Shown here piece by piece: positions 1 to 64,000 of a stretch of DNA of 64,000 nt. The stretch spans positions 62,001-126,000 of the forward strand of contig NZ_JADDKQ010000020.1 of NCBI RefSeq assembly GCF_016464425.1, read 5' to 3'. The translations under genes were made by a program, and so were the position numbers. A model generated the notes under the pieces. It was given only the letters and a program-made list of their open reading frames with translations, was not told where the DNA came from and ran no database searches. The stretch comes from Actinotalea solisilvae. GTDB taxonomy: Bacteria > Actinomycetota > Actinomycetes > Actinomycetales > Cellulomonadaceae. Numbering within the stretch: position 1 is the stretch's first letter; the number at the start of each line of letters is the position of its first letter.

Positions 1-1733
1 GCCATGGTCGCCAGCCGCCCGCGCAGGGTCAGCGAGCCCTCGAGCGCGGCCAGCGTGCTCGGGGGCATCTCCGCCGCGGTCGGCTCGGTGCGCGGCAGCG
101 TGCCCCGCTCGACGTCCCCGCCGGACGCCGCGAGCAGCTCCTCGACCGGTGCCGTCCGGACCCAGGGGACGGAGCCCAGCGCGGCGAGCTGCGCCGCGAC
201 GACCGCCGGGTCGGCGTCCCAGTCGCGCGGGACGGTGACCAGGAGGTGCCGGCTCTCGCTGGGCCGCTCGGCCGTGACGACGGCGAGCTCGGCCAGGACG
301 TCCTGCACCGCCGTCGCGGGCGTGAGCTGCGGGTCGCGCGGCCGCGGCGCGTCGGTGTCGCCGGCCGCACCCGTCACCGCCCCGGACGCGAGGGCGCTCG
401 ACAGGCGCGCGTCCGGGACGAGGACGGTGACGTCGCCGGCGTCGGTCGTCACGGTCGTGCGGGCCGAGGGCGTGTAGGTGAGGTCGTCCGGGACGGACAG
501 GGCGCCCGGGCCGGTGACGACGGCGCGGGTCCCGCCGCGCATGCCGAAGGCCGCGGTCGTGAGGTCGGGCAGCGCCTCCGCGGGCAGGACGACGTCGGCG
601 CGCGCGTCGGCCGGCAGGCCGGCCGTCGGGGCGCTCTCCGCCGAGCGCCGCAGCGCGAGGTCCCACGGCCCCGCGCCGCGCGCGTGGGCGAGCGCCGCGA
701 CGTCCGTGTCCCCGTACGGCAGGAGCATGACCTCGCGGCCGGCCGCCGCGGTGGTGAGCGTCGCGGCCCACGCCGCCGTCGTGGTCGCCGCCGTCGTGGG
801 GCTGCCCGAGGTGCCGGGGGTGCCGGGGGTGCCGGCGGCGTCCGCCGGGTCCTGGGTGTCCCCGGCGTCCTCGGTGCCCGCGGCGTCCTCGGTGCTCCCG
901 GTGCCGTCGCCGTCCCCGGCGCCCGGGTCCGGCGCGCCCGTCCCGTGGGCCTGCTCGACGAGCCACGGGTCCACCACCCACGACACCGCCGGGTACGGCG
1001 CCGTCGCGACGAGCAGGTCGGCGAGCCGGCCGCCGGGCCGGGTCAGCGTCTCGAGCTCTGCCCGGAGCGGTGCGGGTCCGTCCTCGACCGCCGTCGCGTG
1101 GGGGTCGACCGCCGGGCCGACGACGGGCACGAGCAGGCTGACCGCGGTCGGCGAGAACGTCTGCTCGGGCAGCCAGATGGTGAACGTGCGCGCGAGGCCC
1201 AGGCGCGGCCGCGCGTCGTCGTCGCGGTCGACCACCTCGACCGCGAGGCCGCGCGGTCCCCACGCGGCGGAGGCGGCGAGCCCGACCGAGGCGGCGGGGA
1301 CCGTCGCGGTGAACGGGACCGACGCGCCCGGGGCCAGCGGACCGACGAGGTCGACGGTCACCAGCCGTGTGCCGGCCGCGGCGTCGTCGTCCGCGTCGCG
1401 CCAGGCGTCGAGCGAGGACCGCGTGAGGAAGGCGGAACGCGCGAGCCGCACGACGACGCGCGGGGTGCCGACGACGTCGTCGCCCGCGTTGCGCACGGTG
1501 CCCTGCACGACGAGGTCGCCGCCCGGCTGGAGCACGGACGTCAGCGCGTCGACGTCGACCTCGAGCGGCAGGCCGGGGTCCTCCTCGGGCGCGGCCTCGT
1601 CGGTGGCCTCGTCCTCCGTCGTCGCCGGGACGACGGCGACCGGCCGCCCCGCGGCGTCCACCGGCACCACCGCGCCCGCCGCGGCCGGGGCGCCGAGCAG
1701 CGCCGCGAGCACCAGCACGAGTGCCGCCCTCAT
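1..1733 (-). CDS. DUF6049 family secreted/membrane protein (3' part cut by window edge)
   Basis: The frame is open from an ATG at 1733 to the window edge (577 codons), so the C-terminus is missing. It begins with a signal peptide: a short charged start, then a Leu/Ala-rich core ending near APAAAGA. An acidic, Ala-rich linker follows, then a beta-rich region around residues 50-130 that reads like an extracellular adhesion-type fold. A GAGGGG Shine-Dalgarno overlaps the stop of the NUDIX gene, which ends 8 bases upstream, so the two genes look co-transcribed. In actinobacteria this family usually sits between a NUDIX gene and murJ, which encodes the lipid II flippase; murJ would be expected just outside the window. 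The role is unknown, though the context suggests the cell envelope. Family assignment is from sequence character and gene order. Confidence 0.75.
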   Translation of the reverse strand, partial: MRAALVLVLAALLGAPAAAGAVVPVDAAGRPVAVVPATTEDEATDEAAPEEDPGLPLEVDVDALTSVLQPGGDLVVQGTVRNAGDDVVGTPRVVVRLARSAFLTRSSLDAWRDADDDAAAGTRLVTVDLVGPLAPGASVPFTATVPAASVGLAASAAWGPRGLAVEVVDRDDDARPRLGLARTFTIWLPEQTFSPTAVSLLVPVVGPAVDPHATAVEDGPAPLRAELETLTRPGGRLADLLVATAPYPAVSWVVDPWLVEQAHGTGAPDPGAGDGDGTGSTEDAAGTEDAGDTQDPADAAGTPGTPGTSGSPTTAATTTAAWAATLTTAAAGREVMLLPYGDTDVAALAHARGAGPWDLALRRSAESAPTAGLPADARADVVLPAEALPDLTTAAFGMRGGTRAVVTGPGALSVPDDLTYTPSARTTVTTDAGDVTVLVPDARLSSALASGAVTGAAGDTDAPRPRDPQLTPATAVQDVLAELAVVTAERPSESRHLLVTVPRDWDADPAVVAAQLAALGSVPWVRTAPVEELLAASGGDVERGTLPRTEPTAAEMPPSTLAALEGSLTLRGRLATM

Positions 1734-1741
1734 CGGACCCC

Positions 1742-2293
1742 TCACTCGGCCTCGCCCGCGAGCACCGCGCTCGCAGCCTGCGCCAGGCGGCGCTCGTTCG
1801 GGTAGGCGAGGCGGTCGGGCAGGTCGCAGAGCGCGACCCACGCCACGTCCTCGGCCTCCTGGTCGGGGTCCCCCTCGACGCTCAGCACGCCGCCGGTCGC
1901 CTCGAGCAGGAAGTGGTGCACGACCTTGTGCACACGCCGGTCCTCGCCGGTGAACCAGTAGTCGATGGTGCCCAGCCGGCGCACGACCTGCCCGAGGATC
2001 CCCGTCTCCTCCGCGATCTCGCGCACGGCAGCCTCGGCCGGGGTCTCGGTGCCCTCCAGGTGGCCCTTGGGCAGGCACCACTCGAGGCGGCCGGCCCGGT
2101 TGCGGCGCGCGATCACCGCCGCGTGGGCAGTGCCCGCGTCCCGCGCGACGACGAGCCCGCCGGCTGACGTCTCCTCGACCACCGGCAGCGTGTGCACCGG
2201 GCGCCGCACCACGCGGGCGTCGATCCGCAGCGCGTGGCCACCGGGCGGGGTGGGCACAGGGCCCGGCCGCGGGTGGGGAACGGCGCTGGACAT
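1742..2293 (-). CDS. NUDIX hydrolase
   Basis: The 183-residue protein carries a complete Nudix box (GX5EX7REUXEEXGU) around residues 84-106: GHLEGTE, then RE, then EETG. Members hydrolyse nucleoside diphosphate derivatives; the substrate cannot be read from sequence. The first 40 residues are Pro-rich and probably disordered. The gene is divergent from cca and upstream of the DUF6049 gene, an arrangement common in actinobacteria and sometimes annotated as MutT-like. I chose the ATG at 2293 because a TACAGT hexamer lies exactly 6 bases upstream, as expected for a leaderless message, and no good Shine-Dalgarno is present. A much longer upstream frame antisense to cca is rejected as a GC artefact. 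Confidence 0.88.
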   Translation of the reverse strand: MSSAVPHPRPGPVPTPPGGHALRIDARVVRRPVHTLPVVEETSAGGLVVARDAGTAHAAVIARRNRAGRLEWCLPKGHLEGTETPAEAAVREIAEETGILGQVVRRLGTIDYWFTGEDRRVHKVVHHFLLEATGGVLSVEGDPDQEAEDVAWVALCDLPDRLAYPNERRLAQAASAVLAGEAE

Positions 2294-2299
2294 GCCGCC

Positions 2300-2305
2300 A
2301 CTGTA
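2300..2305 (-). promoter_or_regulatory. -10 box for leaderless NUDIX transcript
   Basis: TACAGT on the minus strand sits 6 bases before the ATG at 2293, which would place the transcription start at or next to the A of the start codon. No matching -35 hexamer is obvious. It lies in the 123-base divergent gap shared with cca. Confidence 0.5.
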
Positions 2306-2416
2306 ACGACCGCCGTCCGTCGGGCCGCCGTGCGGGCACCCGCGTCCGCCGGCCCTGTGGACGACCGGGGCGGGCCGGCGCGAGCGCGGCCCCGCCGTCT
2401 GGCACCCTGGTGTCCC

Positions 2417-3946
2417 GTGCCGACCTCCTCCGCGACCCCGCCTCCCGCCCCCGGCGCCGGCGCGTCCGACGCGCTCGCGGCGCTGCGGCGGCGCGCCCTC
2501 ACCGTCATCGCGGAGCTCGCGCCGGCCGCGATCGAGCTGGGCGAGGCGTTCGCGGCGGCCGGCCACGAGCTCGCGCTCGTCGGCGGGCCGGTCCGGGACG
2601 CGTTCCTCGGCCGGGCGAGCCAGGACCTCGACTTCGCGACGTCGGCGTCGCCGGACCAGACCCAGGCGGTCCTGGCCGTGTGGGGCGACGCGCACTGGGA
2701 CATCGGACGCGAGTTCGGCACCATCGGCGCCCGTCGCTTCGCACGCGGCGGCGCGCCCGACGTCGTCGTCGAGGTGACGACCTACCGCACGGACGAGTAC
2801 GACCGCACCTCGCGCAAGCCCGTGGTCGCGTTCGGCGACTCGCTCGAGGGCGACCTCTCGCGGCGGGACTTCACGGTCAACGCGATGGCGGTGCGCCTGC
2901 CGGCGCTGACGTTCGTCGACCCGTTCGACGGCCTCGCCGACCTCGCGCGCGGCGTGCTGCGCACCCCGGTCACGGCCGAGCAGTCCTTCGACGACGACCC
3001 GCTGCGCATGATGCGCGCCGCGCGCTTCGTCGCCCAGCTCGGCTTCACGCTGCACGACGACGTCCGCACCGCGATCGAGCGGATGGCGGACCGCCTCTCG
3101 ATCGTCTCGGCCGAGCGCGTCCGCGACGAGATCGTCAAGCTCATGCTCGCGCCGGACCCGCGTCCGGGCCTCACCGCGCTCGTGGACACGGGCCTGGCCG
3201 ACGTCGTGCTGCCCGAGCTGCCCGCGCTGCGCCTCGAGATCGACGAGCACCACCGGCACAAGGACGTCTACCAGCACTCCCTCACGGTGCTCGCGCAGGC
3301 GATCGACCTCGAGACGGGCACGCACGAGCGACCCACCGGGCCCGTGCCCGGGCCGGACCTCGTGCTCCGGCTCGCGGCGCTGCTCCACGACATCGGCAAG
3401 CCCGCGACCCGGCGGTTCGAGGCCGGCGGCGGCGTGAGCTTCCACCACCACGAGGTGGTCGGCGCCAAGATGGCCGCCCGCCGGCTCAAGGCGCTGCGGT
3501 TCGACAAGGAGACGGTCCAGGCCGTCGCACGGCTCACGGAGCTGCACCTGCGCTTCCACGGCTACGGCGAGAGCGGCTGGACGGACTCGGCGGTGCGCCG
3601 GTACGTCACGGATGCCGGCCCGCTGCTCGAGCGGCTGCACCGCCTCACGCGGTCGGACTGCACCACGCGGAACCGGCGGAAGGCCGAGCGCCTGTCCTTC
3701 GCGTACGACGACCTCGAGCGCCGCATCGCGGAGCTGCGGGAGAGGGAGGAGCTCGCGGCGATCCGCCCGGACCTCGACGGCGAGCAGATCATGGCGGTCC
3801 TCGGCCTGCGCCCGGGACGGGAGGTCGGGGAGGCCTACCGCTGGCTGCTCGAGCTGCGCATGGAGCACGGCCCGCAGGACCCGGCGGACGCCGAGCGCGC
3901 GCTGCGGGAGTGGTGGGCGCAGCGGACGGCCGGGACCCCGGAGTGA
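2417..3946 (+). CDS. cca: CCA tRNA nucleotidyltransferase
   Basis: This 509-residue enzyme adds or repairs the 3' CCA end of tRNAs in the cytoplasm. The class II nucleotidyltransferase core is plain: the GGPVRD signature near residue 58 and the metal-binding DLDFATSA a few residues later. A poly(A) polymerase/tRNA head RNA-binding region follows, then an HD domain with LLHDIGKP near residue 320 and HHHEVVGAKMA just after it, typical of the actinobacterial form that fuses the two. The start is the GTG at 2417; the frame is open further upstream, but homology-like sequence begins only here. There is no clear Shine-Dalgarno, and a weak CACCCT hexamer lies 8 bases upstream. The denV-like gene follows after 10 bases. 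Confidence 0.95.
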   Translation: MPTSSATPPPAPGAGASDALAALRRRALTVIAELAPAAIELGEAFAAAGHELALVGGPVRDAFLGRASQDLDFATSASPDQTQAVLAVWGDAHWDIGREFGTIGARRFARGGAPDVVVEVTTYRTDEYDRTSRKPVVAFGDSLEGDLSRRDFTVNAMAVRLPALTFVDPFDGLADLARGVLRTPVTAEQSFDDDPLRMMRAARFVAQLGFTLHDDVRTAIERMADRLSIVSAERVRDEIVKLMLAPDPRPGLTALVDTGLADVVLPELPALRLEIDEHHRHKDVYQHSLTVLAQAIDLETGTHERPTGPVPGPDLVLRLAALLHDIGKPATRRFEAGGGVSFHHHEVVGAKMAARRLKALRFDKETVQAVARLTELHLRFHGYGESGWTDSAVRRYVTDAGPLLERLHRLTRSDCTTRNRRKAERLSFAYDDLERRIAELREREELAAIRPDLDGEQIMAVLGLRPGREVGEAYRWLLELRMEHGPQDPADAERALREWWAQRTAGTPE

Positions 3947-3956
3947 GGTCCGGCGC

Positions 3957-4472
3957 GTGAGGCTCTGGTCGGTGCACCCGCGCTACCTCGACCGCCAGGG
4001 GCTCACGGCCGCGTGGCGCGAGGGCCTCCTCGCGCAGAAGGTCCTCACGGGCACGACGAAGGGGTACCGCAACCACCCGCAGCTGCGGCGGTTCCGCGTG
4101 GGCGACGTGCAGCCCGTCCCGCCGGGCGAGCCGCCGCTCGACCCGGGCGCGCCGGTCCTCACCTTCCTCCACGGCGTCGCCGACGAGGCCGTGCGCCGCG
4201 GCTACTCCTACGACCGCGGCCTGCTGCTCGGCCCGCCCGACGCCGAGCTGCGGCTCGAGGTGAGCGAGGGGCAGCTCGCGCACGAGTGGCTGCACCTGCG
4301 CCTCAAGCTCGCGCGCCGCAGCCCGGACGTGCTCGCGCGGTGGCGCGACGTCGGCCTGCCCGACCCGCACCCCCTGTTCGACGTCGTGCCCGGGCCGGTC
4401 GCCGACTGGGAGGTCGTCACCGACCTCACGGAGCCGCCCGACCCGGGCACCTCGGGAGCCGCGCGTCCCTAG
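3957..4472 (+). CDS. Pyrimidine dimer DNA glycosylase/endonuclease V family protein
   Basis: The 171-residue protein matches the T4 DenV-like family (pyrimidine dimer DNA glycosylase) in its opening: RLWSVHPRYLD, then GLTAAWREGLLAQKVL, then TKGYRNHPQLRRF. In this family these segments hold the N-terminal catalytic amine and helix residues that recognise UV dimers, with base excision by an AP-lyase mechanism. Activity is inferred; many bacterial members are uncharacterised. It starts at a GTG preceded by GGAGTGAGG, which overlaps the end of cca, so it is probably expressed from the cca transcript. Its TAG stop shares the palindrome CTAG with the stop of the convergent phosphoesterase. A photolyase for the same lesion is encoded at 32.8-34.3 kb. 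Confidence 0.82.
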   Translation: MRLWSVHPRYLDRQGLTAAWREGLLAQKVLTGTTKGYRNHPQLRRFRVGDVQPVPPGEPPLDPGAPVLTFLHGVADEAVRRGYSYDRGLLLGPPDAELRLEVSEGQLAHEWLHLRLKLARRSPDVLARWRDVGLPDPHPLFDVVPGPVADWEVVTDLTEPPDPGTSGAARP

Positions 4473-6427
4473 GGCGTCCGCGCGACGAGGTCGTCGACGC
4501 GCACCGTGAACGGCGCGTTGGTGGTCGAGGACGACAGGTAGGCGTTGAGGCCCACCGAGCCTGCCGCCTGGAGCCCTGCCGTCGCGTCGGTCACCGACAC
4601 CTGCCAGGTCGTCGGCTCGGGCGTGCCCGCGCGCCACACGCGCGCTCGCAGCGTGGTCGGGCCGGCCCCGACGGCCTGCGTCCGCACGAGCAGCTGCTCG
4701 CCCGTGCCCAGCGTCAGCCCCGGCACGACGGCGGGCGCGACCAGCGCCGTCTCCGTCGACCCGGCCGTCCGCGCGAGCCCGAGCGCCACGACGCCGTTGG
4801 TCCGCAGCCGGACGTTCGCCCGGTACTCGCCGATGCCGGCCACGCGCCGCGTGCCGACCGTGAGGTAGACACCTCCGCCGGTGACGGGCTTGTCCGTGCT
4901 CACCGCGAGCGCGAGGTCGGTGCCGGCGGACGTCGCGTCCGGCAGTGCCGCGTCGAGGGTCCGGCCCGCGGTCGAGAACTTGAGCTGCGCGGCCCCGCTC
5001 GCGACGGCGTACTGCGTCGTGCTCCCGCTCACGCGCCAGACGCCGCCGACGTCGGCCGTGCCGAGGCCCGTGGCGACGGTGCGGCCGAACGCGTCCGCCG
5101 CGAAGGGCGGCGCGGTCGCGGTGACGCTCACCGTGCGCGTCGCGGTGGCGGTCGCGCCGTCGTCGTCGGTCACCGTGAGGACGACCTGGCGCGTGCCCGC
5201 GGTCGCGTAGGTGTGCTGGACGGTCGCGCCGGTCGCCGTCGCGCCGTCGCCGAGGTCCCACGACCACGAGGCGACCGTGCCGTCGGGGTCCGACGACGCC
5301 GACCCGTCGAACGAGCACGCGAGCGCGGTGCACGCGGAGGTGAAGGACGACGTCGGCGCGACGTTGCCGCCCGTGGGCGCCGTGATCGTGAAGGCGTCGG
5401 TGAACGAGCCCCCGGTCGCGCGGACGAAGCGTGCGCTGAGGCTCGTCTCCGTGACGTCCATCGCGAGGACGCCCCACGTCGCGGTGGCGAGCCCGGACGA
5501 CGCGGCGAAGTACGGCGCCTCGCCGTCGGCCGTGTCGACGGCCCGCTGCGACTGGCCGCCCGTGCCGACCGTCGCGAAGACCGTGCCCGCGCCCCGGACC
5601 ATGGTCGCGTCGGCGTCGGCGACGCAGTCGGTGTCCGCCGTGCCGGTGGCGAGCGAGGCGCAGCCCGGCCGCAGCGCGAGCTGGTGCGTGCGCTGGTAGA
5701 GGTGCTCGTGGCCGTTGAGCACCAGGTCGACCTTGGTGCTCAGCAGGAGGTCCGTGAGGTCGGTGCCCGGGTCGCACGAGTACTCGCCGAGGGACACGCA
5801 CGGCTTGTGCAGGCTCACGACGACCCAGGGGACGCCGTCGGCCCGCGCGTCGGCGATCGCGGCCGCGGTCCACTGGTAGCGCGGCGTGCCGGCGCTGTAG
5901 TCGTACGTCCCGTCGGGGAAGGTCAGGGCGGGCGAGATCGCGATGAGGCGCACGAGCGGGTCGGCCGCGGGGACGTCCACGTACCACTGGCGTCCGTAGG
6001 TCCCGACCATGCCCGGGAGCTGGTTGGGCAGGCACGCGGCGAACTCGTTGATGTGGCCGTCCTGGCCGTTGGACTCGTGGTTGCCCGCGACGAGCTCGAA
6101 CGGGAACCCCGCGCCGACGTGCTCGGTGACGAGGTCGCACCAGGCCTGCTCGCCGCCCGGGTCGCCGTAGGAGAGGTCGCCGAGCGCGATGTTCGCGTCG
6201 GGGGCGAGCGACGCCGTCGTCGTCAGGACGGCGCGCGTGTTGGCGTTCTGGGCGTAGTCGCCCGCGGCGGTGAGGGTGACGGTGCCGGGCACGCCGGCCG
6301 CGGCGACCGGACCCGCGGCGGGCGCGCTGCCGCCCGGCGAGCCGGAGGGCGCGGCCGTGAGGACGGTGACCCCGAGCGCCACGAGGGCGAGGACCGTCGC
6401 GGGAGTGCGGGCGCTGCGTCGAGCCAT
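4469..6427 (-). CDS. Secreted metallophosphoesterase with PKD domain
   Basis: This 652-residue exported protein has a signal peptide at residues 1-35 (RR near the start, long hydrophobic run). A calcineurin-like metallophosphoesterase domain at about 50-330 shows GDYAQN, ALGDLSYGD, AGNHES, SLHKP and NGHEHLYQR, which supply the dinuclear metal ligands. A PKD domain at about 365-440 has the WDLGDG signature, and a C-terminal 200-residue beta-rich region resembles a concanavalin-type module. The protein probably cleaves phosphate esters outside the cell, with the accessory domains for binding polymers or the wall; the substrate is unknown. The start is ATG with a GGAGG Shine-Dalgarno 7 bases before it. 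It stands alone between convergent and tandem neighbours. Confidence 0.85.
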   Translation of the reverse strand: MARRSARTPATVLALVALGVTVLTAAPSGSPGGSAPAAGPVAAAGVPGTVTLTAAGDYAQNANTRAVLTTTASLAPDANIALGDLSYGDPGGEQAWCDLVTEHVGAGFPFELVAGNHESNGQDGHINEFAACLPNQLPGMVGTYGRQWYVDVPAADPLVRLIAISPALTFPDGTYDYSAGTPRYQWTAAAIADARADGVPWVVVSLHKPCVSLGEYSCDPGTDLTDLLLSTKVDLVLNGHEHLYQRTHQLALRPGCASLATGTADTDCVADADATMVRGAGTVFATVGTGGQSQRAVDTADGEAPYFAASSGLATATWGVLAMDVTETSLSARFVRATGGSFTDAFTITAPTGGNVAPTSSFTSACTALACSFDGSASSDPDGTVASWSWDLGDGATATGATVQHTYATAGTRQVVLTVTDDDGATATATRTVSVTATAPPFAADAFGRTVATGLGTADVGGVWRVSGSTTQYAVASGAAQLKFSTAGRTLDAALPDATSAGTDLALAVSTDKPVTGGGVYLTVGTRRVAGIGEYRANVRLRTNGVVALGLARTAGSTETALVAPAVVPGLTLGTGEQLLVRTQAVGAGPTTLRARVWRAGTPEPTTWQVSVTDATAGLQAAGSVGLNAYLSSSTTNAPFTVRVDDLVARTP

Positions 6428-6541
6428 GACGACCTCCGGGCCTGGGGAGCCCCCCTTGCCGCCTGTCCTACCGCAGAAACGGACAATGCGGAACGCCCGT
6501 GCCGGTGTCGATCTTCCCCGGGCGTCGCCGGCCGGGCCGGG

Positions 6542-8698
6542 TCAGGCGGTGGTGCGGCGGACGACCAGGACGCAGACGTCGTCCTCCTGCGCGTTCCCGG
6601 TGAGCACGTCGACGAGGTGGTCGCACACGCCCTGGGCGTCGAGGCCGTCCGGGAGCGTCTCGAGCGTCGCCCTCAGGTCGTCGAGGCCCTGGCGCAGCGC
6701 ACGGTCGCGCCGCTCGACCAGCCCGTCCGTGTAGACCACGAGCACGGCGCCCGGCTCGAGCTCGACGACGGCCTCGACCGGCTCCGGCGCGATCGTCGCG
6801 ACCCCGACGGGCGTCGTGAGCGCGCCGTCGAGCGCCACGACCGTGCCGTCGGCGGCGCGCAGGAACGGCGGCGGGTGCCCCGCGCGGCTGTAGCGCAGGG
6901 TGCTGCCCTCGAGGCGCAGGTACACGCACGTCGCGACGTCGGCCATGCCGAGGCCCTGGACGAGCTCGTCGAGGCGCGCGACGACGCTGCCCGCGTCCTC
7001 GCCGGACCAGGCGTAGGAGCGGAGCACGGACCGCAGCTGGCCCATGGACGCCGCAGCCCGCAGGTCGTGCCCGACGACGTCGCCCACGGCGAGGCCCACG
7101 GCGCCGTCGGGCAGCGGGAGGACGTCGAACCAGTCCCCGCCCACCTGCGACCGGTGCATCGCGGGTACGTACGCCGCGGCGACGTCGAGCCCCGGCACGT
7201 CCGGCAGCGCGGGGAGGAGGCTGCGCTGGAGCGTGAGGGCGGCGTCCTGCTCGCGCTGGTAGAGGCGCACGTTGTCGAGGCCGAGGCCCGCACGGTGGCC
7301 GATGTGCGCGGCCGTGATGACCTGCTCCTGGGTGAAGCCGTCGGTCGCCGCGTCGACGAGCGTGAGGACGCCGAGCACGCGGTCGCGCGCGCGGAGCGGC
7401 ACGACCATGGCGGAGCCCAGGCCCAGGCGCTCGAGCAGGGCGAGCTGGGTCGGGGTCGTGCGGCCCGGGAGCGAGGCGATGTCGACGGGGAACGGCGCGG
7501 CGACGTGCGTCGCGTCGCTGCGCAGCGCCCGCCGGACGACGCGGGACCGCGTGAGCCAGCCGACGTCCTCGTGCTCGAGCGCGGCGGCGTCGTCCGCGTG
7601 CTCGGGCTCGCGCGAGACGATGTGCAGGCGGTCGAACTGCCCGCGGTCGTTGGTCACGGCGACGAAGCCCCACGTCGCGAGGCGGGGTACGGTGATCTCC
7701 GCGAGCGCGCGGACCGCGGCGGTGTAGTCGAGGTGCTGCGCGAGCTCCTGGCTCACCTCCGCCAGGAGCTGGAGCCGGCCGCTCGCGACGCGCACCTCGT
7801 CGAGGGCCGCCTCGCGCGCGAGCTGGGCGTGCACGCGCTCGGTGACGTCGGCCTGGATGCCGACGTGGTGCGTCACGTTGCCGTCGGCGTCGACGACGGG
7901 GCTGATGACCACCTGGTTCCAGAACGGCGTGCCGTCCTTGCGGTAGTTGAGGAGGGTGTCGGCGATGGTCGTGCCGCTGCGGAGCGCCTCGCGGATGCGG
8001 TCGACGACGGCCGGGTCGGTGTCCGGGCCCTGGAGGAAGCGGCAGTTGGTGCCCAGGACGTCGGCCGCGCTGTAGCCGGTCACGCGCTCGAAGGCGGGGT
8101 TGACCCAGATCAGCGGGTCGTCGGGCTGGTGCGGGTCGGAGATGGTGAAGGAGAGGTCGCTCGCGATGGCGGCGCGCGCGTGGAGGTCGTCGCCGAGCTC
8201 CTGGAGCGCGTGGACCTCGGGACCCTCGCGGAGCGGGAGCAGGATCACGAGGGCCCGGCGCGCGAGCGGCGCGGGCGCGTCGACCAGCGGCACGCCGACC
8301 ACCCAGAGCGCCTCCCGCGGCGCCGACGTGTCCGACGCGCGCTCCGCGCTGATCTCGATGCCGCGCGCGGGCGTCCCGCCCGCGACCGTGCCGAGCGTCC
8401 GCAGGCCCTCCTCGAGCGGGACCCCGTCGGCGCTGTGCAGGCCCGCCGCGCGCGACCACTCGGCGAGCGGGACGGGCAGGTGCAGGCCCGGCGCGAGCTC
8501 GGTCGCGAGGAGGTTGGCGAACACGACGGTCCCGGCGTCGAGGTCCACCAGGAGCGTCGCCGCGGGGCGGTCGTTGAGGACCTCGGCGACCGTCGTGGGG
8601 GCGTGGTGACCGCCCGACGGTCCGGCGACGATCGGGATGGCCACGGGAGCCGGCAGGGCCTCGCCCGACGCCGGCCCGGAGACGGTCACGTCAGGCAC
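6542..8698 (-). CDS. LOV-GAF-SpoIIE (PP2C) photoreceptor serine phosphatase
   Basis: The 718-residue cytoplasmic protein has a PAS domain at about 170-290 containing GTNCRFLQG, the flavin-binding LOV core motif; Cys219 would be the photo-adduct cysteine. Residues NCRFLQ, the following R(E)ALR and LNYRKDGTPFWN match LOV domains. A GAF domain follows at about 320-480, then a SpoIIE-type PP2C phosphatase at about 495-715 with GGDWFD, VGDVVGHD and YTDGLVER supplying metal ligands. The N-terminal 160 residues may hold a degenerate PAS. Known relatives dephosphorylate anti-sigma-factor antagonists, so this could link blue light to a general stress pathway; that is inference, as no RsbV/RsbW partner is nearby. 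The GTG start has TAGAAT 6 bases upstream, and the MFS gene ends 9 bases upstream. Confidence 0.88.
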   Translation of the reverse strand: MPDVTVSGPASGEALPAPVAIPIVAGPSGGHHAPTTVAEVLNDRPAATLLVDLDAGTVVFANLLATELAPGLHLPVPLAEWSRAAGLHSADGVPLEEGLRTLGTVAGGTPARGIEISAERASDTSAPREALWVVGVPLVDAPAPLARRALVILLPLREGPEVHALQELGDDLHARAAIASDLSFTISDPHQPDDPLIWVNPAFERVTGYSAADVLGTNCRFLQGPDTDPAVVDRIREALRSGTTIADTLLNYRKDGTPFWNQVVISPVVDADGNVTHHVGIQADVTERVHAQLAREAALDEVRVASGRLQLLAEVSQELAQHLDYTAAVRALAEITVPRLATWGFVAVTNDRGQFDRLHIVSREPEHADDAAALEHEDVGWLTRSRVVRRALRSDATHVAAPFPVDIASLPGRTTPTQLALLERLGLGSAMVVPLRARDRVLGVLTLVDAATDGFTQEQVITAAHIGHRAGLGLDNVRLYQREQDAALTLQRSLLPALPDVPGLDVAAAYVPAMHRSQVGGDWFDVLPLPDGAVGLAVGDVVGHDLRAAASMGQLRSVLRSYAWSGEDAGSVVARLDELVQGLGMADVATCVYLRLEGSTLRYSRAGHPPPFLRAADGTVVALDGALTTPVGVATIAPEPVEAVVELEPGAVLVVYTDGLVERRDRALRQGLDDLRATLETLPDGLDAQGVCDHLVDVLTGNAQEDDVCVLVVRRTTA

Positions 8699-8704
8699 AC
8701 GCCG

Positions 8705-8710
8705 ATTCTA
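8705..8710 (-). promoter_or_regulatory. -10 box for leaderless LOV-phosphatase transcript
   Basis: TAGAAT on the minus strand lies 6 bases before the GTG at 8698. Its first three bases are also the TAG stop codon of the upstream MFS gene, so the LOV gene may have its own promoter in addition to read-through from the MFS gene. Confidence 0.5.
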
Positions 8711-10027
8711 GGCGAGCGGCGTCGCACGGTCGTCGGTGCGACGCCGGGGCCCGCCGAGGCGCGCGACGCCCGCGTGCAGCGCGGCAGCCGTGAGGACGTA
8801 CGCCACGGCCAGGGCGAGGAAGGCGGGCCGCGACCACCCCGTGTCGGGCAGCACGGCGGCGGCGAGAGCGGCCGCGCCGACGAAGGCCGCGTTGTACAGC
8901 ACGTCGTAGAGCGCGAAGGCGCGCCCGCGGAAGTCGTCGTCGGTGTCGCGCTGGACGATCGTGTCGACGGCGATCTTGGTGCCCTGCGCGGCGAGGCCGA
9001 GCAGCGCGGCGCCCACGAGGACGGCGGTGCGCTCCACGGTGACCGCGAGCAGCACCTGGCTCGCCGCGCCGACGCCGAGGCACAGGACGATCCACCGCTC
9101 GGGCTCGACGCGCTCGTGGGCGACCGGGGTGAGCACGACGGCCGCGGCGAACCCGATCGCGGTCGCGGCGAGCACGAGCCCGAACGCCTGCAGCCCGGCC
9201 GCGCTGTCCCGGGGGTCGGCGAGGAGGTTCCGCGCGATGAGGATGCTCGCGATGAACGTCACGCCGTAGACGAACCGGTGCGCGGTCATGACGCCCAGCG
9301 CCATGGCGGGGGTGCGGCGGGCGAGGAGGTGCCGCGCGCCCGCGCCGAGGCCGGCGGCGACCTCGCGCAGCCGTGCGAGCATCTCGGTGCCGCCCGCCCG
9401 GTGCGTCGGGCCCAGCTGGTCCGGCCCGAGGCGCAGCGCGAGGGCCGAGGCCGCGGCGAACAGGAGCGCGGCGCCGACGAGGACGACCGCGTCGTGCGCC
9501 GGGCCCTCGGGCGCGACGACCCCGCCCACGAGGCCGAGCGCGCCGCCCACGCCGGCGGCGGCCGCCCCGAGCGTCGGCGTGATGGAGTTCGCCATGAGCA
9601 GCTGGTCGCGCGGGACGACGCGCGGCAGCCCCGCCGAGAGGGCGGACAGCAGGAAGCGGTTGACCGAGAGCGTGACCAGCGTGAGCACGTAGACCGCGGG
9701 CCCGACGCCGACGCCGACGAGCAGGCCGGCGAGCACGAGCGTGAGCACGACGCGCACCGCGTTCCCGACGAGGAGCACCTGCCGGCGCCGCCACCGGTCG
9801 AGCAGCACACCGGCCCACGGCCCGACGACGGTGAACGGCAGGAGGAGCACCGCGAACGCGGTGGCCACCCCGGACGCCGTCGTCATCCGCTCGGGGGCGA
9901 AGAAGAAGAGCGTCGCGAGCCCGACCTGGAACATGCCGTCGCCGGTCTGGGACACGAGGCGGACGGCGAACAGCCGTCGGAAGCCCGGGTGGACCGCGAC
10001 GACGCGCAGGTCACCGAGCACGCTCAC
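8708..10027 (-). CDS. MFS transporter
   Basis: The 439-residue integral membrane protein has about 12 hydrophobic segments. An MFS-type loop RWRRRQVLLVGNAVRV lies between helices 2 and 3, preceded by GPWAGVLLD. It resembles the enterobactin-exporter-like MFS_3 group of drug or siderophore exporters; the substrate cannot be called. The GTG start at 10027 has TACCCT 6 bases upstream, consistent with a leaderless message. It is divergent from the GGDEF gene at 10153, and its TAG stop forms part of the putative promoter of the LOV phosphatase 9 bases downstream. The protein shares its size, though not close sequence, with the other MFS protein at 30.3 kb. Confidence 0.85.
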   Translation of the reverse strand: MSVLGDLRVVAVHPGFRRLFAVRLVSQTGDGMFQVGLATLFFFAPERMTTASGVATAFAVLLLPFTVVGPWAGVLLDRWRRRQVLLVGNAVRVVLTLVLAGLLVGVGVGPAVYVLTLVTLSVNRFLLSALSAGLPRVVPRDQLLMANSITPTLGAAAAGVGGALGLVGGVVAPEGPAHDAVVLVGAALLFAAASALALRLGPDQLGPTHRAGGTEMLARLREVAAGLGAGARHLLARRTPAMALGVMTAHRFVYGVTFIASILIARNLLADPRDSAAGLQAFGLVLAATAIGFAAAVVLTPVAHERVEPERWIVLCLGVGAASQVLLAVTVERTAVLVGAALLGLAAQGTKIAVDTIVQRDTDDDFRGRAFALYDVLYNAAFVGAAALAAAVLPDTGWSRPAFLALAVAYVLTAAALHAGVARLGGPRRRTDDRATPLA

Positions 10028-10033
10028 ACGGGC

Positions 10034-10039
10034 AGGGTA
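10034..10039 (-). promoter_or_regulatory. -10 box for leaderless MFS transcript
   Basis: TACCCT on the minus strand, 6 bases before the GTG at 10027. The 125-base divergent gap also contains a spaced inverted repeat CCACGT (10044-10049) and ACGTGG (10075-10080), which could serve both genes. Confidence 0.45.
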
Positions 10040-10111
10040 TCGGCCACGTCACCCGCCGATTTCCTTGAAGGCGCACGTGGTCGGCCGATCCGACTCCCGT
10101 GAGAGGTGACC

Positions 10112-10156
10112 ATGGAACGCGCGCGCGCCGGGAGGCGGGCCCGAGCGGGATCGTGA
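10112..10156 (+). CDS. Possible arginine-rich leader peptide upstream of the diguanylate cyclase
   Basis: An ATG with a fair AGAGGTG Shine-Dalgarno opens a 14-codon frame reading MERARAGRRARAGS. Its TGA overlaps the proposed GTG start of the GGDEF gene at 10153 as GTGA. Such an overlap would allow translational coupling. Whether it is translated is unknown; the alternative is that the cyclase simply starts at the GTG at 10099, in which case this frame is meaningless. Confidence 0.25.
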   Translation: MERARAGRRARAGS

Positions 10157-11886
10157 GCGAGCTGCGCCGCAGCCACGTCGCGCTCCTCACCGCGCTCGCC
10201 GCGATGCTCGCCGTGTCCGTGCTCTCGTCGCTCTACCTGCTGCTCGTGACCGAGCCCGCCGTGGTGCGCTACACGAACCTCGCGCGCGACGCGCGCCTCA
10301 TGCACGAGGCGATGCTCGACCAGGAGACCGGCCTGCGCGGCTGGGTCGCGACGGACGAGGAGACCTTCCTCGAGCCGTACCTCGACGGTCACGCCTCCGT
10401 CCTGCTCACGAGCCGCAGCCTGGTCGCCGCGACCCGCGAGGACGCGACGCTGGGCCCGCGCGTCGACCGGACCGTGAGCGCACGCGAGGCGTGGCAGGTC
10501 TGGGCGGACGACGTCGTCCTCGGGCGCACCCGGCTCTCCAGCCTCACCACGGGCGCGACGGTCTCGGTGCTGCTCGAGGGCAAGACGCTGTTCGACGCGT
10601 ACCGCGCGTCCTACGACGCGACGACGGGGACCATCGTCGCGGAGCGCGACCGCGCGCTGGACGCGCAGCGCCTCGCGCTCGTGGTGAGCATGGCCGCGGC
10701 GGTGCTCACGGTCGCCGGTGCGGGGGCCTTCGCCGCGCGCCGCCGGCGCCGCCTGGTCCGGGCCGTCGTCCAGCCGGTCGCCGAGGTGCTCACCACGATC
10801 GACGCGCTGCGCGGCGGCGACCTCGACGCGCGCGCGCCGCGCACCGGCCTGTCGGAGCTCGACGCGATGGGCGAGGCGCTCGGTCACCTGGCCGCGGACC
10901 TGCGCTACGCGGGCGAGCTCGCCGCCGCCCGGGAGGAGCGGCTCGAGCTCCTGGCCGACCGGCTCGCGAGCGTCGTCATGATCGCGCGCGAGGTCTCGGG
11001 CAGCACGAGCGTGCGCTACGTCGCCGAGTCCGTCGCGTCCGCGGCCGCGGCGCTCCTCGAGGCGCCGACCGCCCTGTGGGTCCGCTCCGACGACGGCGTC
11101 CTGCGCGCCGCGAGCCGCAGCACCGACGAGCACGGCGTCGTCCCGCCCGGGGACGTCCCGGTGCCCGAGGCGGTCGCGACGTGCGCGGCGGACGCGCGCT
11201 GGGTCCTCGCCGACGGCGGCCGGGCACACCCCTTGCTGCTCGGCGGTCGCGTCGTCGGCGTGCTGCACGTCGCCGGCGAGGTCGCCGAGGCCGACGCCGA
11301 CTCGGTCGACGTGCTCGAGGCGCTGCTCTCGACCGCGGCGGCGGCGCTCGAGTCCGCGCGCCTGCACAGCACCGCGCGCGAGCAGGCGGACCACGACGCC
11401 CTCACCCAGCTGCCGAACCGCCGTCGGCTCGAGGGTGACCTCGCGGTCGAGTGGGAGCGTTCCTGCCGCTACGACCGCCCGCTGAGCGTGCTCATGGTGG
11501 ACCTCGACCACTTCAAGCGCCTCAACGACGAGCACGGCCACCTCGCGGGCGACGCCGTGCTGCACGCGGTGGCCGAGGCGCTCGCGCGGGGCCTGCGCTC
11601 GACGGACACGGCCTACCGCTTCGGCGGCGAGGAGCTCGTCGTCCTGCTGCGCGAGACCGACGCGGCCCACGCCGGGCCGATCGCCGAGCGCGTGCGCGCG
11701 GCCATCGCCGACGTCGTCGTGCCGGAGGTCGCCGCGCGCGTCACGGCGTCGATCGGCCTCGCCCAGCGCACGCCCGACATGCTGGAGGCCTCCGACATGC
11801 TCGAGGCCGCCGACGCGGCGCTCTACACGGCCAAGCGCTCGGGCCGCGACCGCGTCGCGGTGGCAGAACCCACCCCGGCCTTCTGA
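10153..11886 (+). CDS. Membrane diguanylate cyclase (CHASE3-HAMP-GAF-GGDEF)
   Basis: This 577-residue protein would make cyclic di-GMP from two GTP. Transmembrane helix 1 spans about 8-33. A periplasmic-side CHASE3-like domain follows with ETGLRGWV and FLEPY, then helix 2 near 175-200. A HAMP linker comes next, then a GAF-like domain at about 270-405 and a GGDEF domain at 415-575. The active site is GGEEL (491-495), preceded by an RSTD inhibitory site (482-485) at the canonical five-residue distance, so product inhibition is likely retained. The GTG at 10153 is chosen because hydrophobic homology begins right after it; a GTG at 10099 in frame is the alternative. No EAL domain is present. It is divergent from the MFS/LOV-phosphatase pair. 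Confidence 0.88.
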   Translation: MSELRRSHVALLTALAAMLAVSVLSSLYLLLVTEPAVVRYTNLARDARLMHEAMLDQETGLRGWVATDEETFLEPYLDGHASVLLTSRSLVAATREDATLGPRVDRTVSAREAWQVWADDVVLGRTRLSSLTTGATVSVLLEGKTLFDAYRASYDATTGTIVAERDRALDAQRLALVVSMAAAVLTVAGAGAFAARRRRRLVRAVVQPVAEVLTTIDALRGGDLDARAPRTGLSELDAMGEALGHLAADLRYAGELAAAREERLELLADRLASVVMIAREVSGSTSVRYVAESVASAAAALLEAPTALWVRSDDGVLRAASRSTDEHGVVPPGDVPVPEAVATCAADARWVLADGGRAHPLLLGGRVVGVLHVAGEVAEADADSVDVLEALLSTAAAALESARLHSTAREQADHDALTQLPNRRRLEGDLAVEWERSCRYDRPLSVLMVDLDHFKRLNDEHGHLAGDAVLHAVAEALARGLRSTDTAYRFGGEELVVLLRETDAAHAGPIAERVRAAIADVVVPEVAARVTASIGLAQRTPDMLEASDMLEAADAALYTAKRSGRDRVAVAEPTPAF

Positions 11887-11915
11887 CCCCCGGCCGCCAC
11901 CCGCCCGGAGCCCGT

Positions 11916-11956
11916 CGCGGAGGCTTCGGGTCACCATGTGTGCCGAACCCTCCGCG
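11916..11956 (+). terminator. Hairpin after the diguanylate cyclase gene
   Basis: CGCGGAGGCTTCGG (11916-11929) pairs with CCGAACCCTCCGCG (11943-11956) with a single mismatch and a 13-base loop. It lies 30 bases past the stop and has no U-tract, as is usual for such GC-rich genomes. Confidence 0.5.
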
Positions 11957-11985
11957 ATCGGTCTCGGGGGTTCAGGTACGGCGAA

Positions 11986-12012
11986 GGCCCGGGCGACATG
12001 CGTGCCCGGGCC
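11986..12012 (-). terminator. Hairpin terminator after ino1
   Basis: GGCCCGGGC (11986-11994) and GCCCGGGCC (12004-12012) form a perfect 9-bp stem with a 9-base loop, 23 bases past the ino1 stop on the minus strand. It probably also stops convergent transcription. Confidence 0.65.
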
Positions 12013-12034
12013 CTCGACCTTCGCTTCGTGCGGC

Positions 12035-13129
12035 TCAGCGCTCGGCGTCGCCCGCGATGAAGGCCTCGAGCTGCGCCCGGCCCTTCGTGTCCTCCATCTG
12101 GACCGGCGGCGACTTCATGAAGTACGTCGAGGCCGAGATGATCGGGCCGCCGACGCCGCGGTCCTTGGCGATCTTCGCCGCGCGGAGGGCGTCGATGATG
12201 ATGCCGGCCGAGTTCGGCGAGTCCCACACCTCGAGCTTGTACTCGAGGTTCAGGGGCACCTCGCCGAACGCGCGGCCCTCGAGGCGGACGTAGGCCCACT
12301 TGCGGTCGTCGAGCCACGCCACGTAGTCCGACGGACCGATGTGGACGTTGCGGTCCTCCTTCTTGCCGGCGAGGGGGCCCTCGTCGATGTTGGAGGTGAC
12401 GGCCTGCGTCTTGGAGAGCTTCTTGGACTCCAGGCGCTCGCGCTCGAGCATGTTCTTGAAGTCCATGTTGCCGCCGACGTTGAGCTGGTACGTGCGGTCC
12501 AGCACGACGCCGCGGTCCTCGAAGAGCTTGGCGAGCACGCGGTGCGTGATCGTCGCGCCGACCTGCGACTTGATGTCGTCGCCGACGATCGGGACGCCGG
12601 CGGCCTCGAACTTGGCGGCCCACTCCGGGTCCGACGCGATGAAGACGGGCAGGGCGTTGACGAAGGCCACGCCCGCGTCGATGGCGCACTGCGCGTAGAA
12701 CTTCGCCGCGTCCTCCGAGCCGACGGGCAGGTAGCAGATGAGGACGTCGGCGCGGGTCTCGCGCAGCTGGGCGACGATGTCGACCGGCTCCGCGTCCGAC
12801 TCCTCGATCGTCTGGGAGTAGTACTTGCCCAGGCCGTCGAGGGTGTGGCCGCGCTGGACCGTCACGCCGAGCGGCGGGACGTCGGCGATCTTGATGGTGT
12901 TGTTCTCGCTGGCGCCGATGGCCTCGGAGAGGTCGAAGCCGACCTTCTTCGCGTCGACGTCGAACGCCGCCACGAACTCGATGTCAGACACGTGGTACGG
13001 GCCGAACTTCACGTGCATCAGGCCCGGGACCCTGGCCTCGGGGTCGGCGTCCGCGTAGAAGTGGACGCCCTGCACCAGCGACGCGGCGCAGTTGCCGACG
13101 CCCACGATGGCGACGCGGATCGAACTCAT
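12035..13129 (-). CDS. ino1: Inositol-3-phosphate synthase
   Basis: The 364-residue enzyme converts glucose-6-phosphate to 1L-myo-inositol-1-phosphate using bound NAD+. That is the first step towards phosphatidylinositol and mycothiol in actinobacteria. The N-terminal Rossmann motif [12 protein letters not shown], the [11 protein letters not shown] segment, and [12 protein letters not shown] are family signatures, and the length is that of the short actinobacterial/archaeal type. ATG start with GAGGAGCGAG upstream. The padR gene lies just upstream in the same direction (19-base gap), a conserved pairing in Micrococcales; PadR probably controls both through the operator at 13844. Confidence 0.95.
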
Positions 13130-13148
13130 CTCGCTCCTCGGTTCTCTC

Positions 13149-13778
13149 TCAGTGCCGGGGCGCCGGGGCGCCGTCGGCGGTGTCGGGTCCGGCCGGACGG
13201 CCGTCCCCCTCGGTCGTGCCGCGGCGGGTGCCGCGCTCGTTGTCGATCAGCCCGTCCAGCCACCGGACCTCGCGCTCGACCTGCTCCAGGCCGTGGCGCT
13301 GGAGCTCGAGCGTGTACTCGTCGAGGCGCTCACGCGTGCGCACGGCGGACTGGCGGACGTTCTCCAGCCGCTCGGTGAGCCGCGTGCGGCGTCCCTCGAG
13401 GATGCGCAGGCGGGTCTCGGCGTCGGTCTGCGCGAAGAACGCGAACCGCACGTCGAAGTGCTCGTCCTCCCACGTCGTCGGGCCGGAGCTCGCGAGGATC
13501 TGCGCGAGGTGCTCCTTGCCGTCGGCCGTGAGCTCGTAGACGATCCGGGCGCGCTTGCCGCTCAGCGCGTGCGGCGGCGGCGTCTGCGACGCGTCCGTCC
13601 CCACGATGAGACCGCGCTCGACGAGTCCCTTGAGGCACGGGTACAGCGACCCGTACGACAGGGCGCGGAACGAGCCGAGCAGCAGGTTGAGCCGCTTGCG
13701 CAGCTCGTACCCGTGCATGGGCGTCTCCTGGAGCAGACCGAGGATGGCCAGCTCGAGCACGTCGGAACGACCGCGCAC
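13149..13778 (-). CDS. PadR family transcriptional regulator
   Basis: The 209-residue protein has the PadR winged helix at residues 1-85 ([37 protein letters not shown]). A C-terminal helical region at about 105-185 is probably the dimerisation coiled coil (Vir_C type). The GTG start has GGAGG 9 bases upstream. It is co-directional with ino1 and divergent from the penicillin-binding protein gene. A perfect palindrome at 13844-13864, in the expected PadR style (ATGTAT..ATACAT), lies at the predicted start of its own transcript, suggesting autorepression and control of ino1. The ligand is unknown. Confidence 0.9.
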
Positions 13779-13843
13779 GTGGACCTCCCCTCGCCTGCCC
13801 GCCGCCCGTCCCCGAGCCGACGTCGGCTCCGATGGAACGGGTG

Positions 13844-13864
13844 GATGTATCGAACTGATACATC
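13844..13864. promoter_or_regulatory. Candidate PadR operator
   Basis: GATGTATC, five bases, GATACATC: a perfect 8-bp inverted repeat of AT-rich sequence in a GC-rich gap. It lies 66 bases upstream of padR and covers the region just downstream of the -10 at 13868-13873. ATGTAT/ATACAT half-sites are typical of PadR regulators. Confidence 0.7.
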
Positions 13865-13867
13865 GGG

Positions 13868-13897
13868 ACTGTAGGTCGCGAGGTGTCGGGGAGGCAA
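13868..13897 (-). promoter_or_regulatory. Promoter of padR-ino1
   Basis: On the minus strand, TTGCCT (13897-13892) and TACAGT (13873-13868) are separated by 18 bases. They resemble a sigma-70-type promoter whose start would fall at the edge of the PadR operator. Confidence 0.5.
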
Positions 13898-13908
13898 ACG
13901 CCCGGTGA

Positions 13909-13924
13909 TGTGACGCGCGTCACG
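13909..13924. promoter_or_regulatory. CRP/GlxR-like palindrome upstream of the PBP gene
   Basis: TGTGACGCGCGTCACG contains the perfect 14-base palindrome GTGACGCGCGTCAC and fits TGTGA-N6-TCACR, the Crp/GlxR operator form of actinobacteria. It lies in the divergent gap, 240 bases before the PBP start. Confidence 0.4.
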
Positions 13925-14042
13925 CGGCGCCGCGCCGCAGGGCGCCCAGGCCGCTGGTCGACGCCGGATGTCCGCAGACCGCGCACACGTGCGCACACGG
14001 GCTCCACGACCCCGCGCCCATACTGGACGGGCCCCGGGAGCG

Positions 14043-14067
14043 GCGGTTGCCTACCCTGGGCAACCGC
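14043..14067 (+). promoter_or_regulatory. Inverted repeat enclosing a -10-like hexamer, PBP leader
   Basis: GCGGTTGCC (14043-14051) and GGCAACCGC (14059-14067) are perfect 9-bp complements around TACCCTG. TACCCT could be a -10 box lying in the centre of an operator; otherwise the repeat is an RNA hairpin in the PBP leader. The start codon is about 100 bases downstream. Confidence 0.4.
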
Positions 14068-14163
14068 AGCGCCCCCCGTTGCGGCCTGCACGTGCGGCCC
14101 GCACCGCACCCGCGCGTCCGCAGCACCGCACCACCCGAAGCGTCCTCGACCGGAAGGCACAGC

Positions 14164-16746
14164 GTGGCACCGGCCAGCACTCCCCCCTCGCGCGGCTCGT
14201 CGCGCCCGTCCGGCCAGGGCGGCCCCACCCGCCGCAGCGCCTTCGGGTCGACGGGAGCCACCCCGGCCGCCGCGCCACGCACGCGCGCCGCCGCCGGCAC
14301 GACGGCGGCTGCGAGCCGTGCCGCGGCGCCGCGCCGACGCGGGCTGGTGGACTACCCGCGTCACGGCAAGAAGGGCGTGCGCCGCTGGCTGCCCTCGTGG
14401 CGCCTGGTGCTCGGGACGTTCCTCACGGTCGCAGCGCTCGTCGTCGGCGGCTTCGTCTACCTCTACACGACGACGGAGATCCCGGAGCCCAACGACTTCG
14501 CGGACGCCCAGACGACCGTCGTGTACTACTCCGACGGCTCGACGCCGATGGGCGAGTTCGCGGAGCAGAACCGCACGATCATCGAGGGCGACACCATCCC
14601 CGAGCACGTCAAGGCCGCCGTCGTCGCCGCGGAGGACCGCAGCTTCTACGAGAACCCGGGCATCAACCCGGCCGGCATCGTCCGTGCGCTCTGGAACAAC
14701 CTGCGGGGCGGCGACCAGCAGGGTGGCTCCTCGATCACGCAGCAGTACGCCGAGCGCTACTACTTCGAGGACACGGTCAAGGACTACCGCGGCAAGCTCA
14801 AGGAGGCGCTGCTCGCGATCAAGCTCGACCGCGCGCAGGACAAGGACGAGATCCTCGCCAACTACCTCAACACCATCTACTTCGGGCGCGACTCCTACGG
14901 CATCGAGGAGGCCGCGAAGGCGTACTTCGGCGTCCCCGCCGCGCAGCTCGACGTCGCCCAGGCCGCGCTCATCGCCGGGATCATCCCCTCGCCCAACAAC
15001 TGGGACCCGCGCTTCGACGCGGAGAAGGCCGAGCAGCGCTGGGAGTACGTCGTCGACGGCATGGTGACGACCGGCGCGCTGACGCAGGCCGAGCGGGACG
15101 CGCTCGTCTTCCCGCAGACGGTCGAGTACTCGCCGACCGACACGTTCGCGGGCCCGCAGGGCTACCTGCTCGACATGGTCCGCACCGAGCTCCTCGACTC
15201 GGGCGCCGTGACCGACGACGAGCTGCGGATGAACGGCTACCGCATCATCACGACCATCGACTACGGCCTCGAGCGCATGATGATCGACACGGTCGCGACG
15301 CTCCCGCCGGACCACGCGCCCAACCTCCGCACCGCCATGGTGTCGCTCAACCCGCAGGACGGCTCGATCATGGCCCTGTACGGCGGGCCCGACTACCTGA
15401 CCCAGGCGCGCAACCAGGTGATGCAGGACTCGGCCCAGGCCGGCTCGACCTTCAAGCCGTTCACCCTCACCGCGTACCTCGAGGGCGGCGGCTCGCTGAA
15501 GTCCCGGTACGTCGGGCCGGACGACATGGAGATCCCCGGCTTCGACGACCCGGTCAACAACTTCGGCAACGCCGACTTCGGCAAGATCGACCTCGTCGAG
15601 GCGACGGCGCAGTCCGTCAACACGGTCTACGCGCAGATGAACGTCGAGATCGGCCCGCCCGAGACGGCGCGCGTGGCGGAGGCCCTCGGGCTGCCCGACG
15701 GCGTCGAGGAGGTGCCGTCCAACACGCTCGGCGTGACGACCGTCCGGCCGATCGACATGGCGCAGGCGTACAACACGATCGCCGCCCAGGGCATGCGGTA
15801 CGAGCCGTTCATCGTCCGGCAGGTGCTCCACCCCGACGGCAGCGAGGCGTACGTCGGCTCGAGCGCGGGCGAGCAGGTCGTCGCGCCCGAGATCATGGCG
15901 GACGTCACCTACGCGATGAGCCAGGTCGTCGAGGACGAGGACGGCACCGGGAAGAAGGCGCAGGCCGTGGGCCACCCCGTCGCCGGCAAGACCGGCACGT
16001 CGACCTCGAACAAGTCGGCGTGGTTCATCGGCTTCACGCCGCAGCTCACGACGGCGGTCGCCCTCTACCAGGTGGGCCCCGACGGCGGGCAGGAGGACAT
16101 CGCGACCTTCGGCGGGTACGGCCAGATCACCGGCGGCTCGGTGCCGCTCGACCTGTGGACCACCTACATGACGAACGCGATGGCCGAGCGCGAGGTCGTG
16201 GAGTTCCCCGAACGGGCCGACGTCGGCGAGCCGAACACGCCGCCGCTCGTCGCGGTCCCCTCGGTCGTGGGCCAGGCCGAGCCCCAGGCGCGCAGCGCGC
16301 TCGAGGCCGCCGGGTTCGGCGTCGAGGCGACCACCGCGAACGACCCGTCGGTGCCTGTGGGCGCCGTCGTCAGCCAGAGCCCCGGCGGGGGCGCCGAGGC
16401 CGAGCAGGGCAGCACGGTGACGATCGTCGTCTCGGGCGGCCCGGGCACGGCGGCCGTGCCGAACGTCGTCGGGCAGGACGGCGGCGCCGCGCAGGCCGCG
16501 CTCCAGGGCGCCGGCTTCGGCGTCGCGGTCCAGCAGGCCGAGAGCGCGACGGTGGCCGCCGGCCTGGTGATCAGCCAGAGCCCGGGCGGCGGCGGCCAGG
16601 CCGCACCCGGCTCGACCGTGACGATCGTGGTGTCGACCGGACCGCCGGCCGCGCCCGGCGGTGGCGCGGGCGGCGGTGGCGGGGGCGACGGGACCGGCGG
16701 GATCGGCGGCGTCGGGCCCGGCCTGCCCCCGGCTCCCGAGGGCTGA
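14164..16746 (+). CDS. Bifunctional class A penicillin-binding protein with PASTA repeats
   Basis: The 860-residue enzyme polymerises and cross-links peptidoglycan. A disordered basic, Ser/Ala-rich cytoplasmic tail of about 75 residues precedes a single membrane helix (about 80-100). The glycosyltransferase domain (GT51) carries catalytic Glu157 in AAEDRSFY and the GGSSITQQ motif. The transpeptidase has Ser428-Thr-Phe-Lys431, SVN 484-486 and KTGT from Lys609. Two PASTA domains follow (about 697-830), then a Gly/Pro-rich tail. The GTG start has GGAAGG 6 bases upstream. Usually annotated PonA-like in actinobacteria. It is monocistronic between divergent padR and the rpsF operon, with a strong terminator after it. 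PASTA domains suggest sensing or binding of the wall polymer. Confidence 0.95.
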   Translation: MAPASTPPSRGSSRPSGQGGPTRRSAFGSTGATPAAAPRTRAAAGTTAAASRAAAPRRRGLVDYPRHGKKGVRRWLPSWRLVLGTFLTVAALVVGGFVYLYTTTEIPEPNDFADAQTTVVYYSDGSTPMGEFAEQNRTIIEGDTIPEHVKAAVVAAEDRSFYENPGINPAGIVRALWNNLRGGDQQGGSSITQQYAERYYFEDTVKDYRGKLKEALLAIKLDRAQDKDEILANYLNTIYFGRDSYGIEEAAKAYFGVPAAQLDVAQAALIAGIIPSPNNWDPRFDAEKAEQRWEYVVDGMVTTGALTQAERDALVFPQTVEYSPTDTFAGPQGYLLDMVRTELLDSGAVTDDELRMNGYRIITTIDYGLERMMIDTVATLPPDHAPNLRTAMVSLNPQDGSIMALYGGPDYLTQARNQVMQDSAQAGSTFKPFTLTAYLEGGGSLKSRYVGPDDMEIPGFDDPVNNFGNADFGKIDLVEATAQSVNTVYAQMNVEIGPPETARVAEALGLPDGVEEVPSNTLGVTTVRPIDMAQAYNTIAAQGMRYEPFIVRQVLHPDGSEAYVGSSAGEQVVAPEIMADVTYAMSQVVEDEDGTGKKAQAVGHPVAGKTGTSTSNKSAWFIGFTPQLTTAVALYQVGPDGGQEDIATFGGYGQITGGSVPLDLWTTYMTNAMAEREVVEFPERADVGEPNTPPLVAVPSVVGQAEPQARSALEAAGFGVEATTANDPSVPVGAVVSQSPGGGAEAEQGSTVTIVVSGGPGTAAVPNVVGQDGGAAQAALQGAGFGVAVQQAESATVAAGLVISQSPGGGGQAAPGSTVTIVVSTGPPAAPGGGAGGGGGGDGTGGIGGVGPGLPPAPEG

Positions 16747-16779
16747 GCCCCTGGGGCCCGGCCCCGAGGGAGAAGCTCG

Positions 16780-16820
16780 CCGGAGGGCGCCCGTCCACAG
16801 CGTGGTCGGGCGCCCTCCGG
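16780..16820 (+). terminator. Terminator after the PBP gene
   Basis: A perfect 14-bp GC stem (16780-16793 with 16807-16820) and a 13-base loop, 33 bases past the stop. It separates the PBP gene from the rpsF operon. Confidence 0.7.
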
Positions 16821-16828
16821 GCACCCGG

Positions 16829-16834
16829 TAGCAT
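16829..16834 (+). promoter_or_regulatory. Candidate -10 box of the rpsF operon
   Basis: TAGCAT lies just after the PBP terminator and about 118 bases before rpsF, leaving room for the structured leader. No convincing -35 is seen; the weak assignment rests on position and the hexamer. Confidence 0.4.
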
Positions 16835-16898
16835 GGGGGGTTGCTGCCCGGAGCTGCACGGTGCCATCACCGCGACCGCCCGGGCGCTGACGCACAAC

Positions 16899-16941
16899 CC
16901 TCCTGTCACGGAGAGACCGTGACCGCTGAGTCCACAGGAGG
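16899..16941 (+). promoter_or_regulatory. S6:S18 ribosomal-protein leader motif (SD-sequestering)
   Basis: CCTCCTGT (16899-16906) is perfectly complementary to ACAGGAGG (16934-16941), which contains the rpsF Shine-Dalgarno. Inside, CACGG (16907-16911) pairs with CCGTG (16917-16921) over an AGAGA loop. The 12-base 3'-side bulge (16922-16933) contains CCG. Two stems with an asymmetric 3' bulge bearing CCG is the known architecture of the S6:S18 autoregulatory element that mimics the 16S rRNA site. Both proteins are encoded downstream, so feedback repression is likely. Confidence 0.7.
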
Positions 16942-16952
16942 TGGGTAACCGC

Positions 16953-17243
16953 ATGCGTCGTTACGAGATGATGGTCATCCTCGATCCCGACATCGAGGAG
17001 CGCACCGTCGCCCCGTCCCTCGACAAGTACCTGTCCGTGGTCACCACGGCCGGTGGGACGATCGACAAGGTCGACATCTGGGGCCGGCGTCGCCTGGCCT
17101 ACGAGATCGCGAAGAAGGCCGAGGGCATCTACGCCGTCGTCGACTTCACCGCGGAGCCGGCCACCGCCAAGGAGCTCGACCGCCAGCTCGGCCTCAACGA
17201 GGCCGTCCTGCGCACCAAGGTCCTGCGCCCCGACGCTCGCTGA
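16953..17243 (+). CDS. rpsF: 30S ribosomal protein bS6
   Basis: The 96-residue protein begins [13 protein letters not shown] and contains the [10 protein letters not shown] and EGIYAVVDF segments typical of S6. It binds 16S rRNA as a heterodimer with S18. The ATG at 16953 is chosen over an in-frame GTG at 16941 because AGGAGGTGG (16936-16944) is at workable distance only for the ATG and the resulting length is canonical. It is first in the rpsF-ssb-rpsR-rplI operon. The preceding leader can fold over the Shine-Dalgarno. A 122-base gap with two hairpins (17249-17267 and 17296-17313) separates it from ssb, which may set unequal expression. Confidence 0.97.
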
Positions 17244-17365
17244 GCACCGCCGGGCACCTCGCCCGGCGCCGTCGCCCACGGCTGATCGCACCACCCCGCC
17301 GCGCTCGCGGCGGACGCACCGCCGCACGACCCACCGCACCGATCGCACCGAGACAGGGAGCTGGC

Positions 17366-17878
17366 ATGGCTGGAGACACCGTCATCACGGTGGTCGGGAA
17401 CCTCACCGGGGACCCGGAGCTGCGCTTCACCCCGTCGGGGGCCGCCGTCGCGAACTTCACGATCGCGTCGACGCCCCGGCAGTTCGACCGCCAGACGAAC
17501 GAGTGGAAGGACGGCGACACGCTGTTCCTGCGCTGCTCGATCTGGCGCGAGGCCGCGGAGAACGTCGCGGAGTCGCTCACCAAGGGCACGGCCGTGATCG
17601 CCCAGGGCCGGCTCGTCCAGCGCTCGTACGAGACCCGTGAGGGCGAGAAGCGCACGGTGGTCGAGCTCCAGGTCGACGAGATCGGCCCGTCGCTGCGTCG
17701 CGCGTCGGCCAAGGTCACCCGCGCCCAGCGCTCGGGTGGCGGCGGCGGCGGCTTCGGCGGTGGCGGCGGCCAGTCGAGCGGCGGTTCCTCCCAGGGCGGC
17801 GGCGGGTTCGACAACGACCCGTGGGCCACGCCCGCACCGTCGGCCGGCGGCTCGTTCTCGGACGAGCCCCCGTTCTGA
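17366..17878 (+). CDS. ssb: Single-stranded DNA-binding protein
   Basis: The 170-residue protein has an N-terminal OB fold at residues 1-110 ([46 protein letters not shown]). A Gly/Ser/Gln-rich flexible linker of about 45 residues follows, and the C-terminal tip is SDEPPF, the acidic peptide that recruits replication and repair partners. It is the replicative copy, given its place between rpsF and rpsR. ATG start with AGGGAG 6 bases upstream. Confidence 0.97.
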
Positions 17879-17958
17879 CACCCCAGACCTACCCCATCCC
17901 GGGTCGCGCGGCCTCACGGCCAGGCGGATCCGGGCTCCACAGCTGAAGGAGCACCACG

Positions 17959-18195
17959 ATGGCGAAGCCCGTCGTCCGCAAGCCCAAGAAGAAGACCAAC
18001 CCGCTCAAGGCAGCCAAGATCGACGTCGTCGACTACAAGGACACGGCCCTGCTGCGGAAGTTCATCTCCGACCGCGGGAAGATCCGTGCCCGCCGCGTGA
18101 CCGGCGTGTCCGTCCAGGAGCAGCGCGCGATCGCGCGGGCCGTCAAGAACGCGCGCGAGATGGCCCTGCTGCCGTACTCGAGCTCGGCTCGCTGA
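17959..18195 (+). CDS. rpsR: 30S ribosomal protein bS18 (cysteine-free form)
   Basis: The 78-residue protein has the S18 core [31 protein letters not shown] and [11 protein letters not shown]. The sequence contains no cysteine, so it lacks the zinc-binding CxxC and third Cys seen in C+ paralogues. That makes it a zinc-independent S18, here sitting in the primary operon rather than in a Zur-controlled cluster. It partners S6 in the 30S platform and in the presumed leader repression of rpsF. ATG with AAGGAG upstream. Confidence 0.97.
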
Positions 18196-18208
18196 GAGAG
18201 GCTGACCC

Positions 18209-18661
18209 ATGGCAAAGCTCATCCTGACGCACGAGGTGACCGGCCTCGGCGCCCCCGGTGACGTGGTCGACGTGAAGGACGGGTACGCCCGCAACTTCCT
18301 CCTCCCCCGCGGCCTGGCGACCGGCTGGTCCAAGGGCGCCGAGAAGCAGATCGCCGGCATCCGCAAGGCCCGCAAGGCGCGCGAGATCGCCTCGCTCGAC
18401 GAGGCGAAGGCCGTCGCCGACCGCCTGCGCTCGAACCCGGTGACCGTCGCGGTCAAGGCCGGCGAGTCCGGCCGTCTGTTCGGCGCGGTCACCACGACGC
18501 ACATCGCCGAGGCTGTCGCGGCCGCGGGCGGCCCGACGATCGACAAGCGCAAGGTCGAGATCGGTCAGCCGATCAAGTCGGTCGGCTCCTACACGGTGCA
18601 GGTCCGCCTGCACGACGACGTGTCGGCGCAGATCGACGTGCGGGTCGTCCCGCAGGCCTGA
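18209..18661 (+). CDS. rplI: 50S ribosomal protein bL9
   Basis: The 150-residue protein has the L9 N-terminal globular domain ([26 protein letters not shown]), a long connecting helix rich in Lys/Arg (about 45-75), and the C-terminal rRNA-binding domain with a [13 protein letters not shown] segment. It follows rpsR by 13 bases with GAGAGG upstream. It is the last gene of the ribosomal operon; a strong hairpin follows 20 bases after the stop. Confidence 0.97.
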
Positions 18662-18680
18662 CCCGCCGCAGCACCACCTC

Positions 18681-18712
18681 GAGGCCCGGTCCCCCGCGTG
18701 GGGCCGGGCCTC
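18681..18712 (+). terminator. Terminator of the rpsF-rplI operon
   Basis: GAGGCCCGGTCCC pairs with GGGGCCGGGCCTC (13 bp with one G-U) around a six-base loop, 20 bases past rplI. It is convergent with the RidA gene and probably works both ways. Confidence 0.7.
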
Positions 18713-18764
18713 GCTGCGTCCCCTCGCACGACGGCGGCCCGGCGCACGACGGCACGACGCCGGC

Positions 18765-19169
18765 TCAGCGCACGACCGCGGCGACGGCGCTCGCCTCGAC
18801 GAGGGCGCCCGGCACGGCGAGTCCGGAGACGACGGCCGCCGTGACGAGCGGCGGCGCCCCCTCGCGCGCGAGCGACGGTGCCGCAGCCGCGTACGCCGCG
18901 CCCACGTCGACGCCCTGCGCGAAGAGGATCGTCCAGCTGACGACGTCGGCGAGCGTCGCGCCCGCGGCGGCGAGGGCGGTGGCGACGTTCTCCATGACCC
19001 GGCGCGTCTGCGCGGCGACGTCGTCGCCGCCGACGAGGGCGCCGGTCGCGTCGACGGCGTTCTGGCCGCCCACGTGGATGGTCGTCGCGCCCGGCGGGAC
19101 GACGGCGACGTGGCTGAAGGCGGGGCTGGAGACGAGCCCGTCCGGTCGGAGCAGGGTGATGGTGTCCAT
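18765..19169 (-). CDS. RidA-like (YjgF/YER057c/UK114) family protein
   Basis: The 134-residue protein has the family fold signatures: HVAVVPPGATTIHVGGQN near residues 20-38, QTRRVMENVATALAAAGA in the middle and a VEASAVAAV ending. RidA enzymes hydrolyse reactive enamine/imine intermediates using a conserved Arg about 20 residues from the C-terminus. Here the equivalent stretch reads PPLVTAAVV with no Arg, so the canonical imine deaminase chemistry is doubtful and the protein may belong to a non-catalytic or different Rid subfamily. The ATG has TACCGT exactly 6 bases upstream, a leaderless arrangement. The MATE gene lies 65 bases further along the plus-strand coordinate and is transcribed in the same direction. 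Confidence 0.85.
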   Translation of the reverse strand: MDTITLLRPDGLVSSPAFSHVAVVPPGATTIHVGGQNAVDATGALVGGDDVAAQTRRVMENVATALAAAGATLADVVSWTILFAQGVDVGAAYAAAAPSLAREGAPPLVTAAVVSGLAVPGALVEASAVAAVVR

Positions 19170-19175
19170 CACGCC

Positions 19176-19181
19176 ACGGTA
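19176..19181 (-). promoter_or_regulatory. -10 box for leaderless RidA-like transcript
   Basis: TACCGT on the minus strand, 6 bases before the ATG at 19169, in the 65-base gap after the MATE gene. Confidence 0.45.
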
Positions 19182-19234
19182 GGCGCGCCCACCGACACCC
19201 GTCAGGCCGGTCTCCCGCCGCGTGCGGCCGGCGC

Positions 19235-20539
19235 CTACGCCCCCGTGCGCATCCACCGCGTCCCACGGGCGCGGAGCCCGGTCGTCACCGCGCGTGCCGC
19301 CATGAACAGGCCGGCGAACGCGACCCACGACCACGCGAGCGCGCCGGCGCCGTCGGGAGCGAGGACGCGCACCGCGAGCGCCGCGGGCGCGTACACCGCG
19401 AGCGTCACGAGGCCGACGACGGCGAGGTACCGGCCGTCGCCCGCGCCGATGAGCACGCCGTCGAGCACGAAGACCCAGCCCGCCATGGGCAGCGTCACCG
19501 CGACGACGACCAGCGCGACAGCGACCGCGGACCGCACGTCGGCGTCGCGCGTGAACAGCGGCGCGATCCACCACCCGGCCGCGCCCAGCACGACGCCGAG
19601 CGCCGCACCCGCCCCCACGCCCCACTGGAGCGTGCGCCGCAGGACGTGGCGCGTCCGGCCGACGTCGCCCGCGCCGAGCGCCTGGCCGACGAGCGCCTGC
19701 GCGGCGATCGCCAGCGCGTCGAGCGCGAAGGCGGCGAGGCCCCAGAGCGCGGCGACCACCTGGTGGCCGGCGAGCGTCACCGTGCCCAGACCCGCGGCCA
19801 CCCACGCGGCGAGGAGGATCGCCGCGCGCAGCGAGACCGTCCGGACGACGAGCGGCGCGCCCGAGCGCAGGCCGGCGCCGAGGCCGGCCGCGCTCGGCGC
19901 CAGCGCGACGCCCTCACGCCGCGCACCGCGCGCGACGACGCCGGCGAGCGTGAGGCCCATCGCGGTCTGCGCGACGGCCGTCCCGAGCCCAGACCCGGCG
20001 ACCCCCATGCCGACGACCAGCACGAGCGCCACCGAGAGCACGGCGTTGAGCACCGCGCCCGCGGCGGCGACCACGAGCGGCGTGCGGGTGTCCAGCATCC
20101 CGCGCAGCACGCCGGTCGCGGCGAGGACCACGAGCATCCCGGGCAGGCCGGGCGCGGACCAGCGGAGGTACGCGACGGCGTGCGGCACGACGTCGGGCGG
20201 CGCGCCCAGCGCGGCGACGAGCGCGGGCGCCGCCACGACCAGCGCGAGCGCCAGGAGGGCGCCGATCCCGGCGCCCAGCCACAGGCCCTCGACGCCCAGG
20301 CGCAGCCCGTGCGCGCGCCGTCCCGCCCCGAGGTTCCGGGCGACGTCGGCGGTGGTCGTGTAGGCGAGGAAGACGCAGAGGCCCACGAGCGTCGTCAGGA
20401 CGGTGCCCGCGAGCGCGAGGCCCGCGAGCTGGGGCGTGCCGAGCACGCCGACGACGGCGGAGTCCACGAGGACGAACAGCGGCTCGGCGACGAGCGCGCC
20501 GAGCGCGGGCAGGGCGAGGGCGAGGACCTGGCGGTCCAC
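19235..20539 (-). CDS. MATE family efflux transporter (DinF-like)
   Basis: The 434-residue protein has about 12 membrane helices and the MATE opening VDRQVLALALPALGALVAEP, followed by LVDSAVVGVLG. A second-half repeat begins near SGAPLVVRT. MATE proteins exchange Na+ or H+ for cationic drugs or metabolites; the DinF branch is broad and the substrate is not predictable. The GTG at 20539 is chosen because the family sequence starts there; no other good in-frame start lies close upstream. The gene is divergent from dnaB across 417 bases rich in DnaA-box-like 9-mers. Confidence 0.88.
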   Translation of the reverse strand: MDRQVLALALPALGALVAEPLFVLVDSAVVGVLGTPQLAGLALAGTVLTTLVGLCVFLAYTTTADVARNLGAGRRAHGLRLGVEGLWLGAGIGALLALALVVAAPALVAALGAPPDVVPHAVAYLRWSAPGLPGMLVVLAATGVLRGMLDTRTPLVVAAAGAVLNAVLSVALVLVVGMGVAGSGLGTAVAQTAMGLTLAGVVARGARREGVALAPSAAGLGAGLRSGAPLVVRTVSLRAAILLAAWVAAGLGTVTLAGHQVVAALWGLAAFALDALAIAAQALVGQALGAGDVGRTRHVLRRTLQWGVGAGAALGVVLGAAGWWIAPLFTRDADVRSAVAVALVVVAVTLPMAGWVFVLDGVLIGAGDGRYLAVVGLVTLAVYAPAALAVRVLAPDGAGALAWSWVAFAGLFMAARAVTTGLRARGTRWMRTGA

Positions 20540-20956
20540 GGAGCGGTCACCGCGACCAGGGCTCGGGACGTCGTGTCCATCAGGTGAACGATCGGCCAAC
20601 GAGTTCCTGTCCACAGTCGGTGCACGGAGAAGGTGGTGCTCAGCGGCGGTTCCCACCGCGGTTCCCACGGTATCCACAGTGTTGTCCCCGGCCTGTGCAC
20701 AAGCGCGCGGCGCACCGTCCACAGGCCCTCCACACGGTTGCCCACAGGACCCAGGTCCCGCGCTTTGGGGACACGCCCGGGTGGCCCCTAGCCTCCCCGG
20801 GAGAGCAGGACGAGGTTGGGCGTCGGGGGCGCGACGGGTGGTGGCCGCAGGGCCACGGCGGGTGTCGGCGGCGTGCGATAGAACGTCAGTTCGACACGTA
20901 CGCGAAGGCCGACGGCTGCGGCATGCAGCCCTGGAGTCAGGGAGTGGTGGACCCGG
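20540..20956. promoter_or_regulatory. dnaB upstream region with a DnaA-box-like cluster
   Basis: No gene is seen in this 417-base gap. Against the actinobacterial DnaA box TTGTCCACA, one-mismatch or TTATCCACA-like sites occur at 20607-20615, 20670-20678, 20738-20746 and, on the minus strand, 20694-20702. Weaker ones lie at 20682, 20715 and 20726. The 11-base direct repeat GCGGTTCCCAC occurs at 20646 and 20658. The density within 140 bases suggests DnaA binding, probably regulating dnaB or acting near the origin. It is unlikely to be oriC itself, since dnaA and dnaN are absent. Confidence 0.55.
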
Positions 20957-22339
20957 GTGAGCATCGACGAGCTCGAGCAGGGGCTGCGGGGAGCGCCCTC
21001 GGGCAACCCCGGGTTCGACCGGACGCCTCCGCAGGACATCCCGGCGGAGCAGAGCGTGCTCGGCGGCATGATGCTCAGCAAGGACGCGATCGCCGACGTC
21101 ATCGAGCAGCTCAAGGGCGTCGACTTCTACCGCCCGGCGCACGAGCTGGTGTACGACGCGATCCTCGACCTCTACGGCCGCGGCGAGCCGGCCGACGCCG
21201 TCACGGTCGCCGCCGAGCTCACCAAGCGCGGCGAGATCTCGCGCATCGGCGGCGCGCCCTACCTGCACACGCTGATCTCGATGGTGCCCACGGCGGCCAA
21301 CGCGGGCTACTACGCGCGCATCGTCCGCGAGCGCGCGGTGCTGCGCCGGCTCGTCGAGGCGGGCACGCGCATCGTCCAGCTCGGTTACGCGACCGACGGC
21401 GGCGACGTCGACGACATCGTCAACAACGCGCAGGCCGAGGTGTACGCGGTCACGGAGCAGCGGACCAGCGAGGACTACCTCCCGATCGCCGACATCATCA
21501 ACGGGACGATGGAGGAGATCGAGGCCGCGGGCAGCCGCGGCGACGGCATGGTCGGCGTGCCGACCGGCTTCATCGAGCTCGACAAGCTCACGAACGGCCT
21601 GCATCCCGGCCAGATGATCGTCCTCGCGGCGCGACCCGCCATCGGCAAGTCGACGCTCGGGATCGACATCGTGCGGTCGGCGTCGATCAAGCACCAGATG
21701 ACGTCGGTGATCTTCTCGCTCGAGATGAGCCGCAACGAGATCACCATGCGCATGCTCGCCGCCGAGGCGCGCGTGCCCCTGCAGAACATGCGCAAGGGCA
21801 CCATGCGCGACGACGACTGGCAGAAGCTCGCGTCGACCATGGGCCGCATGTCGCAGGCGCCGCTGTTCATCGACGACTCGCCCAACATGTCGCTCATGGA
21901 GATCCGGGCCAAGTGCCGGCGGCTCAAGCAGCGCCACAACCTCAAGCTCGTCGTCATCGACTACCTGCAGCTCATGAGCTCGGGCAAGCGCGTCGAGTCC
22001 CGCCAGCAGGAGGTCTCGGAGTTCTCGCGCGCGCTCAAGCTGCTCGCCAAGGAGCTCGAGGTGCCGGTCATCGCGATCTCGCAGCTCAACCGTGGCGCCG
22101 AGCAGCGCACCGACAAGCGGCCGCAGATGAGCGACCTGCGTGAGTCCGGGTCGATCGAGCAGGACGCCGACATCGTCATCCTGCTCCACCGCGAGGACGC
22201 CTACGAGCGCGAGTCGCCGCGCGCGGGCGAGGCCGACCTCATCGTCGCCAAGCACCGCAACGGCCCCACGGACACCATCGTCGTCGCGTTCCAGGGCCAG
22301 TACGCGCGGTTCGTCGACATGGCACCCGTGGGGATGTAG
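20957..22339 (+). CDS. dnaB: Replicative DNA helicase DnaB
   Basis: The 460-residue hexameric helicase unwinds DNA at the replication fork. The N-terminal helical domain (about 25-130) includes PAEQSVLGGMML, the primase- and loader-facing part. The RecA-like C-terminal domain shows Walker A ARPAIGKST (Lys231), FSLEMS, Walker B LVVIDYLQLM, and the SQLNRG arginine-finger region. No intein is present, although intein insertions occur in some actinobacterial DnaB proteins. The GTG start is supported by homology length; the Shine-Dalgarno is weak. It follows the ribosomal/ssb operon region as in many actinobacteria. Confidence 0.97.
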   Translation: MSIDELEQGLRGAPSGNPGFDRTPPQDIPAEQSVLGGMMLSKDAIADVIEQLKGVDFYRPAHELVYDAILDLYGRGEPADAVTVAAELTKRGEISRIGGAPYLHTLISMVPTAANAGYYARIVRERAVLRRLVEAGTRIVQLGYATDGGDVDDIVNNAQAEVYAVTEQRTSEDYLPIADIINGTMEEIEAAGSRGDGMVGVPTGFIELDKLTNGLHPGQMIVLAARPAIGKSTLGIDIVRSASIKHQMTSVIFSLEMSRNEITMRMLAAEARVPLQNMRKGTMRDDDWQKLASTMGRMSQAPLFIDDSPNMSLMEIRAKCRRLKQRHNLKLVVIDYLQLMSSGKRVESRQQEVSEFSRALKLLAKELEVPVIAISQLNRGAEQRTDKRPQMSDLRESGSIEQDADIVILLHREDAYERESPRAGEADLIVAKHRNGPTDTIVVAFQGQYARFVDMAPVGM

Positions 22340-22415
22340 CGGGTCCGGGGCCGGCCGCCCGACGGCTGTCGCCCCGGCTCTACGGATCCGCAGTCCGCTC
22401 GAGAAGGAGGTCGGT

Positions 22416-22958
22416 GTGGTCTCGCCCCAGGCGCTCAGCGAGGACGACCGGCGGACCGTCGCCGCGTGGGCGGCGGACTGCGCCGAGCGCGTCCTGCCGC
22501 TGTTCGAGGTCGAGGCGCCCGACGACGACCGTCCGCGGGACGCGATCGCCCGCGCCCGCGCGTTCAGCCGCGGCGAGCTGCGTGCGGCCGACGAGATCCG
22601 TCAGCGCTTCGTCGCCGGCCGTGCTGCCAACGCGGTCAGCTCGTCCGCGGCGGTGGCCGCAGCCAGGGCGGCGGCGCAGGCCGTCGGCGTCGCCCACATG
22701 GGCGCGCACGCGCTGGGGGCGGCGGCCTACGCCGCCAAGGCCGCCGGCCTCGCGCATCCCGATCGCGCGAGCGCCGTCGACGACGAGATCCGCTGGCAGC
22801 TGCACCGCATGACACCGGCGACCCGCGCGGCGCTGCAGCGGCTGCCCCTGCTCGGCCAGGACTCGGCGGGTCCGCTCGGGTCCGGGCTGCTGGCGTCCGG
22901 GGTGCTCGGGACCGTCATCGAGAAGATCCAGGCGGACCTCACGGCCGAGCGGCCCTGA
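22416..22958 (+). CDS. Imm5-like putative immunity family protein
   Basis: The 180-residue cytoplasmic protein begins after GTG with AAWAADCAERVLPLFE and DDDRPRDAI. Ala-rich helices follow, including VGVAHMGAHALGAAAYA. This pattern matches the family labelled putative immunity protein (Imm5-like). Despite the name, many members lie outside toxin loci, and no toxin gene is recognisable here. GAGAAGGAGG five bases before the GTG is an exceptionally good ribosome-binding site. It may be transcribed with dnaB (76-base gap). The last 20 bases overlap the convergent VanZ-like gene. Confidence 0.65.
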   Translation: MVSPQALSEDDRRTVAAWAADCAERVLPLFEVEAPDDDRPRDAIARARAFSRGELRAADEIRQRFVAGRAANAVSSSAAVAAARAAAQAVGVAHMGAHALGAAAYAAKAAGLAHPDRASAVDDEIRWQLHRMTPATRAALQRLPLLGQDSAGPLGSGLLASGVLGTVIEKIQADLTAERP

Positions 22959-23430
22959 GCGCCGGACGCGCGAGGCGTAGCGCCACCGCCGCGAGCACCG
23001 TGCCGAGCAGCGCGCCGAGGGTGTTGGCGAGCCAGTCGTTCGTCGAGCAGCTCCGTCCGAGACCCGTCGCGAACGCCTGGAGCACCTCGAGGAGCAGGGA
23101 CGCCCCGCTCGCGGCGAGCAGGACGACGAGCGGACGCCGGGTCAGGACGCCCGCGAGCAGCGCCACGGGGACGAAGAGGACGACGTTGGCCATGACCTCG
23201 ACCGCGCCGAGCGTGGGGACCGCCCACTCGACCGCGCAGCCGACGGCGAGCTCCCGACCGGTCGGGACGAGCGTGAGCGCCGCGACGGCGACGAGCGCCA
23301 GTGCCAGCAGCAACCGCGTGACGCGCGGCCTCGGGGCGAGCCACGCTCCGACGACCGGGCCCAGGACGACGAGGGCGAGCAGCGCCGCCGTCGTCAGCCA
23401 GGGGCGTTCGACGAGGGCCGTGGACAGCAC
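22939..23430 (-). CDS. VanZ-like membrane protein
   Basis: The 163-residue protein has four to five hydrophobic segments: about 13-35, 38-58, 80-98, 104-122 and 138-155. Between helices are the VanZ-family motifs ANVVLFVPVALL and TNDWLANTLGALLG. The family is named for low-level teicoplanin resistance in enterococci, but most actinobacterial members have no known role. The GTG start has TAGGGT 6 bases upstream, indicating a leaderless transcript. It ends inside the 3' end of the Imm5-like gene. Confidence 0.8.
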   Translation of the reverse strand: MLSTALVERPWLTTAALLALVVLGPVVGAWLAPRPRVTRLLLALALVAVAALTLVPTGRELAVGCAVEWAVPTLGAVEVMANVVLFVPVALLAGVLTRRPLVVLLAASGASLLLEVLQAFATGLGRSCSTNDWLANTLGALLGTVLAAVALRLARPALRAARP

Positions 23431-23436
23431 GCACGG

Positions 23437-23442
23437 ACCCTA
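23437..23442 (-). promoter_or_regulatory. -10 box for leaderless VanZ-like transcript
   Basis: TAGGGT on the minus strand, 6 bases before the GTG at 23430. Confidence 0.5.
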
Positions 23443-23584
23443 CCCGGGTGCGCGGTCCACGCCGCCGGGTGCCCGACGGCCGTACCGGCGCGTGGGAGCA
23501 GGAGCCGGCGATCGACCGTGTCGGCGCGGCGCTCTACGTTGGCCGTACGTCCGCACGACGATGCCGACACCACGGAGCGCAGCG

Positions 23585-24175
23585 ATGGCCGAGATCGTCC
23601 TCTTCCACCACGTGCAGGGCCTCACGGACGGGGTCCGCGAGTTCGCCGAGCGGCTGGGGGTGGGCGGGCACACGGTCCACACGCCCGACCTCTTCGAGGG
23701 CGCTCGACCCGCGACGATCGACGAGGGCGTCGCCTACGTCCAGGGCGCGGGTGAGGAGGCGCTCGCCGCGCGCGCCGACGAGGCCGTCTCCGCCCACCCG
23801 GACGCGACGGTGTTCGCCGGCTTCTCGTGGGGCGGCGCCACGGCGCAGCGGTACGCCCAGACGCGCGCCGGCGCCCAGGCCGCCCTGCTTTACGAGTCCT
23901 GCCTGCCGATCACGGGCGACTGGGCGATCGGCCCGTGGCTCGACGGCGTCCACGTGCAGGTCCACGGCATGGACGGCGACCCGTTCTTCGCGCTCGAGGG
24001 CGACATCGACGCGGCGCGCGAGATCGTCGCGGCCGTCGGACCCGACCTGGCCGAGCTCTTCGTCTACCCGGGCGACGCGCACCTCTTCACCGACAGCTCG
24101 CTGCCGTCGTACGACGCCGACGCGACCGCGCTCGTCCTCAAGCGCTCGCTCGGCCTCCTCGACCGCCTCGGCTGA
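23585..24175 (+). CDS. Dienelactone hydrolase family protein
   Basis: The 196-residue alpha/beta hydrolase has the nucleophile elbow GFSWGG near residues 80-85, with Ser in place of the Cys found in classical dienelactone hydrolase. An acidic residue lies in the HGMDGDPFF segment and the catalytic His in GDAHLF near residue 160. It is a small single-domain enzyme without a signal peptide; the substrate is unknown, and a carboxylic ester or lactone is likely. ATG with GGAGCG upstream. The APH-like gene follows 67 bases later in the same direction. Confidence 0.8.
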   Translation: MAEIVLFHHVQGLTDGVREFAERLGVGGHTVHTPDLFEGARPATIDEGVAYVQGAGEEALAARADEAVSAHPDATVFAGFSWGGATAQRYAQTRAGAQAALLYESCLPITGDWAIGPWLDGVHVQVHGMDGDPFFALEGDIDAAREIVAAVGPDLAELFVYPGDAHLFTDSSLPSYDADATALVLKRSLGLLDRLG

Positions 24176-24242
24176 GGGGCGCCGGCGGGGCCGGCGCGGA
24201 ATCGGGGGGACACGCGGCGGCGGCCGCGGCAGGCTCGCCCGC

Positions 24243-25202
24243 GTGACGATGCACGAGGGCGAGGTCCCGGTCGACGCCGACGTCGTGCGCCGGCTCCTCG
24301 CCTCACAGCTGCCCGCGCTCGCGGGCCTGCCCGTCCGCGAGGTGCGCTCGACCGGGACGGTCAACGCCGTCTACCGGCTCGGCGACCACCTGTGCGTCCG
24401 GCTGCCCCGGCTCGCGCACTGGCAGGACGCCCTCGACCGCGAGACCCGCTGGCTGCCCGTGCTCGCCGCACGCCTGCCGCTCGCCGTCCCCGAGCCGGTC
24501 GCCGTCGGCAGGCCCGACGACGGCTACCCCCACCGGTGGGCGGTCTACCGCTGGATCGAGGGCGCGACGTACGACGACGGCTCGGTCGCGGACGAGGTCA
24601 CGGCCGCGCACGACCTCGCCGCGTTCGTGCGGGCGCTGCGCACGCACGACGTCGTGCCTGACGCGCCGCGCACCGGCCGCCGCCCGCTGCGCGAGCTCGA
24701 TGCGCCGACCCGCGGCGCGCTCGACGAGATCGCCGCGACGGCGGGCGCGCGTCCGGAGGTCGCCCACGCCGACGACAGCGGGACGCGCGCCGACGCCGGC
24801 ACCCGGAGCGCCCACGTCGACGTCGCCGCGGCCCGCGAGGCGTGGGACCTCGCGCTCGAGGCGCCCGCCTGGGACGGCGAGCCTGTCTGGGTCCACACCG
24901 ACCTGCTGCGGCCCAACCTGCTCGTCCGCGACGGCCGCCTCGCGGCCGTGCTGGACTTCGGCGCCGTCGGGGTCGGCGACCCGGCAGCCGACGTCGTGCC
25001 GGCGTGGAGCGTCCTCGGACCCGACGGCCGTGCGGCGTACCGGCGCGCGCTCGACGTCGACGACGCGACGTGGGCGCGGGCGCGCGGCTACGCGCTGCAC
25101 CAGGCGGCGCTGATCATCCCCTACTACCGCGTGACGAACCCGGGGTTCGTCACCACGGCGGTCCGGACCGTCGCCCAGGTGCTGCAGGACCTCGCCCACT
25201 GA
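24243..25202 (+). CDS. Aminoglycoside phosphotransferase (APH) family kinase
   Basis: The 319-residue protein has an N-terminal lobe with TGTVNAVYRLG and CVRLPR (the nucleotide-binding Lys appears replaced by Arg). The catalytic loop is HTDLLRPNLLV and the metal-binding motif is LDFGAVGVGDPAADV, both diagnostic of the APH/choline kinase superfamily. Chromosomal actinobacterial members like this are often of unknown substrate, and a resistance function should not be assumed. The GTG at 24243 is used; an in-frame ATG two codons later is possible. CAGGCT lies 7 bases before the GTG, a weak leaderless signature. Confidence 0.85.
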   Translation: MTMHEGEVPVDADVVRRLLASQLPALAGLPVREVRSTGTVNAVYRLGDHLCVRLPRLAHWQDALDRETRWLPVLAARLPLAVPEPVAVGRPDDGYPHRWAVYRWIEGATYDDGSVADEVTAAHDLAAFVRALRTHDVVPDAPRTGRRPLRELDAPTRGALDEIAATAGARPEVAHADDSGTRADAGTRSAHVDVAAAREAWDLALEAPAWDGEPVWVHTDLLRPNLLVRDGRLAAVLDFGAVGVGDPAADVVPAWSVLGPDGRAAYRRALDVDDATWARARGYALHQAALIIPYYRVTNPGFVTTAVRTVAQVLQDLAH

Positions 25203-25240
25203 GCGCGGCAGGCGGTCGGCACGGCACCGCCGCCGGACGA

Positions 25241-25285
25241 GGGCGACGGGCCCCCGCGGTGTGCGTCCGCGAAGACCCGTCGCCC
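25241..25285. terminator. Bidirectional hairpin between convergent genes
   Basis: GGGCGACGGG (25241-25250) pairs perfectly with CCCGTCGCCC (25276-25285), with a smaller GC hairpin inside the loop. It lies between the ends of the APH-like gene and the orphan gene at 25323. Confidence 0.55.
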
Positions 25286-25322
25286 CCGGGTCGCGCGCGA
25301 CCCCCCGACCGCGCGCGACGCC

Positions 25323-27533
25323 TCACTCGATGCAGAACCCGACGTCGACCGCGACGGTCCGCCCCGTCCAGGTCGAGTTCACGACGGCCCGGTCGGACAC
25401 GCCGAGCCGCAGCACGTAGCCGCACGGCTTCAGTGCGCTCGTGTCGAGCTGCCACGTCGAGCCGACCGGCGCCTCGGACGTGCTCAGCGGGACCGACGTC
25501 GTCAGCGCACCCGTCGGCAGCGCCGTCGGCAGCAGGCTGAAGCCCCAGCTGCCGAACCACTCGTCGCGGGCGTCGAACGTGCCCAGGACGACCATGCCCT
25601 GCGTGAACTTCCCGCAGCCCTGCTGCGCGATCTGGGCCGGGTCGAACTCCAGGTGCGCGGCGTTGGCCGGGTCGACCGACGCGGCGTTGAGCGTGTTGTC
25701 GAGCTGGACGCGCTGTGAGTCCACCGCGCCCGGGCCGCCGACCTCGAGGGTGACCTCCCAGAGGTCGTCGCCGCTCGTGTCGACGTAGCCGAGCGTGCCG
25801 AGCGTGTTGGCGCTCCACACCGGCCACGTCGTCCAGCCGCCGCCGCCCGGCGTCACCCAGGACCCGAAGCCACCGCTGTCCACGACGAAGAACGGCGTCG
25901 TGACCGGCGAGGGCGCGCCGCCCGCGGTGACGTCCCGCACCATGAGGCGGTAGGTCGAGCCGGCGAGCGCCGGGTCCGTCGGCCCGTGGACCGTGACCCG
26001 CCCGGCGAAGGGGCAGCCGCGCGGGTCGAGCGCCGCGCCCGTGTAGGCGAGGTGCGCGACGGGGAGCGTGACGCCCGTCCCGGGGTGGATCTCCTGCGTG
26101 GCGACGCCACCGACGATCGTCATGCGCGCGACACCGTCGTACGGGCGGCCCGGCGGGACGTGGACGTGGGTGTCGAGGCGGTTGCCCCAGTGCGGCACGG
26201 CGTCGGGATCCGTGGTCGACGGCGGCGAGCCCCATGAGAGGACCGCGCGCACGCGGTGCACCCCCGGCTCCGTGCAGAGCCGGCGGTACCTGTCGAGCTC
26301 GATCGGCAGCAGCGCGGCGTAGGACAAGCCCGACGACGGCATCGTGATGTAGTCGTGCGCCGCGACCTCGACGGTGCCGAGGTAGGTGTAGCGGCAGTCG
26401 TCGCCGAAGTCGGCCCAGAAGGCGACGTACTCGGTCGAGCCCGCGCTGCACGGCGGGCCGGAGAAGCCCGTGGGCCGCTTGACCCGGTACGTGGCGACGA
26501 GCTGCGCCGAGGCGGCGTCGAGACCGACGCACTCGAGCTCCTCGTACGTCGTGTTGCCCTGGCCGTCCTCGAGCTGGCCGAGGATCTCGCCCCAGTCGAT
26601 GCCGAGCTCCTTGTACGTGAACGACGCCTGCGCGAGGGCGGACGGGGTCATCGCGCCCGAGATCGCGACGGCGGCCTCGGTCGCCGCGAAGCGGTGCGGC
26701 GGCACGGGGTCGAGCGCGAGCTCCGCAACCTTGCGGTCCGTCGCGCGCTCGGCGAGGGCCGTGAGCTTCTCGGGCGCGTAGGCGCGGGCGAGCACCCGGG
26801 CCGAGCGCGGCGTGGTGACGGAGACGCGCGGCGGCAGCGGCTGCGGGTTGAGCGCGACGGGCCCGATCGGGTCCGGCTCGGGCATCGGGATCGGCAGACC
26901 CTCGGCCTCGACGAGGTCGTCGAGCACGGACGGGTCGATCTCGAGCTTCGGCTTGAGGACTTCGACGATGTCGTGGGGGAAGAAGAACCGGCGCGGGCGG
27001 ATCTGGACCGTGTCCTCCTGGACCTCGCCCCACACGGGGATGAAGTCCGGGTCGCCCGGGGTCGGCTGCTGCTCCCACGAGAGGATCGCGCGCACGCGCG
27101 GCAGCACCGGCACGAGGCAGAACTTGCGCAGGGGCGTGAGCACCACGCCGACCGCGTGCACGATCGGGTGGTCCGGCTCGCCGGTGCAGTCGCGACCCGC
27201 GGGCAGGTCGAACGCGCGTGCGGCGCCCGCGCCGGCGTCGACCCAGCCCGAGCCGAAGTCGACGTAGAAGCGGACCCACTCGGTCGAGCCCGGGGTACAC
27301 GGCCCGCCGCTGTAGCCCGCGGAGCGCTTGATGACGACGGTCGCCTCGAGGCGGTCCCGCTCGGGGCTGTACGAGACGCAGCCGAGCGCCTCGTAGAACG
27401 TGTCGCCCTGCTTCTCCTCGTTGACGGGGAGGTTGCCCGCGAGGCTCGCGGCCCCGAGGGTCCCGAAGTGGTTCGGGTTCGCCGCGATCAGCCGGCGGAA
27501 CCTGGCCCGCGACGGCTCGATGTCTGCACGCAT
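25323..27533 (-). CDS. Orphan 736-residue protein with an internally duplicated domain
   Basis: I do not recognise a family. There is no signal peptide or membrane helix. Two similar units are clear, at about residues 44-185 and 326-465. Each has TxYExLxCV, then an AT..[IV]KR..G[YF]SGxPC.xGSTE pattern, then a VDFG/ADFG stretch, a central Cys, and VRAILSW/VRAVLSW before a PxWG motif. The linker between them holds the Pro-rich string ALNPQPLPPRVSV. The C-terminal 270 residues look beta-rich with paired cysteines. The ATG at 27533 is preferred because GAGGAG lies 5 bases upstream; the frame extends 13 codons further. It is a single gene with terminators at its end. A surface or secreted-by-unknown-route role is possible but unsupported. 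Confidence 0.8.
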   Translation of the reverse strand: MRADIEPSRARFRRLIAANPNHFGTLGAASLAGNLPVNEEKQGDTFYEALGCVSYSPERDRLEATVVIKRSAGYSGGPCTPGSTEWVRFYVDFGSGWVDAGAGAARAFDLPAGRDCTGEPDHPIVHAVGVVLTPLRKFCLVPVLPRVRAILSWEQQPTPGDPDFIPVWGEVQEDTVQIRPRRFFFPHDIVEVLKPKLEIDPSVLDDLVEAEGLPIPMPEPDPIGPVALNPQPLPPRVSVTTPRSARVLARAYAPEKLTALAERATDRKVAELALDPVPPHRFAATEAAVAISGAMTPSALAQASFTYKELGIDWGEILGQLEDGQGNTTYEELECVGLDAASAQLVATYRVKRPTGFSGPPCSAGSTEYVAFWADFGDDCRYTYLGTVEVAAHDYITMPSSGLSYAALLPIELDRYRRLCTEPGVHRVRAVLSWGSPPSTTDPDAVPHWGNRLDTHVHVPPGRPYDGVARMTIVGGVATQEIHPGTGVTLPVAHLAYTGAALDPRGCPFAGRVTVHGPTDPALAGSTYRLMVRDVTAGGAPSPVTTPFFVVDSGGFGSWVTPGGGGWTTWPVWSANTLGTLGYVDTSGDDLWEVTLEVGGPGAVDSQRVQLDNTLNAASVDPANAAHLEFDPAQIAQQGCGKFTQGMVVLGTFDARDEWFGSWGFSLLPTALPTGALTTSVPLSTSEAPVGSTWQLDTSALKPCGYVLRLGVSDRAVVNSTWTGRTVAVDVGFCIE

Positions 27534-27645
27534 GACGTCTCCTCGGTGCTCGGCGCGGGCAGGTGCCCGCACCCGGAACGAGGGCGTGCGCGTCCGGTTT
27601 GTGACGGTCCGGGCGTGGACGGCCGCGAGCCGCGGGGCGCCTGCC

Positions 27646-27651
27646 TACGCT
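27646..27651 (+). promoter_or_regulatory. -10 box for leaderless DUF2087 transcript
   Basis: TACGCT ends 6 bases before the ATG at 27658, in the 124-base divergent gap with the orphan gene. Confidence 0.5.
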
Positions 27652-27657
27652 GGGCCG

Positions 27658-27942
27658 ATGGCGACGCCGTCGGACTCCGCGGAGCGCTTCCTCGTGAAGG
27701 GCCGGGTCGAAGGCCTCCCGCGACGCCGCGTCGACCGCGACCTGCTCGTGCGCTGGGTCGCGTCGCGGCTCCTCGAGCTCGACGAGCCCGTCACCGAGCG
27801 TGAGCTCACCGACCGGCTCGCGGACCTCGCACGCGACCCGGTCGGCCTGCGGCGCGAGCTCGTCGACTCGGGCCTCGTCACGCGCACGCGCGACGGCGCG
27901 GAGTACTGGCGCACGCGGGTGACGGAGTTCGACGACCTCTGA
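27658..27942 (+). CDS. DUF2087 domain protein
   Basis: The 94-residue protein shows the DUF2087 pattern: RFLVKGRVEGLPRRRVDRDLL at the start, a VTERELTDRLADL helix in the middle and LRRELVDSGLVTRTRDGAEYWR at the end. It looks like a small winged-helix fold. In other bacteria this domain is found alone or fused to ArsR/MarR-type regulators, so DNA binding is possible. It starts at an ATG with a -10 hexamer 6 bases upstream and no Shine-Dalgarno. A lipoprotein gene follows after 50 bases. Confidence 0.8.
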   Translation: MATPSDSAERFLVKGRVEGLPRRRVDRDLLVRWVASRLLELDEPVTERELTDRLADLARDPVGLRRELVDSGLVTRTRDGAEYWRTRVTEFDDL

Positions 27943-27992
27943 GGCCTGCGCACCGCCGCCGGACGGTCGGCGGCTCCTGCCACACTCTGCTC

Positions 27993-28889
27993 GTGCTCAG
28001 GTCGCTCACGCTCCGGTCGTCGTCGCCCCCTGTGACCGTCCTGGTCGCGAGCGTGCTCCTCGCCCTCGCCGGATGCGCGACCGGCTCCGCGCCCTCGCCG
28101 GATCCCGGCGCCGCCGCTCCAGCGTCCGGCCCTGCGGCGAGCCCGGAGCCGGTGGGGTCGAGCCACGCGGGACGGGTGCCCTCCTTCACGCCCTGCGGCC
28201 GTGCACCGGCGGACGCGAGCCGCACCCACCTCGTCCCGAGCCCGCTCGACGAGTCGGACCGCGCCCGGGCGGGCGGGTGGGCGGACGTCATCCCCGACGG
28301 CCGGGTCGTCGTGGAGGCCGCCACCGAGCTCGACGTGCGGGACGGGGTGCTCGGCGCGGGCAACGGGTACGAGGCGTCGACCGGTCGACCGCTGCGTACG
28401 GTCCAGGTCGCCGACACCACCGTGCCGGCCGCGCCGGTGAGCCTTGCCGTGCTGGACAGCCCGAGCTCCGGCCGACGCGTCGCCTTCGTCGAGATCCGCC
28501 TCGACCCCGCGCCGCCCGCGCGGTGGGCCGCGGAGCCCGATCTGGGCATCGTCACCGACGGGGGCGACGGCGGGTTCGTGGCGCTCGGTGCAACGCCGAC
28601 GGAGCTGGACGACGCTGCCGCCGCGGCTGCGGTCGACGCGTCGTTCGGCGCCTTCTTCCCGGACGAGGACGACTCCTCGACGTGGAACGAGTGCCTGGTG
28701 CGCTCGACCGAGGGCCAGGCCGACGGGGTGCTGTTCTCGACCGGTTGGGGCGACGGCGTCTACCCGACCTACCTCGGTCTCGACGCCGACGGCGACGTCG
28801 TGAGCGTGGTCCTCTTCGGCGGCGTGCTGCCCTGGAACCTCAGCGGTCTGCCCGGCGAGGCGCCGCCCGCCGACGAGGTCGGTCCCTAG
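27993..28889 (+). CDS. DUF4241 domain lipoprotein
   Basis: The 298-residue protein carries a lipoprotein signal: basic start, hydrophobic core, lipobox LAGC near residue 28, then an Ala/Pro/Ser-rich spacer. The C-terminal half has the DUF4241 signatures VAFVEIRLD, STWNECLVRS, GQADGVLFSTGWGDGVYPTYLGLDADG. It is therefore predicted to be anchored on the outer face of the membrane. The domain is widespread in actinobacteria with no known activity. The GTG start has CACACT 6 bases upstream, a weak leaderless signature. The gene is convergent with the LON-domain gene. Confidence 0.85.
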   Translation: MLRSLTLRSSSPPVTVLVASVLLALAGCATGSAPSPDPGAAAPASGPAASPEPVGSSHAGRVPSFTPCGRAPADASRTHLVPSPLDESDRARAGGWADVIPDGRVVVEAATELDVRDGVLGAGNGYEASTGRPLRTVQVADTTVPAAPVSLAVLDSPSSGRRVAFVEIRLDPAPPARWAAEPDLGIVTDGGDGGFVALGATPTELDDAAAAAAVDASFGAFFPDEDDSSTWNECLVRSTEGQADGVLFSTGWGDGVYPTYLGLDADGDVVSVVLFGGVLPWNLSGLPGEAPPADEVGP

Positions 28890-28904
28890 CCGCTCGCGCG
28901 CGAC

Positions 28905-29549
28905 TCACCCGGGGAGGTCGTCGTCGCCCGACCACCCGACCGTGAACCGCTCGTCGGCGGCCTGGGTCTCCTCGACCAGCCGGGCGAGCAGCGCCGCCGC
29001 CGAGCCCGACCGCAGCAGCGCCAGCTGGTCGAGGGAGCCGAGGGGCGCGATGCCCGCGACCTGCCACAGGCGCTCCGCCGGCTCGCCGGACAGCTCGACG
29101 TCGGGCGGCCAGGGCAGCTCCGCGAACTCGCTCACGCGGGCCAACGTGCTGCGCACCAGGGCCTCGGCCTCGTCGAGCGCGGGGACGTCGGCCGCCTCGA
29201 GCGGGAGCGGGGGGAGCTCGCGCACCTCGGCGCGCGGGAACGGGTCCTCCTGCAGCCAGCGCACGACCTCGAACCGGGCCCCGCCGGTCGCGAGGAGCAC
29301 GATCAGGTCGTCACCGACCTGGACCGACGCGATGCGGGCCACCGTGCCGAACCCGAACCGCGCGTCACCACCGCCGACCTCCGAGCCCCGCTCGATGAGC
29401 ACCACCCCGAACTCGGGGTCCTCCTCGCCGAGCACCGACGAGAGCATCGCGACGTAGCGCGGCTCGAAGACCCGCAGCGGCAGCGGCATGCCGGGGAACA
29501 GCACGGAGCCGAGCGGGAACATCGGCAGCTCGCGGGTGGCGTCGGCCAT
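28905..29549 (-). CDS. LON peptidase substrate-binding domain protein
   Basis: The 214-residue protein is a free-standing LON N-terminal domain: ELPMFPLGSVLFPGMPLPLRVFEPRY at the start, then FGVVLIERGSEVGGG, and a C-terminal helical bundle. It lacks the AAA+ ATPase and the Ser-Lys protease parts of Lon. Stand-alone members are common in actinobacteria and are thought to bind or present polypeptides; the role is unproven. The ATG has GGGGGAGG about 10 bases upstream. Confidence 0.9.
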   Translation of the reverse strand: MADATRELPMFPLGSVLFPGMPLPLRVFEPRYVAMLSSVLGEEDPEFGVVLIERGSEVGGGDARFGFGTVARIASVQVGDDLIVLLATGGARFEVVRWLQEDPFPRAEVRELPPLPLEAADVPALDEAEALVRSTLARVSEFAELPWPPDVELSGEPAERLWQVAGIAPLGSLDQLALLRSGSAAALLARLVEETQAADERFTVGWSGDDDLPG

Positions 29550-29601
29550 GGCTGCGATCCTCCCCCGCGCCGCCCCGCGCGGCGACCCCGGGCAGCACGA
29601 A

Positions 29602-29627
29602 GGCCCCGCACCTCGAGGTGCGGGGCC
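29602..29627 (-). terminator. Perfect palindromic terminator
   Basis: GGCCCCGCACCTC meets GAGGTGCGGGGCC with no spacer, giving a stem of at least 11 bp when a small loop is allowed. It lies 38 bases past the end of the small membrane-protein gene at 29666. Confidence 0.7.
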
Positions 29628-29665
29628 CGTGCGATCCGGGGCGGGGGCGCTCCGGGCCTGCGGTG

Positions 29666-30133
29666 TCAGGCGTTCTGCAGGACGTTCTTCTCGGCGGGGG
29701 CGATGACCGTGCCGGCCGGAGCGACGAGGCGCAGGGCCCAGCCGACGAGGACGAACAGCAGGCCCATGCCGGCGGCGAAGGCCGCGACGCCGAAGGCGAT
29801 GACGGAGGTGAACAGCGAGCTGCGCAGGAACGAGGCGTTCATCATCGTGGCGCGGACGGGGTCCTCGCGGTCGAGCTCGGCGTAGGTCTTGCCGCCCGAG
29901 GCGTCCAGCGCGTGGTGGTTGATGATGTCGGCCTGGTAGTAGGCGTCCAGCGGGCCGTCCACGAGCTCCCCGCCGAACATGGCGGCGTCCTCGGCGACGG
30001 TGATGTTCTCGGCGACCAGCTGGCTGCGGACCATGATCCACGTCGCCGCACCGGCGACGATCAGGGCGACGCCGGCGATGATCGCCACGAGGCCGACGAG
30101 GCGGACGGGCTTGGTGCTGACGGTGGTGGACAT
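29666..30133 (-). CDS. Small two-helix membrane protein (often misnamed aromatic ring-opening dioxygenase LigA)
   Basis: The 155-residue protein has a transmembrane helix at about 12-34, an extracytoplasmic loop (LVAENITVAEDA, DIINHHALDASGGKTYAELDREDPVR), and a second helix at about 108-138. Many databases label this actinobacterial family LigA, but it has no dioxygenase fold and the label should be ignored. The strongly conserved loop suggests a sensor or partner-binding role; the function is unknown. ATG start with GAAAGG about 10 bases upstream, and a strong terminator downstream. Confidence 0.8.
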   Translation of the reverse strand: MSTTVSTKPVRLVGLVAIIAGVALIVAGAATWIMVRSQLVAENITVAEDAAMFGGELVDGPLDAYYQADIINHHALDASGGKTYAELDREDPVRATMMNASFLRSSLFTSVIAFGVAAFAAGMGLLFVLVGWALRLVAPAGTVIAPAEKNVLQNA

Positions 30134-30294
30134 GACGTGAACCTTTCCCAGGAGACGAGGGGCCGGAGTTCGCGTCCGGTGGTCCTCGGGGGCGACTGCC
30201 GCCCTCTGGTGATTACTCTCGGCCATCGCCGAGCCTGGATCTCGGGTCCAAGGTCCGGGGGCCCTACGTCCCGGACCCGTCGCTCGAAACGCCC

Positions 30295-30324
30295 GTGACC
30301 TGCGCTGACGCACCGGGGTAGGCT
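30295..30324 (+). promoter_or_regulatory. Promoter of the second MFS gene
   Basis: GTGACC (30295-30300) and TAGGCT (30319-30324) are separated by 18 bases; the GTG start follows after nine bases, so the leader would be very short. Confidence 0.4.
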
Positions 30325-30333
30325 CTCGCGCTT

Positions 30334-31653
30334 GTGAGCCGCCTCCTCGAGATCGTCGCCCCCGCGCGGCTCGGACGCGGCTTCCGGCTCCTGCTCGCGT
30401 CGTCCTGGCTGTCGAACCTCGGGGACGGCATCGCGATCGCGGCGGGTCCCCTGCTCGTCGCGTCCCTCACCGACGACCCCCTCCTGGTCGCCGCGGCCGC
30501 GACCTTCCAGTGGCTGCCCCCGCTCCTCTTCGGCCTGTGGGCGGGCGCGCTCTCCGACCGGCTCGACCGCCGCCGCCTCGTCGTCGTGGCCGACGTCATG
30601 CGCACCGTCGTGCTCGTGGCGCTGGCCGCGGCGCTCGCGGCCGACGTCGCGACGATCGCGCTCGTGCTCGGCGCGCTGTTCCTCCTGGGGACGGCCGAGG
30701 TGTTCGCCGACAACAGCTCGCAGACGCTGCTGCCGATGCTCGTCCCGCGCGGCGAGCTCGCGCTCGGCAACTCGCGGCTCCAGACCGGCTTCATCACGGT
30801 CAACCAGCTGGCCGGGCCGCCCCTCGGCGCCGCACTGTTCGCCCTGGGCACGGTGATCCCGTTCGGCGCGCAGGCCGCGCTCGTCGCCCTGGGCGCGGTG
30901 CTCATCTCGCGGATCGCCCTCGCCCCGCACCGCAGCGAGCCCGCGACCACGCACCTGCGGCACGACATCGCCGAGGGCTTCCGGTGGGTCCGCCACCACG
31001 CCGCGGTCCGCACGCTCGTCCTGACGATCTTCACCTTCAACATCACGTTCGGCGCCGCGTGGTCGGTGCTCGTGCTCTACGCGACGCAGCGGCTCGGCCT
31101 CGCCGAGGTCGGCTTCGGCCTGCTCACGACCGTCAGCGCGGTCGGCGGGCTCGTCGGCACGGCGTCGTACGGCTGGATCACGCGGCGCGTGAGCCTCGGC
31201 GACCTCATGCGGATCGGTCTGGTCGTCGAGACGCTGACCCACCTCGGCCTCGCGCTCACGACGTCGCCCGCGGTCGCCCTCCCGATCTTCTTCGTCTTCG
31301 GCGCCCACGCCTTCGTCTGGGGAACGACGTCGGTCACGGTCCGCCAGCGCGCCGTGCCGACCGCGCTCCAGGGCCGCGTGGGCAGCGTCAACCTCGTCGG
31401 CGTCTTCGGCGGCCTCGTCGTCGGCTCGGGGATCGGCGGGCTCCTCGCCCAGCGGTGGGGGGTGACGGCGCCGTTCTGGTTCGCGTTCGTCGGGTCGGCC
31501 GTGTTCGTCGTGCTCATCTGGCGCCAGCTCGCGCACATCGCGCACGCGGACGAGGGCCCGGCGCCCGACGACGCCGCGGACGACGACCCCGCGGACGACC
31601 ACCCCGGCGGCGCGCAGGACGACGAACCCGAGGACGTCCGACCGGGCGGCTAG
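30334..31653 (+). CDS. MFS transporter (MFS_3, enterobactin-exporter-like)
   Basis: The 439-residue protein has about 12 membrane helices. The helix 2-3 loop is WAGALSDRLDRRRLVVVADVMR, and the mid-protein cytoplasmic segment is HLRHDIAEGFRWVRHH, features of the EntS-like group. The last 40 residues are Asp/Ala/Pro-rich, acidic and probably disordered. The substrate is not predictable. GTG start, with TAGGCT 9 bases upstream. Its TAG stop also begins the TAGCGT hexamer placed 6 bases before the ATPase gene. Confidence 0.85.
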   Translation: MSRLLEIVAPARLGRGFRLLLASSWLSNLGDGIAIAAGPLLVASLTDDPLLVAAAATFQWLPPLLFGLWAGALSDRLDRRRLVVVADVMRTVVLVALAAALAADVATIALVLGALFLLGTAEVFADNSSQTLLPMLVPRGELALGNSRLQTGFITVNQLAGPPLGAALFALGTVIPFGAQAALVALGAVLISRIALAPHRSEPATTHLRHDIAEGFRWVRHHAAVRTLVLTIFTFNITFGAAWSVLVLYATQRLGLAEVGFGLLTTVSAVGGLVGTASYGWITRRVSLGDLMRIGLVVETLTHLGLALTTSPAVALPIFFVFGAHAFVWGTTSVTVRQRAVPTALQGRVGSVNLVGVFGGLVVGSGIGGLLAQRWGVTAPFWFAFVGSAVFVVLIWRQLAHIAHADEGPAPDDAADDDPADDHPGGAQDDEPEDVRPGG

Positions 31654-31656
31654 CGT
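31651..31656 (+). promoter_or_regulatory. -10 box for leaderless ATPase transcript
   Basis: TAGCGT ends 6 bases before the ATG at 31663; its first three bases are the MFS stop codon. Confidence 0.45.
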
Positions 31657-31662
31657 CTCCCC

Positions 31663-32766
31663 ATGATCCGGACCGTCGCGATCGAGGGGTACCGCTCGCT
31701 GCGCGACGTCGTCGTCGGGCTCGAGCGCCTGACGGTCGTCACGGGGGCGAACGGCAGCGGCAAGACGAGCTTCTACCGTGCGCTGCGCCTGCTCGCCGAC
31801 CTCGCCCGCGAGGGTGCCATCTCGACCCTGGCGCAGGAGGGCGGCATGCGCTCGGCGCTGCACGCCGGCCCGCGCGACGGCTCCCCGGTCGCCATGCGCC
31901 TGGGCTTCGCGAGCGACGAGCTGTCCTACGCCATCGACCTCGGCCTGCCCCAGCTGGGCCCGTTCCACCTCGACCCCGAGGTCAAGGTCGAGGCGGTGTG
32001 GTCCGGGCCGGTGCTGCGACCGGCGACCCTGGTCGCCGAGCGGCGCGGGCCGCTGGTCCGCACGCGGGGCGACGACGGCGACTGGCGCACCGCGCGCTGG
32101 CAGCTCGCGGCCCACGAGTCGCTCATGGGCGCCCTCTCCGACCCGACCGAGACGCCCGAGCTCTACGCGATCCGGGAGCAGGCGCGGCGCTGGCGGTTCT
32201 ACGACCACCTGCGCACGGACCCGGAGGCGGGCTCGCGCCGCCCGGGCGTCGCGACGTACACCCCCGTGCTCGCGGCCGACGGTGACGACCTCGCGGCAGC
32301 GCTGCTGACGGTCGAGCGGGTCGGGGTGGCCGACGTGCTCGGCGCGACGGTCGCCGACGCCTTCGACGGCTCGCGCCTGGAGCTCGTCGAGGACGGCGAC
32401 GGCGTCTGCCGACTCCTGCTGCACCAGCCCGGGCTGCGCCGTCCGCTGGGCGCGCGCGAGCTCTCGGACGGCACGCTGCGCTACCTGCTGCTCGCCGCGG
32501 CGCTGCTCTCGCCTCGGCCGCCGGGGCTGCTCGTCCTCAACGAGCCCGAGGCGAGCCTGCACCCGAGCCTCATGCCCGCGCTCGCGGCCCTCGTGGTCGA
32601 CGCCGCCGAGCGCTCGCAGGTCGTCGTCGTGACCCACTCGGGCCCTCTCGTGCGGGCCCTGTCCGAGCACGCGGGCCTGCTCGAGCTCGAGCGCGCCGGC
32701 GGCACGACGTCGGTCGCCGGGCAGGGGCGCCTCGAGGGTCCGCCCTGGTCGTGGCCGAGGCGCTGA
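31663..32766 (+). CDS. AAA/SMC-like ATPase (AAA_21, RecF/OLD-like)
   Basis: The 367-residue protein opens with TVAIEGYRSLRDV and Walker A GANGSGKTS (residues about 28-36). A signature-like ELSDGTLRYLLLAAALL comes late, followed by Walker B LLVLNEPEASLHPSL and VVVVTHSGPL. This is the ABC/SMC-type head found in RecF-, OLD- and putative-ATPase families. There is no TOPRIM domain, so it is not a complete OLD nuclease. The next gene is a convergent photolyase, but a repair link is speculative. It starts 9 bases after the MFS stop. Confidence 0.85.
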   Translation: MIRTVAIEGYRSLRDVVVGLERLTVVTGANGSGKTSFYRALRLLADLAREGAISTLAQEGGMRSALHAGPRDGSPVAMRLGFASDELSYAIDLGLPQLGPFHLDPEVKVEAVWSGPVLRPATLVAERRGPLVRTRGDDGDWRTARWQLAAHESLMGALSDPTETPELYAIREQARRWRFYDHLRTDPEAGSRRPGVATYTPVLAADGDDLAAALLTVERVGVADVLGATVADAFDGSRLELVEDGDGVCRLLLHQPGLRRPLGARELSDGTLRYLLLAAALLSPRPPGLLVLNEPEASLHPSLMPALAALVVDAAERSQVVVVTHSGPLVRALSEHAGLLELERAGGTTSVAGQGRLEGPPWSWPRR

Positions 32767-32803
32767 CGCGCTCGGCCGGCGGTGGCCGGCTCCGGACGGT
32801 GGG

Positions 32804-34276
32804 TCAGCCGCGCGACGCCTCGTAGCGCCGCAGCGCCTCGGCGCGCTCCGCGGCGTGGTCGACGACGCGCTCGGGGTAGCCGTGCGCGAGGCCGTCGTCG
32901 ACCAGCCACGGCTCGTGCGCCGCCCCGCCCTCGACGTGCGCGAGCTCGGGCACGTACCGGCGCACGTAGGCGCCGTCGGGGTCGAACTTCCGGCCCTGGC
33001 TCACCGGGTTGAAGACGCGGAAGTAGGGCGCGGCGTCGGTGCCCGTGCCCGCCACCCACTGCCAGCCCTGGCTGTTGGAGGCCATGTCGCCGTCGCGCAG
33101 GTGGTCCAGGAACACGCGCGCGCCGTGGCCCCACCACACGTGGAGGTCCTTGACGAGGAAGCTCGCGGTGACCATCCGGACCCGGTTGTGCATCCAGCCC
33201 TCGTGGCGCAGCTGACGCATGCCGGCGTCGACGAACGGGAAGCCCGTGCGGCCCTCGCGCCACGCGTCGAAGCGCTCGCGGGCGAGCGCCTCGTCGGTCG
33301 CGTCCGCGGCGTAGGGACGTGCAGGCCCGCGTCCCGACCGCCCCGCGCCCGACGACGCCCCGCGGGACCGCCCGGCGCCGGGTGCGTCCGGCCACGCGAG
33401 CGGCGCGTAGGTGAGCGCCGTGGGCCGCAGGTCCGCCCAGGCGGCGTCGGGCCGGTGCCACAGGACGTCGGCGTAGAACTCGCGCCAGCACAGCTCGGTG
33501 ACGAAGGTCTCGGCGCCGCGCGAGCGCGCGGCGCGGTGCGCGGCGACGTCGGCGAGCAGGGTGCGGGGGTGCACGGTCCCGTACTTGAGCTGGACCGACA
33601 GCTGCGACGTGCCGTCGACCGCAGGCCGGTCGCGGCCCTCGGCGTAGTCCTCGAGCGCATCGTCGAGGAACGCCCGCCACCGCTCGTGCGCCGCCGCCTC
33701 GCCGACCGCGGGCAGGGCGACGTCGTCGGTGAGGTCCGGGGACGGCAGCGGCTCGGAGTCGGGCCCGCGGTGCCAGCGGACCGACGGCGTCGTCGCGGGC
33801 GCGCGCCAGCCGTGGCGGCGCCATGCCCGCGAGAACGGCGTGAAGACGCGGTAGGGGTCGCCGTCGTCCTTGAGGACGCGGCCGGGCGTCACGGCGTACG
33901 GGCTGCCGGTCGCGACGAGGTCGACGCCGGCCCCGGCGAGGGCTGCCCCGACGTGCGCGTCGCGCCGCCGGCCGTAGGGCGACGGCTCGGCGCTGACGTG
34001 GACCGACGTCGCGCCGACCTCGGCGGCGAGGGCGGGCAGCACCTCCTCGGGGCGACCCGACCGGACGACGACTGCGCCGTCGTAGGGCTCCTCGAGCGCG
34101 CGGAGCGCGTCGACGAGGCACGCGGTCCGCACGTCGCCCGCCGACGCGAGCAGCGTCGGGTCGAGGACGAAGACCGGCAGCACCGCGCCACCCGCGTCGT
34201 GCGCCGCCCCGAGCGCGGGCAGGTCGTGCAGGCGCAGGTCGCGCCGCAGCCAGAGGATCGCGGGCGGGGTCGTCAC
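32804..34276 (-). CDS. phr: Deoxyribodipyrimidine photolyase (class I, cryptochrome/photolyase family)
   Basis: The 490-residue flavoprotein repairs cyclobutane pyrimidine dimers with visible light. The N-terminal antenna domain shows ILWLRRDLRLHDLPAL. The FAD-binding helical domain shows TSQLSVQLKYGTVHPR, ELCWREFYADVLW, GMRQLRHEGWMHNRVRM and the WWGHGARVF and ASNSQGWQW segments that line the flavin pocket. An unusual 25-residue Gly/Ser/Arg insert lies at about 305-330, between WPDAPGAG and the ARERFDAWREG helix. It starts at GTG 34276 with a GGTGGG-like site upstream. Together with the DenV-like glycosylase at 3.9 kb, the genome would have two routes for UV dimers. Confidence 0.93.
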   Translation of the reverse strand: MTTPPAILWLRRDLRLHDLPALGAAHDAGGAVLPVFVLDPTLLASAGDVRTACLVDALRALEEPYDGAVVVRSGRPEEVLPALAAEVGATSVHVSAEPSPYGRRRDAHVGAALAGAGVDLVATGSPYAVTPGRVLKDDGDPYRVFTPFSRAWRRHGWRAPATTPSVRWHRGPDSEPLPSPDLTDDVALPAVGEAAAHERWRAFLDDALEDYAEGRDRPAVDGTSQLSVQLKYGTVHPRTLLADVAAHRAARSRGAETFVTELCWREFYADVLWHRPDAAWADLRPTALTYAPLAWPDAPGAGRSRGASSGAGRSGRGPARPYAADATDEALARERFDAWREGRTGFPFVDAGMRQLRHEGWMHNRVRMVTASFLVKDLHVWWGHGARVFLDHLRDGDMASNSQGWQWVAGTGTDAAPYFRVFNPVSQGRKFDPDGAYVRRYVPELAHVEGGAAHEPWLVDDGLAHGYPERVVDHAAERAEALRRYEASRG

Positions 34277-34328
34277 GCGCGCCCACCGGCGCCACGGGCG
34301 GCGCGCGCGCCCGAGGCCCCGACCTCGC

Positions 34329-34556
34329 TCACGACTGAGCTGCGCCGAGGACCGCGGGCGCCCACTGGCCGCCGCACACCGTGCAGCGCACGGTCTCGTG
34401 CGCCGCGCCGAGCGGGAGCAGCGGGACCCAGAAGACGTGGAACCACGTGCGCTCCTCGAGCCGCTCGTACTGGCGCGGCTCGTAGCAGTAGGGGCAGTGG
34501 AACCCGCCGGTGCCGAGCGACCGGCGTCGCTGGCGCGTGCCGAAGAAGAGGAACAT
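34329..34556 (-). CDS. Small zinc-ribbon membrane-associated protein
   Basis: The 75-residue protein starts MFLFFGTRQRRR. It has a first Cys pair in CPYCYEP near residue 21, a hydrophobic WFHVFWVPLLPLGAAHE turn, and a second pair in CTVCGGQW. Two CxxC pairs make a rubredoxin-type zinc ribbon. This zinc-ribbon family is common in actinobacteria and uncharacterised. The ATG at 34556 is preferred over a GTG 11 codons upstream because GGTGGG lies just before it and the hydrophobic start matches the family. Confidence 0.75.
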   Translation of the reverse strand: MFLFFGTRQRRRSLGTGGFHCPYCYEPRQYERLEERTWFHVFWVPLLPLGAAHETVRCTVCGGQWAPAVLGAAQS

Positions 34557-34678
34557 CCCACCAGGGTCGCCCGCGCGCGGCGATCCCACGAGCGGAGCGG
34601 GACGACGGGCGGCCGGATGGGCTGGCCGTGGGCCTGGCCGGGCGGGACGATGGGGTCCCGGACGACAGGAGGACCCTC

Positions 34679-35059
34679 GTGCCCGACGTGACCGATCTCC
34701 CCGACCTCGCCGACCTCACGCGCTCGCACCTCGCGGCGGCGCTGGCGTCCGCGCACGGCCGCAGCGCCGAGCTCGTGCTGCACGACGGCGTCCTGCGCCA
34801 GACGGTCATCGCGCTCCGGGCCGGCTCCGTGCTCGGGGAGCACAACGCGCCGCACGCCGCGAGCGTCTTCGTGCTCGCCGGGCGCCTGCGGATCACGGGT
34901 CAGGACGTCGAGGAGATCGCGGCGGGTCAGCTCGCGCGGCTGACGCACGAGCGGCACGGGGTCGAGGCGCTCGAGGACGCGGCGTTCCTGCTCACGACCG
35001 TGACGAGCCTCGAGCCGCAGCAGGTCGGCCTCGAGGGACCGGACAGCCGCCCGCGCTGA
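34679..35059 (+). CDS. Cupin-domain protein
   Basis: The 126-residue protein is a single small beta-barrel: [27 protein letters not shown] forms cupin motif 1, with His residues as possible metal ligands, and the [13 protein letters not shown] segment forms motif 2. This type is often annotated LuxR-regulated or quercetin-type cupin, and the ligand is unknown. GTG start with CAGGAGG 6 bases upstream. It lies upstream of clpP1 in the same direction; a palindromic gap of 131 bases separates them. Confidence 0.8.
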
Positions 35060-35067
35060 CGACGCGT

Positions 35068-35083
35068 GCGGGCCGCGGCCCGC
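35068..35083 (+). terminator. GC palindrome after the cupin gene
   Basis: GCGGGCCGCGGCCCGC is a perfect 16-base palindrome 9 bases past the cupin stop, a likely terminator. Confidence 0.45.
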
Positions 35084-35085
35084 GG

Positions 35086-35115
35086 TCTGCCGTCGGCAGA
35101 TCCGCCGCGGGCAGA
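35086..35115. promoter_or_regulatory. Repeated GGCAGA half-sites upstream of clpP1
   Basis: TCTGCC-GTC-GGCAGA (35086-35100) is a perfect inverted repeat, and another GGCAGA occurs at 35110-35115. The arrangement looks like an operator about 75-105 bases before clpP1. It does not match the published ClgR box (CGCY-NAN-RGCG). Confidence 0.4.
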
Positions 35116-35190
35116 CGCCGGGTCCCCGGCGGCCGACCCGGTGCGACGGTGGGAGCACGACCCGCTCCCACCACCGCCCCAGGAGGACCC

Positions 35191-35802
35191 GTGGACACCG
35201 CGACCGCCCCGCCCGGCAGCTTCGACGACCAGCTCGCCGCCCGGCTGCTGCACCAGCGCATCGTCGTGCTCGGCCGCCCGGTCGACGACGAGATCGCCAA
35301 CCGCCTGTGCGCCGAGCTGCTGCTGCTCTCGGCCGAGGACCCGCGCCGGGACATCGCGCTCTACATCAACTCCCCGGGCGGCTCCGTGAGCGCGGCGCTC
35401 GCGGTCTACGACACGATGCGGCTCATCCCGAACGACGTCGCGACGCTCGGCATGGGCCTCGCGGCGAGCGCCGCGCAGTTCCTGCTCAGCGCGGGGACGC
35501 CCGGCAAGCGGTTCATCCTGCGCCACGCGCGCGTGCTCATGCACCAGCCCTCGGGCGGGCTCGGCGGCACGGCCGTCGACATCGCGATCCAGGCCGAGAA
35601 CATGGCGCACACCAAGCGGACCATGCAGGGCCTCATCGCGGAGCACACCGGCCAGGACGTCGCGACCATCGAGCGGGACAGCGACCGGGACCGCTGGTTC
35701 ACCGCCGACGAGGCGCTCGCGTACGGGTTCGTCGACCGCGTCGTGGTCGACCTCGAGGACGTGCGGCCCGAGGGCGGGCTGCGGAAGGTGGGGCTGGGAT
35801 GA
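35191..35802 (+). CDS. clpP1: ATP-dependent Clp protease proteolytic subunit 1
   Basis: The 203-residue serine peptidase forms the degradation chamber used by ClpX and ClpC. The catalytic triad is visible: Ser93 in LAASAAQF, His118 in VLMHQPSGG and Asp163 in [20 protein letters not shown] and the handle helix region are normal. GTG start with AGGAGG 4 bases upstream. It overlaps clpP2 by ATGA, so the two are translationally coupled; in actinobacteria the active particle is a ClpP1P2 hetero-oligomer. No clpX follows in this window. A ClgR-like gene lies 1.4 kb downstream. Confidence 0.95.
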
Positions 35803-36392
35803 GCTCGTACACGATCCCGTACGTCGTCGAGCGGCGGCCCACGGGCGAGCGCACGTCGGACGTGTTCAGCCGGCTGCTCTCGGAGCGGATCATCTTCCTC
35901 GGCACCGAGATCGACGACGGCGTCGCGAACGTCGTCATCGCGCAGCTGCTGCACCTGCAGTCCGACGACCCGGACGCCGACATCAACGTCTACATCAACT
36001 CGCCCGGCGGCTCGCTCACGGCGCTCATGGCGATCTACGACACGATGCAGTTCGTCCGGCCCGACGTCTCCACGTTCTGCATGGGTCAGGCGGCGTCGGC
36101 CGCGGCGGTGCTGCTCGCCGCGGGGACGCGCGGCAAGCGGTTCGCGCTCGAGCACTCGCGGGTGCTGCTGCACCAGCCGTCCGGCGGGGGCGAGGGCACG
36201 GCGGCCGACCTCGAGATCCAGGCGCGCGAGGTGCTGCGCCTGCGCTCCGAGGTGGAGCAGGTCCTCTCGCGCCACACGGGTCACAGCGTCGAGAAGCTGC
36301 GCGCCGACACGGACCGGGACCGCATCTTCACGGCACGCGAGGCCGTCGAGTACGGCCTGGTCGACGACGTCGTGGGGACGATGAAGCGCTGA
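35799..36392 (+). CDS. clpP2: ATP-dependent Clp protease proteolytic subunit 2
   Basis: The 197-residue subunit has the triad Ser100 (QAASAAAVL), His125 (VLLHQPSGG) and Asp170 (RADTDRDR). The [18 protein letters not shown] oxyanion-hole region is complete. Its start overlaps the clpP1 stop (ATGA), fixing the start and pointing to fixed stoichiometry. The N-terminal [12 protein letters not shown] matches actinobacterial ClpP2 proteins. Confidence 0.95.
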
Positions 36393-36410
36393 GGGCGCGA
36401 GGCGCGCGCG

Positions 36411-37667
36411 TCAGGCCGTCGGGTCCTGCACGACGCCGACGAACAGCGGCGAGCGCGTGGCGGTGTCCGTGAGCACGAGGAGGAACGGCCGGTCGACCGT
36501 GACGGGCTCGACGACCTCGGCGCTGACCGCCACGACCCCGACGGCGGTCGCGGCCGCCGCCTCGGTGCCCTCCTCGTCGACCTCGAGGAACGTCTCCTGC
36601 ACGACGCTGCCGATCGCGAGGGCCTCGTCGGCGCCGAAGCCGGGTGCGTCCAGCGCGATCGGCAGGCCGAGCTCCTCGAGCGCGGGCAGCAGGTCGTGCC
36701 CCTGGGTGATCCGCAGCGCGGGCATCGAGACGTCGGCGCGCGTGGCGAGCGGCGCGTCGGCGAGCGCGTCGAGCCGCGCGGCGTCCACGGTGCACGGGTC
36801 GACGCCGCGGGGCGGGAGCACGACGACGGCCGCGAGGGTGCCGTCACGGTAGGGCAGCTCGACCCGCGTCCAGCCGTCGTCCGCCGTCGCCGTGCCCGAC
36901 CCGCCGCTCATCATGTCGACCTCGACGAGGGTGTCGTCGGCGGCGCGGAACGGCGCGGGCTCGGCGTCGTCGAAGGCGGTCGCCCACTCCGCGTCGAGGT
37001 GGACGGCGTTGGTGAGGACGACCCGCGTGGCGGGCTCGAGCGGCTCGGCGAACAGCTCGGGGATGCGGCCGGCCGTGTCCTGCGCGACGGACGCGTTGAT
37101 CCGGTCGGTCGCGCCCTCCGCGTCGTGCCGGTAGTCGAGCGCCTCCACGCCGGCGTCGAAGGCGGTCGCGACCGCGTCGAGGTACTCCTGCGTCGGGTCG
37201 ACGGTGAGGTCGGGCCACACGCGGTTGCTCGTGCGCAGCGTGTCGCCCCCGCCGGCGCCGTCGCCGGCGCGGAGCGCGTCGATCGCGGCGGTGTGGTCGC
37301 GCAGCGCGGCGGCGAGCTCGTCCGACCACGCGGGGAGGTGCAGCAGGTCGGCGACGGCCTGGGCGGTCGTGCCCGTCACGGCCGGCTGGAGCATCCCGAG
37401 CGCCTGGGCGGCCGACGTCGGCGAGACCAGCAGGTTCTCGCCCGGCTCCTCGGCGCAGCGGGCGTGCAGCAGGTCGAGGCCGAACTCGGTCTGGGCCGCG
37501 GCGACGTCGAGCGCGGTGAAGGCGCCCGGCGCGACGTCGAGCACGACGCCGCGGTACTCGGCGGCCGGGCCCGGCGTGGGCCGGGCGTCGCCCGCGCACC
37601 CGGCGAGGAGGCCGACCGACGCCACGACGGCGGCGGCCGAGGCGGCGCGGCGGTGATCGGGTCGCAC
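36411..37667 (-). CDS. Serpin-family lipoprotein
   Basis: The 418-residue protein has a lipoprotein signal (lipobox LLAGC near residue 24) and a complete serpin fold: NLLVSPTSAAQALGML, TNAVHLDAEWATAFD, ADVSMPALRI and C-terminal DRPFLLVLTD. The reactive-centre hinge EEGTEAAAATAV has the small residues that inhibitory serpins need to insert into the main sheet, so it may inhibit a serine protease outside the membrane. Residues VGVVAVSAEVV form the loop, with a small or aliphatic P1 that suggests an elastase- or subtilisin-like target. GTG start with GGAGG upstream. It is convergent with clpP2; no functional link to ClpP is implied, as the compartments differ. Confidence 0.92.
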   Translation of the reverse strand: MRPDHRRAASAAAVVASVGLLAGCAGDARPTPGPAAEYRGVVLDVAPGAFTALDVAAAQTEFGLDLLHARCAEEPGENLLVSPTSAAQALGMLQPAVTGTTAQAVADLLHLPAWSDELAAALRDHTAAIDALRAGDGAGGGDTLRTSNRVWPDLTVDPTQEYLDAVATAFDAGVEALDYRHDAEGATDRINASVAQDTAGRIPELFAEPLEPATRVVLTNAVHLDAEWATAFDDAEPAPFRAADDTLVEVDMMSGGSGTATADDGWTRVELPYRDGTLAAVVVLPPRGVDPCTVDAARLDALADAPLATRADVSMPALRITQGHDLLPALEELGLPIALDAPGFGADEALAIGSVVQETFLEVDEEGTEAAAATAVGVVAVSAEVVEPVTVDRPFLLVLTDTATRSPLFVGVVQDPTA

Positions 37668-37774
37668 GGGTCCTCCGGAGGGTCGAGGGCGGCAGGTGTG
37701 CCGCCTCTGCCCTGCCTGTGTCCCCGGGACGCGTGACCTTGCGGTCGCGACCGGTCCGGGCCGCGGCCGGCGCG

Positions 37775-37803
37775 GCGACGGGCGGGCCGTCGGCCCGCGT
37801 CGC
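37775..37803 (-). terminator. Hairpin just after the ClgR-like gene
   Basis: GCGGGCC-GTC-GGCCCGC (37782-37798) extends by five further pairs past a two-base bulge. It abuts the stop codon of the minus-strand regulator. Confidence 0.5.
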
Positions 37804-38244
37804 TCAGGCGACGCGCAGGACCGCCGTCCGTGCCGCCCCCGGTCCCGACGTCGTCGGTCCCCCCACGCCGGCGCTCCGCGGCGCGGCGCCCGCCTCGCGC
37901 GTGCGCCCGACGGACGTGAGCGAGAGGACGGTGTCGGGCCGGCCGTCGTGACCGGCGCGCGCGGTGAGGTCGACCACGACGGCCTGCGGCGCGAGCAGGC
38001 CGTACGCCTCGCCGAGGAGGTCGACCATCCCCATGCCGAGGGCGCGGCACACCGCGACGAGCACCTCGGACGACGCCTCCTTGCGGCCGCGCTCGATCTC
38101 CGACAGGTAGGCGACGGAGACCCGGGCGTCCCGGGCGACGTCGCGCAGCGTGCGGCCCTGGGCCTCGCGCCGCTCGCGCAGGATGCCGCCGACGAGCCGG
38201 CGCAGCAGCGGCTCCGGCGGTGCGGTCGGTGCCGTGACGGTCAT
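37804..38244 (-). CDS. XRE-family regulator, ClgR-like
   Basis: The 146-residue protein has an HTH at about 14-70: RRLVGGILRERREAQGRTLRDVARDARVSVAYLSEIERGRKEASSEVL. The helix-turn-helix with YLSEIERGRKEASSE is very close to ClgR, the activator of clpP and other protease genes in actinobacteria. The C-terminal 75 residues are Gly/Pro-rich and differ from characterised ClgR. ATG with GAGGAGC 5 bases upstream. Its nearness to clpP1P2 supports, without proving, a role in their control. Confidence 0.8.
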   Translation of the reverse strand: MTVTAPTAPPEPLLRRLVGGILRERREAQGRTLRDVARDARVSVAYLSEIERGRKEASSEVLVAVCRALGMGMVDLLGEAYGLLAPQAVVVDLTARAGHDGRPDTVLSLTSVGRTREAGAAPRSAGVGGPTTSGPGAARTAVLRVA

Positions 38245-38334
38245 GGCTGCTCCTCGTCGGGTGCGGTGCCTTCGGACGCTAGCAGCGCCCACCGACGACG
38301 CCGCCCCCGCCCCGTCTGCTCTCCGCGAACGACG

Positions 38335-39054
38335 TCAGCTCGTGCGCCAGACCAGCGGCGTCGTCGTGATCTCGGCGTGCGCGTCCTGGCTCACCTGCGG
38401 GTTGCCGACCACGCCGGCGTACCCGACCGACTCACCCAGCGGCACCGCGACGATGTCGCACGACGTGATCTCGGCGCCCACGGTCGGCTCCTCGAACGAG
38501 CCGCCCTGACATCCCGGGAACGTGCCGAACACGAGCAGCGAGGACGCGGGGCTGCCGGTCGAGTCCCAGCCGTAGAGCGTCGGCGCGTAGACGCTCAGGA
38601 GCGGCTGGTTGCCGCGCGCCCAGAGCAGCCGGTGCGCCGAGTCGACGTAGTACGCGACGTGCGTCGCGGGGTCGTAGCCGCTGATGTCGACCTCGGCGAG
38701 CGCCGCCGGGTCCGCCGGTCGCACCCCGACGACGCGCGACGCGAACTGGGCGTCGTAGTAGGCGTCGCCCGCCGGGTCGAGGCCCCAGCCGATCTGGACG
38801 ACGGCCTCGGCGCCGAGGTCGAGCTCGCCGCCCTCGGGCGTCAGCTCGGCGGGCACGCCGACCTCGGTCGGCGCCGGCTCGGGCGTCGGCGTGGGTGTGG
38901 GAGTCGGCGTCGGCTCGGCGGCGGCCGTCCGCTCTGGCTTGGCAGCGGGCGCCTCGGGCTCCGCCGGCCCGGCGGCGCACGCGCCGAGCAGGGCGAGGAC
39001 GGCGAGCGGGGTGAGCAGCGCGGCAGCGCGCGTGGGGAGGCGCACGCCGCGCAT
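38335..39054 (-). CDS. Lipoprotein of unknown function
   Basis: The 239-residue protein has a signal peptide with a lipobox LLGAC near residue 26. A Pro/Thr-repeat spacer (alternating TP) of about 20 residues follows, then a folded domain with three Cys-containing turns and Tyr-rich strands (YDAQFASRVVGVRP, HVAYYVDSAHRLLWARG). No known domain was recognised. The ATG is preceded by no convincing Shine-Dalgarno. It is oriented away from the monooxygenase gene and shares a 175-base divergent gap with it. Confidence 0.75.
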   Translation of the reverse strand: MRGVRLPTRAAALLTPLAVLALLGACAAGPAEPEAPAAKPERTAAAEPTPTPTPTPTPEPAPTEVGVPAELTPEGGELDLGAEAVVQIGWGLDPAGDAYYDAQFASRVVGVRPADPAALAEVDISGYDPATHVAYYVDSAHRLLWARGNQPLLSVYAPTLYGWDSTGSPASSLLVFGTFPGCQGGSFEEPTVGAEITSCDIVAVPLGESVGYAGVVGNPQVSQDAHAEITTTPLVWRTS

Positions 39055-39229
39055 CGTGCCACGCGCAGGACGCGAGCGGTCGGACCGCCCGCCGCCGACG
39101 TCGACCGCCGGACGGCCCGCGGCCCGACCACGGTCGCGGGACCGCGGGCGGCCCGATCACGGGAACACCCCGTGGGTCCCGCGGGGTTGGCCCCACGTGA
39201 GCCAGACGCCCCCTGCCCCGACCGACGCC

Positions 39230-40315
39230 ATGACACCATCCCCGACCGGCGAGCCGACCCCCGCCCGGACCGCCACCGGGGCCGCGACGCGCCCCGGGCC
39301 CGAGGACGCGACCCTCCCGCTCGGCGTCCTCGACTTCGTCGGGATCGAGCACGGCGAGAGCGCGCACGCGGCACTCGAGGGCGCGATCGGCGTCGCGCAG
39401 GCCGTCGAGGCGGCCGGGCTGCGCCGCTACTGGGTGTCCGAGCACCACAACATGCAGAGCCTCGCGTGCAGCGCGCCGGAGATCCTCGTCGCGGCGGTCG
39501 CCGCGCGGACCACGACGCTCCGCGTCGGCGCCGCCGGGATCATGCTGCCCAACCACGCGCCGTTCAAGGTCGCGGAGACGTTCCGCACGCTGCTCGGCCT
39601 CTACCCCGGGCGCGTCGACCTCGGCCTCGGCCGTGCGCCGGGTACCGACCCGCTCACCGCGCACGTGCTGCGGCGCGGGCTGCAGGTCGACGTCGGCGCG
39701 GACTTCCCCGGTCAGGTCGCCGAGCTGCTCGCGTTCCTCGGCGACGGCTTCCCCGAGGACCACCCCTACCGGCGGCTCGTCGCGGCGCCCGTCGTCGACG
39801 AGCAGCCGCCCGTGTTCGTGCTCGGCTCCAGCCCGTACGGCCCGCAGTTCGCCGCGGTCAACGGGCTGCGCACGGTCTTCGCGCACCACATGAGCCCCGA
39901 GCTCGCGATCGGCGTGCTGCGCGACTACCGCCGCGACTTCCGGCCGGGCCCCGACGGCGCCGCACCGTGGTCCGCGATGTCGGTCCTCACGTTCGCGAGC
40001 GACGACGCCGACGCGGTCCTCGAGTTCGAGGCGGGCTGGTCGCTGACGATGCAGAACCTCGCGCGGGGCATCCGCGAGCCGCTCCGCCCCGAGGACGTGC
40101 GCGAGTACGCGGCCTCGAGCGCCTTCCGTGCGCGACGGCAGGTGGAGGAGCCCGACCAGCGCATGGTCACAGGCCCCGCCGCGGACGTCGTCGCCCGCCT
40201 GCGCGACCTGCAGCAGCGCGCGCAGGTCGACGAGCTCGTGCTCGTCACGCCGTCGATCGACCGCGCGCGTCGCGTCGCGTCCCTCGAGGCGGTCGCCGAG
40301 GCCTGGCGCGCCTGA
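39230..40315 (+). CDS. Luciferase-like (LLM class) flavin-dependent monooxygenase
   Basis: The 361-residue protein belongs to the LLM family: LPLGVLDFVGIEHGES, RYWVSEHHNM, IMLPNHAPFKVAETFRTL and the GRVDLGLGRAPGTD phosphate-binding turn are typical MsnO-type signatures. Such enzymes use reduced FMN or F420 supplied by a partner; the substrate is unknown. The start is uncertain: the ATG at 39230 and an in-frame GTG at 39197 are both without a good Shine-Dalgarno. The 30-residue N-terminus is Thr/Pro-rich and non-conserved in either case. Confidence 0.88.
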   Translation: MTPSPTGEPTPARTATGAATRPGPEDATLPLGVLDFVGIEHGESAHAALEGAIGVAQAVEAAGLRRYWVSEHHNMQSLACSAPEILVAAVAARTTTLRVGAAGIMLPNHAPFKVAETFRTLLGLYPGRVDLGLGRAPGTDPLTAHVLRRGLQVDVGADFPGQVAELLAFLGDGFPEDHPYRRLVAAPVVDEQPPVFVLGSSPYGPQFAAVNGLRTVFAHHMSPELAIGVLRDYRRDFRPGPDGAAPWSAMSVLTFASDDADAVLEFEAGWSLTMQNLARGIREPLRPEDVREYAASSAFRARRQVEEPDQRMVTGPAADVVARLRDLQQRAQVDELVLVTPSIDRARRVASLEAVAEAWRA

Positions 40316-40375
40316 CCGGCGGCGAGCCGCTCCACCGACCCCTCCGCCGACCCCCTCCGCCGACCAGCCGACCGA

Positions 40376-40401
40376 CCGGACCTGCGGCGGTGCCGGTCCG
40401 G
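40376..40401 (+). terminator. Hairpin after the monooxygenase gene
   Basis: CCGGACC (40376-40382) pairs with GGTCCGG (40395-40401) across 12 bases, 60 bases past the stop. The rest of the 269-base convergent gap holds only short direct repeats (an 11-base GACCTCGGC-type unit near 40514-40546) and no gene. Confidence 0.4.
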
Positions 40402-40584
40402 ATGTGCGGCGCACGTGACGGATGTGGCTGGTGAGCCGCCGCGCCGTACTCACAAACCCCACGCGTCACCCCGGCACCGTGCGCCGCACGTCTTGATCGG
40501 CGGACCCGACGAGACCTCGGCAAGACCTCGGCGGGACGTCGGCGCCGACCCCGGCGGCGCGTCGGCGTGCGGCGGCGCGGGGCG

Positions 40585-41229
40585 TCACGCCTCGGTGAGG
40601 CCGCGGTCGGGCGCACCCATGTCGCCCGTGCGGGGCGTCCCGTCGGCGAGCGCGTACCGCAGGTAGACGGTGCCCGACGGGCCGGCGACCGGCGGGTCGA
40701 GCAGCGTGAGGGAGGTCGGCACGACGCCGCCCTCGAAGAGCCGCTTGCCCACGCCGAGCGTGATCGGGTGCAGCCACAGGTCCAGGCGGTCGAACAGCCG
40801 CTCGCGCAGCAGCGTCTGCACGAGGTCGAGGCTGCCGACGACCTTGACGTCCTCGTGCCGGTCCCGCACCTCGCGGACCGCTGCCGGGAGGTCGGGGCCC
40901 AGCAGCGTCGAGCCGGCCCACGAGAGGTCGGGCGTGCCGCGCGACGCGACGTACTTGGGGATCCGGTTGAACAGGGCGGCGATGTCGTCGTCCGGGCCGC
41001 CCTGCTGGTGCGGCCAGTACGCGGCGAAGATGTCGTAGGTCCGCCGCCCGAGCAGCAGGGCGTCGGTGCCCCGGTACGCGGCCGCGACCTGGTCCCCGCC
41101 GACGTCGTCCAGCAGCGGCGCCTGCCAGCCGCCGAACGGGAAGCCGCCCTCGGGGTCCTCCTCGGGTCCGCCGGGTGCCTGCCCGACGAGGTCGAGCGTC
41201 GCGAACGTCTCGATCGTGATGAGGCCCAT
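40585..41229 (-). CDS. Dihydrofolate reductase family protein (RibD C-terminal type)
   Basis: The 214-residue protein has the fold of the RibD C-terminal reductase domain: LITIETFATLDLVGQAPGG at the start, ALLLGRRTYDIFAAYWP, a VKVVGSLDLVQTLL nucleotide-binding segment, and LWLHPITLGVGKRLF at the end. Members reduce unknown pteridine- or flavin-like substrates with NADPH; most are not true DHFR. ATG start with GGGAGCAGGG upstream. It lies upstream of nothing co-directional and is convergent with the monooxygenase. Confidence 0.88.
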   Translation of the reverse strand: MGLITIETFATLDLVGQAPGGPEEDPEGGFPFGGWQAPLLDDVGGDQVAAAYRGTDALLLGRRTYDIFAAYWPHQQGGPDDDIAALFNRIPKYVASRGTPDLSWAGSTLLGPDLPAAVREVRDRHEDVKVVGSLDLVQTLLRERLFDRLDLWLHPITLGVGKRLFEGGVVPTSLTLLDPPVAGPSGTVYLRYALADGTPRTGDMGAPDRGLTEA

Positions 41230-41348
41230 GCCCTGCTCCCAGCGCTCTCGTCGGTGTCTCCCGAGTGGGTGGACCACCCGACGGCGCCGACCTCATCGGG
41301 TCGACGCCGTCGGGTTCGGGTTGCGGCCGCTACGGTCGCGAGCGCCGG

Positions 41349-41819
41349 TCAGGCCGCGGGGACCGTCGCCTCGGCGAGCCGCTCGAGCAGGCCGGCCCAG
41401 CCGGTCGGGTCGTCGAGCGCGGCGCGCATCGCGGCGGCCGCGTCGCCGTACTGCTCGAGGCCGCGGTGCTCGAGCCGGACCTCGGTCGCGCCGTCGTCGA
41501 CGGGCGTGAAGCGGATCTCGAGCTCGGTCGCGAGCGCCGGGTCGTAGGTCCACCCGGCGGAGACCTGCCAGGTGAGCACGACGCGGCCCGGCGGCTCCCA
41601 CGCGAGCACGCGGCCCCAGTCGCACTCGCCGCCCGCGGCGTCGCGCTCGAACCAGCGGCCTCCCTCGCGCGGCTCGAGCACGACGGTCTCCAGCGGCTGG
41701 GCCCCGATGCTGTACTCGCGGTTCCACCAGCGGTCCATGCCGGCGGTGAAGACCTCGAAGGCCCGCTCCTGCGGGACGCGGACGGTGATGCTCTTGACGA
41801 TCGGCTCGACGGTGGTCAC
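41349..41819 (-). CDS. SRPBCC (AHSA1-type) domain protein
   Basis: The 156-residue START-like protein shows the Aha1-homology pattern: ITVRVPQERAFEVFT, EPREGGRWFER, VLAWEPPGRVVLTW, and the VRLEHRGLEQYGD ending. It would bind a hydrophobic ligand or protein. Its GTG overlaps the TGA of the ArsR gene (GTGA), so the two are translationally coupled. ArsR plus SRPBCC pairs are very common in actinobacteria and may detoxify or sense a shared ligand; no metal-binding cysteines are present. Confidence 0.88.
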   Translation of the reverse strand: MTTVEPIVKSITVRVPQERAFEVFTAGMDRWWNREYSIGAQPLETVVLEPREGGRWFERDAAGGECDWGRVLAWEPPGRVVLTWQVSAGWTYDPALATELEIRFTPVDDGATEVRLEHRGLEQYGDAAAAMRAALDDPTGWAGLLERLAEATVPAA

Positions 41820-42133
41820 GGGCGCTCCTCGGGATCGGCCTCCGCCGCGGCGGCGAAGGACTGCAGTGCGTCGGTCCAGAACTGGTCGAGGTAGGCCCGC
41901 ACGGCGGCCACACCGGCCGGGTCCACCTCGTAGATGCGCCGCGTGCCGACGGCGCGGTCGCGGACGAGACCCGCGACCTTGAGCACGCGCAGGTGCTGCG
42001 AGACGGCGGGCCGGCTCACGGGCAGGCCGTGCGCGATCTCCCCCACCGGTCGGGGCCGCGCGGCGACGCGCTCGAACACCATCCGGCGGGTGGGGTCGGC
42101 GAGCGCCTCGAGGACGGTTCCGTAAGTAGGCAC
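41816..42133 (-). CDS. ArsR-family winged-helix regulator
   Basis: The 105-residue protein has the ArsR winged helix: EALADPTRRMVFERV, EIAHGLPVSRPAVSQHLRVLKVAGLV and a DRAVGTRRIYEVD wing. It lacks the Cys ligands of metal-sensing ArsR proteins, so another signal is likely. The GTG at 42133 is chosen because TAACTT lies 7 bases upstream (leaderless) and overlaps a GTAAG-N6-CTTAC inverted repeat, a sensible autorepression site. The longer upstream frame has no support. Confidence 0.88.
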   Translation of the reverse strand: MPTYGTVLEALADPTRRMVFERVAARPRPVGEIAHGLPVSRPAVSQHLRVLKVAGLVRDRAVGTRRIYEVDPAGVAAVRAYLDQFWTDALQSFAAAAEADPEERP

Positions 42134-42156
42134 GAACGGTAAGTTACGCCTTACGG
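42120..42156. promoter_or_regulatory. ArsR operator overlapping a leaderless promoter
   Basis: GTAAG (42139-42143), six bases, CTTAC (42150-42154) form an inverted repeat, and a third CCGTAAG half-site lies at 42120-42126, inside the coding start. The minus-strand -10 TAACTT (42146-42141) is inside the repeat, 7 bases before the GTG. Binding would directly block RNA polymerase. Confidence 0.55.
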
Positions 42157-42224
42157 CGACGGAGGTCCAGACCCGGTGCGCGCCCATCGCGGACGGCGCA
42201 CGGGGCGACGTCGCCCCCCACGCG

Positions 42225-43748
42225 TCAGGCGCTCGGCCGTCGTCCGGTCACGGCGAGGGCGACCGCGAGGACCGCGGCGGCCACGCCCCACTGGACGGCC
42301 AGCAGCGTCGGCGAGAGGACGCCGACGTAGAGCGCGAGCGCCGTGGGCAGCGTGCCCAGGAGGGCGACGTCGACGCCCTGCGTCATGCCCGTCGTGGGCG
42401 GCGCCCCGCCCATGGGCGAGGCGATCACGGGCTGCCGGAGCTTCGGCGGCGGACGGTAGGCCGACCGCACCGCCGCGGCGGCGAGCACGACCGCCCAGAC
42501 GGGCGCGACGGCGGCCAGCCCCGGGAGCGTCGCGACGGCGACCGCGCTCCAGACGACCGCCGCGACCAGCGGCGCCGCACCCCGCGCGACCCGCACCTGC
42601 CGCGCCGAGAGCGGGAGCGACCGGTCGAGCGCCGGCACGAGCTCGCCGTGGCGCGCGCCCGCGGCCGCCGAGCTCGCGGCCCAGAAGCCCGTGAGCAGCA
42701 GGACGGGGTAGAGGGCGATCCCCGTCCCCACCACCGGGGACCGCGCGGCGACGACGGCCACGAGCGCGAGCACCGCGATCTGCACCAGCGCACGCGGCGA
42801 CCTCGCGAGGAGGGTGAGGTCCGCGACGGCCACCGCGCTCCGCGGGCCGCGCGCCCGCAGCCGCCAGGAGCGCCGTCGGTCGCGCGCCTCGACGCTGGTC
42901 AGCGCGCGGCCGAGCTCGCGCAGGTCGAGCGCGAGCACCGCCACCTGGGCGCGCTGGCCCAGCGACCCGAGGCGGCGGAGCGTCGCGCCGTCGAGGCGCT
43001 CGACCCCGCGGTCGGCGAGCGCGGTGAGGCCCGCCGCCGCGACCAGGAGCGGCAGCCCGACCCAGGCGGAGCGGTGGAGGTGCCAGCCCGGCCACCCGCC
43101 CGTGAGCACGAGCACCGCGAGCCCGATGACCGCCGCCGCGACGACGCCGTCGCCCACGCCCGCGAGCGCGCGCTCGCGGCGTCGCAGGCCACGTGCGTCG
43201 GCCGGCCGCTGCTGGACGACGGCGGCGACGGCGCCCACGAGGGCCGCGGCGCCCCCGCCGAGCGCGGCCCAGGCGAGCGCCGGGCCGACGGCCGGCGGCA
43301 GGCCCAGGGACAGCGCGGCGAGCGGTCCCGCGACGACGCCCGCGGCGAGCGCGATCGCGGGCCAGCGCAGCACGGACGGCCGCAGCAGCCCGCGCCGGTC
43401 GACGGGCATCGGGAGCCACCACCCCGCGCCCCCGCCCCCGAGCGCCACGGGGCCCAGGCGGGTGCCGAGCGCGAGCACGCCGCCGCACAGCGCGACGAGC
43501 ACGAGCACCGTGCCCGCCTCGCCGATCGGGACGGCGTCGGGCTGGGCGGCGGTCGCCGCCTCCTGGACCACCGCGGCCGTGCCGTAGGCCGTCACCGCGA
43601 GCAGGACGACGCACGTGACGGCGTACCAGAGGTCCGAGACGACGTCGCCGAAGCCACGTCCGGTGCGGGCCCCCTCGATGTCCTCGGTGATCCGGCGGAC
43701 GTGGCGGCCGGACGGGACGGCGCCGCGCACGAGCTCGGGCAGGGTCAT
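42225..43748 (-). CDS. DUF6297 multi-helix membrane protein (ABC permease-like)
   Basis: The 507-residue protein has about 12 hydrophobic segments in two groups separated by a basic cytoplasmic loop (ELGRALTSVEARDRRRSWRLR). It follows an ABC ATPase gene by 7 bases, so it is most likely the membrane partner of that exporter. I place it in the DUF6297 family from its opening (TLPELVRGAV and RITEDIEGARTGRGFGDVVSD) and its context. The substrate is unknown. ATG with GAGGTG and TGAGG upstream. Confidence 0.75.
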   Translation of the reverse strand: MTLPELVRGAVPSGRHVRRITEDIEGARTGRGFGDVVSDLWYAVTCVVLLAVTAYGTAAVVQEAATAAQPDAVPIGEAGTVLVLVALCGGVLALGTRLGPVALGGGGAGWWLPMPVDRRGLLRPSVLRWPAIALAAGVVAGPLAALSLGLPPAVGPALAWAALGGGAAALVGAVAAVVQQRPADARGLRRRERALAGVGDGVVAAAVIGLAVLVLTGGWPGWHLHRSAWVGLPLLVAAAGLTALADRGVERLDGATLRRLGSLGQRAQVAVLALDLRELGRALTSVEARDRRRSWRLRARGPRSAVAVADLTLLARSPRALVQIAVLALVAVVAARSPVVGTGIALYPVLLLTGFWAASSAAAGARHGELVPALDRSLPLSARQVRVARGAAPLVAAVVWSAVAVATLPGLAAVAPVWAVVLAAAAVRSAYRPPPKLRQPVIASPMGGAPPTTGMTQGVDVALLGTLPTALALYVGVLSPTLLAVQWGVAAAVLAVALAVTGRRPSA

Positions 43749-43755
43749 GCGCGCC

Positions 43756-44436
43756 TCACACCTCCGCCATCGCGGCCACCGCCTGCGCGGCGCGGACGCG
43801 CCGGCAGCGGTCCTCGCCGACGAGGACGGCGTCGGCGCCGAGCGCGGTGAGCAGCACCGGGTCGTGCGTCGCGAGCAGCACGCCGGTGCCCTGGGCGGCC
43901 TCCTCGGCGAGCAGCCCCGCCAGGCGGTGGCGCATCGACGTGTCGAGCCGCGCCTCCGGCTCGTCGAGCACGAGCAGTCGGCGCGGGCGCACGAACGCCG
44001 CCGCGAGGAGCAGCCGGCGCCGCTGGCCCGAGGACAGCGCCGTGGGGATCGCGTCCTGCTCGTCGGTCATGCCGAAGACGTCGAGGACGGCGTCGACGGC
44101 CGTCGTCGTCGAGGTCACGCCGTGCCCCGCCGCGGTGAGGAGCAGGTGCTCGCGCGCGGTGAGGCCGGGGAACCACGCGTCGTCGTCGAGCACGGACGCG
44201 ACGGCGGCGCGGAAGGCCGCGCGGCGCTCGTCGACCTCCTCGCCGAGCACGCGCAGCTCGCCGCCGAGCGGCTCGAGCAGCCCGAGGACGGCGCGCAGGA
44301 TCGTGGACTTGCCGGTGCCGTTGGGGCCCACGAGGGCGAGCACCTCGCCCTCGCGCACGCGCAGGTCGACGGGGGCGCAGACGGGGCGGTCGGTCCAGCC
44401 GACCTCGAGGCGGGTCGCGCGGACGAGATCGGTCAC
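43756..44436 (-). CDS. ABC transporter ATP-binding protein
   Basis: The 226-residue protein has Walker A GPNGTGKST, a degenerate signature LSSGQRRRLLLAAA, Walker B LLVLDEPEARLD and the H-loop LATHD. It pairs with the DUF6297 membrane protein 7 bases downstream. The GTG start has TAGGGT 7 bases upstream, consistent with a leaderless message. It is divergent from the guanidine-III riboswitch and gdx gene, with about 160 bases between the starts. Confidence 0.93.
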   Translation of the reverse strand: MTDLVRATRLEVGWTDRPVCAPVDLRVREGEVLALVGPNGTGKSTILRAVLGLLEPLGGELRVLGEEVDERRAAFRAAVASVLDDDAWFPGLTAREHLLLTAAGHGVTSTTTAVDAVLDVFGMTDEQDAIPTALSSGQRRRLLLAAAFVRPRRLLVLDEPEARLDTSMRHRLAGLLAEEAAQGTGVLLATHDPVLLTALGADAVLVGEDRCRRVRAAQAVAAMAEV

Positions 44437-44443
44437 GGCCACG

Positions 44444-44449
44444 ACCCTA
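44444..44449 (-). promoter_or_regulatory. -10 box for leaderless ABC operon
   Basis: TAGGGT on the minus strand, 7 bases before the GTG at 44436. Confidence 0.5.
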
Positions 44450-44467
44450 GGTCGTCCGACGGCGCGC

Positions 44468-44491
44468 GGGGTCGTCCGCGTGGACGACCCC
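44468..44491. terminator. Perfect 10-bp hairpin in the gdx upstream gap
   Basis: GGGGTCGTCC and GGACGACCCC pair perfectly around GCGT. It lies between the divergent ABC and gdx genes, upstream of the riboswitch. Its role is unclear: an insulating terminator or an operator are possible. Confidence 0.35.
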
Positions 44492-44545
44492 GGTGGCCGG
44501 AGCTCCGCCGCGTGGGGGAGACTGGTCACGGCCCGAGGCGGGCCA

Positions 44546-44584
44546 CCGGACGAGCGGCACCGTACCCGGACAGACACGACGGCG
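44546..44584 (+). ncRNA. Guanidine-III riboswitch (ykkC-III class)
   Basis: The segment opens CCGGACGAG, continues with GCACCGTACCCGG and ends with ACGACGGCG. From memory this follows the guanidine-III consensus, exemplified by the crystallised Thermobifida fusca aptamer, almost base for base. CCGG (44546-44549) pairs with CCGG (44565-44568), and the pseudoknot pairs CACCGT with ACGGCG with one A-C mismatch. It ends five bases before the GGGAGG Shine-Dalgarno of the gdx/SugE gene, so ligand binding would expose or hide the ribosome site. The downstream gene type is exactly the expected one. Confidence 0.85.
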
Positions 44585-44599
44585 TCCTGGGAGGCAGCC

Positions 44600-44920
44600 G
44601 TGCACTGGATCGTCCTCATCCTGTCGGGAGTGCTCGAGGCGGTGTGGGCCACGGCCCTCGGCCGCTCGGAGGGCTTCTCGCGACCCGGCCCGACCGTCGT
44701 CTTCGCGGTCGCGCTCCTCATGAGCATGGGCGGGCTCGCCTACGCGATGACCGCGCTGCCGGTGGGGACCTCGTACGCGGTGTGGGTCGCGATCGGGGCC
44801 GGCCTCACGGTGGTCTACGCGATGGCGACCGGGACCGAGCCGGCCTCCCTCCTGCGGGTGCTGCTCATCGTGGGGCTGATCGGGTGCGTCGTCGGGCTCA
44901 AGGTCACCTCGGGTCACTGA
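44600..44920 (+). CDS. gdx: Guanidinium exporter, SMR family (Gdx/SugE)
   Basis: The 106-residue protein has four membrane helices, with the essential Glu13 in LSGVLEAVWATALG, and GTSYAVWVAIGAG in helix 3, typical of the SugE/Gdx branch of small multidrug resistance proteins rather than EmrE. Gdx exchanges guanidinium for protons as an antiparallel dimer. The GTG start has GGGAGG 5 bases upstream, immediately after the guanidine-III riboswitch, which supports guanidinium as the physiological substrate. Confidence 0.93.
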   Translation: MHWIVLILSGVLEAVWATALGRSEGFSRPGPTVVFAVALLMSMGGLAYAMTALPVGTSYAVWVAIGAGLTVVYAMATGTEPASLLRVLLIVGLIGCVVGLKVTSGH

Positions 44921-44941
44921 GCGGGTCGCCGAGCCGCCGGG

Positions 44942-44957
44942 TGGCCCGATCGGGCCA
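44942..44957 (+). terminator. Palindrome after gdx
   Basis: TGGCCCGATCGGGCCA is a perfect 16-base palindrome 22 bases past the gdx stop; an overlapping GGCCAT/ATGGCC hairpin follows at 44953-44971. It is a likely terminator. Confidence 0.5.
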
Positions 44958-45008
44958 TCCGGGAGATGGCCGGTCCGCGCGACGCGCGGCGGCGTCGTCC
45001 GGCGGTGC

Positions 45009-45022
45009 GATGGGATCCCATC
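45009..45022. promoter_or_regulatory. Palindrome upstream of the methyltransferase gene
   Basis: GATGGGATCCCATC is a perfect 14-base palindrome ending 24 bases before the ATG. It may be an operator or a leader hairpin; no cognate regulator is adjacent. Confidence 0.35.
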
Positions 45023-45046
45023 CCGCTCACGGCCGGAGTGACCACC

Positions 45047-45832
45047 ATGACCACGACGACGACCGCCGGCACCACCGGCACGGCGACCACGCCCGCGACC
45101 ACCGCAGCGACCACACCCGTGACCACGCCCACGACGACGACCGGCCGCGCCCACCCGCGGTCCGCCACCCTGCGAGCGCGCCTCGGCGCGACGGTCTACG
45201 ACCCGTTCCTCGCCCGCGGCGAGCGGCTCGGCTTGGAGCGGCGGCGCATCGCGCTCCTCGCGGGGGCCCGCGGCCGCGTCCTGGAGATCGGGACGGGCAC
45301 CGGCCTCAACCTCGCCCACTACCCCGCGGACGTCGAGGAGCTCGTCCTCACGGAGCCGGTGGCGCCCATGGCGGACCGCGCACGCGCCCGGCTCGCCGCC
45401 TCGGGGCGGGCGGCCGAGGTGCTGGCGGCCCCGGCGGAGGACCTGCCCGTCGCCACGGCGTCCGTCGACACGGTGGTGTCGACGCTGGTCCTGTGCACGG
45501 TGCGCGACGTCGAGTCCGCGCTGTCGGAGGTCGCGCGCGTGCTCCGGCCGGGCGGGCGACTCCTCTTCGTCGAGCACGTGCACGCCGCGGGGACCGCGCT
45601 CGGCCGGTGGCAGACCCGCCTCGCCGGGCCCTGGGCGGGGTGCGCCGGGGGTTGCCGCTGCGACCGCGACCTGCTCGCCGCGATCACCGCGCGGTTCGAG
45701 GTCCGCACGCTGCACCGGGCGGAGTGGACGGGCATGCCGGGGATCGTCCGGCCGCTCGTGGTCGGGACGGCGACGCCGTCGCGGGCGGCGACCCACGGTG
45801 CGTGGGAGCACCACGTGACCCGTCGCACCTGA
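45047..45832 (+). CDS. Class I SAM-dependent methyltransferase
   Basis: The 261-residue protein has SAM motif I LEIGTGTGLNLAHY, then LTEPVAPMADRAR, APAEDLPVATASVD and RPGGRLLFVEHV, as in the UbiE/thiol-methyltransferase group. A CAGGCRCDRD segment near the C-terminus could bind metal or substrate; the substrate is unknown. The first 35 residues are an extreme Thr/Ala tract encoded by repeated AC-rich codons, probably disordered. The start ATG has GGAGTGA upstream, so translation of the tract seems real, but the true core starts near RSATLRARLGATVYDPF. Confidence 0.85.
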   Translation: MTTTTTAGTTGTATTPATTAATTPVTTPTTTTGRAHPRSATLRARLGATVYDPFLARGERLGLERRRIALLAGARGRVLEIGTGTGLNLAHYPADVEELVLTEPVAPMADRARARLAASGRAAEVLAAPAEDLPVATASVDTVVSTLVLCTVRDVESALSEVARVLRPGGRLLFVEHVHAAGTALGRWQTRLAGPWAGCAGGCRCDRDLLAAITARFEVRTLHRAEWTGMPGIVRPLVVGTATPSRAATHGAWEHHVTRRT

Positions 45833-45889
45833 CCGGGGGGACGGACGCGGTCGAGCAGGGGACGCGTGCCCCCGCGTGGCGCGCCTCGC

Positions 45890-45895
45890 TAGGGT
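45890..45895 (+). promoter_or_regulatory. -10 box for leaderless hydrolase-LuxR transcript
   Basis: TAGGGT ends 6 bases before the GTG at 45902. Confidence 0.5.
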
Positions 45896-45901
45896 CGAGG
45901 C

Positions 45902-46957
45902 GTGCGCGGCGACGAGCAGCGGGTGCACCACGCCGACGTGGGCGGCCGCTCCGTGGCCTGGGCCGCGACCGGCTCCGGGCCGCCGCTCGTCGTGGCCGGC
46001 TGGTGGTCGAGCCACCTCGCGGTCGACTGGCGGGACGCGCGGTTCCGGCGGTTCGTGACCCGCCTCGGGGAGCACGCGCGTGTGGTGCGCTACGACCGCC
46101 CGGGGACCGGGCTCTCCGCCCGCGACGGGCCGCCGCCGGCGTCGTTCGCCGAGGAGGTCGCGGTGCTCACCGGGCTGGTGGGCGCGCTCGGCCTCGACGA
46201 GGTCGCGATGCTCGGTGCCAGCTCGGGTGCGGGCGTCGCGGCCGGCGCGGCGGCCGAGCTCTCGGTGCGGCGACCGCGGGTCACCCACCTCGTCCTCTAC
46301 GGCGGGTACGCGCGCGGCACCGACGTCGCGTCCGATGCGGCGCGCGCGGCGATGCTCGACGTCGTCCGCGGCCACTGGGGGCTGGGGTCGCGCGTGCTCG
46401 CCGACGTCTTCATGCCGAGCGCGAGCGCGGCCGAGCGGGACCGCTTCGCGCGGTCGCAGCGCACGCTCGGGACACCCGAGGAGGCGGCCGCCCAGCTGCG
46501 GCACGCGTACGCCCTCGACGCGCGCGCGGTGCTGCCCGCCCTCGGCGCGGTCCCCACCCTGGTGCTCCACCGTCGCGGCGACCGGGCGATCCCGTTCGCG
46601 CTCGGCGAGGACCTCGCCGCCCGGGTCCCCAACGCCCGGCTCGTCGCGCTCGCGGGCGAGGACCACCTCCCGTGGCTCGGCGACGCGACGGCGGTGGTCG
46701 ACGCGACGGTCGCTCACCTCGAGGGGCGGGCGGCCCGTCCGACGTCGTCGCCGGGCCGGTCCGACCGCGCGCTGACGCCACGCGAGCTCGAGGTGCTCCG
46801 GCTCGTCGCCGCCGGTCTCACGGATGCCGAGATCGCCCGCGAGCTCGTGCTCAGCCCGCACACGGTGCACCGGCACGTCGCCAACGTGCGCACGAAGCTC
46901 GGCGTCACGTCGCGGGCCGCTGCGGCCGCGTGGGCAGCGCGGCACGCCGGCCTCTGA
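45902..46957 (+). CDS. Alpha/beta-hydrolase fused to a LuxR-type HTH
   Basis: The 351-residue protein has an N-terminal alpha/beta hydrolase domain (about 20-275): [12 protein letters not shown], the nucleophile-elbow region MLGASSGAG, and a late [10 protein letters not shown] with the usual His. A C-terminal LuxR HTH (about 290-345) follows: [28 protein letters not shown] and [16 protein letters not shown]. The hydrolase part may be a ligand sensor rather than an enzyme, similar to fusions seen in adenylate-cyclase-like regulators. GTG start with TAGGGT 6 bases upstream; no Shine-Dalgarno. Targets are unknown. Confidence 0.88.
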
Positions 46958-46993
46958 CGTCCGCCGGGCCGGAGCCCGCCGGTCCGGCGACGT
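46958..46993. terminator. Bidirectional hairpin between convergent genes
   Basis: CGTC-GCCGGGCCGG pairs with CCGGTCCGGCGACG with one bulged C and G-U pairs, filling the 39-base gap between the hydrolase-LuxR gene and the membrane/kinase-like gene. Confidence 0.5.
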
Positions 46994-46996
46994 GCG

Positions 46997-49726
46997 TCAG
47001 AGCTCGCCCGTGCGCTGCAGCGTGCGCATCGCGAGCCAGCCGAACGGGATGCGCGCCCAGTAGGTCAGCGCGCGGAAGAGCACGACGACCGACGCGGCGA
47101 TGGCGCCCGGCACGCCGCCGTTGATGAGGCCGATGGTGAGCGCCGACTCGATCGCGCCGAGGCCGCCGGGCGTGGGCACGAGCGCGCCGGCCGTGTTGCC
47201 GAGCAGGTAGATGAGCGCGAGGTCGATGAGCGGCAGCGCCTCGCCGAACGCGGCGAGGCTGGCCTGGAACGCGCCGAGGTAGCCGACGGTCATGATGAGG
47301 TTGCCGACGATCGCGACGGCGAACCGCTTGGGCTGGCCGAGCAGCTGGACGAGGCGCGGCCACGTCTGGCGCCACAGCGGCAGCGTCTTGGACGCGACCC
47401 AGCGCCGCAGCGCCGGGACGAGCATCGCCGCCGCGAGGGCCGCCGCGACGATCGCCACCGACACGAGGACCGTGCGCGACGGCAGCTGCATGGGCTTGCC
47501 GGACGCGAGCGAGAGCACGAGCAGCAGGAGCAGCGTGGTGATGAACTGCGACACCTGCACGAGCCCGACGGACGCGACCGCGAGCGTGTTCGAGACGCCG
47601 CGTCGCGTGAGCATCCGCAGGTTGAGCGCCGCGGGCCCCACGCCGGCGGGCGCGACGAGCGCGACGAACGAGCCCGCGACCTGGACGAGCGTCGCCCGCC
47701 ACAGCGGCAGCTTGACCGGCGCGAACGCGACGAGCGCCATGGCCGACCCGAGGAAGGTCGCCATGCCCATGCCGAAGGCGACGGCCGCGTACCAGGGCTC
47801 GGCGTCGACGAGGGCCGCGGAGATCTCGGCGAAGTTGAGGCGCGTGATGACGAGCACCGCGGCCGCGATCCCGAGCACGAGCGTGAGGACGGTGCGCGCG
47901 CCGAACCGGATGAGGCGCTGCGGCTCGACGTCGGCCTCGGGCAGCTGCGCGAGCAGCGCCTCGCGCACCTCCGCGAGGACGCCCTTGCGCTCGCGGGCCT
48001 CCTCGCGCGTCGTGCGCGGCATCGCGATGGTCTGCAGCAGCGGGCCGATGGCGACGAGGTCCTCGTCGGTGAAGACGCGCGCCGCCGACCCGACCGCACG
48101 CTCGGCGCCGACCCGCAGCGCGAGCAGGGCGAGCATCTGGGCGAGGTCCATGCGGCGCGCGAGGTCGGACGACGCGACGTCGCCCGACTCCCAGCCGGTG
48201 AGCAGCACGACGGGCCCGGCCGCCTCGACCGGCGCGGGCGTGCCGTCGGGCGCGGGCGGCGACGGCGGCACGAAGGGGGGCTCGAGGTCCACGAGGACGG
48301 CGTCGGACGTGAGCGCGCGGTGCGCGAGGCCCGCCTGGTGGGCGATGCGGAGCTGGTCCCAGACGGCGTCGAGCACCTCGTCGCTCAGCGCCTCGGGCGG
48401 CAGGTCGCGCAGGGGCACGGCGCCGTACGCGTGCTGCTGGACGAGCAGCATCGAGTCCTCGGCCTCGGCGAGCGCGAGGAGCCGCGGCGTCCGCACCCCC
48501 GCGGACCACGCGGCGTGCGCGAGCAGCGCGGCGCGCTCGGCCGCCTGGCGCAGGGAGACGACGGCGCGCCCGTCCAGCCCGCGCAGGCGCAGGGAGCGCC
48601 AGAACCGCACGAGGATGCCGACCACCTGGCGGTCGCCGTCGAGCACGACGACGTCCAGGCGCTCGCCGTCGTCGGTGGTCATCGCGTAGACGCGGTTGTC
48701 GCTGTGCCGCGTGATCGCGACGGCCGCGAGGTCGGCGGGCTCGCCGTCGGTCGCGTGGGGGGGCGACGCCGACGACGGCGCCGTCGCGGAGGACGGCGGG
48801 ACGGCGCCCGCGTCCGTCGTCCCGGCGGTGGCACCGCTCCCGTCCGCGCGCGGCGCGGCGACGACCGGCTCGGCGCGGGGCGTCGTCGCGGCCGGGTCGT
48901 CGTCGGTCAGGTCGCCGACGCGCACGAGGCACACGGGCTCGAACCCCGCGCGCCGGATCCCCGCGACCAGCGAGTCGCCGTACGCGCGCTCGCTCTGGAC
49001 GCCCGACGCGTACCGGACGCCGAGCCCGACGAGGCGGCCGAGCAGCACCGTCATGAGGGCCGCGGGCAGCGTGAGGACGCCGCTGATGAGCGCGACGCCG
49101 AGGGCCAGCCACACGAGGTTCCACGAGAGCCCGACGGTCCGACGGCGGTTGCGCGCACCCGCGACGGTCAGCAGGGCCGCGGTCGCGCTGAGGGCCGGCG
49201 GGATGATGACCTCGCGCACGCCGTTGGTCCAGACGCTGAACGACGACCGCAGCACGGGCACGCCGAAGCGCGTGATGATCCACGCCGCGAGCAGCGCGGC
49301 GCCGAAGGTGAGGATCGCGGCCACGACCGCCTCGACCGCGTGGCGCAGGAGGCGACGGAGCACGAGCTCGGCGAGCACGGCGAGCGGCACGAGCACCGTG
49401 ATGAGGCCCTCGATCACGGCGACCGGCACGATGAGCAGGCGCTGGATGACCGTCTCGAAGTCCTGGACGTCCTCGGTCACGCCGGTCGTGGTGCCGCGCG
49501 CGTAGATGCCGATGACCACCACGAGCGCGATCCCGAGCGCCGAGAGCACGACGCCGACGAGGTCCGCCGGGTGGTGCACGCGCGCGGCGGGCGTGTCGAC
49601 GATGTGGACCTCGCGGGCCTCGTGGGCCGCCGCGGGCGCGCCCGTGCCGCCGACCCCGGGCCCCGGGACCGGCCGCGCCCCCTCTCCACCGGGGGCGGTG
49701 AGGCCCTCAGGTGGCGCACTCGACAT
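46997..49726 (-). CDS. Large membrane protein: N-terminal helices, kinase-like domain, LPG-synthase-TM (flippase-like) domain
   Basis: The 909-residue protein has three parts. Residues about 55-290 hold six or seven membrane helices. Residues about 300-575 form a cytoplasmic kinase-like domain with ERAALLAHAAW, LLVQQHAYGAVPL and HQAGLAHRALTSDAVLVDLE. That catalytic loop lacks the normal HxD Asp and there is no DFG, so it looks degenerate. Residues about 610-909 are the UPF0104/lysylphosphatidylglycerol-synthase TM domain (PAGVGPAALNLRML, LLGNTAGALVPTPGGLGAIE). There is no aminoacyltransferase domain, so it does not make lysyl-lipid itself. A lipid-transport or envelope role is inferred. ATG with TAGACT 7 bases upstream. 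Confidence 0.85.
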   Translation of the reverse strand: MSSAPPEGLTAPGGEGARPVPGPGVGGTGAPAAAHEAREVHIVDTPAARVHHPADLVGVVLSALGIALVVVIGIYARGTTTGVTEDVQDFETVIQRLLIVPVAVIEGLITVLVPLAVLAELVLRRLLRHAVEAVVAAILTFGAALLAAWIITRFGVPVLRSSFSVWTNGVREVIIPPALSATAALLTVAGARNRRRTVGLSWNLVWLALGVALISGVLTLPAALMTVLLGRLVGLGVRYASGVQSERAYGDSLVAGIRRAGFEPVCLVRVGDLTDDDPAATTPRAEPVVAAPRADGSGATAGTTDAGAVPPSSATAPSSASPPHATDGEPADLAAVAITRHSDNRVYAMTTDDGERLDVVVLDGDRQVVGILVRFWRSLRLRGLDGRAVVSLRQAAERAALLAHAAWSAGVRTPRLLALAEAEDSMLLVQQHAYGAVPLRDLPPEALSDEVLDAVWDQLRIAHQAGLAHRALTSDAVLVDLEPPFVPPSPPAPDGTPAPVEAAGPVVLLTGWESGDVASSDLARRMDLAQMLALLALRVGAERAVGSAARVFTDEDLVAIGPLLQTIAMPRTTREEARERKGVLAEVREALLAQLPEADVEPQRLIRFGARTVLTLVLGIAAAVLVITRLNFAEISAALVDAEPWYAAVAFGMGMATFLGSAMALVAFAPVKLPLWRATLVQVAGSFVALVAPAGVGPAALNLRMLTRRGVSNTLAVASVGLVQVSQFITTLLLLLVLSLASGKPMQLPSRTVLVSVAIVAAALAAAMLVPALRRWVASKTLPLWRQTWPRLVQLLGQPKRFAVAIVGNLIMTVGYLGAFQASLAAFGEALPLIDLALIYLLGNTAGALVPTPGGLGAIESALTIGLINGGVPGAIAASVVVLFRALTYWARIPFGWLAMRTLQRTGEL

Positions 49727-49733
49727 GGTCGCG

Positions 49734-49739
49734 AGTCTA
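49734..49739 (-). promoter_or_regulatory. -10 box for leaderless transcript of the membrane/kinase-like gene
   Basis: TAGACT on the minus strand, 7 bases before the ATG at 49726. Confidence 0.5.
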
Positions 49740-49803
49740 GGGCGGGCGGTTCGTCCCGTCGGGGAGGCCGGTCCGGCGGGCCCGGCACCCCCGCGGCCGT
49801 CAT

Positions 49804-49843
49804 CCACGGTTGACAACGCGGGGTCTGTCAACCACGATTGACA
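49804..49843 (+). promoter_or_regulatory. TTGACA/TGTCAA repeat operator-promoter of the small HTH gene
   Basis: Three half-sites: TTGACA at 49810-49815, TGTCAA at 49826-49831 and TTGACA at 49838-49843. They form GTTGACA-N10-TGTCAAC and TGTCAA-N6-TTGACA inverted repeats, plus a direct repeat CCACGGTTGACA/CCACGATTGACA. The first TTGACA can be a perfect -35 with CACGAT (49833-49838) at 17 bases as -10, so a regulator bound here would block the promoter. Confidence 0.55.
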
Positions 49844-49873
49844 CACCTCCGGAGGCGTCAGCGAAGGAACTCG

Positions 49874-50101
49874 ATGAAGGACGACACCATGAGCAGTCTC
49901 GTGGCCCAGGCCGAGGGGGAGGACCCCATCTCGGCGCTCGCGGCCCTGCGCGCCCTGCGCACGGAGGTCGAGCGGCAGGAGGCCGTCCTCGTGCGGCGCG
50001 CCCGCAACCGCGGCGCGTCCTGGGCGGCGATCGCGACGGTGCTCGGCGTCACGCGCCAGGCGGTCCACAAGAAGCACGGCGCCGGCTGGCGCAAGGCCTG
50101 A
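49874..50101 (+). CDS. Small helix-turn-helix protein
   Basis: The 75-residue protein is mostly two helices then an HTH at about 50-72: SWAAIATVLGVTRQAVHKKHG. The front half is a Leu/Arg/Glu-rich coiled-coil-like helix (ALAALRALRTEVERQEAVLVRRAR), suited to dimerisation. This small family is common in actinobacteria, sometimes beside Clp N-domain proteins, which are not present here. Two starts are possible: ATG 49874 with GAAGGAA, and ATG 49889 with GAAGGAC. Repeats around its promoter suggest autorepression. Confidence 0.75.
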   Translation: MKDDTMSSLVAQAEGEDPISALAALRALRTEVERQEAVLVRRARNRGASWAAIATVLGVTRQAVHKKHGAGWRKA

Positions 50102-50141
50102 CGCGGGCGTCGGGCCCCGAACGTCGTGGGACCCGCGCCGC

Positions 50142-50609
50142 TCACCAGTCCCAGCGCGGGACCTCCTGGCACGGGTGGAGGTCCGCCTCCGCGACCGCGT
50201 GCGAGTTCTGCGCCGCGACCTCGGTGCCGAACTCGAGGTACTCGAGCAGGGCGGTGCGCGTGCGCGCGTCCGCGGGCCAGGCGACGTCGTCGGCGGCGGC
50301 GAGGAAGAGCTCGACGAACCGTGCGCGCTGCGCCTCGGTGATCCGGAGCCCGCGGTGGTGATCGAGCAGCGCCGCGAAGCCGCCGAGCCGGTCCGTGTAG
50401 GTGCGCGGGCCGCCGAACACCTCCGCGAGGAACGCCGTCAGGTGGGGCACGTGGTCGGCGTGACCCGCGCCGAACAGCGGCTGCAGCAGGGGGTCGGCGA
50501 GGACCGTCGGGTACCAGGCCTCGACGAGCCGGCGCATGCCCGGCTCCCCGCCGACGTGCTCGTAGAGCGTGGTGGCGTCCTCGCGGGTCGCCGGGGTGGT
50601 CGCACTCAT
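50142..50609 (-). CDS. Truncated haemoglobin (group II type)
   Basis: The 155-residue haem protein has the short-globin pattern: TLYEHVGGEPGMRRLVEAWY, LLQPLFGAGHADHVPHLTAFLAEVFGG with the expected distal and E-helix residues, and LDHHRGLRITEAQRARFVELF with the proximal-His region. A W near the C-terminus, in DDVAWP, is typical of group II. Such proteins handle oxygen, NO or nitrite. It sits divergent from the nitrite reductase operon, which makes NO detoxification an attractive role. ATG with AGGAGG upstream. Confidence 0.88.
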   Translation of the reverse strand: MSATTPATREDATTLYEHVGGEPGMRRLVEAWYPTVLADPLLQPLFGAGHADHVPHLTAFLAEVFGGPRTYTDRLGGFAALLDHHRGLRITEAQRARFVELFLAAADDVAWPADARTRTALLEYLEFGTEVAAQNSHAVAEADLHPCQEVPRWDW

Positions 50610-50735
50610 GGGCGCCTCCTGGGTCGCGGCCCAGCGTCACACCGCCCGACGCCGGCGGGCAACGCCCCGCCGTACGCCCGCAGCGGACACGCGCCACGGG
50701 TCTCACACACGCCCGGCCGACCGTGTGCGCAGACC

Positions 50736-50773
50736 GTTCCACAGGGGTAACCGGCGCACGCCGCCGGTGAAAC
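50736..50773 (+). promoter_or_regulatory. Candidate GlnR box upstream of nirB
   Basis: Four half-sites at 11-base steps: GTTCC (50736), GTAAC (50747), ACGCC (50758), GAAAC (50769). They fit the actinobacterial GlnR layout gTnAC-n6-GaAAC twice, with the third site poor. It lies 11 bases before a TAGCGT -10-like hexamer and 75 before the nirB start. GlnR is the known nitrogen activator of nirB in relatives. Confidence 0.4.
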
Positions 50774-50783
50774 ACGGCCTTCC

Positions 50784-50789
50784 TAGCGT
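50784..50789 (+). promoter_or_regulatory. Candidate -10 box of the nirB operon
   Basis: TAGCGT, 60 bases before the nirB ATG and 11 bases after the candidate GlnR box. No good -35 is seen, which would suit an activated promoter. Confidence 0.4.
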
Positions 50790-50848
50790 CGACGGCAGGC
50801 CCGGGGGTGCACCCGTCCCCGGCCAGCCGCTCCCCGGAAGGCCTCGCG

Positions 50849-53605
50849 ATGGACGACTCGACGGACGCGCTCGACGGCGTGACACAGCCGAAACACCCCG
50901 GCACCTCCGGGGAAACCTCCCCTGCCTACCGTCGTGACGGTCAGGAGCCCGACGCAGCCCGCGAGCTGCCCGGCAGTGCAGGGGGACAGGTGGCGCAGCA
51001 CCTCGTCGTGGTCGGTGGCGGCATGGTCGCGCACCGTCTCGTCGAGGCGCTCCGGGACCGCGACGCCGACGGCGCGTGGCGCGTCACGGTGCTCGCCGAG
51101 GAGCCGCGCGCCCCGTACGACCGCGTCGCCCTCACCTCCTACTTCTCGGGCCGCGACCCCGAGGACCTCTCGCTCGGCCAGCCCGAGCTGTGGTCCGACC
51201 CGCTCGTGCGCCTCGTCCGGGACACGACCGTCACGGCCGTCGACCGCGACGCGCGCACCGTCACCGCGCGCCGCAACGACACCGACCACGTCACCACCTA
51301 CGCCTACGACGCCCTGGTCCTCGCGACCGGCTCGTCCGCCGCGGTCCCGCCCGTCGAGGGCACCGACCTGCCCGGCGTCTTCGTCTACCGCACGGTCGAC
51401 GACGTCGCCGCCCTGCGCGGCTGGGTGGAGGAGCGCGGCCGGCGCTGGAAGCGGCCGGTGCGCGGCGCCGTCGTCGGCGGCGGCCTGCTCGGGCTCGAGG
51501 CGGCGGGCGCGCTCCAGGCGCTCGGCGCGCAGAGCACGGTCGTCCAGTTCGGCCCGCGGCTCATGCCGCTCCAGGTCGACGAGGGCGGCGGCGAGGCGCT
51601 GCGCCGGCTCATCAACGCGACCGGGGTCGCGGTCCGGCTCAACACCTCGACCACGTCGCTCCGCCCGGGTCGGGACGGCGCCGTGCGCCGCATGGATTTC
51701 GCCGACGGCGGCCGGCTCGACGTCGACGTCGTCGTGCTCGCGACGGGCGTGCGGCCGCGCGACGAGCTCGCTCGGGCTGCGGGCCTCCCCGTGGGCGCGC
51801 GCGGCGGCGTCGTCGTCGACGAGGCCTGTCGCACCGAGGACCCGGCGGTCTGGGCGGTCGGCGAGGTCGCGTGCATCGAAGGCTCCTGCATCGGCCTCGT
51901 CGCGCCCGGCTACGCGATGGCCGAGGTCGTCGTCGACCGCCTGCTCGGCGGCGCCGCCGTCTTCCCGGGCGCCGACACCGCGACCAAGCTCAAGCTCGCG
52001 GGCGTCGACGTCGCGAGCTTCGGCGACGCGTTCGCCACGACGCCCGGGGCGCTCGAGCTCGTCCACGCGGACCCGGTCGCCGGCCTCTACACCAAGATCG
52101 TCCTCTCGGACGACGCGCGGACGCTCCTGGGCGGCGTGCTCGTCGGCGACGCGAGCGCGTACGCCGCGCTGCGTCCCATGCTCGGGCGGCAGCTCGACGG
52201 GGACCCGGGGGCATACCTCCTCCCCGAGGGCGCCGGATCTGCCGGCCGACCGCAGACCTCTCTTCCCGACGACGCCGCCGTCTGCTCGTGCAACAACGTC
52301 ACCGCGGGCACGGTCCGGGCCGCGGTCACCGAGCACGGCTGCACCGACCTCGGCGCGGTCAAGGCGTGCACGCGCGCCGGGACGAGCTGCGGCTCGTGCC
52401 TCCCGCTGGTCAAGAAGCTCGTCACGACCGAGCTGGAGAAGTCCGGCGTCACGGTGAGCACGGCGCTCTGCGAGCACTTCGACCTCTCGCGCGCGCAGCT
52501 CTTCGACGCCGTGCGCGTGAGCGGGCTGCGGACGTTCAGCGAGATCCTCGCCCGGCACGGCGCCGCGGCGCGGCCCGCGGGCTCGCGCGGCTGCGACATC
52601 TGCAAGCCGGTCGTCGGGTCGATCCTCGGCTCGCTCGGCGCGGGCCACGTGCTCGACGGCGAGAACGCGACGCTCCAGGACACCAACGACCACGTCATGG
52701 CGAACCTGCAGAAGGACGGGTCCTACTCCGTCGTCCCGCGCATGCCGGGCGGCGAGGTGAGCCCCGAGGGGCTCATCGTCGTCGGCGAGGTCGCGCGCGA
52801 CTTCGGCCTCTACACCAAGATCACCGGCGGTCAGCGGATCGACATGTTCGGCGCGCGGCTCGAGCAGCTGCCCGAGATCTGGCGGCGCCTCGTCGATGCC
52901 GGCTTCGAGTCCGGCCACGCGTACGGCAAGAGCCTGCGCACGGTGAAGTCGTGCGTCGGGTCGACGTGGTGCCGGTTCGGCGTGCAGGACTCGGTGGCGC
53001 TCGCCGTCGAGCTCGAGCTGCGCTACCGCGGCCTGCGCTCGCCGCACAAGATCAAGCTCGGGGTCTCGGGCTGCGCGCGCGAGTGCGCCGAGGCGCGCGC
53101 CAAGGACGTCGGGGTCATCGCGACGGACAAGGGCTGGAACGTCTACGTCGGCGGCAACGGCGGCTTCACGCCGCGGCACGCGCAGCTGCTCGCCGAGGAC
53201 CTCGACACCGAGACGCTCGTGCGGACGATCGACCGCTTCCTCATGTACTACGTGCGCACCGCGGACCGGCTCCAGCGCACGGCGCCGTGGATCGAGGAGG
53301 TCGAGGGCGGGCTCGACGGCGTGCGGGCGGTCGTCATGGACGACTCCCTCGGCATCGCCGCGGACCTCGACGCCGCCATGGCCGCGCACGTCGAGGCCTA
53401 CACCGACGAGTGGCGGGCGACCCTCGACGACCCCGAGAAGCTCGCGCGCTTCGCGTCCTTCGTCAACGCGCCGACGACGCCCGACCCGTCGCTGGCCTAC
53501 GTCCCCGAGCGCGGGCAGGTGCGTCCCGCGACCCCGGAGGAGCGAGCCGGTGCCCGCGCCGGCGCCGTCCTGGTCGCCGGGACCACGCTGGAGGTGCGCC
53601 GATGA
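50849..53605 (+). CDS. nirB: Assimilatory nitrite reductase [NAD(P)H], large subunit
   Basis: The 918-residue enzyme reduces nitrite to ammonium with NAD(P)H, FAD, Fe-S clusters and siroheme. An N-terminal 45-residue disordered tail precedes the FAD/NAD domains (LVVVGGGMVAHRLVEAL, VVGGGLLGLEAAGAL, WAVGEVAC). A BFD-like [2Fe-2S] domain has Cys479/Cys481 (CSCNNVTAG) and CTRAGTSCGSC. The siroheme/[4Fe-4S] domain has Cys702 and Cys708 (CVGSTWC) and Cys742 and Cys746 (CARECAE). ATG start with GGAAGG upstream. It is first in a five-gene operon whose start and stop codons overlap throughout. Confidence 0.96.
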   Translation: MDDSTDALDGVTQPKHPGTSGETSPAYRRDGQEPDAARELPGSAGGQVAQHLVVVGGGMVAHRLVEALRDRDADGAWRVTVLAEEPRAPYDRVALTSYFSGRDPEDLSLGQPELWSDPLVRLVRDTTVTAVDRDARTVTARRNDTDHVTTYAYDALVLATGSSAAVPPVEGTDLPGVFVYRTVDDVAALRGWVEERGRRWKRPVRGAVVGGGLLGLEAAGALQALGAQSTVVQFGPRLMPLQVDEGGGEALRRLINATGVAVRLNTSTTSLRPGRDGAVRRMDFADGGRLDVDVVVLATGVRPRDELARAAGLPVGARGGVVVDEACRTEDPAVWAVGEVACIEGSCIGLVAPGYAMAEVVVDRLLGGAAVFPGADTATKLKLAGVDVASFGDAFATTPGALELVHADPVAGLYTKIVLSDDARTLLGGVLVGDASAYAALRPMLGRQLDGDPGAYLLPEGAGSAGRPQTSLPDDAAVCSCNNVTAGTVRAAVTEHGCTDLGAVKACTRAGTSCGSCLPLVKKLVTTELEKSGVTVSTALCEHFDLSRAQLFDAVRVSGLRTFSEILARHGAAARPAGSRGCDICKPVVGSILGSLGAGHVLDGENATLQDTNDHVMANLQKDGSYSVVPRMPGGEVSPEGLIVVGEVARDFGLYTKITGGQRIDMFGARLEQLPEIWRRLVDAGFESGHAYGKSLRTVKSCVGSTWCRFGVQDSVALAVELELRYRGLRSPHKIKLGVSGCARECAEARAKDVGVIATDKGWNVYVGGNGGFTPRHAQLLAEDLDTETLVRTIDRFLMYYVRTADRLQRTAPWIEEVEGGLDGVRAVVMDDSLGIAADLDAAMAAHVEAYTDEWRATLDDPEKLARFASFVNAPTTPDPSLAYVPERGQVRPATPEERAGARAGAVLVAGTTLEVRR

Positions 53606-54120
53606 GCACGCAGACCACGAGCCCCGCACCCGCCGCGGTCGGGGGCGCGGGCCCTGCCACGATCCTCGGGACCTCGGGCCGGACCGCGTGGACGGCGGTG
53701 TGCCACCTCGCCGACCTCGTGCCCGAGCGCGGGGCCGCGGCGCTGGTCGACGGCGAGCAGGTCGCCGTCGTGCGCCTGGTGGACGACACCGTGCTCGCGG
53801 TGCAGAACCTCGACCCGTTCTGCGGCGCGCACGTGCTGTCCCGCGGGATCGTCGGGTCGCGGGGTGACGCGCCGACGCTCGCGTCGCCCATGTACAAGCA
53901 GGTCTTCGACCTGCGCACGGGCGCCTGCCTGGACCGGGTGGGCCGCGAGCCGCTCACGGGCGACGGCACGCTGCGCACGTGGCCGGTCCGGACGGACGGC
54001 GGCCTGGTCCTCGTCGGCACCCCCCTCCTTTCCTCCCCTCGCCGAGATGACGACGTCCCGGGTGTGTCCGGGCGGCACGCGGGCGGGAGTCGGCATCTCG
54101 GGGAGGGGGTGGGCGGGTGA
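53602..54120 (+). CDS. nirD: Nitrite reductase [NAD(P)H], small subunit
   Basis: The 172-residue protein has the Rieske-like NirD fold: WTAVCHLADLVPERGAAALV, DPFCGAHVLSRGIVGSRG, TLASPMYKQVFDLRTGACLD. It lacks the second Cys/His pair, as expected for NirD, which does not hold a cluster. The normal domain ends near residue 140; the last 32 residues (Arg/Gly/Asp-rich) are an extension running into the next gene. Starts by ATGA overlap with nirB and has GGAGG upstream. Confidence 0.93.
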   Translation: MSTQTTSPAPAAVGGAGPATILGTSGRTAWTAVCHLADLVPERGAAALVDGEQVAVVRLVDDTVLAVQNLDPFCGAHVLSRGIVGSRGDAPTLASPMYKQVFDLRTGACLDRVGREPLTGDGTLRTWPVRTDGGLVLVGTPLLSSPRRDDDVPGVSGRHAGGSRHLGEGVGG

Positions 54121-55343
54121 CTGCACTGCTGGGGGTCGAGCTGGGCGGGCGGCGGGTGCTGGTGGCCGGGGGTGGGCCGGTGGCCGCGCGGCGCGTGCAG
54201 TCGATGCGCGTCGCGGGCGCCGACGTCGTCGTGGTCGCGCCCCAGCTGTGCGAGGAGCTGGCTGAGCTCGTCGAGGACCGCGTCGTGCGCTGGCGCTGCG
54301 GCGAGGTCCACGAGTCCGACGTCGACAAGGCCTGGCTCGTGCACACCGCGACCGGCGACCGCGCGGTCGACGCCCAGGTGGCCGCCTGGGCCGAGGCCCG
54401 GCGCGTGTTCTGCGTCAACGCGGGGGCGGCCGACGCCGGCACGGCGCGCACCCCGGCGACGACGCAGGTCGGGGACGTCCTCGTCGGCGTCGTCTCGACC
54501 GGCCCGGCGGACCCCGGGCGGAGCCGTGCGGTCCGCGACCACCTCGCCGCGACGCTCCGCGCGGGCGGCGCGGACCTGCGCGGCCGGCGCGGGAGGTCGG
54601 ACGCGGACCGGTCCGGCGGGCGCCGCCAGGGTCGCGTCGTCCTCGTCGGCGGCGGCCCGGGCGACGTCGAGCTGCTCACGCTGCGCGGGCGGCGCGCGCT
54701 CGCGGAGGCCGACGTCGTCGTCACGGACCGGCTCGGGCCCCGCGACGTGCTCGCCGAGCTGCACCCGGACGTCGAGGTCGTCGAGGTCGGCAAGACGCCG
54801 GGGCACCACCCCGTCCCCCAGCACGAGATCGAGCAGATCCTCGTCGAGCACGCGCAGCGCGGGCGGACCGTCGTGCGGCTCAAGGGCGGCGACCCGTTCG
54901 TGTTCGGCCGCGGCGGCGAGGAGGTGCTCGCGTGCCGCGAGGCGGGCGTGCCCGTCGAGGTCGTCCCCGGCGTGAGCAGCGCGATGTCGGTGCCCGCGCT
55001 CGCCGGCATCCCGCTCACCCACCGGGGCGTCACCACGGCGTTCCACGTGCTCAGCGGGCACGAGGGCCTCACGGCCTCCGCGCGGGAGACGCTGCTCGAC
55101 GGCGCGACGCTCGTCGTCCTCATGGGCGTGTCGATGCTCCCCGCGATGGTCGCGGACGCCCTCGCCGCCGGGGTCGACCCGGACCTCCCGGTCGCGATCG
55201 TCGAGAACGGCGCGACCCCGCGCCAGCGCGTGACGCGGGCCCCGCTGCGCGACGTCGTCGCGCGTGCGGCCGACGTCGGCGTGCGTGCGCCCGCCGTCAT
55301 CGTGCTGGGCCGGGTCGCGGCGGAGGGGCTGCTGGATGGGTGA
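54117..55343 (+). CDS. cobA: Bifunctional precorrin-2 dehydrogenase / uroporphyrinogen-III C-methyltransferase (CysG-like, without confirmed chelatase)
   Basis: The 408-residue protein supplies two steps of siroheme synthesis. The N-terminal 150 residues are a CysG/SirC-type NAD-dependent dehydrogenase (GRRVLVAGGGPVAARRVQSM). After a basic linker, residues about 170-405 form the SUMT domain (VVLVGGGPGDVELLTLRG, GDPFVFGRGGEEV, VVPGVSSAMS, LMGVSM). The ferrochelatase is probably the separate CbiX-like gene at the operon end. GTGA overlap with nirD. cysG is an alternative name; I use cobA because the SUMT domain is unambiguous. Confidence 0.92.
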   Translation: MTALLGVELGGRRVLVAGGGPVAARRVQSMRVAGADVVVVAPQLCEELAELVEDRVVRWRCGEVHESDVDKAWLVHTATGDRAVDAQVAAWAEARRVFCVNAGAADAGTARTPATTQVGDVLVGVVSTGPADPGRSRAVRDHLAATLRAGGADLRGRRGRSDADRSGGRRQGRVVLVGGGPGDVELLTLRGRRALAEADVVVTDRLGPRDVLAELHPDVEVVEVGKTPGHHPVPQHEIEQILVEHAQRGRTVVRLKGGDPFVFGRGGEEVLACREAGVPVEVVPGVSSAMSVPALAGIPLTHRGVTTAFHVLSGHEGLTASARETLLDGATLVVLMGVSMLPAMVADALAAGVDPDLPVAIVENGATPRQRVTRAPLRDVVARAADVGVRAPAVIVLGRVAAEGLLDG

Positions 55344-56517
55344 GGCGCCCGCGCGGACGACGGCGGTCGGGACGGCCGGAGCCGTCGCAGCGCCCGCACC
55401 CGCACCGCACCTCAGCCAGGCGATGGCCGGGTGCGTCGTCCTCGTGACGGCGGACCGTCGCTCGGGCGAGCTCGGCGCGGCCCTCGCGCGCCGCGGTGCG
55501 ACCGTGCGCCACGCGCCCGCCATGAGCATGGTCCCGCACACGGACGACGCGGCGCTCGTGGCCGGGACCCGCGCGGTCATCGCGGACCCGCCCGACGTCG
55601 TCGTCGTGACCACCGGCATCGGGTTCCGCGGGTGGACGGAGGCGGCCGACGCCGTCGGGCTGCTCGAGCCCCTGCTGGACGTGCTCGGCGCGGCGCGGAT
55701 CGTCGCGCGCGGTCCCAAGGCGCGCGGTGCGATCCAGGCCGCCGGCCTCCAGGCCGACTGGGTGGCGGAGTCCGAGACGTCGGCCGAGATCGCCGAGGTG
55801 CTGCTGGGCGAGGGCGTCGCGGGTTCGCGGATCGCCGTCCAGCACCACGGCGCGGGCGCCGACGGGCTCGACGAGGCCTTCGCCGCGGCGGGCGCCCAGG
55901 TGCGCAGCCTCGTGGTCTACCGCTGGGGGCCGCCGCCCGACCCGGCCGCGCTCGACGCCTCGGTGCGTGCCGCGGCGGACGGCGAGATCGACGTCGTCGT
56001 CTTCACGTCGGCGCCCGGCGCCGCCGCGTGGCTCGCGGTCGCCGAGGACGCCGGCGTGGGCGCCGCGCTGCGCCGCCGGTTCGCCGACGGCAACCTGCTC
56101 GCGGCCGCCGTCGGGCCTGTCACGGCGAAGCCGCTGCGCGACGCGGGCATCGAGCCGCTCATCCCCGACCGCGGACGGCTCGGGTCGCTCGTGCGCGCGC
56201 TCGTCGCGCACTTCGACGACCGGCGGACCCGGGCGCTCGTGACCGTCGCCGGACCGCTCCAGGTGCACCGCGGCGCGGCCGTGCTCGACGGCCGCGTGCT
56301 CGCGCTGTCGCCGACCGGGCTCGAGGTGCTCCGCCTGCTCGCCGCCGCCGGCGGCGGCGTCGTCCCACGCTCGGAGGTGCTCGCGGTGCTGCCCGGGGTG
56401 TCGACCGACCCGCACGCGGCCGAGGTCGCGATCGCCCGGCTGCGCGAGGCGACGTCGCGTGACCTCATCCGCACCGTCGTCAAGCGCGGCTACCGCCTCG
56501 AGACGGTGCCGCGGTGA
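55336..56517 (+). CDS. nnaR: HemD-like protein with C-terminal winged-helix DNA-binding domain (NnaR-like regulator)
   Basis: The 393-residue protein joins a uroporphyrinogen-III synthase-like domain (about 30-285: VVLVTADRRSGELGAALARRGA, VVTTGIGFRGW, VVFTSAPGAAAWL) to an OmpR-type winged helix (about 300-393: LSPTGLEVLRLLAAAGG, SEVLAVLPG, AEVAIARLREA, IRTVVKRGYRLE). This is the layout of NnaR of Streptomyces and its mycobacterial counterpart, which co-activates nitrite and nitrate assimilation with GlnR. Whether the synthase part is catalytic is unknown. The ATG overlaps cobA by 8 bases, so the regulator is made from the operon it probably controls. Confidence 0.85.
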   Translation: MGEAPARTTAVGTAGAVAAPAPAPHLSQAMAGCVVLVTADRRSGELGAALARRGATVRHAPAMSMVPHTDDAALVAGTRAVIADPPDVVVVTTGIGFRGWTEAADAVGLLEPLLDVLGAARIVARGPKARGAIQAAGLQADWVAESETSAEIAEVLLGEGVAGSRIAVQHHGAGADGLDEAFAAAGAQVRSLVVYRWGPPPDPAALDASVRAAADGEIDVVVFTSAPGAAAWLAVAEDAGVGAALRRRFADGNLLAAAVGPVTAKPLRDAGIEPLIPDRGRLGSLVRALVAHFDDRRTRALVTVAGPLQVHRGAAVLDGRVLALSPTGLEVLRLLAAAGGGVVPRSEVLAVLPGVSTDPHAAEVAIARLREATSRDLIRTVVKRGYRLETVPR

Positions 56518-57359
56518 GCGCGCCGACGACGACGGACGTCGTGCCGCCCGAGCCGTTCGGCGCGCCCGCCGACGACCCGCGCCCGCGCGGAGCCGCGTCG
56601 GGGCGCCGGGCAGCGCGCCCGGGCCCGGCCGGGGTCCTCGTCGGCTGCTCGCACGGGACCGCCGACCCGGCCGGCCGCGCGACGATCCACGCCCTCCTCG
56701 CGGGGGTCGCCGCGGCGCGGCCCGAGCTCGACGTCCGCGAGGCCTTCGTCGACGTCCAGCAGCCCGAGGTCGCCGACGTCGTGCGGGACGCCCTCGCCGA
56801 CGCCGGCCCGGACGGCGGTCCGGTCGTCGTCGTGCCGCTGCTGCTCTCGGCGGGGTTCCACGTGCACGTCGACGTGGCCGCGGCCGTGGAGGGGACGCGC
56901 GCCGTCGCCGCCGACCCGCTCGGGCCGGACCCGCGCCTCGTCGACCTGCTGCTCGAGCGCCTGGAGCAGGTCGGGACGGGACCCCGCGACGCCGTCGTGC
57001 TCGCGGCGGCCGGGTCGAGCGACGCCCGCGCGGCGGCCGCCGTCGAGCGCGTGGTGGCGGAGCTCGCGGCGCGGCGGGGCGGGGACGTCAGCGTGGGCTA
57101 CGGCTCGGGCTGCGACCCGCGGGTCCCGGTCGCGGTCGCGGCGGCCCGCGAGCGGGTCGAGCGCGCCGGACGCGGTGGACGCGTCGTCGTGGCGTCGTAC
57201 CTGCTCGCCCCGGGGTACTTCCACGACCGCCTGCTCGAGGCGGGCGCCGACGTCGTCACGGCCCCGTTGGGGGCGGACCGGCGGCTGGTGCAGATCGTCC
57301 TGGACCGTCATCTCGAGCAGCTCGGGCACCTCCGCCTGCCCGCCGCCGCGCGTTCTTGA
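56514..57359 (+). CDS. Sirohydrochlorin ferrochelatase / cobaltochelatase, CbiX family
   Basis: The 281-residue protein inserts Fe2+ into sirohydrochlorin, completing siroheme. Two CbiX-type halves are visible, GVLVGCSHGTADPAG (metal-binding His) and PLLLSAGFHVHVDV in the first half, and a related second half with VVLAAAGSSDARA and VASYLLAPGYFHDRL. A Pro-rich 40-residue N-terminus precedes the fold. The GTG overlaps the nnaR stop (GTGA). Position after nirBD and cobA favours iron over cobalt. Its last 104 bases overlap the convergent cyclase gene. Confidence 0.9.
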   Translation: MSAPTTTDVVPPEPFGAPADDPRPRGAASGRRAARPGPAGVLVGCSHGTADPAGRATIHALLAGVAAARPELDVREAFVDVQQPEVADVVRDALADAGPDGGPVVVVPLLLSAGFHVHVDVAAAVEGTRAVAADPLGPDPRLVDLLLERLEQVGTGPRDAVVLAAAGSSDARAAAAVERVVAELAARRGGDVSVGYGSGCDPRVPVAVAAARERVERAGRGGRVVVASYLLAPGYFHDRLLEAGADVVTAPLGADRRLVQIVLDRHLEQLGHLRLPAAARS

Positions 57360-58989
57360 CGCGGTACATCGCGGCGTCCGCGGCGGCGAAGAGGTCGGCG
57401 GGGTCGGCGTCCCCGTCGAACGCGAGCGCCGTCCCGATGCTCGCCTCGACGTCGAGCAGGACGCTGTCGAGGTGCACGGGCGCGGCCACCGCCTGCTCGA
57501 GGCGGCGCGTCACGGCACGCACCTGGTCCTCGCCGGTGACCTCGGTGAGCACGGCACCGAACTCGTCCCCGCCGAGCCGCGCGAGGTGGTCGTGCGACCG
57601 CAGGCCCCCCGCCAGGCGCTGGGCGACGACCTCGAGCAGGCGGTCGCCCGTCGCGTGGCCGTAGGTGTCGTTGACCTCCTTGAAGCGGTCGAGGTCGATG
57701 AACAGCACGGCGACGCCCGCGCCCGCCGTGGCCTCGGGCAGCACGAGCCGCAGCCGGCGCAGGAGCTCCGCGCGGTTGGGCAGGCGCGTGAGGTCGTCGT
57801 GCGACGCCGCGTGGGCGAGCGCCTCGGCCGCGAGCCGGCGGTCGGTGACGTCCCGCATCTCGACGACGAGCCCGCCGACGAGCGGGTCCTCGTGCTGCAG
57901 GAGCGTCCACTCGAACCACCGCCGCTCGCTGCTCGCGAGCACGGCGAGCACGTCGAAGCTCGCGCGCGTCCCGGGGCCCTCGCGCACGACCTCGGCGAGC
58001 TGGAGGGCGACCGCGGCGCGCTGGTCGGGGTCGACCAGGTCGAGCAGCGAGCGGCCCAGGAGGGCCTCGGGCGTGTAGCCCAGGGTGCGCCGCACCGCGG
58101 GGCTCACGTCGGTGAGCCGGCCGTTGCGGTCGCTCACGGACAGGACGTCGGTGGAGGCGTCCATGAGCGCGCGCAGGCGCGCGTCGGCCCGTCCGAGCGC
58201 GGCCTGCGAGCGCTCGCGCTCGGCGATCGACGTCGCGACGTTCCACACGCTGAGCACGGCGACGGCGAACAACCAGCCCGCCCCCACGTGGCTGAGGTCC
58301 TCCGGGAGGACGGTCGGCAGCAGGCCCGCGTGCACCCCGAGCTGGCCCGCGGTCGTGAACACCACGGTGACGGCGGCGGCGAGCGGCCACGCCTGGCTGC
58401 CCGAGCGCTGGAGCATGACGATGGTGGCGAGCACCGCGGCGCCGGGCAGGAGCATGCTCCAGCCCGACGTCCAGGTGCCGGCCGCGAAGATGCCGAAGGC
58501 GACGACGAGCCGCAGCAGCGGCCGGTTGTCGAGCCGGCCCGCGCCGAGCCACCGCTGCACCGGCACGCTCGCGACCACGACGGCGACGACGCACAGCAGC
58601 GCGAGCAGCCAGGGGACGCCCGTGATGAGGCCCTCGTCGCGCAGCGCGGCGATGCCGGGCGTCGCGGCGGCCATCCACGCGAGCGCGCCGACGGCGCCCG
58701 CGGCGCGACGCACGCGCGGGCTCGGTCGGCGGGCGGCGTCGTCGTCGAGCGGACGCGCTGCGTGGGGTGGCAGGTGGGCGGCGTCCCGGCCGTGGGCCGT
58801 GGTGCGGAGCGCGGAGGTGTCCGGGGCAGTGGTGTCCGCTGCCGTGGTGTCCGGGGCGGCGGTGCCGGGGGCGGCGGTGCGGGGTGCTGCGGTGCCGGGT
58901 GCGGCCGCGCCGGTGGCAGCGGGGCTGCGCGCAGCGGCGCGGTGCGCAGGGGTGCGGGGCGCGTCGGCGCGGTGGCGGCCCGGCTCCAT
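57256..58989 (-). CDS. Membrane PAS-GGDEF diguanylate cyclase
   Basis: The 577-residue protein begins with a repetitive Ala/Pro/Thr tail of about 95 residues, then a membrane domain of about six helices (about 108-265). A PAS domain (about 285-400: RALMDASTDVLSVSDRNG, RTLGYTPEALLGRSLLDLV) and a GGDEF domain (about 405-560) follow. Active-site GGDEF spans 473-477 and an RSHD inhibitory site 464-467, at the canonical spacing, so it is a genuine cyclase with product inhibition. No EAL domain. The ATG at 58989 has GGGGACGAG upstream; a frame extending 42 codons further is less likely. Its C-terminus runs 104 bases into the opposite-strand cbiX gene. Confidence 0.85.
   Translation of the reverse strand: MEPGRHRADAPRTPAHRAAARSPAATGAAAPGTAAPRTAAPGTAAPDTTAADTTAPDTSALRTTAHGRDAAHLPPHAARPLDDDAARRPSPRVRRAAGAVGALAWMAAATPGIAALRDEGLITGVPWLLALLCVVAVVVASVPVQRWLGAGRLDNRPLLRLVVAFGIFAAGTWTSGWSMLLPGAAVLATIVMLQRSGSQAWPLAAAVTVVFTTAGQLGVHAGLLPTVLPEDLSHVGAGWLFAVAVLSVWNVATSIAERERSQAALGRADARLRALMDASTDVLSVSDRNGRLTDVSPAVRRTLGYTPEALLGRSLLDLVDPDQRAAVALQLAEVVREGPGTRASFDVLAVLASSERRWFEWTLLQHEDPLVGGLVVEMRDVTDRRLAAEALAHAASHDDLTRLPNRAELLRRLRLVLPEATAGAGVAVLFIDLDRFKEVNDTYGHATGDRLLEVVAQRLAGGLRSHDHLARLGGDEFGAVLTEVTGEDQVRAVTRRLEQAVAAPVHLDSVLLDVEASIGTALAFDGDADPADLFAAADAAMYRVKNARRRAGGGARAARDDGPGRSAPAAGPPPTGP
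58815..58925 (-). repeat. Degenerate tandem repeat encoding AAPxT units
   Basis: About seven copies of a 12-18 base GTG-TCC-GGG-GC-like unit encode consecutive AAPGT, AAPRT, AAPDT and ADTTAPDT steps in the N-terminus of the cyclase. Copy number is likely to vary between strains. Confidence 0.6.
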
Positions 58990-59101
58990 GCTCGTCCCCG
59001 ATCGGCTCTCCCGGGACGGCCCGGCCCCCTCCAGCCGTCCGGTGCTGGGCTCAGTGTGGCGCGGGTGCGCAGGTGAGGCGAGGTGAGGGCGTCGAAGTAC
59101 C

Positions 59102-59121
59102 CCCCGCGTGCGCACGCGGGG
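59102..59121 (-). terminator. Perfect 20-base palindrome after the CPBP gene
   Basis: CCCCGCGTGCGCACGCGGGG pairs with itself, 34 bases past the CPBP-family stop and before the cyclase gene. Confidence 0.6.
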
Positions 59122-59154
59122 CGGGGCGGTGTCACCCGGTCGGACGCGGACGGC

Positions 59155-60021
59155 TCAGCCGACGCCGAGCCACTCGAGCCAGGCGTCGGGCAGCACCGCG
59201 AAGCCCACGAACGAGACGACGTCGAGCGCCGTGTGCGCCACGACGAGCGGCATGACGCGGCGCGTGCGCAGGTACCACCCGGCGAACAGCAGACCCATGA
59301 CGACGTTCCCCGCGGCCATGCCCGGGCCCTGGTACAGGTGGTACGAGCCGCGCAGCAGCGCGCTCGCGACGATCATCGCGGGCACGCCCCAGCGCAGCGC
59401 GCGCAGGCGCTCGAGCAGGTAGCCGACCGCGACGACCTCCTCGAGCAGGGCGTTCTGGAGCGCCGAGAGCACGAGCACCGGGACGGCCCACCAGTAGGGC
59501 TCGAGGCCCGACGGGTTGATCTGCACCGTGAGGCCGAGGGCGCGGGTGGCGAGGTAGAGCCCGAGGCCCGGGATGCCGATGACGGCCGCGAGCCCGAGGC
59601 CGGCGAGGAGGTCGCGACCCGGGCGGGCGCCGTCGAGCCCGATGAGGCGCGTCGCGCGCCGGCCGTGGGCCGAGAGCAGGTAGAGCGCGAGCACGACGGG
59701 GACGACGGCGAACGCGATCCCGACGAGCTGGTAGGCGAGGTCGAGCCAGGGCCGGTCGGACTGCTGGGGGTTGAGGGTCGCCTGCTGCTGCGCGAGGGGC
59801 ACTTCGCGCGTGAGCCGGTCCCACAGCCGCAGGAGCGCGTACACCCCCGACTGGCCCAGCGACAGGCCGAGGACGATCCACACCTCGGCGCCCAGGCGCC
59901 GCCGGGCGCGGGCCTCGTCCGTGCCGGGAACGTCCGCGGCCGCGGGTGCTCCCGGGTCCGTCGGCGTCGCGGGCCGGGCCGCCGGGGCGCCGGTCGGGGG
60001 AGCGGGGTCGCCGTCGTGCAC
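59155..60021 (-). CDS. CPBP family (CAAX-protease-like) membrane protein
   Basis: The 288-residue protein has a Pro/Ala-rich N-terminus then about eight membrane helices. The Abi/CPBP metalloprotease motifs are partly present: NALLEEVVAVGYLLE for motif 1, SYHLYQG for motif 2 and VAHTALDVVSF for motif 3. In motif 1 the Arg of EExxxR is missing, so proteolytic activity is uncertain. TAGGTT lies 6 bases before a GTG at 60021; an in-frame GTG two codons upstream (60027) is the alternative start. Confidence 0.8.
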   Translation of the reverse strand: MHDGDPAPPTGAPAARPATPTDPGAPAAADVPGTDEARARRRLGAEVWIVLGLSLGQSGVYALLRLWDRLTREVPLAQQQATLNPQQSDRPWLDLAYQLVGIAFAVVPVVLALYLLSAHGRRATRLIGLDGARPGRDLLAGLGLAAVIGIPGLGLYLATRALGLTVQINPSGLEPYWWAVPVLVLSALQNALLEEVVAVGYLLERLRALRWGVPAMIVASALLRGSYHLYQGPGMAAGNVVMGLLFAGWYLRTRRVMPLVVAHTALDVVSFVGFAVLPDAWLEWLGVG

Positions 60022-60027
60022 GGGCAC

Positions 60028-60033
60028 AACCTA
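60028..60033 (-). promoter_or_regulatory. -10 box for leaderless CPBP transcript
   Basis: TAGGTT on the minus strand, 6 bases before the GTG at 60021; it favours that start over the GTG at 60027. Confidence 0.45.
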
Positions 60034-60075
60034 CGTCAGGGGCTTGACGCGAGTCGTGCCGAGGGTCACGCTGAA

Positions 60076-60098
60076 CAAAGAACTTTGCGACGCAAAGT
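60076..60098. promoter_or_regulatory. Operator of the winged-helix/ABC operon
   Basis: ACTTTGCG, one base, CGCAAAGT (60082-60098) is a perfect 8-bp inverted repeat in an AT-rich patch. CAAAG at 60076-60080 forms a second repeat with the CTTTG inside it. It lies about 97 bases before the first gene of an operon that contains its own winged-helix regulator, and a minus-strand TACTTT overlaps it, so it may also affect the CPBP gene. Confidence 0.6.
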
Positions 60099-60194
60099 AG
60101 AGGCGACGCCGGGACGGCTCCCGGCACGGGCGGGCATCCGCGCCGAGGGCTCGACGACGGCTCCGGCGCCCGGCCGGGACAGAGGGGGACGGCC

Positions 60195-61037
60195 ATGACG
60201 GCAGACGTGGGTGGCGACGAGCGGCGCCGCCGAGCGGACGACGCGCCGCCACGCGGCGCGGACGATGCCGCGCTCGACCGCGGAGCCCGCGCGGGCGACG
60301 ACCACGCCGTGCTCGGCGCCGGTGCGGGCGTGGGGGCCGACGCCGTCCCCCTCGATCCCACGCCCGGGGGAGGAGACGACGACGTCCCCCTCGACCCCGC
60401 GGCCGGCGCGGCGATCCTCGCGGAGCAGCGCGCCCGCGTCCGCTCCGCGACCGACGTCGACGGCCGCGTCCTCTTCGGCGCGTGGGGCGTCGCGTGGGTG
60501 CTCGGCTTCGGTGCGCTGTGGCTCGCCGCGAGCCGCGACGACCCGCCGTTCTCCTACGGCGTGGCGCTCGTCGTCTTCGCCGCGCTCCTCGTCGCAGCCA
60601 TGGCGGTGACCGGGTGGCACCTCGCCGCGCGGACCGCCGGCGTGCACGGCGCCTCCGCCGTCCAGGGCGCGATGTACGGCTGGACGTGGTTCGTGGCGTT
60701 CGCGGGCATCTTCGCCCTGTCGGTCGCGCTGGGGAGGGCGGGCGCGAGCCCCGCCGTCGTCACCACCGTGATGACGCTCGTCCCGGCGCTCGTCGTCGGC
60801 GCGATGTACATGGCGGGCGGCGCGATCTGGGGCGACCGACCCCAGTTCGTGCTCGGCGCCGTCATCGGCGTGGTCACCGTCGTGGCGGCGTTCGTCGGGC
60901 TGCCGCACATGCTCGGGGTCATGGCCGCCGTCGGCGGGGGCGGCATGCTCGCCGCCGCGGGCGTCGTGCACGTGCGCCGTCGTGCCGTCCGGGCGCGGGG
61001 CGCCCTCGGCCTCGCGGGCGGCGGCGGGGGCGGGTGA
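60195..61037 (+). CDS. Six-helix membrane protein, first gene of the regulator-ABC operon
   Basis: The 280-residue protein has an acidic/basic disordered N-terminus of about 80 residues, then six hydrophobic segments (about 93-113, 118-138, 155-178, 185-206, 215-235, 238-258) and a short basic Gly-rich tail. No domain was recognised. It lies 4 bases upstream of the winged-helix regulator gene, so it may be a sensor or modulator of the exporter. ATG with GAGGGGG upstream. Confidence 0.75.
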   Translation: MTADVGGDERRRRADDAPPRGADDAALDRGARAGDDHAVLGAGAGVGADAVPLDPTPGGGDDDVPLDPAAGAAILAEQRARVRSATDVDGRVLFGAWGVAWVLGFGALWLAASRDDPPFSYGVALVVFAALLVAAMAVTGWHLAARTAGVHGASAVQGAMYGWTWFVAFAGIFALSVALGRAGASPAVVTTVMTLVPALVVGAMYMAGGAIWGDRPQFVLGAVIGVVTVVAAFVGLPHMLGVMAAVGGGGMLAAAGVVHVRRRAVRARGALGLAGGGGGG

Positions 61038-61041
61038 CGCG

Positions 61042-61368
61042 GTGAAGGACGAGCTCGACCCGCTCATCCACAGCCAGGCGCGGCTGCGGATCATGACGAC
61101 CCTCACGGCGCTCCCGCGCGGCGACCGCTTGACGTTCCCCCGGCTCCAGAGCCTGCTCGACACGACGGCCGGGAACCTCTCCACCCATCTGCGCAGGCTC
61201 GAGGACGCCGGCTACGTCGCCGTCACCAAGGGCCACCTGGGTCGCGTGCCCTCGACGCACGTCGAGGCGACCCGTGCCGGCCGCGCCGCCTTCGAGGCGT
61301 ACGTCGCCCGGCTCACCGAGCTGCTCACGCCGCCGACCGGCGGCTCGTCCACCACGGAGGACCGATGA
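61042..61368 (+). CDS. Winged-helix transcriptional regulator
   Basis: The 108-residue protein is a compact wHTH: DPLIHSQARLRIMTTLTALPRG, then FPRLQSLLDTTAGNLSTHLRRLEDAGYVAV and the HVEATRAGRAAFEAYV dimer helix. It belongs to the HTH_27/MarR-like group often encoded in front of drug or lipid ABC exporters. The GTG start follows the membrane protein by four bases. The inverted repeat at 60082 is its most plausible site. Confidence 0.9.
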   Translation: MKDELDPLIHSQARLRIMTTLTALPRGDRLTFPRLQSLLDTTAGNLSTHLRRLEDAGYVAVTKGHLGRVPSTHVEATRAGRAAFEAYVARLTELLTPPTGGSSTTEDR

Positions 61369-62336
61369 CCACCCCACCCAGCGCGCGGCCAGGTGCCGAC
61401 GCGGCACCGCCGCGCGGCGACGCGCACGGCCCCGTCCTCGAGGCCGTGGGCGTCACGCGGCGCTTCGGCGACGTCGTCGCGCTCGACGACGTGTCGCTCG
61501 CCGTCCGGCCCGGCGAGCTCGTGGGCCTCCTCGGTCCCAACGGCGCGGGCAAGACGACGCTCCTCAGCCTGGTCACGGGCCTGCGCCGCCCGGACTCCGG
61601 CGTCGTCCGCCTCTTCGGCGGGGACCCGCGCGACCCGTCGAACCGCGTGGGCCTGGGCACGACGCCGCAGGAGACCGGGCTCCCCGCGACCCTCACGGTC
61701 CGCGAGGTCACCGACTTCGTCGCCGGCCACTACCCGTCCCCGATGCCGCGCGGCGAGGTCCTCGAGCGGTTCGGGCTGACCGACCTCGCGAAGCGGCAGA
61801 CCGGCGGGCTCTCGGGCGGGCAGAAGCGGCGCCTCGCCGTCGCGCTCGCGCTCGTGGGACGGCCCCGCCTCGTCGTGCTCGACGAGCCGACGACGGGCCT
61901 CGACGTCGAGGCGCGGCACGAGCTGTGGCAGGCGCTGCGCGACTACCACGCCGACGGGGCGACGGTCGTGGTCACGAGCCACTACCTCGAGGAGGTCGAG
62001 GCGCTCGCGGAGCGCGTCGTCGTCATCGGGCAGGGCCGGGTGCTCGTCGACGACACGCTCGCGGCCGTGCTCGCGCGCGTCCACCTGCGGCGGGTCACGG
62101 TGACGCTGCCCGGCGCCGCGACCGACGTCGTGCGGGCGCTGCCCGGCGTGAGCCGGCTCGAGCGCGACGGCGACCGGTTCGAGCTCCTCGCGTCCGACGC
62201 GGACGCGCTCGTCCGCGCGCTCGTCACGCTGCCGTTCCGCGGCCTCGAGGTGCGCGGCGCCTCGCTCGAGGAGGCGTTCCTCGCCCTCACCCGCACGGCC
62301 GGGACGTCTGCCGCCCCGCAGGAGGTACCGGCATGA
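61365..62336 (+). CDS. ABC exporter ATP-binding protein (DrrA-like)
   Basis: The 323-residue protein has Walker A GPNGAGKTT, a Q-loop in GTTPQETGL, signature LSGGQKRRLAVALAL, Walker B LVVLDEPTTGLD and H-loop TSHYLEE. A C-terminal 90-residue domain follows, as in DrrA/CcmA-type exporters. The ATG overlaps the regulator stop (ATGA). Its partner is the downstream permease. Confidence 0.93.
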   Translation: MTTPPSARPGADAAPPRGDAHGPVLEAVGVTRRFGDVVALDDVSLAVRPGELVGLLGPNGAGKTTLLSLVTGLRRPDSGVVRLFGGDPRDPSNRVGLGTTPQETGLPATLTVREVTDFVAGHYPSPMPRGEVLERFGLTDLAKRQTGGLSGGQKRRLAVALALVGRPRLVVLDEPTTGLDVEARHELWQALRDYHADGATVVVTSHYLEEVEALAERVVVIGQGRVLVDDTLAAVLARVHLRRVTVTLPGAATDVVRALPGVSRLERDGDRFELLASDADALVRALVTLPFRGLEVRGASLEEAFLALTRTAGTSAAPQEVPA

Positions 62337-63085
62337 CCACGCTCCAGCTCACCGCGCTGCACGCGCGCTACCAGGTGCTCGAGACCCTGCGCATCCCGGT
62401 CGCCGTCATCGGCAACATGCTGTTCCCGTCCCTCGCGATGTTCTTCTTCGTCGTGCCGCAGGAGGCGGTGGCCGGGGACCCGGTCGCGGCCACGGCCGCC
62501 GTCGGGCAGCTCGCGATGTTCTCGGTCATGTCGACGTGCATGTTCACGTTCGGCGTCGGCGCCGCGGAGGACCGGGCGCTGCCCTTCGACCCGTACGTCC
62601 GCACGCTGCCCGCCGGGCCGATGCCGCGGCTGCTCGGCCGGATGCTCACGGGCGGGTTCTTCGCCCTGCTGGGGCTCGTCCCGCTCGTCGTCATCGGCTG
62701 GCTGTTCACCGCGGCGACCGTGACGCCGGCGCAGTTCCTGCTCGCCGGGCTCGTCATCGTCGGCGTCGCCCTCCCGTTCCTCGGGCTCGGCCTCGGCATC
62801 GGGTACTCGACCAGCGCGAAGGCGGCGATCGCCGTCGTGCAGGTGATCCTCTTCCCGATCGCCTTCGCGGGCGGGCTGTTCATGCCGCCGCAGGTGTTCC
62901 CCGACTGGCTCGACGCGCTCTCGCGGGCGCTCCCGAGCCGCGCCGGGCGGGACCTGCTGGTCGAGACGCTCACGGACCTGCCCGCGTACGCGGGTGCGCT
63001 TCCGGTGCTGCTCGGCTGGGGCGCGCTGTTCATGGTGTTCGCCCTGTGGGCCTACCGTCGCGACGAGGGCCGCCGCTTCCGCTGA
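62333..63085 (+). CDS. ABC-2 type transporter permease
   Basis: The 250-residue protein has six membrane helices, with the ABC-2 landmarks RIPVAVIGNMLFPSLAMFFFVV, EDRALPFDPYVRTLPAGP and a late FPIAFAGGLFMPPQVFPDWL loop. It is coupled by ATGA overlap to the ATPase, with AGGAGG upstream. An exporter of a lipid, antibiotic or peptide is likely; the substrate is unknown. It is the last gene of the four-gene operon. Confidence 0.92.
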   Translation: MTTLQLTALHARYQVLETLRIPVAVIGNMLFPSLAMFFFVVPQEAVAGDPVAATAAVGQLAMFSVMSTCMFTFGVGAAEDRALPFDPYVRTLPAGPMPRLLGRMLTGGFFALLGLVPLVVIGWLFTAATVTPAQFLLAGLVIVGVALPFLGLGLGIGYSTSAKAAIAVVQVILFPIAFAGGLFMPPQVFPDWLDALSRALPSRAGRDLLVETLTDLPAYAGALPVLLGWGALFMVFALWAYRRDEGRRFR

Positions 63086-63117
63086 CCCCTTGTCGGCCAC
63101 CGACCTCGTCCCCCCGC

Positions 63118-63174
63118 GGACTGGAGCGTCGCGGCCGCGACACGCGGGCGTGCCGGGCGCGAACGCTCCAGTCC
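63118..63174. terminator. Long bidirectional hairpin between convergent operons
   Basis: GGACTGGAGCGT (63118-63129) and ACGCTCCAGTCC (63163-63174) pair perfectly, flanked by C-rich and G-rich tracts that extend the stem. The 33-base loop itself contains CGCGGCCGCG. It fills the gap between the permease and the copper ATPase gene. Confidence 0.65.
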
Positions 63175-63189
63175 GGGCGGGGGTGGGGC

Positions 63190-64000
63190 TCAGCCGGCGC
63201 GGCGCAGGCGGAGCGAGTTCGTGACGACCAGCACCGAGCTGAACGCCATCGCCGCGCCCGCGATCATCGGGTTGAGGAACCCGAGCGCCGCGAGCGGGAT
63301 CGCCGCGACGTTGTAGGCGAACGCCCAGAACAGGTTCTGCTTGATCACGCGCAGCGTCTGGCGCGACAGCCGCACGGCCTGCCCGGCCGAGCGCAGGTCG
63401 CCGCGCACGAGCGTGAGGTCGGCGGCCTGCATCGCGACGTCGGTCCCGGTGCCCATCGCGAGGCCCAGGTCCGCCTGCGCGAGCGCCGCGGCGTCGTTGA
63501 CGCCGTCGCCGACCATCGCGACGACCCGGCCCTCGGACTGCAGCCGGCGCACGACGTCGACCTTGTCCGCGGGGAGCACCTCGGCGATGACCTCGTCGAC
63601 ACCCACCTGGGCGGCGACGGCGCGCGCGGCGCCCGCGTTGTCGCCCGTGAGCAGCACGGGGCGCAGGCCCAGGCGCCGCAGCTCGGCGATCGCCTCGGCC
63701 GACGTCGGCTTGACCGGGTCGCGGAGCACGAGGACGCCGCGCGCGGAGCCGCTCCAGGCTGCCATGACCGCCGTCGCGCCGTCGGCCTCGGCCGCGGTGA
63801 AGGCGTCGTCGAGCGCGGACGTGTCGACGCCCTGCTCGCGCAGCCACACCGGACGGCCCACGAGGACGCGCCGACCGATCCCCACCCCGCTGTGCGCGGT
63901 GCGGACGACGCCGCTGACGCCGCGTCCGGCCTCGTTCGCGAAGTCGACCACCTGGTCGTCGCCGATCGGGACGCCGTCCGCGCCCACGGCCGTGGGCTCC
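63190..64000 (-). CDS. Copper-type P1B ATPase (N-terminal part outside window)
   Basis: The visible 270 codons are the C-terminal part of a heavy-metal ATPase: the end of the nucleotide-binding domain (VRTAHSGVGIGRRVLVG), the hinge GDGVNDAAALAQADLGLAMG, and the last two helices. TM7 contains WAFAYNVAAIPLAALGFLNP and TM8 contains AMAFSSVLVVTNSLRLRR. The YN in helix 7 and M-x-x-SS in helix 8 are hallmarks of the P1B-1 (CopA) Cu+ group. The HP/phosphorylation loop and the CPC membrane motif lie outside the window, so the class is inferred from the end. The frame is open past 63987 to the edge. Confidence 0.88.
   Translation of the reverse strand, partial: EPTAVGADGVPIGDDQVVDFANEAGRGVSGVVRTAHSGVGIGRRVLVGRPVWLREQGVDTSALDDAFTAAEADGATAVMAAWSGSARGVLVLRDPVKPTSAEAIAELRRLGLRPVLLTGDNAGAARAVAAQVGVDEVIAEVLPADKVDVVRRLQSEGRVVAMVGDGVNDAAALAQADLGLAMGTGTDVAMQAADLTLVRGDLRSAGQAVRLSRQTLRVIKQNLFWAFAYNVAAIPLAALGFLNPMIAGAAMAFSSVLVVTNSLRLRRAG

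Follow-up and report, generated by a model that had tools for sequence, protein, structure and literature searches.

The short 5' leader of a gene for a Gdx-like guanidinium/H+ antiporter, located in a 64-kb stretch of Actinotalea solisilvae DNA (hereafter the window), very probably houses a guanidine-III riboswitch whose guanidinium-triggered pseudoknot raises translation of the gene. Sequence confirms that the element belongs to the guanidine-III family and the gene product to the SMR family; by analogy with characterised members, we predict that the element binds the ligand and acts as an ON switch at translation, and that the protein transports guanidinium. The element is an ordinary example of its kind: the family, the ligand pocket, the gene and the arrangement were all known already, and the locus adds one more member.

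Identity of the element and of the downstream gene

The window was scanned against all 4227 Rfam families, and RF01763 (guanidine-III) gave the sole match above the gathering score. The match covers the full model (1-67/67) with 48.8 bits, compared with a gathering score of 36 bits, at E 4.3e-7 (cmscan), and ends 11 nt before the start codon of the downstream gene. An initial annotation, made from the letters of the window, had named this riboswitch class and suggested an Rfam search as the check, and the significant full-length match bears it out. The three sequence blocks on which that annotation relied were located at 44546-44554, 44559-44569 and 44576-44584, and the Shine-Dalgarno sequence GGAGG lies, as it had counted, five bases past position 44584. 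The 39-base element that it described is present as the pseudoknot aptamer, but the riboswitch proper extends over the whole Rfam match and includes an upstream hairpin that had been left out (Table 1). A search of the whole genome (assembly G000: 4.3 Mb in 41 contigs, estimated contamination 8.17%) recovered the same locus with E 6.9e-9 and, for the two guanidine classes that it covered (-I and -III), found neither a second RF01763 locus nor a guanidine-I riboswitch.

Table 1. Features of the riboswitch and the gdx gene, in window positions
Feature	Position	Strand	Basis
Guanidine-III riboswitch, full Rfam model	44526..44588	+	cmscan RF01763
Upstream hairpin GGCCCG-AGG-CGGGCC	44530..44544	+	First stem of RF01763; also in the MFE fold
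Pseudoknot aptamer, extent as initially annotated	44546..44584	+	Numbering of the Thermobifida fusca crystal structure, available text of PMC5696562
P1, 4/4 pairs	44546-44549/44566-44569	+	Sequence on T. fusca numbering (same source)
Third strand	from 44550	+	T. fusca numbering (same source)
P2	44557-44563/44579-44585	+	T. fusca numbering (same source)
C6 and G7, predicted ligand contacts	44551..44552	+	Available text of PMC5696562; kept in 86/87 and 87/87 loci
A14, A-C mismatch partner of C39	44559	+	Sequence
G17, predicted ligand contact	44562	+	Available text of PMC5696562; kept in 87/87 loci
C39, A-C mismatch partner of A14	44583	+	Sequence
Shine-Dalgarno GGAGG (GGGAGG from 44589)	44590..44594	+	Sequence; similar layout in relatives
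GCCGU across the start codon, putative OFF-state partner	44597..44601	+	MFE folds; model only
gdx (sugE-like), 106-aa SMR protein, probable guanidinium exporter	44600..44920	+	PF00893; Gdx-Clo; residues

The gdx gene starts with GTG, separated by 5 nt from GGAGG, and is an open frame of 106 codons. Its product, encoded by the sole PF00893 gene found in the genome, matched this family with 63.2 bits (cut-off 23.7). Among solved structures its best relative is Gdx-Clo (6wk5; E 1.2e-18), with which it aligns over residues 1-104 and shares E13, W16, S42, Y59 and W62; the remaining differences are ordinary sequence divergence. Of these residues, we take Y59 to be a Gdx marker. W16 is kept in Gdx proteins and replaced by Gly or Ala in Qac proteins, according to the available text of PMC7695847. 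The best NCBIfam model for the product, SugE (NF008512), scored 83.2 bits and thus stayed under its cut-off of 126, and therefore the product is named here a Gdx-like SMR protein and not a SugE equivalog. In this form the SugE/Gdx assignment of the initial annotation is upheld, and by analogy with its relatives the protein is probably a guanidinium exporter.

SMR genes of relatives that are located away from guanidine-III were inspected by eye at 20 loci. The Gdx-type Glu-x-x-Trp motif (ExxWA) was seen in 15 of these (L206-L208, L210-L215, L219, L220, L223-L225, L231), and therefore Gdx-like SMR proteins without guanidine-III are common in the group.

Comparison with other guanidine-III loci

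For comparison, 87 loci scoring above the Rfam cut-off were collected, of which 51 came from a set of 99 related genomes that contains the window's own, 27 from a phylum-wide set of 296 genomes and 9 from contigs of named genomes. An SMR protein is encoded by the next gene in 79 of the 87, the window locus included (phmmer, E up to 1e-4). Conservation was compared at nt 1-9, 14-24 and 28-42. The window element keeps every one of these positions whose conservation is 99% or more, C6, G7 and G17 included, and departures from the majority base are confined to nt 14, 28, 33, 40 and 41. Position 33 is A in 81 of the 87 loci and C in six, i.e. the window and five others. A detail missed in the initial annotation is that its third block, ACGACGGCG with C33, is not the commonest sequence.

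Two observations were made in passing. Locus L032 (G087), which carries a GGAGGAG core and is followed by an SMR gene, is the only one of the 87 in which nt 6, the stacking base for guanidine, is G and not C, and is possibly a specificity variant or an error. Furthermore, A10 is found in the third strand at 15 of the 87 loci (e.g. L112, L136, L189, L190 and L196), and all 15 have A38 in P2, compared with 5/72 of the others (relatedness not controlled). The C15-A38 non-pair is present in 14 of these 15. It looks as though the C15-G38-G10 base triple had been exchanged as a unit.

Among the closest known systems is the guanidine-III riboswitch of T. fusca (PDB 5NWQ), in which C6, G7 and G17 are the ligand contacts according to the available text of PMC5696562, the source also of the following comparison. 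Both elements share the H-type pseudoknot, the four-pair P1 and the C6/G7/G17 pocket, and they are of equal length from nt 1 to 24. In the window element, by contrast, A14-C39 replaces G14-C39 and G12-U41 replaces a Watson-Crick pair, nt 10 and 11 of the third strand are C and G instead of G and U, and nt 33 is C instead of A. In addition, its connecting loop is one nt shorter, and it is separated from the ribosome-binding site by 4-5 nt, whereas this distance is 16 nt in T. fusca.

Mode of control

Of the mechanisms considered for the window leader, a translational ON switch ranks first. The class is described in this way in the literature, where protection from RNase E has been reported as well (PMC12186494, available text), and such a switch fits the layout, in which the aptamer abuts the ribosome-binding site. 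Accumulated guanidinium would stack on C6 and bind between G7 and G17. The third strand would thereby be fixed in the P2 triplex and the H-type pseudoknot stabilised, with the end of the pseudoknot predicted 4-5 nt upstream of the Shine-Dalgarno sequence. Folding of the pseudoknot would withdraw leader strands that otherwise pair over the start region, and the freed start region would allow increased translation of the exporter, which would pump guanidinium out. Shielding of the mRNA against RNase E may add to the effect.

A putative partner for such strands is the GCCGU block across the start codon, which could pair with ACGGC in the 3' strand of P2 (44579-44583) or with GCGGC at 44554-44558. 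Two folds of the window leader make use of this block and both exclude the pseudoknot. In one of them ACGGC pairs with GCCGU over the start codon (z +1.52 against shuffles), and in the other the strand GGACGAGCGGC pairs with the GCCGU block and with UCGUCC in the gene (z +1.30); neither minimum free energy fold is stabler than shuffled sequence. In-line probing found P1 and P2 already paired without ligand (PMC5696562, available text), and an OFF hairpin that involves a P2 strand may therefore be minor.

Release of the ribosome-binding site was further addressed by folding 63 leaders with the aptamer held out of pairing, which lowered the mean cost of opening this site from 9.6 to 6.3 kcal/mol. 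The gain was 3.3 kcal/mol with the own aptamer and 2.7 kcal/mol with swapped aptamers, and 158 of 5000 permutations, in which relatedness was not controlled, reached a value as high. For the window leader the gain was 0.8 kcal/mol, under its swapped-aptamer mean of 1.9 kcal/mol, and for L048, the sister locus in a genome of the same genus (G007), it was negative (-4.1 kcal/mol). Pairing probabilities of the Shine-Dalgarno sequence in the window leader stayed near-constant, with clear opening only at its 3' edge and at the U of the start codon. Taken together, the folds reveal no expression platform: for release of the ribosome-binding site they give a weak signal in the family and a negative one at the window locus. 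Control may run through access to the start codon or through the stability of the mRNA.

Pairing of matched versus swapped segments was assessed in six tests with 5000 permutations each, relatedness not being controlled. Values as low were reached by 344 permutations for pairing of the P2 strand with the ribosome-binding site, by 2593 for the third strand with this site, by 1551 for the third strand with the ORF, by 3108 for P2 with the ORF and by 3179 for the P1 segment with the ORF. For pairing of the segment around the P1 5' strand (four nt upstream plus CCGG) with the ribosome-binding site, 5 of 5000 permutations were as low, this being one of the six tests. An anti-Shine-Dalgarno sequence at the P0/P1 junction could underlie the latter value, but as the outcome of one test in six it is not claimed.

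Other candidate pairings were rejected. The triplet GTC directly precedes the start codon in 41 of the 79 leaders that combine the riboswitch with an SMR gene and could pair with the invariant G34-A35-C36, which would provide a family-wide OFF hairpin. However, GTC occupies the same place at 6 of 20 SMR loci away from guanidine-III (by eye; a few start assignments are doubtful), and it was dismissed as a specific signal; the background of 51/1199, with spurious frames among those counted, is probably an underestimate. Likewise, UCGUCC in early codons, with which the invariant GGACGAG could pair, is present in 26 of 79 riboswitch genes versus 6 of 20 controls, which looks like codon usage.

A rival reading is that the aptamer acts chiefly as a pseudoknot roadblock against RNase E and not by freeing the ribosome-binding site. 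In its favour, thermodynamic support for release of the Shine-Dalgarno sequence is weak at the window leader, and Richards and Belasco (2021), cited in the available text of PMC12186494, described RNase E protection by guanidine-III. Yet the start codon lies at most 30 nt from A35 in 66 of the 79 SMR leaders, a position that a roadblock does not need, and we regard an action chiefly of this type as unlikely. The translational ON switch is thus retained as the preferred reading of the leader.

The A14-C39 mismatch

The initial annotation had noticed one A-C mismatch in the pseudoknot helix and derived from it a possibly weaker affinity. The mismatch (A44559/C44583) is real in the window sequence, but a G-U wobble (44557/44585) had been missed: over the seven pairs of the crystal structure, P2 comprises five Watson-Crick pairs, this G-U and the A-C, and an extra G-C pair is possible outside at 44556/44586. 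A14-C39 occurs in the window locus only (1/87), and G14 is found in 9/9 other loci of the same genus. Among these, L048 resembles the window locus in its third strand, in C33 and in the gene start GTGCACTGG, and the Gdx proteins of the two loci are identical at 84 of 105 residues without gaps. Over nt 1-42 the two elements differ at nt 14, 28 and 41 only, with the G14-C39 pair being intact in L048. The simplest account is that A14 probably reflects a recent G-to-A change in the lineage of the window; as this is one genome, an assembly error is possible.

In the family as a whole, at least one non-pair within the five core pairs of P2 is present in 20 of the 87 loci, 15 of which are accounted for by C15-A38. 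When P2 is counted as seven pairs and no bulges are allowed, the number of loci with a non-pair rises to 58. Computed as a simple duplex, P2 of the window has -8.8 kcal/mol, as compared to -12.3 kcal/mol for L048 and -12.5 kcal/mol for T. fusca; the median is -9.6 kcal/mol, and 34 of the 87 loci have a weaker P2 than the window. A14-C39 is thus not exceptional within the family. Because non-pairs in P2 are common and the computed stability is mid-range, there is no ground to predict lost or weakened binding; the weaker affinity that had been proposed is neither supported nor refuted. The same applies to the boldest reading of the locus, namely that A14-C39 retunes the switch, which is neither supported nor excluded.

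These data also bear on the idea that the riboswitch has decayed, i.e. that A14-C39, the G-U closing pair and C33 abolished the guanidine response and left gdx constitutive. The restriction of the mismatch to the species of the window, with G14-C39 in the sister locus, and the lower computed stability of P2 relative to that locus would be in line with decay. Against this, the conserved positions are all intact, C33 recurs elsewhere, and the C15-A38 non-pair, one step away in P2, is tolerated in 15/87 loci; moreover, SMR genes still follow in 16 of the 20 loci with a core non-pair, and gdx itself has kept its open frame. Decay is therefore quite improbable, and a functional guanidine-III riboswitch remains the preferred interpretation.

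A chance resemblance in a genome of 76% GC can in practice be regarded as already excluded: although the high GC content (75.8% in the window) lifts the background of G+C-rich motifs and the spaced core of the three blocks, with up to 3 mismatches allowed, was matched at least once in 23 of 100 shuffled windows (mean 0.28 matches), the window contains one exact match, the E value holds against all Rfam families, strand, distance and gene are all correct, and 78 of the 86 other loci likewise precede an SMR gene. As loose matches to the core do occur in shuffled windows, the significance of the element rests on the Rfam score.

Guanidine-III upstream of genes other than SMR genes

The next gene does not encode an SMR protein in 8 of the 87 loci. 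At three of these, L016 (G051), L040 (G017, from the genus of the window) and L042 (G030), guanidine-III is followed by a gene for an 86-88-residue CBU_0592-family protein (40.3-47.6 bits with NF047864, which has a cut-off of 25), and PF00893 was not found in any of the three genomes. In a class sample of 394 genomes, 18 close CBU_0592 homologs (71 bits or more) were identified, and guanidine-III is located directly upstream of ten (L245, L246, L247, L248, L250, L251, L252, L254, L255 and L258). Eight of the ten riboswitches score above the Rfam cut-off, and two reach 34.7-34.8 bits with the core intact. Five of the ten loci come from one genus, and together they span 5 of the 10 genera; the matched part of the CBU_0592 gene of L258 is interrupted by a stop, and this gene may be defective or wrongly assembled. 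For the other eight close homologs, a search that accepted E values up to 1 gave no guanidine-III match, nor was guanidine-III detected upstream of any of the 20 remote homologs that were scanned (12 of 14 weak matches in the class sample plus 8 from the relatives sample). Within the class sample alone, the difference between close (10/18) and remote (0/12) homologs gives a Fisher p of 0.0016, relatedness not being controlled.

It is quite conceivable, if somewhat short of probable, that in G017, a sibling species of the window's genus, and elsewhere in the class guanidine-III controls this unrelated membrane protein in place of Gdx, and that the CBU_0592-family protein is a guanidinium exporter not described so far. 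In the literature collection searched, no paper bears the name CBU_0592. Absence of SMR genes was considered as support for an exporter function and was discarded: SMR genes are present in 6 of the 10 class-sample genomes with the riboswitch-CBU_0592 pair and missing in the other 4, as compared to 5 of 8 without the pair, which makes no rule.

Further genes were observed next to guanidine-III. An arginase-family gene follows at L174 and L180, a gene for a metallo-beta-lactamase-fold protein at L112 (Streptomyces sp. SID486 contig), and one for a PF06695 small multidrug export protein at L189 (G319) and L196 (G106), the latter possibly representing another guanidine exporter.

Implications

The window locus contributes a natural variant, well supported and accompanied by the expected exporter, to a riboswitch class that is already characterised. 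Together with L048 it forms a near-identical natural pair (A14 versus G14, with two other base differences) suited to probing the weight of a single P2 pair, and the wider comparison shows that non-pairs in P2 are common in the guanidine-III family. This wider comparison matters more than the window locus itself, as it flags the CBU_0592-family proteins as candidate guanidine exporters.
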